From assembly GCA_024655885.1 (NCBI GenBank), contig JANLFN010000005.1, positions 75,660 to 116,006 of the forward strand: a stretch of 40,347 nt of DNA, in the 5' to 3' direction. Shown here piece by piece: positions 1 to 40,347 of this stretch. The DNA comes from Eubacteriales bacterium (GTDB lineage Bacteria > Bacillota > Clostridia > Acetivibrionales > JANLFN01). Each line of letters opens with the position of its first letter. Position 1 is the stretch's first letter. Made by a program: the position numbers and the translations under genes. The notes beneath the pieces were generated by a model. It was not told the DNA's origin and made no database searches. It saw only the letters and a list, made by a program, of their open reading frames with translations.

Positions 1-2097
1 CCCGTACGTGGGCATCGGCCACAACTCGCGGTCAACCATGGTTTCCAGCTTATCGCCGTCTTCCCTCAATACGGCCATTTGCGCAAATACTTTATCCCTG
101 TACAGGCATGCCTGCTCATAGGTATCTCCGTGAGCATTTGAGGCTTTTTCGCAGACCTCCTCGAGAATCTGGATATTCTTCTTGAAAGAGGCGATGACTG
201 CAGAAAGGTCTTTCAGAAGACCGGCCTGGGTGGTTGTGTCCGCATCGACGCCCGTGGCTTTTACGGCATTAATTGAGTTGGCGAGCACGGTGGCGTATTT
301 TATTGAAGCAGGCAAAATCTGGCGCTTTGCAATTTCCAGCATGGCAAGGGCCTCTATATTGATGGTCTTGATGTAGTTTTCAAGCTGTATCTCGTAGCGG
401 GATTCAAGCTCTACTTTGGACAATACCCCGTGCTTTTCCATGATCTTCACATTCTTTTCGGCAATGAGAGCAGGTATGGCATCCACCGTGGAGCGTATAT
501 TCGGGAGGCCTCTCTTCTCGGCTTCCAGCACCCACTCTTCGGAGTAGTTGTTGCCGTTGAAAATAACTTTTTTGTGGTTCTTTACTATTTCAACAAGGAT
601 TTGCTGCACTTCACCCTCAAAATCTTTCGCTTTTTCAAGCCTGTCTGCAATTTGGCTCAACACATCGGCCACAATGGTGTTTAATATAAAGTTGGGATCA
701 GCAATGGAAGCGGATGAGCCCACCATTCTAAACTCAAATTTATTCCCCGTGAAAGCGAAGGGAGATGTCCTGTTCCTGTCCGTCGTATCCTTGGGCAGTG
801 CGGGCAAGGTGGTGACGCCTATTTTCAGCTCTCCGCCCTGTTTTGAGCACGTGGCTTCGCCGCTCTTTTCAATTTGCTCCAGTATGTCTGTAAGCTGCTC
901 TCCAAGGAAGACGGATACGATGGCAGGAGGCGCCTCATTTGCACCCAAGCGGTGGTCGTTGCCGGGATTGGCTATGGACAGCCTGAGCAGGTCCGCGTAA
1001 TCGTCCACGGCTTTGATGACGGCGCAGAGGAAGACAAGGAATTGAGCGTTTTCATGAGGCGTGCGGCCGGGGTCCAACAGGTTCTGGCCGTCATTTGTAC
1101 TCATGGACCAGTTGTTGTGCTTGCCGGATCCGTTTACGCCTGCGAAGGGCTTCTCGTGAAGCAGGCAAACAAGGCCGTGCCTTAATGCAACCTTTCTCAT
1201 GATCTCCATGGCAAGCTGGTTATTGTCGGTGGCGATGTTGGATGTAGCGAATATAGGGGCGATTTCATGCTGGGCAGGCGCAACCTCATTGTGCTTTGTT
1301 TTCGCGGAAACTCCCAGTTTCCACAGCTCATGGTCCAGCTCCTTCATAAAAGCGGATACCCTTTCCTTAAGAGTGCCGAAGTAATGATCTTCCAGCTCCT
1401 GGCCTTTGGCAGGCTTTGCGCCGAACAGGGTCCTTCCCGTGTAAATAAGGTCTTTGCGCTTATCATACATTTCTTTGTCAATCAGGAAGTATTCCTGCTC
1501 AGGTCCGACGGTGGTTATTACCCTGGTGGCGGTGGTGTTGCCGAAAAGCTTTAATACGCGTACGGCCTGTTTTGACAAAGCTTCCATTGAACGCAGGAGG
1601 GGAGTTTTCTTGTCAAGGGCTTCTCCCGTATAGGAGCAGAAGGCCGTAGGTATATAGAGGGTGCTGTCTTTTACAAAGGCAGGCGAAGTACAATCCCAGG
1701 CCGTGTAGCCCCTTGCCTCAAATGTGGCTCTTAAGCCGCCGGAAGGGAAAGAAGAGGCATCCGGTTCACCCTTGATCAGTTCCTTCCCTGAAAACTCGGT
1801 GATTGCCTTGCCGTCGGAGTTGGGGGATATAAATGAATCGTGCTTTTCCGCCGTGATACCGGTCATAGGCTGAAACCAGTGGGTATAGTGGGTTGCGCCT
1901 TTTTCAATAGCCCAATCCTTCATGGCATTTGCCACTACCTCGGCCACTGAGGGGTCAAGCGGAAGACCGTCATCAATGGTCTTCTTTAGAGCTTTATAGG
2001 TCACTTTCGGAAGGCGTTCTTTCATGACAGAAGCATTGAAAACATTGGAACCGTAAATATCGCTCAGATTGATTTCTACACAGTTACATTTTGGCAT
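1..2097 (-). CDS. glnN: Type III glutamine synthetase (partial, lacks last few codons)
   Basis: ATP-dependent synthesis of glutamine from glutamate and ammonia in the cytoplasm, the main ammonium-assimilation step. The minus strand reads without a stop for 699 codons from ATG at 2097 to the window edge. It starts [20 protein letters not shown] and contains the type III landmarks [36 protein letters not shown] and [18 protein letters not shown]. The last visible residues, ELWPMPTYG, are the usual extreme C terminus of this family, so only a handful of codons lie outside. GGGG followed by a 9-nt spacer serves as the ribosome binding site. Type III enzymes (about 700 residues) are much longer than GlnA (about 450) and are typical of Bacteroides, cyanobacteria and Clostridia. 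The gene has its own promoter and a leader with a terminator and two ANTAR-type hairpins, listed separately. Confidence 0.97.
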
Positions 2098-2154
2098 ATA
2101 AAAGTCCCCTTTCAAAATTTAATTGATAGTACTATTGGTACTTATAAAAATAAA

Positions 2155-2188
2155 AAGGGCGCATCAAAAACAAATTTGAAACGCCCTT
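2155..2188 (-). terminator. Intrinsic terminator inside the glnN leader
   Basis: On the minus strand AAGGGCG (2188-2182) pairs with CGCCCTT (2161-2155), followed at once by a U-rich tract (TTTTATTTTT). It lies about 60 nt upstream of the glnN start codon, after the promoter, so it would stop transcription before the gene unless antiterminated. Its 5' arm is also the loop of the second candidate ANTAR hairpin, so the two folds exclude each other. Confidence 0.8.
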
Positions 2189-2235
2189 GTTTGTTCTAAA
2201 TATGATTCGCCACTTTAAACGTCATTGTAAAAAGT
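2179..2235 (-). promoter_or_regulatory. Candidate ANTAR-type antitermination element in the glnN leader
   Basis: Two hairpins with hexanucleotide loops having A at position 1 and G at position 4 can be drawn on the minus strand. Hairpin 1 (2235-2212) has stem ACTTTTTAC/GTTTAAAGT with two internal mismatches and loop AATGAC. Hairpin 2 (2192-2179) has stem AAAC/GTTT and loop AAGGGC. The second loop overlaps the 5' arm of the terminator. Paired A1/G4 hexaloops overlapping a terminator are the known signature of RNA bound by ANTAR-domain response regulators, which control nitrogen genes including glutamine synthetase in Clostridia. The stems are short and the linker (about 20 nt) is long, so this is an inference. 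The regulator gene is not in the window. Confidence 0.55.
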
Positions 2236-2269
2236 TATTTAATTGTATTTTTTATTATATTTATTATTT

Positions 2270-2298
2270 ATAATAGACTGTTTTTACTGAAAATGCAA
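2270..2298 (-). promoter_or_regulatory. Promoter of glnN
   Basis: On the minus strand TTGCAT (2298-2293) and TATTAT (2275-2270) are separated by 17 bp, a good vegetative sigma factor match. Transcription would start near 2263, about 28 nt upstream of the first leader hairpin, which fits a leader-controlled gene. Confidence 0.6.
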
Positions 2299-2590
2299 GA
2301 TGAATTTCTTAATATTTCAAAAAAAACAGGTTAATATTTTAGTAATTTCCGAAATAATATCCATATCGTTTTGTAGGAATGGCGAAAAAGAAATGACAGA
2401 GGAAAAAATAGATTCTGTTGCAGTAATTGAAGGGTGAAAACGGATAAATGCAAAATCATTTTCACCTTCAATATAGTTGAAAATACTGTTTATAATAGTA
2501 CAATAATTATAATGGAAGATAAACAACCATAGGAAAAGCGGCATCCATTAACAGGATGCACATGAGTGAAAAGTGTCAAAGGAGATCGCT
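2299..2590. other. Intergenic region between glnN and the transglutaminase gene
   Basis: AT-rich spacer between divergent genes. A hairpin of about 8-9 bp (GGTGAAAA/TTTTCACC) lies around 2434-2475. TATAAT at about 2503 could serve the plus-strand gene. The short minus-strand reading frame over 2317-2544 has no ribosome binding site and low-complexity composition, so I do not call it a gene. Confidence 0.5.
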
Positions 2591-3820
2591 TTGGAAAATA
2601 TTAATGCTGTTACCGTGACCATAACCGCAATATTTGTCATACCCATTCTAACGGGCTTACTGGAGTCGTTTTCAAGGGAGAGCGTCCAAAATTCCTTTGT
2701 GTCTCTCCTGGATAACGTTGAGTTTGTCATCGGCCTTTTATTATCGGTGTACCTCACGAAAAAGATTTTTCATGAGCATGAGGGAGAGCCTTTTAAACAA
2801 ATATATACTTGGATGCCGGAGGGGATTAAGAATTTCTTTTACGGCAGGGATGTGCTGACATTTCTTATTGTGACACCTGTAATCCTGCTGGCGGTCATTA
2901 TGGTATTGAGGCTGTTTACAAACCCGTTTTACAGCTTCGTTTTAATCCCTTTGACAAACGGCATCTATTCAGCGGCAGCTTCCATGAACAGTGCCGCAAG
3001 GCGGATCGTCGGCGCATTGTGGAAGCTGCCCAAGTCGGTCTTTTTTGTGCTGGTTTTCGGTTTGCTGCTGAATTTTTACACCTATTATTTTTACACGCCG
3101 ACGCTGTCAAAGTGGATGAACGAGTCCGGCGCTTATCAAATACTATACAAAAATGCGCTTTATCCCATACTTAATTCCAATATTGCGAAGCAAGTGCCCG
3201 TCATTGTCAATGACTCCTTTAAAAGGACTTTCGACGGGATTGTCCCCCAGAATGATGGGGAAATGACGGGACAGAGCGGAGAGCCCTACTCGGTAGCTGA
3301 ACAGTTAAAGAAACAGCTAAGTAAAAGTAACATACGGGTCATTGAGTATTTCAATGGGGTTACCCTTGACGAGGCTGTAAAGTCTTCTCCTGAGATAGAC
3401 CAAACAGCGGTGAAAATTGTGGGGGACGAAAAGAACAGCTATAAAAAAGCTTACTTGATCTATCAATGGATTACCCGGAATATCCGGTATGATTACGACA
3501 AGGCCGCAAGGATCAGCCGCAGCCCTAAAGGCATTGCATCCGGATCGGTTGTCGCCTTTGAGGAGAGGAAAGGGATTTGCTTTGATTACTCAAGCCTTTA
3601 TGTCTCCATGTGCAGAGCTGTAGGCTTAAAGGTCAGGCTGGTAACCGGATTGGGGTACAGTGGAATTTCATGGGGGGATCATGCGTGGAACCAGGTATAT
3701 TCCTCTGAAGATGAGAGGTGGGTTAACGTGGATTGTACTTTTGGCATCAATGCCAACTATTTTGACAAGCCGGACTTTGATGTAGACCATAAATATGCGG
3801 ATATCCAGGGCGAGTGGTGA
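2591..3820 (+). CDS. Membrane-anchored transglutaminase-like protein
   Basis: Protein of about 410 residues with an N-terminal membrane part and a C-terminal transglutaminase-like (papain-fold) domain, probably facing outside. Hydrophobic segments lie at about 7-25, 44-56, 87-108 and 148-165. The core domain (about 275-385) has the expected Cys-His-Asp triad: Cys330 in RKGICFDYSS, His364 in GDHAWNQV and Asp381 in WVNVDCTFG. I chose the TTG start at 2591 because AAAGGAG (2578-2584) sits 6 nt upstream. A GTG at 2573 is in frame and adds six residues, but it lies upstream of that site. The family covers proteases and peptide-crosslinking enzymes and the substrate is unknown. The N-terminal part recalls CvpA-type membrane domains, but only loosely. 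Confidence 0.85.
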   Translation: MENINAVTVTITAIFVIPILTGLLESFSRESVQNSFVSLLDNVEFVIGLLLSVYLTKKIFHEHEGEPFKQIYTWMPEGIKNFFYGRDVLTFLIVTPVILLAVIMVLRLFTNPFYSFVLIPLTNGIYSAAASMNSAARRIVGALWKLPKSVFFVLVFGLLLNFYTYYFYTPTLSKWMNESGAYQILYKNALYPILNSNIAKQVPVIVNDSFKRTFDGIVPQNDGEMTGQSGEPYSVAEQLKKQLSKSNIRVIEYFNGVTLDEAVKSSPEIDQTAVKIVGDEKNSYKKAYLIYQWITRNIRYDYDKAARISRSPKGIASGSVVAFEERKGICFDYSSLYVSMCRAVGLKVRLVTGLGYSGISWGDHAWNQVYSSEDERWVNVDCTFGINANYFDKPDFDVDHKYADIQGEW

Positions 3821-3830
3821 CCTCAGCCCT

Positions 3831-4151
3831 TTAAATGTACGCTTCACGGGTCAGTTTTTTCGGTGTGTATGCCACGTTCTCAAAGGTGTAGCCCATGATT
3901 TGGTGGTCGTGCATGCAGTTGGGCTCAAGGGTGCTTTCGATTTTATGTATATGGCCGTTTTCCGTTTTTATGGGCAGTCCGGTTATGCCCGAGAAATAAT
4001 GAGTATGGTTGTTATATGAAGACACGCCGTAAAAAAAGTGAAAGTGGACGGCGTTTACGCCAACCATATTTTCGGTATAGCCCATCAGTTTGTGCCTGTG
4101 GTTATTTGCAATATCCGACTCAAACCTGTACTTATGGGAATGTGGATTCAT
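3831..4151 (-). CDS. YmaF family protein
   Basis: A 106-residue His-rich protein that starts MNPHSHKYRFESDIANNHRH. It has repeated short blocks of His plus aromatic residues (HSHKY, NNHRHKLMGY, HFHFFYG, NNHTHYFSGITG, NGHIHKI, HDHQIMGYT), the pattern of the YmaF family known from Bacillus and Clostridia. The function is not established. The regularly spaced HxH pairs suggest metal binding, which is inference. AGGAGGCCCT on the minus strand just before ATG 4151 gives a ribosome binding site. It ends 10 bp from the convergent transglutaminase gene. Confidence 0.8.
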   Translation of the reverse strand: MNPHSHKYRFESDIANNHRHKLMGYTENMVGVNAVHFHFFYGVSSYNNHTHYFSGITGLPIKTENGHIHKIESTLEPNCMHDHQIMGYTFENVAYTPKKLTREAYI

Positions 4152-4377
4152 AGGGCCTCCTTGATTCGTTTACAATTCTACTATTAAGTTGTGCAAAAAT
4201 AAAAAATTTATTAAATAAAAATTTTACATTTCAAGCGCTTTACTGCACTCCTTTAATTGAAGGCCATTTGCAGGGTCATTTCGCGAGGCATATTTCATTT
4301 CAGGATAAAATTCTCAATATAATTCGCTTTTTAATGAGAAAACTAAGTTTGAATAAGAATAATGAGGAGGTAATTCT

Positions 4378-4821
4378 ATGGGAACGTTTGACGTGTACTT
4401 CAAGCAGGAGGGCATTACCGGGGTAAGGAATCCAGGAGTGGCAAATGAAGAGTACTCAACGGAATTGTATGAGAAAGTATTCGACACAAGGAATGTTCCG
4501 CCTTTTAATTCTTATTCATCGAACGGAATTCAGATAGAGAAGTACCCGGACAGAATGAGGGTATTCTATGACGGCATTTTGTCACAGAACGGCGCCGATG
4601 GCATCTTTGCCTATGTGGGAACGGGAGATAGCAAAAACTGGGGACACACGGCGTGTTACCCTATGCATGTGGCAAAGCAGCAGCGGGGATTTGAGGTTTT
4701 GATACCTGCCAAAAGCAACCAGACCATAAACTTAGCTTTTAAAGACAGCGCCGGCCACTGGGACAATAATTCCGGAATGAACTATACTTTTAACAATTCC
4801 TTTTACGGGGGCAGCCATTAG
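4378..4821 (+). CDS. Stand-alone starch-binding (CBM25-like) protein
   Basis: A 147-residue protein with no signal peptide and no catalytic domain. The second half (about 55-140) matches the CBM25/CBM53-type alpha-glucan-binding fold: MRVFYDGILSQNGADGIFAYVG, a WGHT segment, FEVLIPA, LAFKDSAGHWDNNSG and NYTF. The WDNNxGxNYTF block is the family signature. The first 50 residues are unassigned. GAGGAGG lies 8 nt before ATG 4378. Single-domain proteins of this kind are common in Clostridia. They may bind intracellular glycogen or be exported by another route, and neither can be decided here. Confidence 0.75.
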   Translation: MGTFDVYFKQEGITGVRNPGVANEEYSTELYEKVFDTRNVPPFNSYSSNGIQIEKYPDRMRVFYDGILSQNGADGIFAYVGTGDSKNWGHTACYPMHVAKQQRGFEVLIPAKSNQTINLAFKDSAGHWDNNSGMNYTFNNSFYGGSH

Positions 4822-4909
4822 GCTGTCTCTTCTTCCACTATTCATCCTTCACGGCAACATTTATCATAAAATAATACAAAAAAAATGCAAATTTTAATAA
4901 CTGAATACA

Positions 4910-4938
4910 TTGATTTTTAAAAATGTTTATGTTAAATT
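4910..4938 (+). promoter_or_regulatory. Possible promoter of the corrinoid protein/methyltransferase operon
   Basis: TTGATT (4910-4915), 17 bp, TAAATT (4933-4938). This is a weak match. ATGTTTA/TTAAACAT form an inverted repeat overlapping the -10 region, a possible operator. I see no cobalamin riboswitch landmarks between 4822 and 4987. Confidence 0.35.
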
Positions 4939-4987
4939 TAAACATATATATAAGCTAACAATTATATAGTTATAAAGGAGGACATCT

Positions 4988-5626
4988 ATGAGTAAAAAAC
5001 TGGTTGAAGCAATGGCTGACCTGGACGAGGATTTAGTGCTTGAGGAAGTAAAAGCGTTAGTGGGCCAGAAAGTACCTGCAATGGATATTATTGCCTCTCT
5101 TCAGGAAGGTATGGGTATTGTAGGAAAGCGGTTTGAGGAAAAGGAATATTTTCTTTCGGAACTTATCATGTCTGCTGAGATATTCAATGAAGCTTCGAAA
5201 TTGCTTGGAGATGGCACAGGGGGCGCAGGCAATGCAGGTACATCCAAGTATGGAACTTTCGTAATGGGAACCATCTATGACGACATCCATGACATTGGCA
5301 AAAATATTGTTACTACGGTCATGAGCAGCAATGGCTTCAATGTAGTTGACCTTGGCGTTGATGTACCTACGGCGAAATACGTAGAGGCCATTAAACAGTA
5401 CAAGCCGAAGGTAATCGGAATTTCCTGCCTTTTAACCACCGCATTCGACAACATCAAGGAGTGCATCCAGACACTGGAAAAGGAAGGACTGCGCAAGGAC
5501 ATTAAAATACTTATAGGTGGAGGTCCTGTAGACGAAGCTACCTGTAAATACGTCGGCGCCGACCATGTGTGCAAAAACGCCCAGGAAACAGTTGAATACT
5601 CCAAGAAGTATATGGGAATAAATTAA
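4988..5626 (+). CDS. Corrinoid (B12-binding) methyltransferase protein
   Basis: A 212-residue methyl carrier of the MtaC/MtbC/MttC type, in which a bound corrinoid shuttles a methyl group between two methyltransferases. A four-helix cap domain (about 1-85) precedes a Rossmann-type B12 domain. The cobalt-ligand motif DxHxxG is at D99-I-H101-D-I-G104, followed by SxL at S145-C-L147 and the glycine-rich GGG at 176-178, all intact. AAAGGAGG lies 7 nt before ATG 4988. It is followed 58 bp later by a methyl-THF:corrinoid methyltransferase, so the pair can pass methyl groups to tetrahydrofolate. The gene for the substrate-specific methyltransferase is not next to it. Confidence 0.93.
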   Translation: MSKKLVEAMADLDEDLVLEEVKALVGQKVPAMDIIASLQEGMGIVGKRFEEKEYFLSELIMSAEIFNEASKLLGDGTGGAGNAGTSKYGTFVMGTIYDDIHDIGKNIVTTVMSSNGFNVVDLGVDVPTAKYVEAIKQYKPKVIGISCLLTTAFDNIKECIQTLEKEGLRKDIKILIGGGPVDEATCKYVGADHVCKNAQETVEYSKKYMGIN

Positions 5627-5684
5627 TTTCCGGCGGGAAAAATTAGGGTATAAGCTTATTAATAAGTAAAGGAGAAAGAGGCAA

Positions 5685-6482
5685 ATGTTAATTATTGGAG
5701 AACTTATCAACACGAGCAGGAAGCCTATACGTGAAGCGGTTGAGAAAAAAGATGCTGAATATATACAAAAAATAGCAAAGGCTCAGGAAGAAGCAGGGGC
5801 AACCTATATTGACGTGAACTGTGGAACTCTTTTGGAGCAGGAAATTCCAACCATGGAGTGGCTGGTAGAAATCATAGAACAGGTAACCAAGTTACCGCTG
5901 TGTATTGACAGCCCCAACCATCTGGCATTAAAAGCGGGTCTTGCAAAGACAAAAAACGGCAAACCCATGATCAACTCCATTAACGATGAAACCGAAAGAA
6001 TGAAAACCGTACTTCCTTTGATCAAGGAGTACAATGCAAAGATTGTGGCCCTTTGCGTTGAAGATGCGGGAATGCCTAAAACCAATGCGGACAGGCTCAG
6101 AATCGCGGACAGCATTATAACGAAGCTCACGAAAGAGGGCATTCCGCTGGACGATATCTATATAGACCCGTTGATCAAGCCTCTCAGTGCAGGGGAAAAG
6201 CACGGGATTGAAGTCCTGGAGGCAGTACAGAAGATTATGGAAAGCTATCCTGGAGTGCACACAACCTGCGGTTTGTCAAACATATCCTACAGCTTGCCTG
6301 CAAGAAAGGTATTGAACAAGACTTTCATGATTCAGCTCACCGCCCGTGGAATGGATTCCTTTATTCTTGACCCGACCAACAAGGAAATGAGAGCAGCTTT
6401 GGTTGCGGCTACAACGGTCCTTGGCCAGGACAGGTTCTGCAGGAAGTTTATAACCGGATTCAGACAAGGATTATTCGAATAA
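5685..6482 (+). CDS. Methyltetrahydrofolate:corrinoid methyltransferase
   Basis: A 265-residue pterin-binding TIM-barrel protein of the AcsE/MtvA type. It moves the methyl group between a corrinoid protein and tetrahydrofolate. The residues that hold the pterin in the family are in place: Asp75 (LCIDSPN), Asn97 (MINSIN), Asp161 (YIDPLI) and Asn199 (CGLSN). AAAGGAG lies upstream of ATG 5685. It is in an operon with the corrinoid protein upstream. The stop codon is followed by a hairpin shared with the convergent minus-strand gene. The specific family member (O-demethylation, methylamine or betaine use, or acetyl-CoA pathway) cannot be told from the sequence. Confidence 0.92.
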   Translation: MLIIGELINTSRKPIREAVEKKDAEYIQKIAKAQEEAGATYIDVNCGTLLEQEIPTMEWLVEIIEQVTKLPLCIDSPNHLALKAGLAKTKNGKPMINSINDETERMKTVLPLIKEYNAKIVALCVEDAGMPKTNADRLRIADSIITKLTKEGIPLDDIYIDPLIKPLSAGEKHGIEVLEAVQKIMESYPGVHTTCGLSNISYSLPARKVLNKTFMIQLTARGMDSFILDPTNKEMRAALVAATTVLGQDRFCRKFITGFRQGLFE

Positions 6483-6500
6483 AATATTTGATTTCTAGTA

Positions 6501-6528
6501 AAAGGGCTGTCAAAATTGGCAGTCCTTT
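6501..6528. terminator. Bidirectional hairpin terminator between convergent genes
   Basis: AAAGGGCTGTCAA (6501-6513) pairs with TTGGCAGTCCTTT (6516-6528) through 13 positions, two of them G-U. It sits between the stop codons of the methyltransferase (6482) and the convergent Rsm22-like gene (6537). The T-run on the plus side is short (TTTT). Confidence 0.65.
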
Positions 6529-6536
6529 TGTAGTGG

Positions 6537-7523
6537 TCATGTTTTGGGTGTGGGGCTGAAAGCCGAGCCCCACTGCAGTTCCCGTGTTCTCCGGAACAGC
6601 TCCTTGTCTTTGCGTGTTACCACTATACTGGTCAATCCCTCAGAGGTACACAGCTCAAGGCGTATATGTCCCTTCCTGACCTGAGGATGACGTATTACCC
6701 GTCCTTGGGCGGTCCTTCCGCCGGTGCGGGACATGCACACGAAGGAGAATTTCTCGTCCTCATAGGACAGTTCTCCCCCTTTCACTTTTCGATGCAGCCG
6801 TGAGCGTGCCACCCGCTGAGCGAAATGGCACCAGTCACTCTCCGGCATGGGGCATGATTTATCGTGAGGACAAGGGGCTATCATTTTAGCACCTGCCGCT
6901 GCCAGCTGTTCGCGGGCCTGCTTAATCCGCCAAAATCCTTCAGGTGTCCCGGGTTCAATGACAACCAACGTGTCGCCGGTGCTTTCCCAGAGTTTGCGAA
7001 TAAAAGCCTGGCTCCTGCTCTCCGGTATTTCGTTCAGAACATAGGATGCAACCACTAAATCGTGCGGAAAAACCTCATCCGTTTCCGCAATGTCAATTTT
7101 AATCCATTCTGCCTCCAGCATGGAGGGAACAGAAGAATAGGCACACAGCCGCTTGCCCAGGTTTATCATGGCCTCATCCCGTTCAAGCAGGGTGATGTGC
7201 TCCAGGTCCGGCCACAGGGACGCAGCCGCCCACATGGCTGTGCCCGGACCGGCACCCGCGTCCAGAAGCGTTTTCGGATTCCAGCCCGGGGAGCATTCCT
7301 TAGCCTGTTTAAGGGCTGAGTATACTGCAGCAAATGTGGCGGGCAGCCGGAATGCGGCATAAGCAGTCACATCCTCCAAAGACCGTAAATATGTGCCTCC
7401 ATTGAAGGGTACACCTGCACGGTAGTTCTTGGACAGTTGGGCTGCCAATGCGGCAAGCCTAGTGGTCGGATGGGATGTGAGTTCATTTTCTATAGCAGTG
7501 TGTAATGGCAGTGGAAGTTCCAT
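6537..7523 (-). CDS. Rsm22-like (small ribosomal subunit) SAM methyltransferase
   Basis: A 328-residue protein of the Rsm22 family. The SAM-binding motif is LLDAGAGPGTAMW (about 86-98), then a Cys cluster in IAPCPHDKSCPMPESDWCHF (Cys218, Cys224, Cys232) and a later Cys263. In the family these Cys residues bind an iron-sulfur cluster. The best known members assist mitochondrial small-subunit assembly, and bacterial members are poorly characterised. I chose ATG 7523 because AAGGAG lies 7 nt upstream. The frame opens at a TTG at 7550 without such a site. It lies downstream of the CobW GTPase/His-rich pair on the same strand, with a hairpin in between. Whether it belongs functionally to the methyl-transfer genes is unknown. 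Confidence 0.82.
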   Translation of the reverse strand: MELPLPLHTAIENELTSHPTTRLAALAAQLSKNYRAGVPFNGGTYLRSLEDVTAYAAFRLPATFAAVYSALKQAKECSPGWNPKTLLDAGAGPGTAMWAAASLWPDLEHITLLERDEAMINLGKRLCAYSSVPSMLEAEWIKIDIAETDEVFPHDLVVASYVLNEIPESRSQAFIRKLWESTGDTLVVIEPGTPEGFWRIKQAREQLAAAGAKMIAPCPHDKSCPMPESDWCHFAQRVARSRLHRKVKGGELSYEDEKFSFVCMSRTGGRTAQGRVIRHPQVRKGHIRLELCTSEGLTSIVVTRKDKELFRRTRELQWGSAFSPTPKT

Positions 7524-7569
7524 GTGAGTTCTCCTTAGTCCTTTAAGCAATTTCTTCTTAAAATGAATA

Positions 7570-7601
7570 AAAGGCTGGAGAAATTTTCTTCCCCAACCTT
7601 T
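7570..7601 (-). terminator. Possible terminator or attenuator after the His-rich protein gene
   Basis: On the minus strand AAAGG (7601-7597) pairs with CCTTT (7574-7570) in an imperfect stem (TGG/CCA and GAA/TTC inside, with mismatches), followed by TATTCATTTT. It separates the His-rich gene (stop at 7620) from the Rsm22-like gene. Confidence 0.4.
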
Positions 7602-7619
7602 CCCTTGGCATTCGGCTTT

Positions 7620-8168
7620 TCAGGCCACTATGTCCTGCTTATCCAGATAATCCCACACGGTTTTCTCCAGGGTTTTAAGGTCAGGACCAAAAATGATGGC
7701 CGTCATATGAATGGTACAGCTGCTGAGAATGGAATCCTCCCAATCCGCTGTGCCTTTAATGTTTACCCTTTTGCCGGTAGATGCAAGCCACAGGTTCGCA
7801 CCGTCCTTGCCCTCTACAAACAGCTTGATATGCCCCACAAGATATTTATTTTGAGCAGTCCATTTCTGCAGGCTTTCAACACACGCCGTAAGAGCTGAAG
7901 TCAGAGCCTTTCCGCTTGTCTCCTTACTGAATTTCACAGGAATGGAGTGGGAAAAGACCGTGGGTTCTTCCCCGTTAGCAGCGTAGAGATCATCATGGCT
8001 GTGGTCATGGCCGCAGTCTTCGGTGTGCTCATGGTGGTGGTCGTGATGTTCATGATGTTCATGGCCGCAGCCGCAGTCCTCACTGTGCTCGTGGTGGCCA
8101 TTTTCATCACTAAGGCTGTGGGAATCCCTAGGGAAACTATTGTCAAAAGGTTCATAAAAATTACTCAC
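7620..8168 (-). CDS. His-rich metal-binding protein, partner of the CobW-like GTPase
   Basis: A 182-residue protein. Residues 25-58 hold 15 His plus Cys32, Cys34 and Cys52, built from a duplicated HEH(S/T)EDCG unit, a clear metal-binding stretch. The rest (about 68-182) is a compact domain with no His cluster that I cannot assign. The start overlaps the stop of the upstream GTPase gene by 8 bp, so the two are co-transcribed and probably translationally coupled. Many COG0523 GTPases carry a His-rich loop and a C-terminal domain in one chain. Here the GTPase is short and this protein may supply both parts. Metal storage or handover (Zn, Co or Ni) is inference. Confidence 0.85.
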   Translation of the reverse strand: MSNFYEPFDNSFPRDSHSLSDENGHHEHSEDCGCGHEHHEHHDHHHEHTEDCGHDHSHDDLYAANGEEPTVFSHSIPVKFSKETSGKALTSALTACVESLQKWTAQNKYLVGHIKLFVEGKDGANLWLASTGKRVNIKGTADWEDSILSSCTIHMTAIIFGPDLKTLEKTVWDYLDKQDIVA

Positions 8169-8781
8169 CGAGCTTTGTCACCTCTTTCCATATATCCGAA
8201 CTAACGCCGGTGTTGCCGGTCACCTTATACTGTTTTGCCCTGGGATTAAGGTCCTTTACGCATTCCTCCACTTTTTGCAGCTCTTCCTCGGTTACCAGGT
8301 CCACCTTGTTGATTAAAACGTAATTTCCTTCACTGACCTGTGACTCCACAAGGATGGTGGCCATTTCATGGAGTTCCTCCCAGCGCTCCGAATCCACCAC
8401 ACTGACCGACCTTGTACTTTCAATACCCTTTCCGTATTTGAGCAGAGTGTCGAGAATCCGGCTGGGGTAGGCCAAACCTGTACATTCGATAATAACCCAT
8501 TTGGGATTGACTTTTTCGGCAATATCGTTCAAACTGCTTGTCAAATCCGCCGTGAGGGTACAACAGATACATCCTGCAAACAGTTCTTTGACATCATACC
8601 CCCCAGATTTGAGCACCTTGTCGTCGATGCCTATTTCTCCGATCTCATTTTCAATGATGAGCAGGTTGGTCTTTCCCGGGTCTTCCTGGTCCAGTTCATG
8701 GTCAACAATATAATGAGCCAGCGACAGAATCAGGCTTGTTTTACCTGAACCTAAAAATCCGCTAAATATGATGATGTTCAT
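8161..8781 (-). CDS. Short CobW/COG0523 family GTPase (metallochaperone-type)
   Basis: A 206-residue G3E P-loop GTPase. Walker A is GFLGSGKTS (8-16), the switch region is ENEIGEIGIDD (44-54), the family metal motif CxCC is C71-I-C73-C74, then ECTG (99-102) and the guanine-specificity motif NKVD (158-161). Usual COG0523 proteins run to 300-400 residues with a CobW C-terminal domain. This one stops just after the GTPase core. Family members deliver Zn, Co or other metals to target proteins using GTP. AAGGAA lies 8 nt before ATG 8781. The gene leads an operon with the His-rich protein and possibly the Rsm22-like gene. The neighbouring corrinoid proteins suggest a role in metal or corrinoid enzyme maturation, but that is inference. 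Confidence 0.9.
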   Translation of the reverse strand: MNIIIFSGFLGSGKTSLILSLAHYIVDHELDQEDPGKTNLLIIENEIGEIGIDDKVLKSGGYDVKELFAGCICCTLTADLTSSLNDIAEKVNPKWVIIECTGLAYPSRILDTLLKYGKGIESTRSVSVVDSERWEELHEMATILVESQVSEGNYVLINKVDLVTEEELQKVEECVKDLNPRAKQYKVTGNTGVSSDIWKEVTKLGE

Positions 8782-8849
8782 TGGGCATTCCTTCCCTTTA
8801 CAAATAAATTAAGGTTAACTTATGTCTTACCATATTATTTTTTTGAACA

Positions 8850-8885
8850 AAAAGGCTTTACTAGGGTTCAAATTCTATAAAGCCT
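8850..8885 (-). terminator. Terminator of the GntR-type regulator gene
   Basis: On the minus strand AGGCTTTA (8885-8878) pairs with TAAAGCCT (8860-8853), followed by TTTTTG. It lies between the regulator stop (8973) and the GTPase start (8781), so the GTPase operon needs its own promoter. Confidence 0.7.
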
Positions 8886-8972
8886 CAATAAATCCATTGT
8901 ATTATAAATATGTTTTACATTCAAGTTTTTCTTAAATATTGTATGCCGAGAATAGGTCTTCCTGTGGAATTT

Positions 8973-9695
8973 CTATATGTAGGTCTTGGTAATTGCGTTC
9001 ATGCGGTATTTTTCTCCGTTGCAGATGATTATGGACCACCCCAGGGGCTGTTCCTGGCCCCCGAATACAAGCTGCTCAATTTGCAGTGCGGGTTTACCTT
9101 CTGTTGTACCCAGCTGCTGCGCCAAGTTTTTATCAAGTGGTACGGCTGAAAAAGTAACCTGGTTTCGTATCAGGGCCACTCCGGTATGCCGGGCCACTTC
9201 CTTTGGAAAAGCCGCGTAATTTATTTCATTTTCAACCACAGGCTGCCTGCGGTGGTAAATGATATACCTGGTATCCAACGCTACCGGCTCATTCTCGGTG
9301 AGGTACAGCTTTTTAATGCGGATGACCTTGCTGTTGGTTTTAAGCTTTAAAACCGAAGCCACGGTGCTGTCGGCGGGAATAATGTCTACCCCCAGCAGTT
9401 GAACGCTTGCATTTTCCTGTAAATGGAAGTGACTGTCGGGAAGCTCAAGCATCAATTGATTAAATTTGGGCTGTGCCACAAAGCTTCCCTTGCCTCGGAA
9501 GGATTCCACCATGCCCTCATCCACCAGCAGCTTCAGCCCCTGTCTGGCCGTCATTCTGCTGATGCCGTACTGGCTGCACAGCTGGGCTTCGGTAGGGAGC
9601 ATATCCCCCGGTTTCAGCTTCCCTGAGAAAACCTGTTGTTTTATATCCTCTGCCAGTTTAAAATATATTGGAATAAAAGACTCACTTGTTTTCAT
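8973..9695 (-). CDS. GntR family regulator, HutC/UTRA type
   Basis: A 240-residue transcription factor. The N-terminal winged helix (about 8-75: YFKLAEDIKQQVFSGKLKPG, PTEAQLCSQYGISRMTARQG, VESFRGKGSFVAQ) is a standard GntR DNA-binding domain. The remainder (about 95-235) fits the UTRA ligand-binding fold of the HutC subgroup, with the usual VIRIKKLYLTENEPVALD segment. GGAGGA lies 8 nt before ATG 9695. It sits between the GTPase operon and the DUF1638/corrinoid operon, all on the minus strand, and is the only dedicated regulator in the neighbourhood. It probably controls one or both operons and itself. The ligand is unknown. Confidence 0.9.
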   Translation of the reverse strand: MKTSESFIPIYFKLAEDIKQQVFSGKLKPGDMLPTEAQLCSQYGISRMTARQGLKLLVDEGMVESFRGKGSFVAQPKFNQLMLELPDSHFHLQENASVQLLGVDIIPADSTVASVLKLKTNSKVIRIKKLYLTENEPVALDTRYIIYHRRQPVVENEINYAAFPKEVARHTGVALIRNQVTFSAVPLDKNLAQQLGTTEGKPALQIEQLVFGGQEQPLGWSIIICNGEKYRMNAITKTYI

Positions 9696-9775
9696 TTTAA
9701 AGTTCCTCCGGTTTAGTTATAATAATTTGCTATTAGATAAATTATTACATAAATTATTGCATTCTTTTAACTTAT

Positions 9776-9787
9776 ATATACGTATAT
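9776..9787. promoter_or_regulatory. Perfect 12-bp palindrome upstream of the GntR gene, possible operator
   Basis: ATATACGTATAT is a perfect palindrome about 80 bp upstream of the regulator start, in an AT-rich promoter-like region. HutC-type regulators bind short palindromes of this sort and often autoregulate. Assignment is by position only. Confidence 0.35.
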
Positions 9788-9863
9788 GATAATATATTTG
9801 ATACCCATTGTCAAACAACTAAAACAACCTACATAAATTAGTTCAATAAAAAATAATTATATA

Positions 9864-9887
9864 CAAAAAAACTGCACATAACTGCAG
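9864..9887 (-). terminator. Probable terminator of the corrinoid protein/DUF1638 operon
   Basis: On the minus strand CTGCA (9887-9883) pairs with TGCAG (9876-9872), followed by a run of seven T. The stem is only 5 bp, but the U-tract is strong and the position, about 55 bp after the DUF1638 stop, fits. Confidence 0.5.
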
Positions 9888-9941
9888 CCTTTTCGCCCAA
9901 AGATACGAATATTGTATAAATGTCCAGGTCGGATTTGTGTA

Positions 9942-10604
9942 TTATACCGCTTTTCCGTAAATATGCTCCAGGGTAATATGCTCGCCGGGGTTTACGGTTA
10001 CAAACTCTTCGTCCCACGGTCCGGTCAAAAGCTTTTTTAAATACCGGAGGGTCCCCGGGATTACATGGTGTTTGAGGTTCAAGGAATTTGCTATTTCCCG
10101 GCTTCTGCGGCAAAATTCGTCCAAGTCGTATGCCCCGGTTTCCACCACCCCCAGCCGCTTATAGTGGGAAAGCAGCATCTGGTAAATCCTTTCGGTTTTT
10201 TCCCTACCCAGACGGTTCAGCGATTTCTGGTATTCCACCCAGATGTTCTGTTCGAAATCCAGCCAGCCCTTTGTCAAAAAATAAGTCCCCATTTCCTCCG
10301 ATAGTTTTCTGCGCTTTTCGGGAGAGCCGAGCAGCAGGGTGATGCAGTCTTCAACCTTGGGGAAAATAATGGTTGCGGAGGAGCTCAATCCCAGCAAAGC
10401 GTTTCCACAAAAACCGAAGGCCAGCAGGATCTGATCCACATTGCTTATCTGCTCCAGTTCTTTTTTCAAACGCTTCCTCAATAAATTGGTGTACGTATGA
10501 AGCCCCGATTCTATCCATAAAACAGGATAGGTGCACCCCGTCTCCCTGATAGCCATGTTCAATTCATCGGATATGGTATTGCACGCCACGATAACGCTTC
10601 TCAT
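9942..10604 (-). CDS. DUF1638 protein
   Basis: A 220-residue protein that begins MRSVIVACNTISDELNMAI. With its CGFCGNALLGL-like block (FGFCGNALLGLSS) and PKVEDCITLLLGS, it fits the DUF1638 family. No biochemical function is established. From general knowledge, members are often encoded beside corrinoid proteins and methyltransferases of methyl-group utilisation systems, as here. The stop of the upstream corrinoid gene is 15 bp away, so the two form an operon. AAAGGCGG lies about 10 nt before ATG 10604. No signal peptide or membrane segment is visible. Confidence 0.8.
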   Translation of the reverse strand: MRSVIVACNTISDELNMAIRETGCTYPVLWIESGLHTYTNLLRKRLKKELEQISNVDQILLAFGFCGNALLGLSSSATIIFPKVEDCITLLLGSPEKRRKLSEEMGTYFLTKGWLDFEQNIWVEYQKSLNRLGREKTERIYQMLLSHYKRLGVVETGAYDLDEFCRRSREIANSLNLKHHVIPGTLRYLKKLLTGPWDEEFVTVNPGEHITLEHIYGKAV

Positions 10605-10619
10605 GATTTCGACCGCCTT

Positions 10620-11267
10620 TTATGATATCAGTGCCTTTTTTTTGGTGGTGAGCAGGCTTTGACAGAGCTTAAGCCCTTTGAAGCTGTCGTTGATGTAATA
10701 GTCGGCGTGGACAAACTGCCTCACTTCTTCATCCACAAGACCGCTGATAATTATTTTGATTTGCCCTCTCAGCTGGCTTTTTTCAAGGGCTTCGATGGTC
10801 AATCTCATGGATTGATGGGATATGGTGAGGAGCCCGGACAGGAACATCAGTTTCGGATTGTATTCTGCAGCTGCCAGTACAAATCTCTCGGGGGAAACGT
10901 CAACACCCAGGTCTATAACATTGAATCCCTTGCATCTTAAAAGCTGGACCATGATATTCTTGCCAATATCATGGATATCATTTTTTACCGTACCCACGAC
11001 GATAGGGCGAGTGGTGACTTGTTTTGCCATGCCGCCTTCCACTTTTAAGAGCTCTATCACAGATATGAATATTTCGGCAGACATCATGAGGTCGGATAGG
11101 AAACAGATGCCTTGCTCATACATTTGCAAGACTCTGGACAGACCCTTTTGCACTTGCTCAATTATGTTTAAGGGCTGGATACCGTTTTCTAGGCTGTGCC
11201 TGGCCAATGTCAGAACCTTGTCTTCATCCAGGCGAACCATTGCGGCGATCAGTAAGCTCTCGTTCAT
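10620..11267 (-). CDS. Second corrinoid (B12-binding) protein, divergent glycine motif
   Basis: A 215-residue homologue of the corrinoid protein at 4988, with the same cap plus B12 domain layout. The cobalt-ligand motif is intact at D97-I-H99-D-I-G102, and SxL is at S144-G-L146. The glycine-rich motif near residue 175, GGG in the first copy, reads S175-G176 here and the loop is one residue shorter. That region packs against the corrinoid tail, so binding may differ. GGGGGA lies 9 nt before ATG 11267. It is first in an operon with DUF1638. No methyltransferase gene adjoins it on this strand, so its partner must be encoded elsewhere or be the 5685 enzyme. Confidence 0.88.
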   Translation of the reverse strand: MNESLLIAAMVRLDEDKVLTLARHSLENGIQPLNIIEQVQKGLSRVLQMYEQGICFLSDLMMSAEIFISVIELLKVEGGMAKQVTTRPIVVGTVKNDIHDIGKNIMVQLLRCKGFNVIDLGVDVSPERFVLAAAEYNPKLMFLSGLLTISHQSMRLTIEALEKSQLRGQIKIIISGLVDEEVRQFVHADYYINDSFKGLKLCQSLLTTKKKALIS

Positions 11268-12374
11268 TTCATATTCCCCCTGTTAAAATAATTTGTTAAC
11301 ACCTTTTAATGCCCTATTCACCTACCTGCGGTATAAAAATTAAAGAGACGACGAAGAGTCAATATTAAAACCCCACCGGCAATTTATGACAGTGAGCGGA
11401 AGCTTATGCACGGGGTCAAAACGGACAACACGGGTGCTTTTTTGGACAATACACAACCTCCTGCCAATAATTTAATGACGGTTCTCATTCATGTAGCTCC
11501 ATATCCTGAACATAATGGGTTACCGACCTCCATAGGCCCGGTGTGAACACATCTTGCATTTACTGTAAAACTGGCAGGTAAAATTATTAACAAAGGATGT
11601 CTCATGTTTAGAATATATATGCTGTATCTAAAGAACTATTCATTGAATTTTTGGTAGGCCGCCAACTTTCTTCATTTACAGGTTCCTATCCTTCCTCTAT
11701 TTGCGTTAAACCCTATAAGCTGTTGTATTAAATATAACACTCGAATATTGTGTATTATCATCAGCTTTATATTATAACGAACAGGATAACATCGAATATT
11801 TTCGCATCAATCCGTAAAATAAAGACCATTTCAACAAATGATGATCTCCATTCTTCGCGCTAAAATATTCGAACTAATTTACACCAAAGTTTGGCAATGA
11901 CAATTTTATTCTGTATTAACTGTATATTAATATATTAATATACTTTTAATATAATTGTCAACATTAGTTGGGGCCAGTTTTACGGCAAAAGCAAGAAATT
12001 GGTCGCAAAACACATATTTTATAAACAAATATTTTATAGAGTGGAAAGCTCCAGCTTTTTTTACAGGAAATAATATCATTGGCTTAGGAATATGCAATGT
12101 GAGATCGAACAGAAATAAAACCTTAGAATCCGCTGCGGTGTTTAATTCCTATTTAGAGGAAAAATATTGGATATTATTTGCAAAGACTGTTATTATATAG
12201 GTAGATCCATTTTTTAACGGATACTACACTTTAAAATTAAAATTTCCAGTTGTTCCAACGCGCCTTAGGACGCTCCTTTCCCAACTGGGTGTTTTAAGAA
12301 TTAAAGTGTGGCCATCTTTACACCATGACTGTCCGACAACTGTTTATAATAAGCCATGGGAATGGGGTAGGGAC
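11268..12374. other. Long intergenic region, no convincing gene
   Basis: About 1.1 kb between the divergent corrinoid and beta-lactamase-like genes. The part at about 11340-11580 is less AT-rich and contains motifs that recall the non-coding ends of IS21-type elements (TTGTCC repeated on the minus strand, CCGGTGGGGT). The part at 11700-11960 is AT-rich with repeated TCGAATATT. A TTG-initiated 81-codon frame at 11955-12200 lacks a ribosome binding site and resembles nothing I know, so I do not annotate it as a gene. Confidence 0.5.
11792..11872. repeat. 11-bp inverted repeat enclosing 59 bp
   Basis: TCGAATATTTT (11792-11802) is exactly repeated inverted as AAAATATTCGA (11862-11872). A third copy of the nonamer TCGAATATT lies at 11741-11749. 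No coding potential lies inside. It could be an operator pair or the trace of a small mobile element. Confidence 0.5.
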
Positions 12375-13394
12375 ATGCAGTTTGACCGCAGCCTTCCTAT
12401 AAAGGAAAGGATAAAAAAAAGAAGGCTACAGAAAAGAGTTAGGATTATTACGGTGTTCTCTGTTTTGCTTTTGTGCATTGCAGGATTTATTGAATGGGGT
12501 ATTCCCTGCAATTCCGCACGGGAGGAAGTCAAGGCCACTGAATTGCAGAGGCCTGGCACAAATCCCGGTACAAACCCTGCGGATTTTAACGTTACAGGCG
12601 CTAAAGCAAATTATGTGCCCATGGGAGAGGATATTGTCTCTAAAGGCAATAAAACCGATCCATTGAAGACCGACCTGGAAAATTATATAAAAAATTTTAA
12701 GGGCCAGTATGGAATCTATTATATGAATCTGAGGGATGGGGAATGTTTTGGAATTAATGACAAAGACGAATATGTGGCGGCCAGCACCGTAAAGATACCT
12801 ATAGGTTTGCTGCTTTTTAAAATGATGGAAGACGGCACCGCAAATCCTGACGATACCTTGACTTATTTAAAGGAGGATTATGAGGAGGGTACGGGAGAAA
12901 TCCGGTGGACCGGTAAATTTGGGGAAAAATACAGGATCAGGGAGTTAGCCAAGCTGATGGTTGAGTCCAGCGATAACGTTGCCACAAATATGCTGTTAAG
13001 ATACATAGGGAGGCAGAATGTGAAGGAGTTCATGAGAAAGTCTGGAGGAAGGGTTGTAAAGGATGACGCAAATGTCTCCTGCCCCTTAGATATGGCTATA
13101 TACATGAACGATGTGTACAGGTATTGCAATGGCAGTGAACTGGGAAAAGAGCTGATGGGATACTTTGAAAATACCAAATTTAACGACAGGATCCCCAAAC
13201 TTCTCCCCCCAAACATTCCGGTAGCCCACAAAACAGGAGACCAGGCACAGGTTGCCTGTGATGTGGGTATTGTATTCACCGAAAAACCCTATGTCCTTTC
13301 CGTTATGTCCAAAAACATCGATGAAAAACAAGCCGATTTTGTGATAGCAAACATATCAAAAAAGGTATACGATTTTGTAGTTAAAAATAATTAA
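12375..13394 (+). CDS. Membrane-anchored class A beta-lactamase-like serine hydrolase
   Basis: A 339-residue protein with a basic N terminus, one membrane segment (about 21-39), a linker rich in Pro, Asn and Thr, then a serine beta-lactamase fold. The SxxK motif is S137-T-V-K140, SDN is at 199-201 and the KTG triad is at 286-288 (HKTGD). I do not see the ExxLN omega-loop motif that class A enzymes use for deacylation, so it may be a cell-wall-related hydrolase of the Beta-lactamase2 type rather than a resistance enzyme. ATG 12375 is preceded by GGGG with a 7-nt spacer. A GTG at 12306 is in frame but has no ribosome binding site and adds a stretch that does not look like a membrane-protein start. 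Confidence 0.8.
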   Translation: MQFDRSLPIKERIKKRRLQKRVRIITVFSVLLLCIAGFIEWGIPCNSAREEVKATELQRPGTNPGTNPADFNVTGAKANYVPMGEDIVSKGNKTDPLKTDLENYIKNFKGQYGIYYMNLRDGECFGINDKDEYVAASTVKIPIGLLLFKMMEDGTANPDDTLTYLKEDYEEGTGEIRWTGKFGEKYRIRELAKLMVESSDNVATNMLLRYIGRQNVKEFMRKSGGRVVKDDANVSCPLDMAIYMNDVYRYCNGSELGKELMGYFENTKFNDRIPKLLPPNIPVAHKTGDQAQVACDVGIVFTEKPYVLSVMSKNIDEKQADFVIANISKKVYDFVVKNN

Positions 13395-13497
13395 TTCTTA
13401 CTATTTCCATTTGAATGTGCATCAATTTTATGTTAACTTATTTAGTAACAAACAGAATAGGTTATATCGGATAAATGGGATCCAGGGGGTCATCACA

Positions 13498-14913
13498 CTG
13501 AAAAAATATTTCTTATCAGTATTTATTTTTATTTTTTTGACCAATATTTTATTTTCAAGTTTAACTTTTGCGGAATCCATAGACAGCAACCAGGGAGTTG
13601 CTGTTGTAGTTAACGGGGAGCGGGTATATACGGACACACCGGCAGAAATCAGAAATGACCGGACCCTGGTGCCGGTGAGGGGCATTTTCGAAAAGATGGG
13701 GGCGGACGTGCAGTGGGATGAAAGCACGCAAAAAGTCTCGGTGTCGTACAAAACCAAAACCATAAAACTTCAAATAGGCAATACGACGGCGGTCATAAAC
13801 AATGTGGCCGCTAAGATGGACGTAGCGCCTGTAATTAGCAACAACAGGACATTGATACCGTTGAGGTTCATATCCGAAAATATCGGAATGCTTGTGCGCT
13901 GGGCGCCTGAGACCCGGATGGCTTTTATTACCGATCCTGCCTATGAGGGAGTGCTTCCTGAAAAGACGGTTCTCGGGTTTACCACAAATGATTACAAGGG
14001 TGATAATTTTTCCTACAATTCACTTGCTGAAAATTATGGCTCGATAGACAGCATTGCCACATTTTCATACGGGTTTGACGAAAATGGAAATATTCAAATG
14101 ACCGGAGAGTCCCAGGCCGCTACAGTGGATTTAGCCAATAAAAAAGGAATAAAACCCCTGGTTCTTATCCACAATTATGTGGGAGGGCAGTTTAACAGGG
14201 ATGTTTCCCACCAGGTGCTGTCGGATAAGGCTAAACGGACAAAATTAATAAATTCCATTCTCGATGTGACCACAAGGGAAGGCTATGAGGGAGTTAACAT
14301 TGATATAGAAAATGTTTACTGGTACGACCGGCAGAACTATACGGATTTCATTAAAGAGTTAAAACAGCAGATGGCGGCCAGAGGGTACCTCACGACCCTG
14401 TCCATACCGGCAAAGGACGGGGACTACGCTACGAACAGCTGGAATGGGGCGTTTGACTATGTGCAATTGGGCCAGTACGCGGATCAAATACTTCTGATGA
14501 CTTACGATGAGCACTATTTTGGAGGTGAAGCGGGTCCCATAGCGTCACTGCCATGGGTTGAAAGGGTTATGCAGTATGCAAGCCAGACCATTCCTTCCCA
14601 GAAAGTACTCCTTGGAATCGGAGGCTACGGCTACGATTGGTCCAGCCAGGGAAGCAGGGCCCTCCCATTCAGTGGTATTGAGGAGCTTCTTGCAAGCAAG
14701 AATATAATACCCTCATGGGATGCAGCGTCTAAATCCCCGTATTTTACTTATTACCAGGACGGAATCAGGCATGAGGTGTGGTATGAAAATGCGCAAAGCA
14801 TATCCATCAAGACAGACCTGGTAATCAAATACGGGCTGGGAGGAATAGGCCTCTGGAAATTGGGGTATGACAACAGTGAGTTGTGGGATGTCATCAATGA
14901 AAAAATAGGCTAA
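13498..14913 (+). CDS. Secreted GH18 family protein with copper-amine-oxidase-like N-terminal domain
   Basis: A signal peptide (KKYFLSVFIFIF to FAES) leads into two stalk repeats of the copper amine oxidase N-terminal type (about 35-145: NDRTLVPVRGIFEKMGADVQW and NNRTLIPLRFISENIGMLVRW), then a GH18 TIM barrel (about 158-470). The barrel has the catalytic motif as GVNIDIEN, with the acid Glu271 and Asp269. It resembles YaaH/SleL-type N-acetylglucosaminidases of spores and cell walls. The natural start is probably CTG 13498: AGGGGG lies 8 nt upstream and the signal peptide begins right after it. In-frame TTG 13411 and GTG 13417 would add a polar extension with no ribosome binding site. Total length from CTG is 471 residues. 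Confidence 0.82.
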   Translation: MKKYFLSVFIFIFLTNILFSSLTFAESIDSNQGVAVVVNGERVYTDTPAEIRNDRTLVPVRGIFEKMGADVQWDESTQKVSVSYKTKTIKLQIGNTTAVINNVAAKMDVAPVISNNRTLIPLRFISENIGMLVRWAPETRMAFITDPAYEGVLPEKTVLGFTTNDYKGDNFSYNSLAENYGSIDSIATFSYGFDENGNIQMTGESQAATVDLANKKGIKPLVLIHNYVGGQFNRDVSHQVLSDKAKRTKLINSILDVTTREGYEGVNIDIENVYWYDRQNYTDFIKELKQQMAARGYLTTLSIPAKDGDYATNSWNGAFDYVQLGQYADQILLMTYDEHYFGGEAGPIASLPWVERVMQYASQTIPSQKVLLGIGGYGYDWSSQGSRALPFSGIEELLASKNIIPSWDAASKSPYFTYYQDGIRHEVWYENAQSISIKTDLVIKYGLGGIGLWKLGYDNSELWDVINEKIG

Positions 14914-14930
14914 CCAGGCAAAAGGGAAGA

Positions 14931-14991
14931 AGACAAGGGGGACGGTTCTCCTGTCTGACCCAGTCAGACAGGAGAACCGTCCCCCTTGTCT
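14931..14991. repeat. Perfect 29-bp palindromic repeat (REP-like)
   Basis: AGACAAGGGGGACGGTTC (start of left arm, 14931-14959) pairs perfectly with 14963-14991 around a 3-nt loop. The core GGGGGACGGTTCTCCTGTCT is a sequence type that recurs as interspersed palindromes in many bacteria, often with REP-associated tyrosine transposases. There is no U-tract on the plus side, so it is not a typical terminator, though such a stem could stop or protect the GH18 transcript. No transposase gene is nearby. Confidence 0.8.
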
Positions 14992-15014
14992 AAAAAATAA
15001 ATAGAAACATTGAC

Positions 15015-15053
15015 CAAACATATGTTTGATTTTTTTACTCTGTATGGTATAAT
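15015..15053 (+). promoter_or_regulatory. LexA (SOS) box and promoter of uvrBA
   Basis: CAAACATATGTTTG (15015-15028) is a perfect palindrome close to the Firmicute LexA/DinR consensus CGAACATATGTTCG. It overlaps the -35 hexamer TTGATT (15026-15031). After 16 bp comes an extended -10 element, TGGTATAAT (15045-15053). Repressor on the box would block this promoter, the usual control of uvrB. Confidence 0.8.
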
Positions 15054-15138
15054 GAACAGGTGGAAATATTCGGGGGAGAACAGGAGGTCTGTTCTCTGCC
15101 TATGAGTTGAGAAAAATTAATTTTGAGGTAATCTTTTT

Positions 15139-17118
15139 ATGGGAGAGTTTAAGATACGATCGGAATATAAACCTTGCGGAGACCAACCCAAGGCGATTGA
15201 AGAATTGAGCAGGGGAATTCTGCGCGGGTATAAGCACCAGACCCTTTTGGGGGTGACAGGTTCGGGCAAGACCTTCACCATGGCCAACGTAATTGAGAGG
15301 GTTCAAAAACCCACGCTGGTCATTGCTCACAACAAGACCCTTGCCGCACAGCTTTGCAGCGAGTTTAAAGAGTTCTTTCCGGATAACGCCGTAGAGTACT
15401 TTGTGAGTTATTATGACTATTACCAGCCGGAAGCCTATATTCCCTCTACAGACACTTATATCGAAAAAGATGCTTCTATAAACGACGAAATAGATAAACT
15501 GAGACACTCGGCCACAGCTGCCTTATTTGAGAGGCGAGACGTCATCATCGTAGCCAGTGTTTCCTGCATATACGGCCTGGGAGATCCGGAGGACTATACC
15601 GACCTGATGATATCCTTAAGGCCGGGAATGCAAAAGGACAGGGACGAGGTAATACGTAAGCTGGTTGATATACAATACGAAAGAAATGAAATTGACTTCA
15701 AGCGCGGAAAATTCAGAGTAAGAGGGGATGTACTGGAGGTGTTCCCTGCAAGCTCCTCTGAAAAGGTGCTTCGAATCGAGTTCTTCGGGGACGAAGTGGA
15801 AAGGATTACGGAGGTGGATTCACTGACGGGGGAAATTACGGGAGTAAGGTCCCATATTGCCATATTTCCGGCTTCCCACTATGCTACCACAAGGGTTAAA
15901 ATGGAAAGAGCGCTGGCAACCATAGAGGTGGAACTGGAGGAACGCTTAAAGGAATTGAAAAGCCAGGGAAAGCTTTTGGAGGCGCAAAGACTTGAGCAGA
16001 GGACCCGGTATGACCTGGAAATGCTGCAGGAGGTGGGTTTTTGCCAGGGAATAGAAAACTACTCCAGGCATATCAGCGGCAGGGAACCGGGGAGTGCTCC
16101 CTTTACTCTCATAGACTATTTCCCCAATGATTTTCTCATGATTATCGATGAATCCCATGTCACTGTTCCCCAGATAGGCGGCATGTATAACGGGGACAGG
16201 GCAAGGAAGGAGTCCCTGGTGGAGTACGGATTCAGGCTCCCTTCGGCTTTTGACAACAGGCCTTTGAGTTTCCAGGAATTTGAGCAAAAGGTTAACCAGG
16301 TCATCTATGTCAGTGCTACACCGGCGCAGTATGAGAGAGATCACTCGGTACAGATTGTGGAGCAGATCATAAGACCCACGGGATTGATTGATCCCGAAAT
16401 TGTTGTCAAACCGGTAAAAGGCCAGATTGATGACCTTATCGGGGAAATAAGCGGGAGAATAAAAAAGAGTCAAAGGGTATTGGTGACAACACTGACCAAG
16501 AAGATGGCCGAAGACTTGACGGAGTATTTGAAGGAGCTGGACTTTAAGGTCAAATACCTCCACTCGGATGTTGAAACCCTTGAACGTATGGAAATCATAA
16601 GGGATTTGAGGCTTGGCGTATTTGATGTGCTGGTGGGGATAAACCTTTTAAGGGAGGGGCTGGACCTGCCCGAGGTATCGCTGGTGGCCATACTGGATGC
16701 GGACAAGGAGGGGTTTCTCCGCTCCGAGACATCGCTGATACAGACCATAGGCAGGGCAGCCAGGAATGTGGAAGGAAAGGTTGTCATGTATGCCGACACA
16801 ATCACCGAATCCATGCGCAGGGCCATAAGCGAGACCAACCGCAGGAGAAAAATACAGATGGAGTATAACAGGGAACATGGAATAACGCCAAGGACCGTAG
16901 AAAAAGGCGTCAGGGACGTCATTGAGGCTACCAGGGTTGCCGAAGAGGATGTCAAGTACTATACCCATAAAGAGGAAATGGACCGGGAGGAAATGCAGAA
17001 GCTGGTCGACAGGTTGACCAAGGAGATGAAGAATGCGGCAGCCGACCTGCAGTTTGAGAGAGCTGCCGAATTGAGGGACAAGATAGTTGAATTAAAAAAG
17101 AAAATACACGTGGATTGA
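15139..17118 (+). CDS. uvrB: Excinuclease ABC subunit B
   Basis: The damage-verifying helicase-like subunit of nucleotide excision repair. At 659 residues it is full length. Walker A is GVTGSGKT (38-45). The beta-hairpin region [20 protein letters not shown], which inserts between DNA strands, lies around 93-112. Helicase motifs DESH and QTIGRAARN follow, and the C-terminal UVR domain that contacts UvrC is at about 620-655 ([20 protein letters not shown]). The ribosome binding site is GAGG, 11 nt before ATG 15139. It is transcribed from an SOS-box promoter, followed 30 bp later by uvrA in the same operon. A short hairpin (GAGAACAG/CTGTTCTC) lies in the leader near 15078. Confidence 0.98.
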
Positions 17119-17148
17119 TAACGAACATTTATGGAGTGAATAACGGAA

Positions 17149-19974
17149 ATGAGAGACAATATTTTGGTTAAAGGGGCCAGAGAACACAATTTAAAGAATA
17201 TAGACATAGAGATACCCAGAAATAAATTTATAGTGATCACGGGCTTAAGCGGCTCAGGGAAATCTTCTCTTGCATTTGACACCATTTACGCGGAAGGGCA
17301 AAGGCGTTACATGGAATCCATTTCTTCATACGCCAGGCAGTTTTTAGGCCAGATGGAGAAGCCTGAGGTTGATTACATAGACGGGCTGTCGCCCGCAATA
17401 TCCATAGACCAGAAGACCACCAGCAAAAATCCGAGATCTACGGTAGGGACGGTAACCGAAATCTATGATTATCTGCGGCTGCTTTATGCAAGGATAGGCA
17501 TTCCCCACTGTCCTAACTGCGGAAAGGAAATTTCACAGCAGACGGTGGACCAGATGGTGGATAAAATCCTGGAGCTTGAGGAGGGTACAAGGATACAGCT
17601 GCTTGCTCCGGTGGTCAGAGGGAGAAAGGGAGAATACCATAAGCTTATTGAAGATGCCAAAAAAAGCGGGTATATCCGTGTCCGGGTGGATGGGGAAGTG
17701 AAGGAAATTGGGGATCCCATTGACCTTGACAAGAACAAAAAGCATACCATTGAAATTGTGGTGGACAGGCTGGTTGTAAAACCGAATATCCATAAGAGGC
17801 TGGCGGATTCCCTGGAAACCGTCCTTCGGTTGAGCGGCGGTATTGCCGTAGTCGATGTGGTGGGAAAGGAAGAAATCATGTTCAGCCAGAATTTCGCCTG
17901 CAGCGACTGCGGAATCAGCATAGAAGAACTGGAGCCGAGGATGTTTTCCTTCAACAATCCCTTTGGCGCCTGTTCCGTTTGCAGCGGTCTCGGTTATCTC
18001 CAGAAGATGGACCCTGACCTGGTGATACCCGACCGCTCAAAATCCCTGGCAGAAGGCGCCATCCATGTGGCGGGATGGAACACCGACAGCCAGGACAGCT
18101 ATAGCCGGATGTACATTAACGCCCTTGCCAAGCACTACAACTTCAGCCTGGATACACCTGTGAACCAGCTTCCATCCCACATACAGGACATCCTTTTATA
18201 TGGAACGAAGGGGGAGAAGATCAGGGTTGCTTATGACAGGGAGTATGGAAGCGGGTCCTTTATGTCCGCTTTTGAAGGGATTATTAACATCATGGAAAGA
18301 CGGTATAAGGAAACCCAATCCGAAAGTATGAAGCAGTACTATGAAGAGTACATGAGCAGAACCCCATGCCCTGAATGCAGGGGTGCGAGATTGAGAAAAG
18401 AAAGCCTTGCCGTTACCGTAGGAGGTAAAAATATCTATGAAATAAGCGGCATGTCGGTTGCAGACCTCAAGAATTTTTTCCTTAACATAGAACTGGGGGA
18501 GCGCCATAAGCTGATTGCGCACCAGATACTCAAGGAAATAAACGCACGGGTGGGATTCCTTGTGGATGTGGGGCTGGACTACCTTACGCTGTCCAGAGCA
18601 TCGGGGACCCTCTCGGGAGGCGAGGCACAGAGGATAAGGCTGGCTACCCAGATCGGCTCGGGACTTATGGGGGTGCTGTATATCCTGGATGAGCCCAGCA
18701 TCGGGCTGCACCAGAGAGATAACGAAAAGCTTTTAAAGACTTTGAAAAGGCTGAGGGATTTGGGAAATACCCTGATTGTGGTAGAGCATGATGAAGATAC
18801 CATGTATGCCGCGGACTACATCATCGATATGGGACCGGGAGCGGGAGATCACGGGGGAAAGGTGATTGCCCAGGGAACGGTGGATGCCATTAAAAAAAAT
18901 CCCGAATCCATCACAGGCATGTATTTAAGTGGAAGAAAGCGCATAGAAATTCCAAGGAAGAGGCGTGAGCCCAACGGGAAATGGATTGAGGTGGTAGGCG
19001 CAAGGGAGAACAATCTTAAGAATATCAACGTGCGTATTCCCCTGGGGGTGTTTACCTGTATCACGGGAGTTTCGGGGTCGGGCAAAAGCTCTCTGGTCAA
19101 CGAGATATTATACAAAAAGCTGGCTCTTGAACTGAACAGGGCTAAAACAAAGCCCGGCGAGCATGACTGTATTAAAGGGCTTGAATACCTTGACAAAGTG
19201 ATCAATATAGACCAGTCGCCTATCGGAAGGACCCCCCGCTCCAATCCTGCTACGTATACGGGGGTATTCGACCTTATCCGGGAGGTCTATGCAAATACGA
19301 CGGAAGCTAAAATGAGAGGTTATAAATCCGGACGTTTCAGTTTTAATGTAAAAGGCGGTCGGTGCGAAGCCTGCGGCGGCGACGGAATAATAAAGATTGA
19401 GATGCACTTCCTGCCCGACATCTATGTGCCCTGTGAGGTCTGCAAAGGGAAGAGGTACAACAGGGAAACGCTGGAGGTGAAGTATAAGGGGAGAAGTATT
19501 GCCGACGTTCTTGATATGACGGTGGAGGATGCTCTTGAGTTCTTTAAAAATATACCGAGAATACAGAACAAGATGCAAACCCTTTATGATGTGGGGCTTG
19601 GCTATATAAAAGTGGGGCAGCCCTCTACAACCCTTTCCGGCGGTGAGGCGCAGAGGGTTAAACTGGCCACCGAGCTTTCAAAGAGGAGCACCGGCAAAAC
19701 CTTATATATTCTGGATGAACCCACCACAGGCCTTCACGTGGCCGATGTGCACAAGCTCATTGAAATACTCCAGCGGCTTACGGATGCAGGAAATAGTATT
19801 GTTGTCATAGAGCACAACCTGGATGTCATAAAGACATGCGATTATATTATAGACCTTGGCCCCGAAGGGGGACATAAGGGCGGATATATTGTGGCAGAGG
19901 GCAGTCCCGAGGAAATAGCGGAGTTTGAACAATCGCACACCGGCCGGTTTTTAAAGAAAATACTGAAAAAATAG
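17149..19974 (+). CDS. uvrA: Excinuclease ABC subunit A
   Basis: The damage-recognition ATPase of nucleotide excision repair, 941 residues and full length. It has two ABC-type ATPase modules: the first Walker A is GLSGSGKSS (about 31-39), the second GVSGSGKSS (about 641-649), with signature motifs [12 protein letters not shown] and [12 protein letters not shown]. Zinc-binding CxxC pairs are visible (CPNCGK; CSDCG with CSVCSG; CEACGG with CEVCKG). It lies 30 bp after uvrB and shares its SOS promoter. The stop at 19974 is followed by about 350 bp of spacer, and I see no strong terminator directly after it. Confidence 0.98.
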
Positions 19975-20328
19975 AAGGCTTTGCGGCTTTCTTCCATAGT
20001 GCGATGTCTGTATATACGGGCGGTCATTGCATTCAGAAAAACCTTTGCCGCTTCCGCCAGCAATAGCTACATGGACTATTCTACAGGTATCTTCATTTAG
20101 ACCGAGTTAAATTTATTATTTAATACGGATGCATTTGTAGCAGGCCCGGTGGATATTAGACCTGGAGTATATTGTATGCTATACTGATATAAACAGATGT
20201 AGTGTGGAGCAGAATATAATTTTCGGGACATTTTAAATACACCGGTATATATTGAAATATATTATATTAATAAGAGGAAGTAAATTATTCAAGACGGATA
20301 TGCAGTATCGGATGGGAGTGATTGAGTG
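19975..20328. other. Intergenic region upstream of clpE
   Basis: About 350 bp. A possible promoter for the downstream gene is TTAGAC (20156-20161), 18 bp, then extended -10 TGCTATACT (20177-20185). I looked for the CtsR operator (tandem GGTCAAA) expected in front of clpE/clpC genes and did not find it. No small gene is convincing. Confidence 0.45.
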
Positions 20329-22650
20329 ATGATGTGCTCTATTTGTAAGGAAAATGTAGCTGTAGTTTTTATAACCAAGATCATAGATGGAAAGCAAACA
20401 CAGGAAGGATTGTGCCTGTCCTGTGCCAAAAAGCAGGGAATACAGCCTATAAACCAGCTTCTCGAGCAGACGGGAATATCGGAAGAGGAAATTGACAATA
20501 TAAATAAACAGGTAGGGGATTTATTCGAAAACATCGATATGAGCGGCGTCAACAGTGCTCCTGGCGATCAGGGACCTATTAGTCCCGGCAACCCGTTTTT
20601 CAATTTTATCAATAAGGCTTTTTCAAAGAATGAGGACACCGGCGATAACTCCAAGGATTTTCTGAAAGAGGCCCAGGAGGATAAGGATAAGGAGGGCAAG
20701 AACAGTACCCGTACAAAAACCCAGGAAAAAAAGAATGTAAAGAAAAAGAAATTCCTGGATATGTATGGCACCAACCTGACCGACAGGGCCAAGGAAGGAA
20801 AACTGGACAAGGTCATCGGAAGACACAGGGAAATTGACCGTGTAATACAGATTTTAAACAGGAGGACAAAGAACAACCCTGTTTTAATCGGTGAACCTGG
20901 TGTGGGAAAAACTGCCATTGCGGAAGGCCTGGCGGTAAGAATTACTGAAAGGCAGGTGCCGGCCAAGCTTTTCAATGCCGAGGTCTATCTGCTGGATATG
21001 GCGGGACTGGTCGCAGGCACCCAATTCAGGGGGCAGTTTGAGAGCCGCATGAAGGGTGTGATTGAGGAGGCAAAGTCTCTGGGAAATATTATACTGGTCA
21101 TCGACGAGCTCCACAATATCATGGGAGCCGGCGAGGCTGAAGGTGCAATGAATGCGGCCAATATTTTAAAGCCCGCATTGTCCAGAGGTGAAATACAGGT
21201 TATTGGTGCGACTACACTGAATGAGTACAGGAAGAACATAGAGAAGGATGCGGCGCTGGAAAGAAGGTTTCAGCCCGTCCTGGTTGAAGAACCGTCGGTG
21301 GAGGAGACCATAGAGATTTTAAGGGGTATAAAGCACTATTACGAGGATTACCATAAGGTTAAGATATCTGAAGAAGTTTTAAAAGCGGCGGTCATCTTTT
21401 CTGAAAGGTATATTACAGACCGGTTTTTACCTGACAAGGCTATTGATATCATCGATGAGGCCGGTTCCAGGGCCAACCTTAAAAACGTGGGACTGGTGGA
21501 GCTGGAAGCTCTCAAGGACGAACTCAAGAAGGTCCAGGAGGAAAAGGAAAATGCCGTTTCAGCCGATTCCATCGAGGATTACCAGAAGGCAGCAGACCTG
21601 AAGGTCCGGGAATGCAAGCTGATGGAAAAGATAAGGGATATTGAGGCCAAAAACAAGGATGTTGAAATTACGGTGGAAGATGTGGCCTTTGTCATAGAGT
21701 CCTGGACCAAAATTCCGGTGCAAAGGCTTACCGAAATCGAGACCGAAAAACTGCTTAACCTTGAAGAGAGGCTTCATAAGAGGGTCATAGGGCAAAATGA
21801 AGCGGTGAAAAGCGTTTCAAAGGCTATACGGCGCAACAGGGCAGGCTTCAGAAAAAAGAAAAAGCCGTCTTCCTTTATATTTATAGGACCTACGGGTGTG
21901 GGCAAGACGGAACTGGTAAGAGCACTGGCCTGTGAACTGTTTGAGAGCGAGGAAGCCCTTATAAGGCTGGATATGTCCGAATATATGGAAAAGCACACGG
22001 TGTCAAAGCTTATTGGGGCACCTCCGGGTTATATAGGCTATGACGACGGGGGACAGCTGACCGAAAAAATCAGGCGGAGGCCCTATTCCGTCATACTCCT
22101 GGATGAGATTGAAAAGGCCCACCCGGATATATTCAACATGCTGCTGCAAATTCTTGAAGACGGAAGGCTGACGGACAGCCACGGCAGGACCGTCAATTTT
22201 GAGAATACGGTGATCATCATGACGTCCAATGCGGGCACCAATTTTAAATCCAATGGTATAGGCTTTTCAAACGACGGTTATAAAACGCTTCATAATAAAG
22301 TCACCGAGGTTTTGAAGGAAACCTTCAGGCCCGAATTCCTGAACAGGATCGACGAGATCATCCTGTTCACCGAGTTAAGCAGGGAGGAGCTGAAGCAAAT
22401 CATAGACCTTATGCTGAAGGAGGTCAGGGCGGATGTGGAGGCCAAGGGAATGACCCTAACAGTGACCGAAGCGGCAAAGGAATTCCTGCTGGAAAAGGGC
22501 TATGATGCCAAGTATGGCGCAAGGCCGCTGAGAAGGACCATCCAGAAATACATTGAGGATGAGCTGTCTGAGCTGTACCTGAAAGGCGGCATCAAGCCGG
22601 GGCATAATGTGACGGTGAACTGCGAAGAAGGGAATATGGTAATAAAATAG
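20329..22650 (+). CDS. clpE: ClpE-type AAA+ unfoldase with N-terminal zinc finger
   Basis: A 773-residue Hsp100 ATPase that unfolds proteins for the ClpP protease. In place of the ClpC N-domain it has a zinc finger, C3-C6 and C29-C32 (MMCSICK, LCLSCAKK), then a long charged linker (about 70-142) and two AAA+ modules. Walker A motifs are GEPGVGKT (about 188-195) and GPTGVGKT, each with a DE Walker B. A UVR/M-type coiled insert lies around 430. The IGF tripeptide in NGIGFSND is the ClpP-docking loop. The finger plus double AAA+ layout is that of ClpE. The start could be GTG 20326 or ATG 20329 or 20332, all behind GGGAG at 20314. I take 20329. Confidence 0.88.
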   Translation: MMCSICKENVAVVFITKIIDGKQTQEGLCLSCAKKQGIQPINQLLEQTGISEEEIDNINKQVGDLFENIDMSGVNSAPGDQGPISPGNPFFNFINKAFSKNEDTGDNSKDFLKEAQEDKDKEGKNSTRTKTQEKKNVKKKKFLDMYGTNLTDRAKEGKLDKVIGRHREIDRVIQILNRRTKNNPVLIGEPGVGKTAIAEGLAVRITERQVPAKLFNAEVYLLDMAGLVAGTQFRGQFESRMKGVIEEAKSLGNIILVIDELHNIMGAGEAEGAMNAANILKPALSRGEIQVIGATTLNEYRKNIEKDAALERRFQPVLVEEPSVEETIEILRGIKHYYEDYHKVKISEEVLKAAVIFSERYITDRFLPDKAIDIIDEAGSRANLKNVGLVELEALKDELKKVQEEKENAVSADSIEDYQKAADLKVRECKLMEKIRDIEAKNKDVEITVEDVAFVIESWTKIPVQRLTEIETEKLLNLEERLHKRVIGQNEAVKSVSKAIRRNRAGFRKKKKPSSFIFIGPTGVGKTELVRALACELFESEEALIRLDMSEYMEKHTVSKLIGAPPGYIGYDDGGQLTEKIRRRPYSVILLDEIEKAHPDIFNMLLQILEDGRLTDSHGRTVNFENTVIIMTSNAGTNFKSNGIGFSNDGYKTLHNKVTEVLKETFRPEFLNRIDEIILFTELSREELKQIIDLMLKEVRADVEAKGMTLTVTEAAKEFLLEKGYDAKYGARPLRRTIQKYIEDELSELYLKGGIKPGHNVTVNCEEGNMVIK

Positions 22651-22661
22651 AAGCAATACGT

Positions 22662-22689
22662 AACCAGAGGAGCTGCGGTTCCCCTGGTT
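22662..22689. terminator. Hairpin between convergent clpE and phoR
   Basis: AACCAGAGG (22662-22670) pairs with CCCCTGGTT (22681-22689) with one mismatch, sitting between the two stop codons. It probably ends both transcripts. The T-run is weak on both sides. Confidence 0.5.
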
Positions 22690-24476
22690 TATGCCGGAAG
22701 CTGGATGATAAACTCGGTTCCTTTCCCCAGCTCGCTGCTGACCTTGATATCCCCGTTGTATAGGTTTACAATGTGCTTTACGATGGAGAGGCCCAGGCCG
22801 GTTCCTCCCATGCTCCTGGACCTGCCCTTGTCGACCCTGTAGAAGCGTTCAAAAATCCTGGGGAGATGTTCGGGGGCTATCCCTATGCCGGTGTCTTTTA
22901 CGGATATGCTCACCTTGCCTTCCCCTTTAAAAGCCTTTATGGTTACGCTGCCGTTCTCGGTATTATACTTTATGCCGTTGTCAATGAGGTTGATGAACAT
23001 CTGCTTTATGCGGTCCCTGTTTGCGTTGATTTCAATACTTCCGTCACTTTCATCAATAAGCCGGACCCCCTTTTTCTCCGCAACGCCCTCCAGGATGGAT
23101 ATGGTCTCCGCAATGATGGATTTTAAATTATAGGTCCCAATGTTGGAGTCTTTTTGCTTCGATTCAATCTCAGAGAGCTGCAGTATATCGTTAATCAGCA
23201 TATACAGCCTTTCCGCCTCAATATCTATGATTTCAAGGAATTTTTCAGACACTTCCCTGTCATGGATGGCTCCGCTCCTTAAAGTCTCTATAAAACCGCG
23301 GATGGATGTCAGCGGCGTTTTTAATTCATGGGTTACATTGGAAACGAACTCGGTTCTTATCTGCTCAAGCTTCCTTATATTGGTAATATCCTGGATTACG
23401 GCTATGCCCCCAGAATTAAGATTCGACGCGCTGTTTGACTTGATAGGGCTGGTGTAAATCCTCAGCACCCTGTTTTTCGGAGAGCTCACGGTGATTTCCT
23501 TTAAAAGGGAGGCGTTCCCCTCTACTGTTTCCTTTAGGAAGCGGTTTATCTGGTGGTTTCTCACAAGCTCCAGAATGTTGATGCCCACGGTGCCGGGGCC
23601 GTGCTTTATACCGAAGATTTCAGCTGCGATGGAATTGATGAGCAGGGTTTTGTAGCTGTTATCCACGGCGATAATTCCACTGGTCATGCTGTTTATGATG
23701 GAATCAAACTTAATATTTTTATCCGTCATTTCTGATACAATTTTTTCCAGACGAGATGCCATATTATTAAAAGAGTCGGCCAGCTGGCCCAGTTCATCCT
23801 TGGATTTTACATTCACCCTTTTAGAATAGTTGCCCAGTGAAATCTCCCGCGAAACATGGATCAATTCATTAATGGGTTTTGTAATGTCTGAGGAGAATTT
23901 CAGCGCCAGCAGTACGGTCAGCATGAACCCGGCAAGAATGCCGATTACAGTGTAGTTCCAAATTTCCTGCCCGATTTTTTGCAGCTGCATCAAAGGCATG
24001 GCCACCCTTATGATCACCCGGGCCGATTCCATGGGAAGGGCCACATAGAGATATTGTACGTTCAAGGTTTTACTGGTTCGGATGTCCTTTCCCACCTTGC
24101 CCTGTAAAGCCTCCTGGATTTCCTTGCGCGTCAGGTGGTTTTCCATGCTCTGATAGCTGGTTTCGGACTCACCCAGCACTTTTCCGTCGAAATCGATAAA
24201 TGTAACCCTTGAATACTCTTTGCCGGCAGCAGTACCGGCGGAGGAAGACTGGTTTAACACCTTTGCGTATTTTGAGGCCGCATCGTTGAAGTCCACCTTT
24301 TTGCCTTGGGACAGGTCTTCGGCGATTTGATGCTGGATCATCCTTGCGGTGTTTTCCAGCTTTTCATTGACTTCCTGCTTATAAAATTTTTGCGCCAGCT
24401 GTGAGGTAAAATAGCCGGTGATGGAAATACCTATGATCACCAACAGGATGTAGTGTAAAAAAATTTTTCTCCTCAT
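22689..24476 (-). CDS. phoR: PhoR-type sensor histidine kinase
   Basis: A 595-residue membrane kinase with transmembrane segments at about 8-26 and 174-194 flanking an extracytoplasmic sensor domain. Then come HAMP (195-247), PAS (255-365), HisKA with the phospho-accepting His383 in VTHELKTPLTS, and a HATPase domain with NLIDNGIKYN, DTGIGIAPEHL and GGTGLGLSIVK. It is last in the pstB-phoU-phoB-phoR operon and 48 bp after phoB, so it is the phosphate-starvation kinase that signals to PhoB together with PhoU and the Pst transporter. GGAGG lies 13 nt before ATG 24476, a wide spacing. Confidence 0.92.
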   Translation of the reverse strand: MRRKIFLHYILLVIIGISITGYFTSQLAQKFYKQEVNEKLENTARMIQHQIAEDLSQGKKVDFNDAASKYAKVLNQSSSAGTAAGKEYSRVTFIDFDGKVLGESETSYQSMENHLTRKEIQEALQGKVGKDIRTSKTLNVQYLYVALPMESARVIIRVAMPLMQLQKIGQEIWNYTVIGILAGFMLTVLLALKFSSDITKPINELIHVSREISLGNYSKRVNVKSKDELGQLADSFNNMASRLEKIVSEMTDKNIKFDSIINSMTSGIIAVDNSYKTLLINSIAAEIFGIKHGPGTVGINILELVRNHQINRFLKETVEGNASLLKEITVSSPKNRVLRIYTSPIKSNSASNLNSGGIAVIQDITNIRKLEQIRTEFVSNVTHELKTPLTSIRGFIETLRSGAIHDREVSEKFLEIIDIEAERLYMLINDILQLSEIESKQKDSNIGTYNLKSIIAETISILEGVAEKKGVRLIDESDGSIEINANRDRIKQMFINLIDNGIKYNTENGSVTIKAFKGEGKVSISVKDTGIGIAPEHLPRIFERFYRVDKGRSRSMGGTGLGLSIVKHIVNLYNGDIKVSSELGKGTEFIIQLPA

Positions 24477-24524
24477 GTTGAAAGTTTAACCTCCAAGGGA
24501 TACCCCATAAGGTCTGGCGGCAGA

Positions 24525-25232
24525 TTATTTTGATATCTTATCGTTAAACTTGTATCCTATTCCTCTGATGGTTTCTATATATGCGGGGTTGCCGTCATCC
24601 TCCTCGATTTTTTGCCTCAGATACCTTATGTGGACATCCACAGTTCTTGTTTCTCCATAGTAATCGAAGCCCCAGATTTTTTCAAGCAGCATTTCCCTTG
24701 AAAGTACCTTGCCTTTGTTTAAAATCAGGAGCTTGAGCAGCTCAAACTCCTTCAAGGGCATTTCAATGAGTTTGTCTCCCTTGTAGACCTCACGTCTGGA
24801 GCAGTCTATGGTGATATCGTCAAATTTGATTATTTCCGATTCCACCGCTGTAGCGGTATTGACCCTCCTGAAGATGGCTTTCACCCGCGCCATTAATTCA
24901 CGGACGCTGAAGGGCTTGGTGATGTAATCGTCAGCTCCCAGCTCCAGGCCTAGCACCTTGTCGAACTCCTCGCTTTTTGCCGTCAGCATGATGATGGGGA
25001 TATTCCTGGTCCGCGCATTCTCCCGTAGCTGGCGGCAAACTTCCAGGCCATCCATTCCGGGCAGCATGATATCCAGAATAAACAGGTCGGGGATGGAGTT
25101 TTTACATTCATTTAAAAGGCTTTCGCCGCTTTCAAACGTCAAGACCCTGTAGCCGCCGGACTCAAGGTTGTATTTTATCAACTGCTGGATGTGTATCTCA
25201 TCCTCCACGGTGTAAATTAACTCTTTGGACAT
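24525..25232 (-). CDS. phoB: PhoB/PhoP-type response regulator
   Basis: A 235-residue OmpR-family regulator. The receiver domain (1-118) has the phospho-acceptor Asp54 (LFILDIMLPGMDG), an acidic pair near residues 10-11 (VEDE) and Lys in ITKPF. The winged-helix domain (about 135-230) ends with TVDVHIRYLRQKIEEDDGNP and IRGIGYKF. GGGAGGG lies 8 nt before ATG 25232. It is cotranscribed with phoU upstream and phoR downstream. Its likely targets include the TTAACA direct-repeat arrays between pstB and pstS in this window, whose 11-bp spacing is that of Bacillus PhoP boxes. In Bacillus this protein would be called phoP. Confidence 0.93.
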   Translation of the reverse strand: MSKELIYTVEDEIHIQQLIKYNLESGGYRVLTFESGESLLNECKNSIPDLFILDIMLPGMDGLEVCRQLRENARTRNIPIIMLTAKSEEFDKVLGLELGADDYITKPFSVRELMARVKAIFRRVNTATAVESEIIKFDDITIDCSRREVYKGDKLIEMPLKEFELLKLLILNKGKVLSREMLLEKIWGFDYYGETRTVDVHIRYLRQKIEEDDGNPAYIETIRGIGYKFNDKISK

Positions 25233-25326
25233 AATTGATTCCCTCCCAATAAGTATGGGGCAGAACAGGCTGTCGGTAAAAGGTATCTGTAGAATACTTT
25301 ACACCATATTCAATCCCTTTGGAAGG

Positions 25327-26040
25327 CTATTTCTTATTGTCGTCCACAAAGGGATTGTTCACCCTGTCATCTTTGTACACATGCCTGGCAAGGTGGTCGT
25401 GTTCGCCCGTAACATTGTAAACAACCCACTCGCAGATATTGGTGGCATGGTCCCCCATTCTTTCAAGATATTTTGCGATAAACATGAAATTAATGACCTG
25501 TTCGGTAGCCTGGGGGTCGTTTTTTACTATATTGATCAGCTCAAGCACGATTTTTGAAAACAAGTCGTCCACGGCGTCGTCGCTGTCGCAGACCTCCCGG
25601 GCAAGAGCGATATCCTGCTTTACATAGGCGTCAATAGACTTTTTCACCATTTGCTTTGCCAATTCCGCCATCCTGGGTATGTCGATGAGGGGCTTTATAT
25701 ATTTCTCATTGGCCATTCCGATGGTAATTTCCGCGATATCCGCCGAATGGTCCGCGATCCGCTCCATATCGGTAATAATTTTCAGGGCGGTGCTGATGGT
25801 CCTTAAATCCTTGGCGAGAGGCTGCTGTCTGGCGATAAGGTTCAAACACTTTTTTTCTATTCTCTTTTCCATTTCATCAATAATATCTTCATTGCGGAAG
25901 ATATCCCTGGCCAGCTCCACATCCTGGTTTTTCAGCGCAGCAATGGTGTTGTCGATGGATTCTTCAACCATGCTTCCCATTTTTATAAGCTCAAAATGCA
26001 GGTCTTCAAGCTCTTTATCAAAATAATGCCTTGTAACCAT
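25327..26040 (-). CDS. phoU: Phosphate signalling protein PhoU
   Basis: A 237-residue all-helical protein made of two PhoU repeats. Each has the metal-contacting pattern: ALKIITDMERIADHSADIAE in the first and FIAKYLERMGDHATNICEW in the second. It links the Pst transporter to the PhoR kinase and damps phosphate-starvation signalling when phosphate is plentiful. I take ATG 26040 because GGAG lies 8 nt upstream. An in-frame GTG at 26049 overlaps that site. It sits between pstB (135 bp upstream, with an inverted repeat between) and phoB. Confidence 0.95.
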   Translation of the reverse strand: MVTRHYFDKELEDLHFELIKMGSMVEESIDNTIAALKNQDVELARDIFRNEDIIDEMEKRIEKKCLNLIARQQPLAKDLRTISTALKIITDMERIADHSADIAEITIGMANEKYIKPLIDIPRMAELAKQMVKKSIDAYVKQDIALAREVCDSDDAVDDLFSKIVLELINIVKNDPQATEQVINFMFIAKYLERMGDHATNICEWVVYNVTGEHDHLARHVYKDDRVNNPFVDDNKK

Positions 26041-26086
26041 AGATTTCACTCCGTATCTTATAAGTTTTTATGGTTTAGAGTTTATT

Positions 26087-26140
26087 GTTTAACGTTTATA
26101 AAGAATGCACTCCTTTTATTTTAAGCATTAAACGTTAAAC
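26087..26140. repeat. 12-bp inverted repeat between pstB and phoU
   Basis: GTTTAACGTTTA (26087-26098) and its exact reverse complement TAAACGTTAAAC (26129-26140) flank 30 bp. It lies in the pstB-phoU spacer. The transcript could form an AT-rich stem-loop that tunes phoU-phoBR expression relative to pstB, or the sites could bind a dimeric protein. Confidence 0.5.
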
Positions 26141-26175
26141 CGCCTTTACAGCCGTTAAACTGCTTTGAACAACTG

Positions 26176-26937
26176 TTACCCAAATCTTCCCGTGATATAA
26201 TCCTCGGTCCTCTTGTCGGACGGTTTGCTGAATATGGTTTCGGTCAGGCCATATTCAACAACTTCGCCGTGCAGGAAGAAGGCGGTCATATCGGATATAC
26301 GCCCGGCCTGCTGCATGTTGTGCGTAACGATGATGATGGTGTAGTTTTTCTTAAGGTCATCAATCAGGTCCTCTATCTTCAGTGTGGATATGGGGTCCAG
26401 GGCAGAGGTGGGCTCATCCATGAGAACAACCTCGGGTTCCACGGCCAGAACCCTTGCGATGCACAGCCTCTGCTGCTGCCCGCCGGACAACCCCAAGGCG
26501 CTCTGCTTCAGGCGGCCTTTTACTTCATCCCACAGGGCGGCATTTTCCAGGCTTTTTTGCACCAGTTCGTCCAGCCTGGATTTGGATTTTATCCCATGAA
26601 TCCGCGGGCCATAGGCGATATTGTCATACACCGACATGGGAAAGGGGTTGGGCTTTTGAAAAACCATCCCTATTCGTTTTCTTAAATCCACTATATCATA
26701 CTGCTCATACACATTCAAATTGTCGAAATAGACTCCACCGGTTATTTTAACATTGGGTATCAAATCATTCATCCGGTTTAAGGTCTTGAGGAATGTGGAT
26801 TTACCGCAGCCTGAGGGGCCGATCAAAGCAGTGACCTTTTTCTCCCCGATGCTGATGGAGATGTTCTTTAGAGCATGCAGCTCCCCGTAGTACAAGTTTA
26901 AATCCGATGTATAGATTTTTTTCTCATTATTATCCAT
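26176..26937 (-). CDS. pstB: Phosphate ABC transporter ATP-binding protein
   Basis: The 253-residue ATPase of the high-affinity phosphate importer. Walker A is GPSGCGKST, the signature is [16 protein letters not shown], Walker B is [13 protein letters not shown] and the switch His is in [10 protein letters not shown] take ATG 26937 (MDNNEKK) because GAGG lies 10 nt upstream. The frame opens 19 codons earlier without a binding site. pstB is usually downstream of pstSCA. Here it is transcribed divergently from pstS, as the first gene of pstB-phoU-phoB-phoR. Its upstream region carries a PhoP-box array on the minus strand. Confidence 0.96.
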
Positions 26938-26998
26938 ATCTGCCTGACCTCTAATTATTGTCTTTTTATTAAAATTGCTATGACTAATGTACAAGAGA

Positions 26999-27054
26999 AT
27001 ATTAACAACCCCATATTAATACCGGGTTAATAAAATGTTAACTTGCGGTTAACA
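26999..27054 (-). promoter_or_regulatory. PhoP-box array and -10 for the pstB operon (array A)
   Basis: On the minus strand four direct repeats occur at exactly 11-bp spacing: TTAACC (27052-27047), TTAACA (27041-27036), TTAACC (27030-27025) and TTAATA (27019-27014). Nine bases later comes TAATAT (27004-26999), a -10-like hexamer with no -35. Because TTAAC is close to palindromic, the array also reads as repeats on the plus strand (27016, 27027, 27038, 27049). The layout equals that of array B in front of pstS. Confidence 0.75.
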
Positions 27055-27073
27055 TTTTCAGCGGTCCTCAGAG

Positions 27074-27127
27074 TTAACAACAAATTAACATGTCATTAAT
27101 CAGCAATTAAATTTGTATCTGTACTAT
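27074..27127 (+). promoter_or_regulatory. PhoP-box array and -10 for the pstSCA operon (array B)
   Basis: Four direct repeats at 11-bp spacing: TTAACA (27074), TTAACA (27085), TTAATC (27096) and TTAAAT (27107-27112), then 9 bp and TACTAT (27122-27127) as -10. No -35 hexamer is present, as expected for an activator-dependent promoter. Repeats of TT(A/T/C)ACA-like hexamers every 11 bp are the known PhoP binding pattern in Bacillus. Confidence 0.8.
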
Positions 27128-27172
27128 TTTGTCAGTGTTAAAATTATATTTTCATTAGGAGGGTCATTAAAA

Positions 27173-28114
27173 ATGAAAAAATTAGGAAGGGTAAGGTCTA
27201 TTGCCGTTGTAACGGCGTTAATCTTTACGATGGCTACAATATTGGCTGCCTGTGGAGGAACGAATGGGAACAATGCGCCGTCACAGCAAACCAATTCGAC
27301 AGCGGCACAGGGGACGACAAAGCCAGACAATACCAGCACCAGTGGGGTCTCAGGATCGGCAATGGCCGTGGGGTCATCCGCACTTCAGCCGTTAGCTGAA
27401 AAAGCGGCACAGATGTTTATGGAGAAAAACAAGGATGCCAGGATACAGGTACAGGGCGGCGGAAGCGGAACCGGTCTGACCCAGGTATCGTCCGGTGGAG
27501 CGGATATCGGAAATTCGGACCTGTTTGCGGAGGAAAAACTGCCTGCAGACCAGGCTAAGCTGTTAGTGGACCATAAGGTTTGCGTGGTGGGTTTTGCTAC
27601 GGTTGTAAATCCCAAAGTAAAAGTGGACAATCTTACAAAGAAACAGTTAATAGATATTTTTACCGGCAAAATAACAAACTGGAAGGATGTGGGTGGGGAT
27701 GACATGAAAATTGTCATAATCAACAGGCCCAGTTCGTCGGGTACAAGGGCGACATTTAAGAAATACGCCCTGGATGGAGCGGAAGAGGCCCAGGGAAAGG
27801 CGCTGACCGAGGACCAGTCCGGCACCGTAAGAAAAGCAGTGGCAGAGACGGAAGGGGCCATTTCTTACCTTGCGTTCTCCTATATCGACAGCACTGTAAA
27901 ACCACTTAAATATGAAAACATCGAGCCTACGGCAGATAATGTCAAGAGCGGCCAATATCCCCTCTGGTCCTATGAGCATATGTATACTAAAGGGGAAGCC
28001 CAGGGTGTCGTAAAAGCTTTCCTGGATTTCATCATGAGCGATGAATTCAAGACCACAATTACAGAATTAGGCTATATACCCAATTCGGAGATGAAAGTAT
28101 CAAGAGATAAATAA
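27173..28114 (+). CDS. pstS: Phosphate-binding lipoprotein PstS
   Basis: A 313-residue extracellular phosphate receptor. A lipoprotein signal peptide ends in the lipobox LAAC (ATILAACGG), followed by a low-complexity Asn/Thr/Ser/Gln linker. The mature part has phosphate-pocket segments GSSALQPLAEKAA, GGGSGTGLTQV, GNSDLFAEE and RPSSSGTRATF. I take ATG 27173, 8 nt after AGGAGGG. The frame opens 20 codons earlier with no binding site. It leads pstS-pstC-pstA and lies directly behind PhoP-box array B. A hairpin after its stop probably lowers expression of pstCA relative to pstS. Confidence 0.96.
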   Translation: MKKLGRVRSIAVVTALIFTMATILAACGGTNGNNAPSQQTNSTAAQGTTKPDNTSTSGVSGSAMAVGSSALQPLAEKAAQMFMEKNKDARIQVQGGGSGTGLTQVSSGGADIGNSDLFAEEKLPADQAKLLVDHKVCVVGFATVVNPKVKVDNLTKKQLIDIFTGKITNWKDVGGDDMKIVIINRPSSSGTRATFKKYALDGAEEAQGKALTEDQSGTVRKAVAETEGAISYLAFSYIDSTVKPLKYENIEPTADNVKSGQYPLWSYEHMYTKGEAQGVVKAFLDFIMSDEFKTTITELGYIPNSEMKVSRDK

Positions 28115-28138
28115 AACAGCCGAATGACTTCTCCATGG

Positions 28139-28171
28139 CCGGTTCTGGTTGACCTTATCAATCAGTTCCGG
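28139..28171 (+). terminator. Imperfect stem-loop between pstS and pstC
   Basis: 28139-28152 (CCGGTTCTGGTTGA) pairs with 28158-28171 (TCAATCAGTTCCGG) through 12 of 14 positions including one G-U, followed by TTTATT. Such a leaky terminator or RNA-stabilising stem would let the binding protein be made in excess over the permease. Confidence 0.5.
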
Positions 28172-28217
28172 TTTATTCTGTAATCACTTCATCTGAGTAT
28201 ATAGGGGTTGAAATGAT

Positions 28218-29138
28218 ATGCTGAGAGGGCAAAATAAAAAAATGAGCTTTAATTCCATTAAAAATGAATTTGCCGGCAGATCAATGGTTACTTTTTTTGG
28301 TGCGTTTTTAATCCTATTAACCCTTTGCCTTGTGTTTTTTATTGCGTCCAAAGGACTGGCCACATTTTACCATAGCCACCTGTCTCCCTTGGAATTTTTG
28401 TTTAGCACCCAGTGGAAGCCGGACAGGGAAATAGGGGAGGGGGGGCCCGCCGTCGGGGCGGCCGTATTTATCATCGGGTCGGTTCTTGTATCGTCCGTGG
28501 CCCTTTTGATAAGCACTCCCTTTAGTGTGGCGCTGGCAATCTTTATGACCGAAATTTCTCCCGGGCTGGGGAGAAAACTTTTACAGCCCACCATTGAGGT
28601 GTTCGTCGGGATTCCCTCGGTAGTATACGGCTGGATAGGACTGAGCGTGCTGGTGCCTTTTATAAGGCAGAGCTTTGGAGGCCTGGGGTTCAGCTGGATT
28701 GCCGGTTCCTTGGTCCTGTCCATTATGATTCTCCCGACCATTGCCAGTGTATCCGCCGATGCCTTAAGGGCCATTCCCGGCGACTACAGGGAGGCTTCCT
28801 ATGCTTTGGGAGCCACACGCTGGCAGACCATAAGAAGGGTGGTATTGCCTGCCGCTGCGCCCGGAGTATTGACAGGGGTCGTGCTTGGACTTGCCCGTGC
28901 CTTCGGCGAAGCCCTTGCCGTTCAAATGGTTTTGGGAAACACCCTCCGCATTCCCCGTTCCCTTTTTGATTCCACGGTCAATATGACCAGCATAATTACT
29001 ATGGATATGGGAAATACGGTTATGGGAACGGCGTGGAACAATGCGCTGTGGTCAATGGCCCTTCTGCTGCTGATCCTGTCCTTCATTTTTATTCTGGCCA
29101 TTCATAAAATCGGGAAAAGGAGGAGCTCGGTAAAATGA
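28218..29138 (+). CDS. pstC: Phosphate ABC transporter permease PstC
   Basis: A 306-residue inner-membrane permease with about six hydrophobic segments: an N-terminal one at about 24-45, then the BPD-transporter core. The EAA loop that contacts PstB is EASYALGATRWQTIRRVVLPAAAPG. AGGGG lies upstream of ATG 28218. It overlaps pstA by 4 bp (ATGA), so the two permeases are translationally coupled. It belongs to the PhoP-box controlled pstSCA operon. Confidence 0.95.
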   Translation: MLRGQNKKMSFNSIKNEFAGRSMVTFFGAFLILLTLCLVFFIASKGLATFYHSHLSPLEFLFSTQWKPDREIGEGGPAVGAAVFIIGSVLVSSVALLISTPFSVALAIFMTEISPGLGRKLLQPTIEVFVGIPSVVYGWIGLSVLVPFIRQSFGGLGFSWIAGSLVLSIMILPTIASVSADALRAIPGDYREASYALGATRWQTIRRVVLPAAAPGVLTGVVLGLARAFGEALAVQMVLGNTLRIPRSLFDSTVNMTSIITMDMGNTVMGTAWNNALWSMALLLLILSFIFILAIHKIGKRRSSVK

Positions 29139-30031
29139 AGATAAAATCCAGGACAACGGATAAAGCCGCAACAGCATTTTTTTACATGGTGGCAGGCGCC
29201 TTTGTTTTCCTGCTGCTGCTGTTTGTGGGCTACATCCTCTATCACGGCAGAGAAAGGCTGAATTTACATTTTATTTTCTCGGCCCCTACCTTCATGAAGC
29301 CCGGCGGGGGAATCGGGCCTCAACTGTTTAATTCCCTCTATCTTGTGGTTCTATCCATGCTGATTACCGTCCCCATAGGACTGTCGGCGGGCATCTATAT
29401 GGCGGAATACGCGAAGCCCAGCCCCTTGACCAGAGGAATCCGGTTTTGCATTGAAACCCTTGCCTCCCTTCCTTCCATAGTCATCGGTTTATTCGGGCTG
29501 CTGGTATTCGTCAATGCCACAGGATGGGGATATACCCTTATGTCGGGCGCCCTGGCCGTAGCTGTGTTGAACCTGCCTGTCATAACCACAATCAGCGAAG
29601 ACGCCATCAGAAATGTGCCTTCATCCATCAAGGAAGCCAGCCTGGCCCTTGGAGCCACCCATTGGCAGACCATATGCCGGGTTATTATTCCTTCGGCGCT
29701 GCCCGCTTTGATCACAGGACTCATCATGACCGCGGGGAGGGTATTCGGCGAGGCTGCCGCCCTGCTGTATACAGCGGGTATGAGCAGCCCTGCCCTGGAC
29801 TTCAGCGATTTAAATCCTTTCAGCTACAAGTCGCCTTTAAACCCGTTCAGGCCGGCGGAGACACTGGCGGTTTACATTTGGAAAGTGAATTCGGAAGGGA
29901 TTGCTCCGGATTCAAGGCAGATTGCGGACGGTGCATCGGCTATCCTCATAATAGCCGTATTTATTTTTAATATTGTTTCAAGATTTCTCGGCAGATATTT
30001 AAACACTAAATTTTCCGGAACCACGAAATGA
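29135..30031 (+). CDS. pstA: Phosphate ABC transporter permease PstA
   Basis: A 298-residue permease, the partner of PstC. It has multiple membrane segments and the EAA loop KEASLALGATHWQTICRVIIPSALPA. The start ATG overlaps the pstC stop (ATGA). This is the last gene of pstSCA. The spacer after it (30032-30254) shows no clear terminator. With PstB encoded divergently, all four Pst subunits are present in the window. Confidence 0.95.
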   Translation: MKIKSRTTDKAATAFFYMVAGAFVFLLLLFVGYILYHGRERLNLHFIFSAPTFMKPGGGIGPQLFNSLYLVVLSMLITVPIGLSAGIYMAEYAKPSPLTRGIRFCIETLASLPSIVIGLFGLLVFVNATGWGYTLMSGALAVAVLNLPVITTISEDAIRNVPSSIKEASLALGATHWQTICRVIIPSALPALITGLIMTAGRVFGEAAALLYTAGMSSPALDFSDLNPFSYKSPLNPFRPAETLAVYIWKVNSEGIAPDSRQIADGASAILIIAVFIFNIVSRFLGRYLNTKFSGTTK

Positions 30032-30254
30032 AATGCTCAGGTGATCTACGGCAGAATTCAGTTCCAGAGCGGGGGACAACCGTCAGGGATGCGCATTTTT
30101 AACACCTCCTAAAAGAAGTAGAAATTTGGAATGTTTAAAAGCACCGGGTGATATAGAATAAATGGCACAGGGTGCATTGTCCACAGGAACAAAGGGGAAG
30201 TGAAGCCAATATTATTGTATATTAAGAAATATGTTTTTCAGGTGGGTAGAAGCA

Positions 30255-30776
30255 ATGGGTGAAACTTCCAGGACACTTAAAATGTATGAGTACGACAGGG
30301 AAAAGGCTGTTGAGTATGCCCATACATGGGCCTATAAAAGGAATCCGGTATTTCTGGATTTTGAAAACTTTGGGGGGGATTGCACTAATTTTGCGTCACA
30401 AGTGATATTCGCAGGCAGCGGTGTAATGAACTATACCCCAATTTATGGATGGTATTATATAGACGCCAATAATAGAGCCCCTGCGTGGACAGGAGTGGAC
30501 TACCTGTATAACTTTCTCGTCAATAACAGGGGCTCCGGTCCTTTTGCGGAAAAAACGGGAATCAGAAATATAAAGCCGGGAGACATCCTTCAACTGTCCT
30601 TCAATGGCGGGAATCATTACAACCATTCGCCGGTAATAATCCAAACAGGTTATCCTCCAGACATTGATAACATACTAGTGGCTACCCATACCGATGACCA
30701 GGACAATTACCCCTTATCAGGATATCAGTGGAAGGAAATCCGGTTCATCCACATCATAGGAGTGAGAAAAAGCTAA
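30255..30776 (+). CDS. Amidase-domain (Amidase_6, NlpC-like) protein
   Basis: A 173-residue protein that fits the putative amidase domain family (Cys-peptidase fold) of Firmicutes. The nucleophile motif is GGDCTNFASQVIFAGSG, and the conserved pair W..D..NF, PGDILQL and NHSPVII follows, with a His as probable second catalytic residue in NHYNHSPV. No signal peptide is visible, which is unusual because many relatives act on cell walls or spores. I take ATG 30255 because AGGTGG lies 9 nt upstream. An ATG at 30231 is in frame but has no site. It is convergent with the cheW gene. Confidence 0.85.
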   Translation: MGETSRTLKMYEYDREKAVEYAHTWAYKRNPVFLDFENFGGDCTNFASQVIFAGSGVMNYTPIYGWYYIDANNRAPAWTGVDYLYNFLVNNRGSGPFAEKTGIRNIKPGDILQLSFNGGNHYNHSPVIIQTGYPPDIDNILVATHTDDQDNYPLSGYQWKEIRFIHIIGVRKS

Positions 30777-30786
30777 AGCTGAAGCC

Positions 30787-30813
30787 TATAGCAGGGGGCT
30801 AGCCCCTGCTATA
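30787..30813. terminator. Bidirectional hairpin between the amidase gene and cheW
   Basis: TATAGCAGGGG (30787-30797) pairs with CCCCTGCTATA (30803-30813), a perfect 11-bp stem covering the cheW stop codon. There is no long T-run on either side, so efficiency is uncertain. Confidence 0.5.
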
Positions 30814-31284
30814 TTCCAGTTCTTGGGATTCCTTTACAATCTGCTTTAACTCCTCCTGCTCCTTGAAGGAAAGGACATTGGAGAGGTCAAGCAGCAGCAC
30901 GATCCTTTCCCCTATTTTGGCAACACCGCTCAAATACCTTTTATTTAAGCTGGTTATAGCCTCGGGGGTTCCTTCGATGTGCTCTTCTCCCACCCGGACG
31001 ATTTCATTCACTTCGTCCACAATAAACCCTACAAGCATAGAATTGACGCTCACGATGATTATTTTTGTGCCGTCGTCGAACTCCTTAACGGGTAGGCCCA
31101 ATCTTCTGCGCAGGTTGAATATCGTATGTACTTTCCCTCTTAAATTGATGAGCCCTTCAATAAACTCAGGAGTATCAGGAACTTTAAAAATCTCCATGGG
31201 CTTAATAATTTCTTTTACCTGGGTGATTTCTACTCCGAAATCTTCTCCATTCAGGTTAAATATAACTAACTGCCGGTCTGCCAT
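30799..31284 (-). CDS. cheW: Chemotaxis coupling protein CheW
   Basis: A 161-residue CheW-domain protein with the typical order: QLVIFNLNGEDFGVEITQVKEII, FIEGLINLRGKVHTIFNLRRRLGL, IIIVSVNSMLVGFIVDEVNEIVRV and LSGVAKIGERIVLLLDLSNVL. It links receptors to the CheA kinase. It stands alone with no other chemotaxis genes in the window, so it may serve a distant cluster. GGGAGGT lies about 9 nt before ATG 31284. A short Glu/Gln/Lys-rich tail follows the domain. Confidence 0.95.
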   Translation of the reverse strand: MADRQLVIFNLNGEDFGVEITQVKEIIKPMEIFKVPDTPEFIEGLINLRGKVHTIFNLRRRLGLPVKEFDDGTKIIIVSVNSMLVGFIVDEVNEIVRVGEEHIEGTPEAITSLNKRYLSGVAKIGERIVLLLDLSNVLSFKEQEELKQIVKESQELEYSRG

Positions 31285-31424
31285 TTTAAACTACCTCCCT
31301 ATACCAGTCACTCCTTGGGCAGAAAATTATAGAGGAATGTCAATATAGACCATTATAACAATAATTAACATAAACGGCAATAAAAAAACAAAAAATGTTA
31401 AAAAGAATGATCAGCCGCCAGGCA

Positions 31425-32630
31425 TTAGCTCCTGTAGCTCCCGTTAATTTTTACATAGTCATAGGAAAAATCACAGGTCCATATCCGGTCCCGGCAGTTT
31501 CCTTTTTTTAAATTAACGTGGACCTTGACCTCTCTTTTTTTCAAAATTTCCTTTGCTTTGTCTTCATCAAAATTCACTGCGTTGCCGTTCCGGCATACCA
31601 TCAGGTCACCAATATGGATATCCACAAGATTCGGATCAAATTCGGCACCGGAATAGCCCACCGCGGTAATTATACGTCCCCAGTTTGCGTCCTCGCCGAA
31701 AAAAGCCGTTTTGACAAGGGGTGACCTTGCAATGGAACTGACCACTTTATAGGCATCTTCTTCAGTGGCCGCACCCTCTGCCACAACTTCGATGAGCTTG
31801 GTGGCTCCTTCCCCGTCCTGGGCTATCTTTTTTGCAAGATACATACAGACAAATTCAAGGGCCTTTTTAAACTTGTCATATTCCTCGGTTTCCTGAAGAA
31901 TACCTGCATTATTTGCTTCACCGTTGGCTAAAATAATCACCATATCGCAGACACTGGTATCGCCGTCCACCGAGACCCTGTTGAAAGTGTATTTGACAAT
32001 TTCTTTTAAAGCCTTATCAAGCAAACTTTTTGAAATGTTTATATCTGTCGTAAGCACAGCAATCATTGTTGCCAAATTGGGGTGGATCATTCCCGAACCT
32101 TTAGCCATGCCTCCGATATAAACCTTTTCTCCTTGAATTTCAAGTTCTACGGCGATTTCCTTGGAGACCAGATCGGTGGTCATTATGGCCTCCGCCGCAT
32201 CATGGCCGCCATCAGGGGAAAGGTTGTCGACTGCATTTCTGATACCTTCACGGATAGAAGGCATGTTTAAGGGAATACCTATGACTCCGGTGGAACCGAT
32301 AAGAATATCTTCAGGCTCGCATTTGAGCAGTTGGGAAGTAAGGACTGCTATTTCCTTTGCATCTCTGTAACCAATCTCGCCGACGCAGGCGTTTGCATTT
32401 CCGCTGTTGATTACAACGGCCTGGGCATAGCCATGTTTTATATTCTCCATGGTCACCTGCAGTGAATGCCCTTTTACAACATTGGTTGTAAAAACCCCAG
32501 CAGCAGCTGCTATGCTGTCTGAACAAAGAATTGCAAGATCCTTTTTGCCGTCCTTTTTAAGCTTGCATGCAACTCCTGCCGCAAAAAAACCTTCCGGAGT
32601 AGTCACCCCTCCATCGTTTAAAATAATCAT
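31425..32630 (-). CDS. argJ: Bifunctional glutamate N-acetyltransferase/ornithine acetyltransferase
   Basis: A 401-residue enzyme of arginine biosynthesis that recycles the acetyl group from acetylornithine to glutamate. The self-cleavage and nucleophile motif is intact: KGSGMIHPNLATMIAVLTTD with Thr188. The proprotein is cut before this Thr into two subunits. Whether it also makes acetylglutamate from acetyl-CoA cannot be told from sequence. ATG 32630 follows GAGGTG at 6 nt. The in-frame GTG 32639 overlaps that site. No other arg genes are adjacent, so it is a solitary copy. The T-rich stretch after its stop may end transcription. Confidence 0.95.
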   Translation of the reverse strand: MIILNDGGVTTPEGFFAAGVACKLKKDGKKDLAILCSDSIAAAAGVFTTNVVKGHSLQVTMENIKHGYAQAVVINSGNANACVGEIGYRDAKEIAVLTSQLLKCEPEDILIGSTGVIGIPLNMPSIREGIRNAVDNLSPDGGHDAAEAIMTTDLVSKEIAVELEIQGEKVYIGGMAKGSGMIHPNLATMIAVLTTDINISKSLLDKALKEIVKYTFNRVSVDGDTSVCDMVIILANGEANNAGILQETEEYDKFKKALEFVCMYLAKKIAQDGEGATKLIEVVAEGAATEEDAYKVVSSIARSPLVKTAFFGEDANWGRIITAVGYSGAEFDPNLVDIHIGDLMVCRNGNAVNFDEDKAKEILKKREVKVHVNLKKGNCRDRIWTCDFSYDYVKINGSYRS

Positions 32631-32872
32631 TAAATCCACCTCAATTATTATATCAATACCATGACAGGCCCCATGATTCTATTTTTTGGCTGCTGAGGCA
32701 CTTATGTTTTTAAAAATATTTGGTACACAAATAAAATTACTGCTTATTATTTTATATGCTTAGGAAATTATAATTCCTCTAAATTATACAAAAATACATA
32801 TGGCTATTCAAGAAATAATTTTGTAAAGTAAATTACAACCCTGACTTTATTTATTGTGGAGCTTGTATGCCC

Positions 32873-32901
32873 TTGACATGAAGGACTATTTTCTATATCA
32901 T
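32873..32901 (+). promoter_or_regulatory. Promoter of the T-box/valS operon
   Basis: TTGACA (32873-32878), 17 bp, TATCAT (32896-32901). It lies just upstream of the T-box stem I. Confidence 0.8.
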
Positions 32902-32907
32902 TATAAG

Positions 32908-33165
32908 AAACGGATATTGCTGAAAGCGATGATTAAGAGGAGTAGGCAGCGTTGGCCCAAAGAGAGGGAAAACCTTAGGCTGCGAGTTTTTCCGGGTTTA
33001 AACTGCCGAAGGTAGCTTAAGAGTTCTGCAGCTGAAAGTGCAATAGTAGGTTGCAGCGGTAAAGAGCCGTTATTTCGATTAAGCAGCCCTTTAACAAAGG
33101 GAACTTTGGTGGTACCGCGGAAATATTCGGCCTTTCGTCCAAAATATAGACGAAGGGCTTTATTT
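32908..33165 (+). ncRNA. T-box leader, valine specific (GUA specifier)
   Basis: A tRNA-sensing antitermination leader. Stem I features include GATGATTAAGAGGAGTAG, the distal AGAGAGGGA and CCTTAGGCTGCGAG blocks, and the specifier loop GAAGGTAGCTTAAG with the codon GTA at 33012-33014 (Val). The T-box core AACTTTGGTGGTACCGCGG ends at 33120, and its bulge TGGT (33107-33110) pairs with the ACCA end of tRNA-Val. The terminator is GCCTTTCGTC (33130-33139) with GACGAAGGGC (33149-33158), followed by TTTATTTA. Uncharged tRNA-Val would favour readthrough into the downstream genes. Confidence 0.95.
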
Positions 33166-33192
33166 ATGGATTGAATTTGAAAGGAGCAGGCA

Positions 33193-33438
33193 ATGTTAAT
33201 CGTTTTAAAGGCTATGGCTTTTGTTTTTATAGGAGCCGGGGCATTCATGGTGTTTATGGCAAGGGATTTGGTGCAAAGGTTCCATCTGGCTGAAAAGGCC
33301 AAAATCGACTTTGAGCATCAAATGAGCGAGGAAGAGGCCCAACAGTACAAATGGAACAAGGCTGTGGTCAACTTTAAGATGTTGGGGATGCTGGTGGCAT
33401 TACCCGGGATCATACTTGTTTTAATCATATTCAGATAG
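33193..33438 (+). CDS. Small two-helix membrane protein between the T-box and valS
   Basis: An 81-residue protein with two hydrophobic segments (about 2-22 and 61-79) joined by a charged middle containing EKAKIDFEHQMSEEEAQQYKW. I do not recognise the family beyond a general small membrane protein. AAAGGAG lies 7 nt before ATG 33193. It is the first gene after the T-box terminator and ends 6 bp before the valS reading frame, so it is under the same valine control. A role in valine stress is not implied by its sequence and it may simply be carried along. Confidence 0.85.
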   Translation: MLIVLKAMAFVFIGAGAFMVFMARDLVQRFHLAEKAKIDFEHQMSEEEAQQYKWNKAVVNFKMLGMLVALPGIILVLIIFR

Positions 33439-33462
33439 CTATAAATGGGAGGCTTTATAACA

Positions 33463-36114
33463 ATGGATGAACGACAAAATATTGCAAAAACCTATGACCC
33501 CACACTGGTGGAGGATAAATTGTATGCGGAGTGGATGGAAAAAGGCTATTTTCGCGCGGAGGTTGATTTAGGCAAAAAGCCTTTCACCATAGTGATTCCT
33601 CCGCCCAACATCACCGGGCAGCTTCACATGGGGCATGCCCTGGACAATACCATGCAGGATATTCTCATCCGCTGGAAGAGGATGCAGGGGTACTGCACCC
33701 TTTGGCTTCCCGGCACCGACCATGCGAGCATCGCCACCGAGGCCAGGATAGTCCAGGCCATGGCGGAAGAAGGCTTGACAAAGGAATCGATAGGCAGGGA
33801 CAAGTTCCTGGAAAGGGCTTGGGACTGGAAAAAGCACTATGGCGGGAGGATTGTGGAACAGCTTAAAAAGCTGGGAAGCTCCTGCGATTGGAGCCGTGAG
33901 AGGTTTACAATGGATGAGGGCCTTTCGGAGGCCGTTAAGGAAGTATTTATCAGGCTCTATAAAAAGGGCCTTATATACAGGGGAGAAAGGATCATCAACT
34001 GGTGCCCTAAATGCAGCACCTCCATATCGGATGCGGAGGTTGAATACGAGGAAAAGGAAGGGAGCTTCTGGCACATCAAATATCCCGTAAAGGGCAGCGA
34101 TGAGTATATTGTCATAGCCACCACAAGGCCCGAGACCATGCTGGGGGATACTGCCGTTGCCGTGCACCCCGAAGATGAAAGGTATAGGCATCTTGTGGGC
34201 AAAACCGTTGTACTGCCGCTGATGGAAAGGGAGATCCCCATCATTGCGGATGAGTATGTGGAAAAAGAGTTTGGGACAGGGGCGGTAAAGATCACTCCCG
34301 CACACGACCCCAACGACTTTGAGGTGGGCTTGAGGCATAACCTTTCCCAGATTAAAGTCATGAACGACGATGCCACCATGAGTGAAGAGGCCGGGCAGTA
34401 CCGGGGAATGGAGAGATATGAAGCGCGGAAGCGGATTGTTGAGGATTTGGAAAATTTGGGCCTGCTTGTAAAGGTACAGCCCCACACTCACAATGTGGGA
34501 ACGTGCTACAGGTGTGGTACGGTTATTGAGCCTATGGTGTCCAGACAGTGGTTTGTCCACATGAAGCCTCTGGCGGAGCCGGCCATTGAAATTGTTAAAA
34601 ACGGGACCATCAAATTTATCCCCGACAGGTTTTCCAAGATCTACTTCAACTGGATGGAGAATATCCAGGACTGGTGCATCTCCAGGCAGCTCTGGTGGGG
34701 ACACAGGATTCCGGCTTACTACTGCCAGGAGTGCGGCCATATGATGGTGGAAAAGGATATGCCGGATGTCTGTCCTAAATGCGGCAGCACAAGGATAGAG
34801 CAGGACCCTGATACCCTGGACACATGGTTCAGTTCGGCGTTATGGCCTTTTTCCACGCTGGGGTGGCCTGACATGACGGAAGACTTGAAGTACTTCTACC
34901 CGACGGATGTGCTGGTAACTGCCTATGACATCATTTTCTTCTGGGTGGCGAGGATGATCTTCTCCGGGGTAGAGCATATGGGCAGAGAGCCGTTTAAATA
35001 TGTATTCATTCATGGCATTGTGAGGGATGCCCAGGGGAGAAAGATGAGCAAATCCCTGGGAAACGGAATAGACCCCCTGGAGATCATAGAGCAGTATGGG
35101 GCGGATGCATTGCGGTTTGCCCTCACCATCGGCAATTCACCGGGGAATGACCTGAGGTTTTCAATTGAAAAGGTGGAAGCAAGCAGGAACTTTGCAAACA
35201 AGATATGGAATGCCTCCCGGTTTGTGCTCATGAATTTCGATGAGAACCCGGATTTTTCCAAGGCGGATGAAAGCAGGTTCACGATGGCGGACCGGTGGAT
35301 TCTCAGCAGGGTCAATGGCCTGGCCAGGGAAGTGACCGAAAACCTGGAAAGATTTGAACTGGGCATAGCCCTGCAAAAGGTATACGAGTTTGCATGGGAA
35401 GAATTCTGCGACTGGTATATAGAGCTTGTCAAGCCAAGGCTTTACGACAAGGAGAGCGGGACAAGGCTTGAAGCCCAGTATGTTTTGAATTATGTCCTGG
35501 GCAATACAATGAAGCTGCTGCATCCGTTTATGCCTTTTATTACCGAAGAGGTATACCGGCATCTGGTCCATGGCGACCCCAGCATTATGGTTTCCCAGTG
35601 GCCGGAATACAATGAAAAATACAATTTTCCCGAAGATGAGAGGAAAATGGGGCTGATTATGGAAGCAGTCAGAAATATCAGGAACATAAGAGCGGAGATG
35701 AATGTGCCCCCGTCCAAAAAGGCGAAGCTGATTTTTGTGGCGGCAGGAGAAGAGGAGAAAAGAATACTGGAGCAGGGCGGAGGATTTTTTGAAAGGCTGG
35801 CCGGAGCTTCGGAAGTAATTGTTCAAAGGGATAAAAAAGGGGTGCCCGCCGATGCGGTTGCCTCAATCATAGCGGGAGTTGAGATTTTTATTCCTCTGGA
35901 TGAGCTGATAGACATCCAGAAGGAAATTGAAAGGCTTGAAAAAGAAAAGGCAAACCTTGAAAAGGAACTGGCAAGGGTTGACGGCAAGCTCGGGAACCAG
36001 GGCTTTGTAGCCAAGGCCCCTGTGAAGGTGATCGAAGAGGAACGGGCAAAGAAGGCCAAATACCAGGAAATGTACCGTAAGGTGCAAGAGCGCCTGGACG
36101 CATTAAAAAAATAG
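33463..36114 (+). CDS. valS: Valine--tRNA ligase
   Basis: A class I aminoacyl-tRNA synthetase of about 883 residues. The HIGH motif is [17 protein letters not shown] and the KMSKS motif is [11 protein letters not shown]. The large CP1 editing insert contains [17 protein letters not shown], and there are two CxxC zinc-type pairs (CPKC; CQECGH with CPKCGS). The C-terminal coiled coil (about 820-880: [20 protein letters not shown]) is the ValS tRNA arm. I prefer ATG 33463 ([13 protein letters not shown]), behind GGGAGG with a wide spacer. The frame also allows ATG 33445, which overlaps that site. It is controlled by the valine T-box upstream. Confidence 0.97.
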
Positions 36115-36288
36115 CCAATGGCGGCCTCGGGCTTGCATAAGGATGTAGGAAACATTGCATATTTTTATATTCCTTCCTTTGCTTGCAGGGGATAGATGCT
36201 GGGACACTGCAGTGTGAGTAAAAATTGAAATATAAAAGATTTTTCCTCAAATAAGCATAAACTTATAGATTGGAAACAGGTGAATTCT

Positions 36289-38220
36289 ATGGATTTTGGA
36301 TTTGTGAGGGTAGGAGCGGCCGCTCCCATGCTTAAAGTAGCCGATTGTGAATACAATGCCGAAAAAATCGTTCAAACCATACTGGAGGCGCAGAGCCGGG
36401 ACATACAATTTGTGGTTTTCCCCGAGCTCTCAATAACCGCATATACCTGCGGTGACCTGTTTCACCAGCAGGCTTTGCTAAACTCGGCCGTTGGTGCTTT
36501 AGACCATATTCTCCATGAAACCGGAAAGGCGGATCTGGTTGCTATGGTCGGAATGCCGTTGTATTTGGACAACCAGCTATTCAATTGCGCGGTTGTGATT
36601 CAATCGGGCAGAATCCTGGGGGTTGTCCCCAAAACCTATATACCCGGGTACAGCGAATTTTATGAGGAAAGGTGGTTTGCTTCGGGAGTAAAAAGCATCA
36701 GCGACGAAATTGTACTTTGCGGTCAGAGGGTCCCCTTCGGCACAGACTTACTCTTTGAGGATGTGGAGGACCGCCGCATGTGCTTTGGAGTGGAGATTTG
36801 CGAAGACCTTTGGGTGCCTGTTCCGCCCAGCGCCTACCAGTCCCTTTCGGGTGCGGTATTACTGTTTAACCTGTCGGCAAGCAACGAAGTCATAGGGAAA
36901 TATGAGTACAGGATAGAGCTTGTCAGGCAGCAGTCGGGTAAATGCGTTGCGGGTTATATTTATACCTCCGCCGGGGTAGGGGAATCCACCACCGATGTGG
37001 TCTTCGGCGGGCATATGGCTGTGGCGGAAAACGGAGCCCTGCTTGCGGAATCCGAGAGGTTTCAAGACCATGACCAGCTTATTTGTGCGGATATTGACCT
37101 GGAGAGGCTGGCAAACGACAGGGCTAAAAATACCTGCTTCATGGAGTTCCCTTCTCCCAAGAGGTTCAGGAAGATAGGCTTCTGCTCAAGGAAGGTGACT
37201 CCCGGCACTTTTAAAAGGTTTGTGGACCCTCATCCTTTTGTGCCCTCCGATCCCAATGCCAGGGACAAGAGGTGCGGCGAGATTTTTGCCATTCAGACGG
37301 CGGGGCTGGGCAAACGCTTGAAACATACGGGGCTGAGGCATGCCGTCATAGGCGTTTCCGGAGGGCTTGATTCCACCCTTGCACTGCTGGTGACGGTTAA
37401 GGCCTTTGACGGGCTGGGACTGCCCAGGAGCGGCATAAATGCCGTAACCATGCCCGGATTCGGGACTACCGGGGCCACCTATGAAAATGCGGTGCAGCTT
37501 ACGAAATCGGTGGGGGCCACCTTGAGGGAGATCGACATCAAAAACGCATGCTTGCAGCATTTTGAAGATATAGGACATGACAGGGATATGCACGATGTGA
37601 CCTATGAGAATGTACAGGCCAGAGAGCGCACGCAGGTCCTTATGGATATAGCCAATAAGGTGGGCGGACTGGTTATAGGAACAGGCGATTTATCCGAGCT
37701 GGCTCTGGGCTGGTGTACCTACAACGGCGATCATATGTCCATGTATGCCGTCAACTGCAGCATTCCCAAGACACTGGTGAGGTTTTTGATTCAATGGATT
37801 GCGGATAATATGGTGGATAAAACTTCAAAGCGCGTACTCCACAGGATTTTGGACACGCCCATAAGCCCTGAACTGCTTCCACCGGATGAGTGCGGACAGA
37901 TAAACCAGAAAACCGAGGATATCATAGGACCCTACGAGCTCCACGATTTCTTCCTGTACCATGCCGTGAGGTACGGAGCCTCACCTAAGAAAGTGCTTTT
38001 CCTTGCCGACCAGGCCTTTAAGCATAAATATGACCATACAGTTATCAAGGGCTGGCTAAAGGTATTTTACAAGAGGTTTTTCAGCCAGCAGTTCAAAAGG
38101 TCATGCCTGCCTGACGGCCCAAAAGTGGGCACCATCAGTCTTTCGCCAAGGGGAGACTGGCGGATGCCCAGTGATGCCCAGGCCCACATCTGGTTGAAGG
38201 AGCTGGAGGAAGATGGCTAG
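36289..38220 (+). CDS. nadE: Glutamine-dependent NAD+ synthetase
   Basis: A 643-residue two-domain enzyme that makes NAD from deamido-NAD, ATP and glutamine. The N-terminal nitrilase-type glutaminase (about 1-290) has its catalytic triad: Glu46 (VFPELS), Lys115 (VPKTY) and Cys171 (VEICEDLW). The C-terminal synthetase domain (about 320-640) has the PP-loop [10 protein letters not shown] and [20 protein letters not shown]. The length fits the long glutamine-using form rather than the short ammonia-only NadE. ATG 36289 follows AGG at 8 nt. The in-frame GTG 36280 overlaps that site. It forms a single-gene unit. Confidence 0.97.
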
Positions 38221-38309
38221 CATTGGGTCCTGTGCGCCTGAATGCATGGAATTGCCAAAAGGTGTGCGCTGTCCAATTATGCAATTTGCAAAAATATATT
38301 TAAAGGTGC

Positions 38310-38338
38310 TTGACAAATTGCTGTATCTGCTTTAGAAT
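38310..38338 (+). promoter_or_regulatory. Promoter of tRNA-His
   Basis: TTGACA (38310-38315), 17 bp, TAGAAT (38333-38338), 30 bp upstream of the tRNA. Confidence 0.85.
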
Positions 38339-38367
38339 ATTTTATGTCCCTTTTGGAGGATATTTAC

Positions 38368-38445
38368 GGTGGATATAGCCCAGTTGGTTAGAGCGCCAGG
38401 TTGTGGCCCTGGAGGCCGTGGGTTCGAGTCCCACTATTCACCCCA
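38368..38445 (+). tRNA. tRNA-His (GTG)
   Basis: A full cloverleaf. Acceptor GTGGATA pairs with TATTCAC, the extra G-1 (38368) faces C73, the anticodon stem CCAGG/CCTGG holds loop TTGTGGC (anticodon GTG), the T arm carries GTTCGAGTCCC, and CCA is encoded (38443-38445). Confidence 0.97.
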
Positions 38446-38477
38446 TAAAAAAAGAGAAACCGGATACCAAAGGATGG

Positions 38478-38512
38478 ATCCCTGCAACCTGAAAGGGTTG
38501 AAGGGATTTTTT
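38478..38512 (+). terminator. Terminator after tRNA-His
   Basis: ATCCCTGCAACC (38478-38489) pairs with GGTTGAAGGGAT (ending at 38507) with one mismatch, followed by TTTTTTA. It sits just before the convergent coiled-coil gene and may also serve that gene. Confidence 0.85.
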
Positions 38513-38523
38513 ACATTAGAGAT

Positions 38524-38841
38524 TTATCCTATTTTCTTTTCAAGAGCTTCTATCCTATTTTCAAGCTTTTTAATATCGACATATGCGCCCTTCATCAGCA
38601 GCGATTCAATATTGGACACTTTTTCTTCTAAATCTTTTTGCCCTTTTTCCAGCTTTGCCTGTCTCTTTTCCAGCTTTATTTGTCTCTTCTCCAGTCGCTC
38701 TTGCCCATTTTGCAGCTGCAGTTGTCCCTTTTCCAGCTGCTCTTGCCCTTTTTGCAGCTGCTCCTGTCCCTTTTCCAATTTGCTGACCGATAATTTAATG
38801 TCTCTCAATTCGCTCAGGACTTCTTTTAGCAATTCCTCCAT
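38524..38841 (-). CDS. Small heptad-repeat coiled-coil protein
   Basis: A 105-residue hydrophilic protein. From about residue 22 to 77 it is built of eight consecutive seven-residue units of the form L-(E/Q)-K-(G/R)-Q-x-x with Leu at 22, 29, 36, 43, 50, 57, 64 and 71, a near-perfect coiled coil mirrored by 21-bp DNA repeats (about 38611-38778). The N terminus MEELLKEVLSELRDIKLSV and the C-terminal helix are also amphipathic. Similar MEELL...LKEIK...GQ proteins are widespread in Firmicutes without known function. I take ATG 38841 because GGAGGT lies 6 nt upstream. The frame is open for 30 more codons without a site. Confidence 0.72.
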   Translation of the reverse strand: MEELLKEVLSELRDIKLSVSKLEKGQEQLQKGQEQLEKGQLQLQNGQERLEKRQIKLEKRQAKLEKGQKDLEEKVSNIESLLMKGAYVDIKKLENRIEALEKKIG

Positions 38842-39013
38842 TTCCATACCTCCGTCCGTATGGCAGCATATGAAAATTTCATACTTTTTGAGCATAATAT
38901 CCGTTTGCATGTCTGATATAAAATTCAGCAATGTATTTAAAAATATTATAGCATACTATAAACTGAAACAATAGGACTATATTTTAATGCTAAGCCCGGT
39001 CTATTTGGTAAGC

Positions 39014-39161
39014 ATAAGGCACATGAGCCAGCGGTCCGCATACCCTTTCAAAGGGGACATTCCTTATCGCAAAAGGGATACCTCCTGCTCAGAGAGGCAT
39101 GTCCTCTTACATTGGATAACATGCGCTACAGACCACTAATCAACTCAGGAGGTTATATCTA
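39014..39161 (+). ncRNA. Candidate structured leader with RBS-sequestering stem
   Basis: Several long-range stems can be drawn: ATAAGG (39014-39019) with CCTTAT (39062-39067), ACCTCCTG (39080-39087) with CAGGAGGT (39146-39153), and inside the latter GCATGT with ACATGC. The second stem would hide a strong ribosome binding site in front of the short ORF at 39162. I do not recognise a known riboswitch class. This is drawn by eye with no folding calculation. Confidence 0.35.
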
Positions 39162-39218
39162 ATGGGTAAAAATCGGCAGAGTATATATGATTTCAGATGT
39201 TTAGATACCAATATTTAG
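39162..39218 (+). CDS. Possible 18-codon ORF behind a strong ribosome binding site
   Basis: Encodes MGKNRQSIYDFRCLDTNI. CAGGAGGT ends 8 nt before the ATG, an excellent binding site for so short a frame. The peptide resembles nothing I know. It could be a leader peptide, a small protein or the remains of a truncated gene. Just after it a 12-mer, AGGGAGGGGAAT, is repeated at 39217 and 39234. Confidence 0.3.
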   Translation: MGKNRQSIYDFRCLDTNI

Positions 39219-39250
39219 GGAGGGGAATCACATAGGGAGGGGAATTTTAC

Positions 39251-39279
39251 TTGACAAAACACAAGATGGGCCTTATAAT
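39251..39279 (+). promoter_or_regulatory. Consensus promoter of tRNA-Gln/tRNA-Lys
   Basis: TTGACA (39251-39256), 17 bp, TATAAT (39274-39279): a perfect consensus, 19 bp before tRNA-Gln. Confidence 0.92.
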
Positions 39280-39297
39280 AGATTTTGCGTTTAATGT

Positions 39298-39374
39298 TGG
39301 GATGTAGCCAAGTCGGTAAGGCACCAGACTTTGACTCTGGCATTTCGTTGGTTCGAGTCCAGCCATCCCAGCCA
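39298..39374 (+). tRNA. tRNA-Gln (TTG)
   Basis: Acceptor TGGGATG pairs with CATCCCA, the anticodon stem CCAGA/TCTGG holds loop CTTTGAC (anticodon TTG), the T arm has GGTTCGAGTCC, and GCCA ends the gene with encoded CCA. Confidence 0.97.
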
Positions 39375-39378
39375 ACTT

Positions 39379-39454
39379 GGGCCATTAGCTCAGTCGGCAG
39401 AGCACATGACTTTTAATCATGGTGTCCCGCGTTCGAGTCGCGGATGGCTCACCA
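39379..39454 (+). tRNA. tRNA-Lys (TTT)
   Basis: Acceptor GGGCCAT pairs with ATGGCTC (one G-U), D arm GCTCAGTCGGCAGAGC, the anticodon stem CATGA/TCATG holds loop CTTTTAA (anticodon TTT), T arm CGCGTTCGAGTCGCG, encoded CCA. It lies 4 bp after tRNA-Gln, in the same transcript. Confidence 0.97.
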
Positions 39455-39461
39455 AAATTAT

Positions 39462-39495
39462 AAAAGGTTGCGGAACAGAAAGCCGCAGCCTTTTT
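39462..39495 (+). terminator. Terminator of the tRNA-Gln/Lys transcript
   Basis: AAAAGGTTGCGG (39462-39473) pairs with CCGCAGCCTTTT (39483-39494) with one G-U, ending in a run of five T. Confidence 0.9.
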
Positions 39496-39797
39496 CAGTT
39501 ATGGGGGTAATCTCCGTTTTTTTCATCTCATCGCTTTCTATTAGGCCGTTATATAGGAAAATTTATCGATTTTTTGTTATTTCCTGCTTTATTTTTACCT
39601 GCTTGTAGATGGGATTATAAAAAAATGATAATATAGAACCAGAGTCGGTATTCGTGAGAAACCGAACTGCATACAGTTATATTTTTACGAAATCAATTTA
39701 CACTGGAATTGAGATTTCGTAAAACAATATCTCTTGTATGAATCAAAAATTTTTTCGACTTATATCCCTTATGGAATAAGAGCGGAGGTTGACAACA
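39496..39797 (+). other. Leader region of the ECF gene with promoter and inverted repeat
   Basis: About 300 bp. A possible promoter is TTGTAG (39603-39608), 18 bp, GATAAT (39627-39632). Downstream, TTTTACGAAATC (39683-39694) and its exact reverse complement GATTTCGTAAAA (39713-39724) form a 12-bp stem with an 18-nt loop, extendable by AATT/AATT. A smaller hairpin (AGTCGGT/ACCGAACT) lies at about 39641-39667. I recognise no known riboswitch. Confidence 0.45.
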
Positions 39798-40347
39798 ATG
39801 TACAAGGAAATTCCAACTGTCTCAAGGAAGTTTGGAACCCGGCACATCGCCATCATAGGCATGCTGTCTGCCATTTCGGTTATCCTTGGGGTAACGGGGT
39901 ACGGTTTTGTACCGTTGCCTATTGCCAAAGCTACCATCATGCATATCCCGGTAATCATCGGAGCCATTGTGGAAGGTCCGGTGGTAGGTGCGGCCGTAGG
40001 ACTGATATTCGGGCTTTTCAGCATTATTCAAAACATTACCAATCCCAACATACTCTCCTTTGCGTTTCTCAATCCCCTTGTATCTGTTTTGCCCAGGGTA
40101 TTGATCGGAGTTACATCGTATTACTGCTACAGGTATGCCATTGGGAAATGGGAATCGGTTAAAATCGGAATAGGTGCAGCTATAGGTTCATTGACCAATA
40201 CCTTCGGGGTTTTGACCATGATTTATCTGTTGTACGCGGCACAGTACGCCCAGGCAAAGGGAATAGGCGTCAATGCCGCCGCAGGTGTGATCTATGGGGT
40301 CGCATTGACCAACGGAATACCGGAGGCTGTCATTGCCGTAGTGGTTA
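39798..40347 (+). CDS. ECF transporter S component (partial, runs off the window)
   Basis: The first 183 residues of an integral membrane protein. After a short polar N terminus (MYKEIPTVSRKFGTRHIAIIG) come about five hydrophobic segments with the pattern of substrate-binding subunits of energy-coupling-factor vitamin transporters: SAISVILGVTGYGFVPLPIA, HIPVIIGAIVEGPVVGAAVGLIFGLFS and NPLVSVLPRVLIG. The substrate is not decided. Pantothenate-type S components look similar, but I would not assign it. GGAGGT lies 8 nt before ATG 39798. The leader carries a 12-bp inverted repeat. Confidence 0.85.
   Translation, partial: MYKEIPTVSRKFGTRHIAIIGMLSAISVILGVTGYGFVPLPIAKATIMHIPVIIGAIVEGPVVGAAVGLIFGLFSIIQNITNPNILSFAFLNPLVSVLPRVLIGVTSYYCYRYAIGKWESVKIGIGAAIGSLTNTFGVLTMIYLLYAAQYAQAKGIGVNAAAGVIYGVALTNGIPEAVIAVVV

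Follow-up and report, generated by a model that had tools for sequence, protein, structure and literature searches.

Phosphate-starvation (Pho) promoters that are activated by PhoP in Bacillus subtilis carry TT(A/T/C)ACA repeats, the PhoP core binding region, and the PHO boxes of Escherichia coli and Streptomyces stand in place of the -35 element. Here, we analyse the spacer between two divergent operons of phosphate genes in a 40,347-nt stretch of DNA from an Eubacteriales bacterium (the window). The arrays of boxes, their spacing, orientation and conservation, and the gene content are read directly, and together they indicate that the spacer very probably consists of two independent, back-to-back Pho promoters, each predicted to be activated by phosphorylated PhoB (PhoB-P). 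These promoters share with the PhoP promoters of B. subtilis the hexamer consensus, the 11-bp step and about four coding-strand boxes over the -35 region, as well as a regulator of the same family and a pst target. Unlike in B. subtilis, the window has a back-to-back pair of such promoters, and pstB-phoU-phoB-phoR is set apart from pstSCA. A review (PMC4415409) describes the PHO boxes of E. coli and Streptomyces as pairs of 11-nt direct repeats to which PhoB and PhoP, respectively, bind head to tail. The window shares the 11-nt direct repeats with them, whereas the repeat motifs given there, CTGTCAT for E. coli and GTTCACC for Streptomyces, differ from the four TTAACA-like units seen here, and no CTGTCAT-type unit was found in the window arrays. 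Two features of Firmicutes PhoP/PhoB-type promoters are present: TTAACA-like hexamers repeated in tandem every 11 bp on the gene's own strand, and a fixed distance from array to -10 (9 bp on both sides) without a consensus -35. Because each of the two opposed promoters has a four-site array typical of the phosphate-starvation promoters of its relatives, the region appears to be a clear-cut case of a known switch, not a new device.

Anatomy of the pstB–pstS spacer

A spacer of 235 bp separates the divergent genes pstB, which begins with an ATG at 26937 on the minus strand, and pstS, whose ATG is at 27173 on the plus strand. We used the inner ATG of pstB; an alternative open reading frame with a TTG start, extending to 26994, would reach the promoter. 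Array A lies on the minus strand, oriented to pstB-phoU-phoB-phoR, and comprises four TTAA-type hexamers at exact 11-bp steps: box 1 (TTAACC, 27047–27052), distal from the -10, box 2 (TTAACA, 27036–27041), box 3 (TTAACC, 27025–27030) and box 4 (TTAATA, 27014–27019), all in a register that recurs in relatives. Its -10 hexamer, TAATAT (26999–27004), follows box 4 after 9 bp and is preceded by the extended -10 element TGT (27005–27007), read in the sequence and supported by a comparison of TGn elements. Array B, on the plus strand and oriented to pstS-pstC-pstA, repeats the arrangement, again with exact 11-bp steps, in box 1 (TTAACA, 27074–27079), box 2 (TTAACA, 27085–27090), box 3 (TTAATC, 27096–27101) and box 4 (TTAAAT, 27107–27112), assigned from the sequence and from a comparison of divergent spacers. 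Exactly 9 bp further on lies the -10 hexamer TACTAT (27122–27127), without a TGn element, and the ribosome-binding site of pstS, AGGAGGG, is at 27157–27163. Both -10 hexamers thus have the form TAnnAT, and the two arrays are back to back, 21 bp apart. Transcripts would be expected to start near 26992 for pstB and near 27134 for pstS.

This anatomy agrees base for base with the preliminary description of the region, which had reported four hexamers, the 11-bp step, the 9-bp distance and the orientation of each array. That description had also remarked that array A reads as repeats on both strands, and the boxes are indeed legible on both because TTAA is its own complement. The reversed reading itself does not stand: array A was rejected as an upstream array of pstS, as a TAnnnT at 9 bp towards pstS/pstC occurs in just 1 of 15 divergent spacers, and in the window the bases at that distance, reading away from pstB, are GTCCTC. 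A perfect 11-bp inverted repeat (arms 27032–27042 and 27048–27058) was likewise rejected as an operator; it arises because two GTTAAC boxes adjoin, and its outer bases are lost in one relative (L148, by eye).

A common layout of Firmicutes pst promoters

To place this layout among related promoters, we sampled up to 450 bases upstream of the first genes of pst clusters, drawn from the window, from 80 loci found by PstS similarity and from 36 stretches of 31 genomes of the same order. Excluding regions shorter than 250 bases left 139 usable regions, and removing exact duplicates left 130 distinct ones, among which near-duplicates such as L002 and L178 remain. Arrays were scored as four hexamers against TTAACA, with a maximum of 24 and a threshold of at least 18. 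At the 11-bp step, 86 of the 139 regions reached the threshold, compared with 0, 0, 3, 0, 1 and 3 at control steps of 8, 9, 10, 12, 13 and 14 bp, respectively, and 0.6% of 1,390 shuffled regions. Among the distinct regions an array was present in 78 of 130, and in 40 of these 78 a TAnnAT stood exactly 9 bp from it; the runner-up distance was 21 bp (8/78) and the background 1.0% per position. The excess at 9 bp corresponds to a binomial p of 4e-58, a value that treats related promoters as independent.

The counts include three regions in which the automatic best array is read the wrong way round and which weigh against the 9-bp rule: the pstS region of the window, where array A reversed (21/24) was chosen over array B (20), and the pstC regions of L147 and L163. 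No array reached 18/24 in 52 of the 130 distinct regions. These include the pstS regions of L008 and L009, which are loci from metagenome-assembled genomes (MAGs) labelled as proteobacteria, and of L019, and many loci of Enterococcus, Clostridium and others, which mostly score 16–17.

An 11-bp step with a 9-bp gap is thus the usual arrangement at pst promoters of Firmicutes, and the agreement between arrays A and B needs no further cause. As a rule (four boxes, an 11-bp step, 9 bp to the -10) the layout is precise and testable, and can be used to find Pho promoters, with their start sites, in Clostridia that have been little studied. Of 54 promoters with a TAnnnT at 9 bp, 20 also carry a TGYAR element (for example, TGTAAG) that begins 5 or 6 bases past the -10 hexamer, close to where transcription is expected to start; the background is 0.5% per position. 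Eighteen of these are pstS promoters (those of L033, L041, L042, L052, L061, L064, L172 and others) and two are pstB promoters; the pstS promoter of the window has no TGYAR after its -10.

Arrays A and B in relatives

An array is present in 16 of 19 distinct pstB regions, and all 16 have a TAnnnT at exactly 9 bp. Array A with this distance also recurs in 15 of 15 divergent spacers compared, although these distances are partly selected because the picks were restricted to a TAnnnT at 9 bp (both sides) or at 20–22 bp (pstS/pstC side); the unselected best arrays give the same 9 bp for pstB. The spacers are non-independent: several belong to genomes that are nearly identical, and array A is for the most part a single orthologous promoter. 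The same array precedes pstB where it is not divergent, in G001 (L161), with pstC-pstA and then a methyl-accepting chemotaxis protein (MCP)-type gene upstream in the same direction, and in G016 (L180), with pstS-pstC-pstA and then an MCP-type gene. By these comparisons array A is the pstB promoter conserved in this order, shared, together with its extended -10, by the pstB promoters of Ruminiclostridium and other families.

A promoter similar to array B precedes the stand-alone pstSCA of R. cellobioparum (L002); it reads TTAACT, TTTACA, TTAATT and TTAATC, followed after 9 bp by TAGAAT. PstS, PstC and PstA of that locus are 74, 76 and 81% identical to those of the window. Judged by this likeness, array B is the usual pstS promoter layout. 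The simplest history would be that two promoters already carrying arrays came to stand back to back.

Two side observations concern gene order in these relatives. An MCP-type gene follows pstA in three of them (L161:3126-4859, L003:3336-5093 and L002:9505-11235), preceding pstB in the first two and a phoB-like gene in the third; Pfam finds HAMP and MCPsignal domains in the L161 and L003 genes, the L002 gene was assigned by eye, and a literature search for an MCP-type gene next to pst returned no paper. In G001, the other genome compared from the family, pstS (L161/L179) is separate from pstC-pstA-pstB-phoU. At one end of the pstS contig lies phoR, and the second contig breaks off after phoU, so that the break may hide the true distance to pstS.

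Divergent relatives and the question of symmetry

Among the 31 relatives of the order examined, 13 have pstB-phoU-phoB-phoR divergent from pstC-pstA(-pstS): 10 of 11 genomes of genus g7, which includes Ruminiclostridium, together with G033, G034 and G042. Their partner operon belongs to another pst type with its -10 at 21–22 bp, whereas in the window the partner is a pstSCA of the kind found on its own in R. cellobioparum. In all 13, the opposing pstC promoter pairs an array of 18–21/24 with a TAnnnT 21 or 22 bp away, picked within 20–22 or 9 bp, and among 12 pstC arrays a TAnnnT at 9 bp occurs only in the non-divergent G001 (L161). These pstC promoters (L147–L157, L159 and L163) show a second promoter geometry, with strong boxes, a weaker last box and a -10 that lies about one helical turn beyond the usual distance.

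The similarity of the two window promoters raises the alternative of a symmetric, coupled bidirectional switch, in which PhoB on both arrays would assemble into a single nucleoprotein complex and link the operons through its fixed geometry. The arrays do agree in number, step and -10 distance, and the gap between them is only 21 bp in the window and 11 bp in G042. However, the gaps in the 13 divergent relatives are 11, 91, 93, 93, 93, 94, 94, 134, 142, 143, 143, 252 and 483 bp, with no fixed inter-array distance, the opposing -10 stands at 21–22 bp, and either type of array is also found alone before a non-divergent pstB or pstS. We consider a coupled switch of this kind distinctly unlikely. 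Because the gap varies and the opposing pstC -10 lies elsewhere, neither symmetry nor tight coupling is conserved, and the two promoters therefore seem to be separate units.

The symmetry that had appeared striking in the preliminary description thus dissolves into the usual 11-bp/9-bp layout, a gap that is not conserved, pstC promoters of another geometry and -10 elements of different types; as read from these comparisons, a special symmetric design is not supported. The comparison of the spacer in relatives that it had called for gave a divided answer, with array A kept in every spacer compared and the inter-array distance free to change. What the locus does show is that pst and pho genes can split into divergent operons, each retaining an array.

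An independent divergent pstB/pstS pair, found by PstS similarity, is present in L019 (MAG-73, Bacillota). Its pstB side has four boxes and TACCCT at 9 bp; its pstS side has four weaker boxes (17/24, below threshold) and TATAAA at 9 bp by eye, and the inter-array gap is about 51 bp, also by eye. Unlike the window, L019 is G+C-rich, lacks the extended -10 and carries phoB-phoR on the other strand, convergent with pstB.

Flanking genes and the identity of the regulator

On the minus strand, pstB (26176–26937) scores 413.1 bits against TIGR00972 (cut-off 343.2) and phoU (25327–26049) 234.8 bits against TIGR02135 (cut-off 130.25). The sensor kinase gene (22689–24476) is of the phoR type, passing NF046044 PnpS (420.3 against 400); its WalK score of 429.8 is below the cut-off of 725. 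On the plus strand, pstS (27173–28114), pstC (28218–29138) and pstA (29135–30031) reach 270.7, 289 and 271.1 bits against TIGR02136, TIGR02138 and TIGR00974, with cut-offs of 206.6, 196.45 and 193.45, respectively. Downstream of pstA lies an Amidase_6 gene, followed on the other strand by a CheW gene. The sets pstB-phoU-phoB-phoR and pstS-pstC-pstA would each form one transcript. A scan of the window for terminator-like sites gave 17, with 10.1 expected, and for the pstB side the only one on the coding strand falls within phoB (24743–24729), not in an intergenic region. Only one PstB in the genome is above the model cut-off of 343.2, with the next two at 251.8 and 241.4 bits. The ATPase for PstSCA thus probably has to come from the opposite operon, and a complete transporter would then probably need joint activation of both operons.

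The response regulator gene (24525–25232, minus strand) has TIGR02154 PhoB as its best model at 255.6 bits, below the cut-off of 296.2, and we therefore named it phoB-type from its gene neighbourhood. The PhoB and WalR (YycF) models are nearly equal on it (255.6 and 251.4 bits), and matches to solved chains place its DNA-binding domain nearer to RegX3 (7.8e-26) and WalR/YycF (from 1.6e-22) than to E. coli PhoB (1gxp, 1.5e-19). The WalR site is TGTWAH-n5-TGTWAH, and WalR becomes a rival binder because this site is TTAACA-n5-TTAACA strand-swapped. The TTAACA boxes of the window, strand-swapped, fit that consensus. On the other hand, a different regulator in the genome (C7:50731) passes the WalR model, barely (340.8 against 340, where the phoB-type regulator has 250.6), and in many genomes the arrays are found at pst genes, with the TTAACA sense towards the gene and the boxes covering the -35 region. 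Binding by another OmpR-family regulator, above all WalR, accordingly strikes us as very improbable.

Uniqueness of the arrays in the genome

Four TTAA units separated by seven bases occur exactly twice in the window, compared with an average of 0.00 over 100 dinucleotide-shuffled sequences, and arrays A and B are the only exact matches in the 3.44-Mb genome (65 contigs). Allowing one mismatch adds two further places, where a reversed control pattern gives one. With three mismatches the pattern has 17 matches and the reversed control 7, which is near noise; we therefore used only places with at most two mismatches, namely arrays A and B and one array at a DUF47-pit operon, and rejected the three-mismatch matches as a sign of a large Pho regulon.

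A scan for the sigma-70 consensus finds no -35 at the position expected for the 9-bp -10 hexamers on either side, and the statement in the preliminary description that a -35 is missing holds for that position. That the boxes are plain sigma-70 promoters (TTAACA-17-TAATAT and TTAACA-17-TAAATT) within chance AT-rich repeats is scarcely credible, as both pairs do turn up in the scan, made by the boxes themselves, but at the frequency of chance (2 against 2.1 expected from shuffling), whereas the four-fold 11-bp array is far above it.

Proposed mechanism and the extended -10 asymmetry

From this anatomy and from what is known of PhoB-family regulators we infer PhoB to be the binder and activator of both arrays. 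In low phosphate, the PhoR kinase would phosphorylate PhoB, and PhoB-P would occupy the four hexamers head to tail, one per 11-bp turn, on a single face of the DNA. Stopping 9 bp short of the -10, it would substitute for the -35 with the housekeeping RNA polymerase. Array A would then drive pstB-phoU-phoB-phoR, including a positive feedback on phoB-phoR, and array B would drive pstS-pstC-pstA. Co-activation of the divergent operons by PhoB, as originally suggested for this locus, is a prediction and the best reading of the uniqueness of the arrays in the genome, the recurrence of array A in 15 of 15 spacers and the same layout at many pst promoters; only its description as symmetric, in the sense of a special feature, has been dropped.

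One asymmetry had been overlooked: only the -10 on the array A side is extended (TGT, 27007–27005). Among promoters with a TAnnnT at 9 bp, TGn is found in 15 of 16 pstB but 4 of 37 pstS promoters, and both window promoters conform. Since the pstB promoters are mostly orthologues of a single promoter, spread over six families of one order, with L019 as the sole case lacking TGn, the bias reflects conservation within a lineage, not repeated origin. It is plausible that the extended -10 allows basal transcription of phoU, phoB and phoR before induction, with pstS depending more strictly on PhoB. We tentatively propose, as a conjecture with somewhat less in its favour than against it, that the divergent Pho region is built asymmetrically, with an extended -10 on the sensor and regulator side keeping PhoU, PhoB and PhoR always at a basal level and a plain -10 for a tightly switched pstSCA, alongside a second Pho geometry used in the order, with the -10 at 21–22 bp. 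That regulator and transporter promoters differ in their type of -10 offers a small, testable idea about the basal sensor level in such feedback loops.

Arrays away from the pst genes

A second TTAA array with one mismatch (TTAAAT, TTAACA, TTAACA and TCAACA) lies away from the pst genes at G000:C32:64616-64654 (L085). The array at the DUF47-pit operon, at G000:C9:81619-81657 (L084, L228), has four TTAACA-like boxes at 11-bp steps upstream of the operon, on the opposite strand. It recurs in L224, L225, L226 and L227, so that five genomes in three families (f1, f6 and f12) of the order have it, and in all five, by eye, it sits beside TATAATCA on the strand of the gene. It may serve in activation, in repression or as a WalR site. 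In Streptomyces, pitH2 is reported to carry four PhoP repeat units (PMC7866108).
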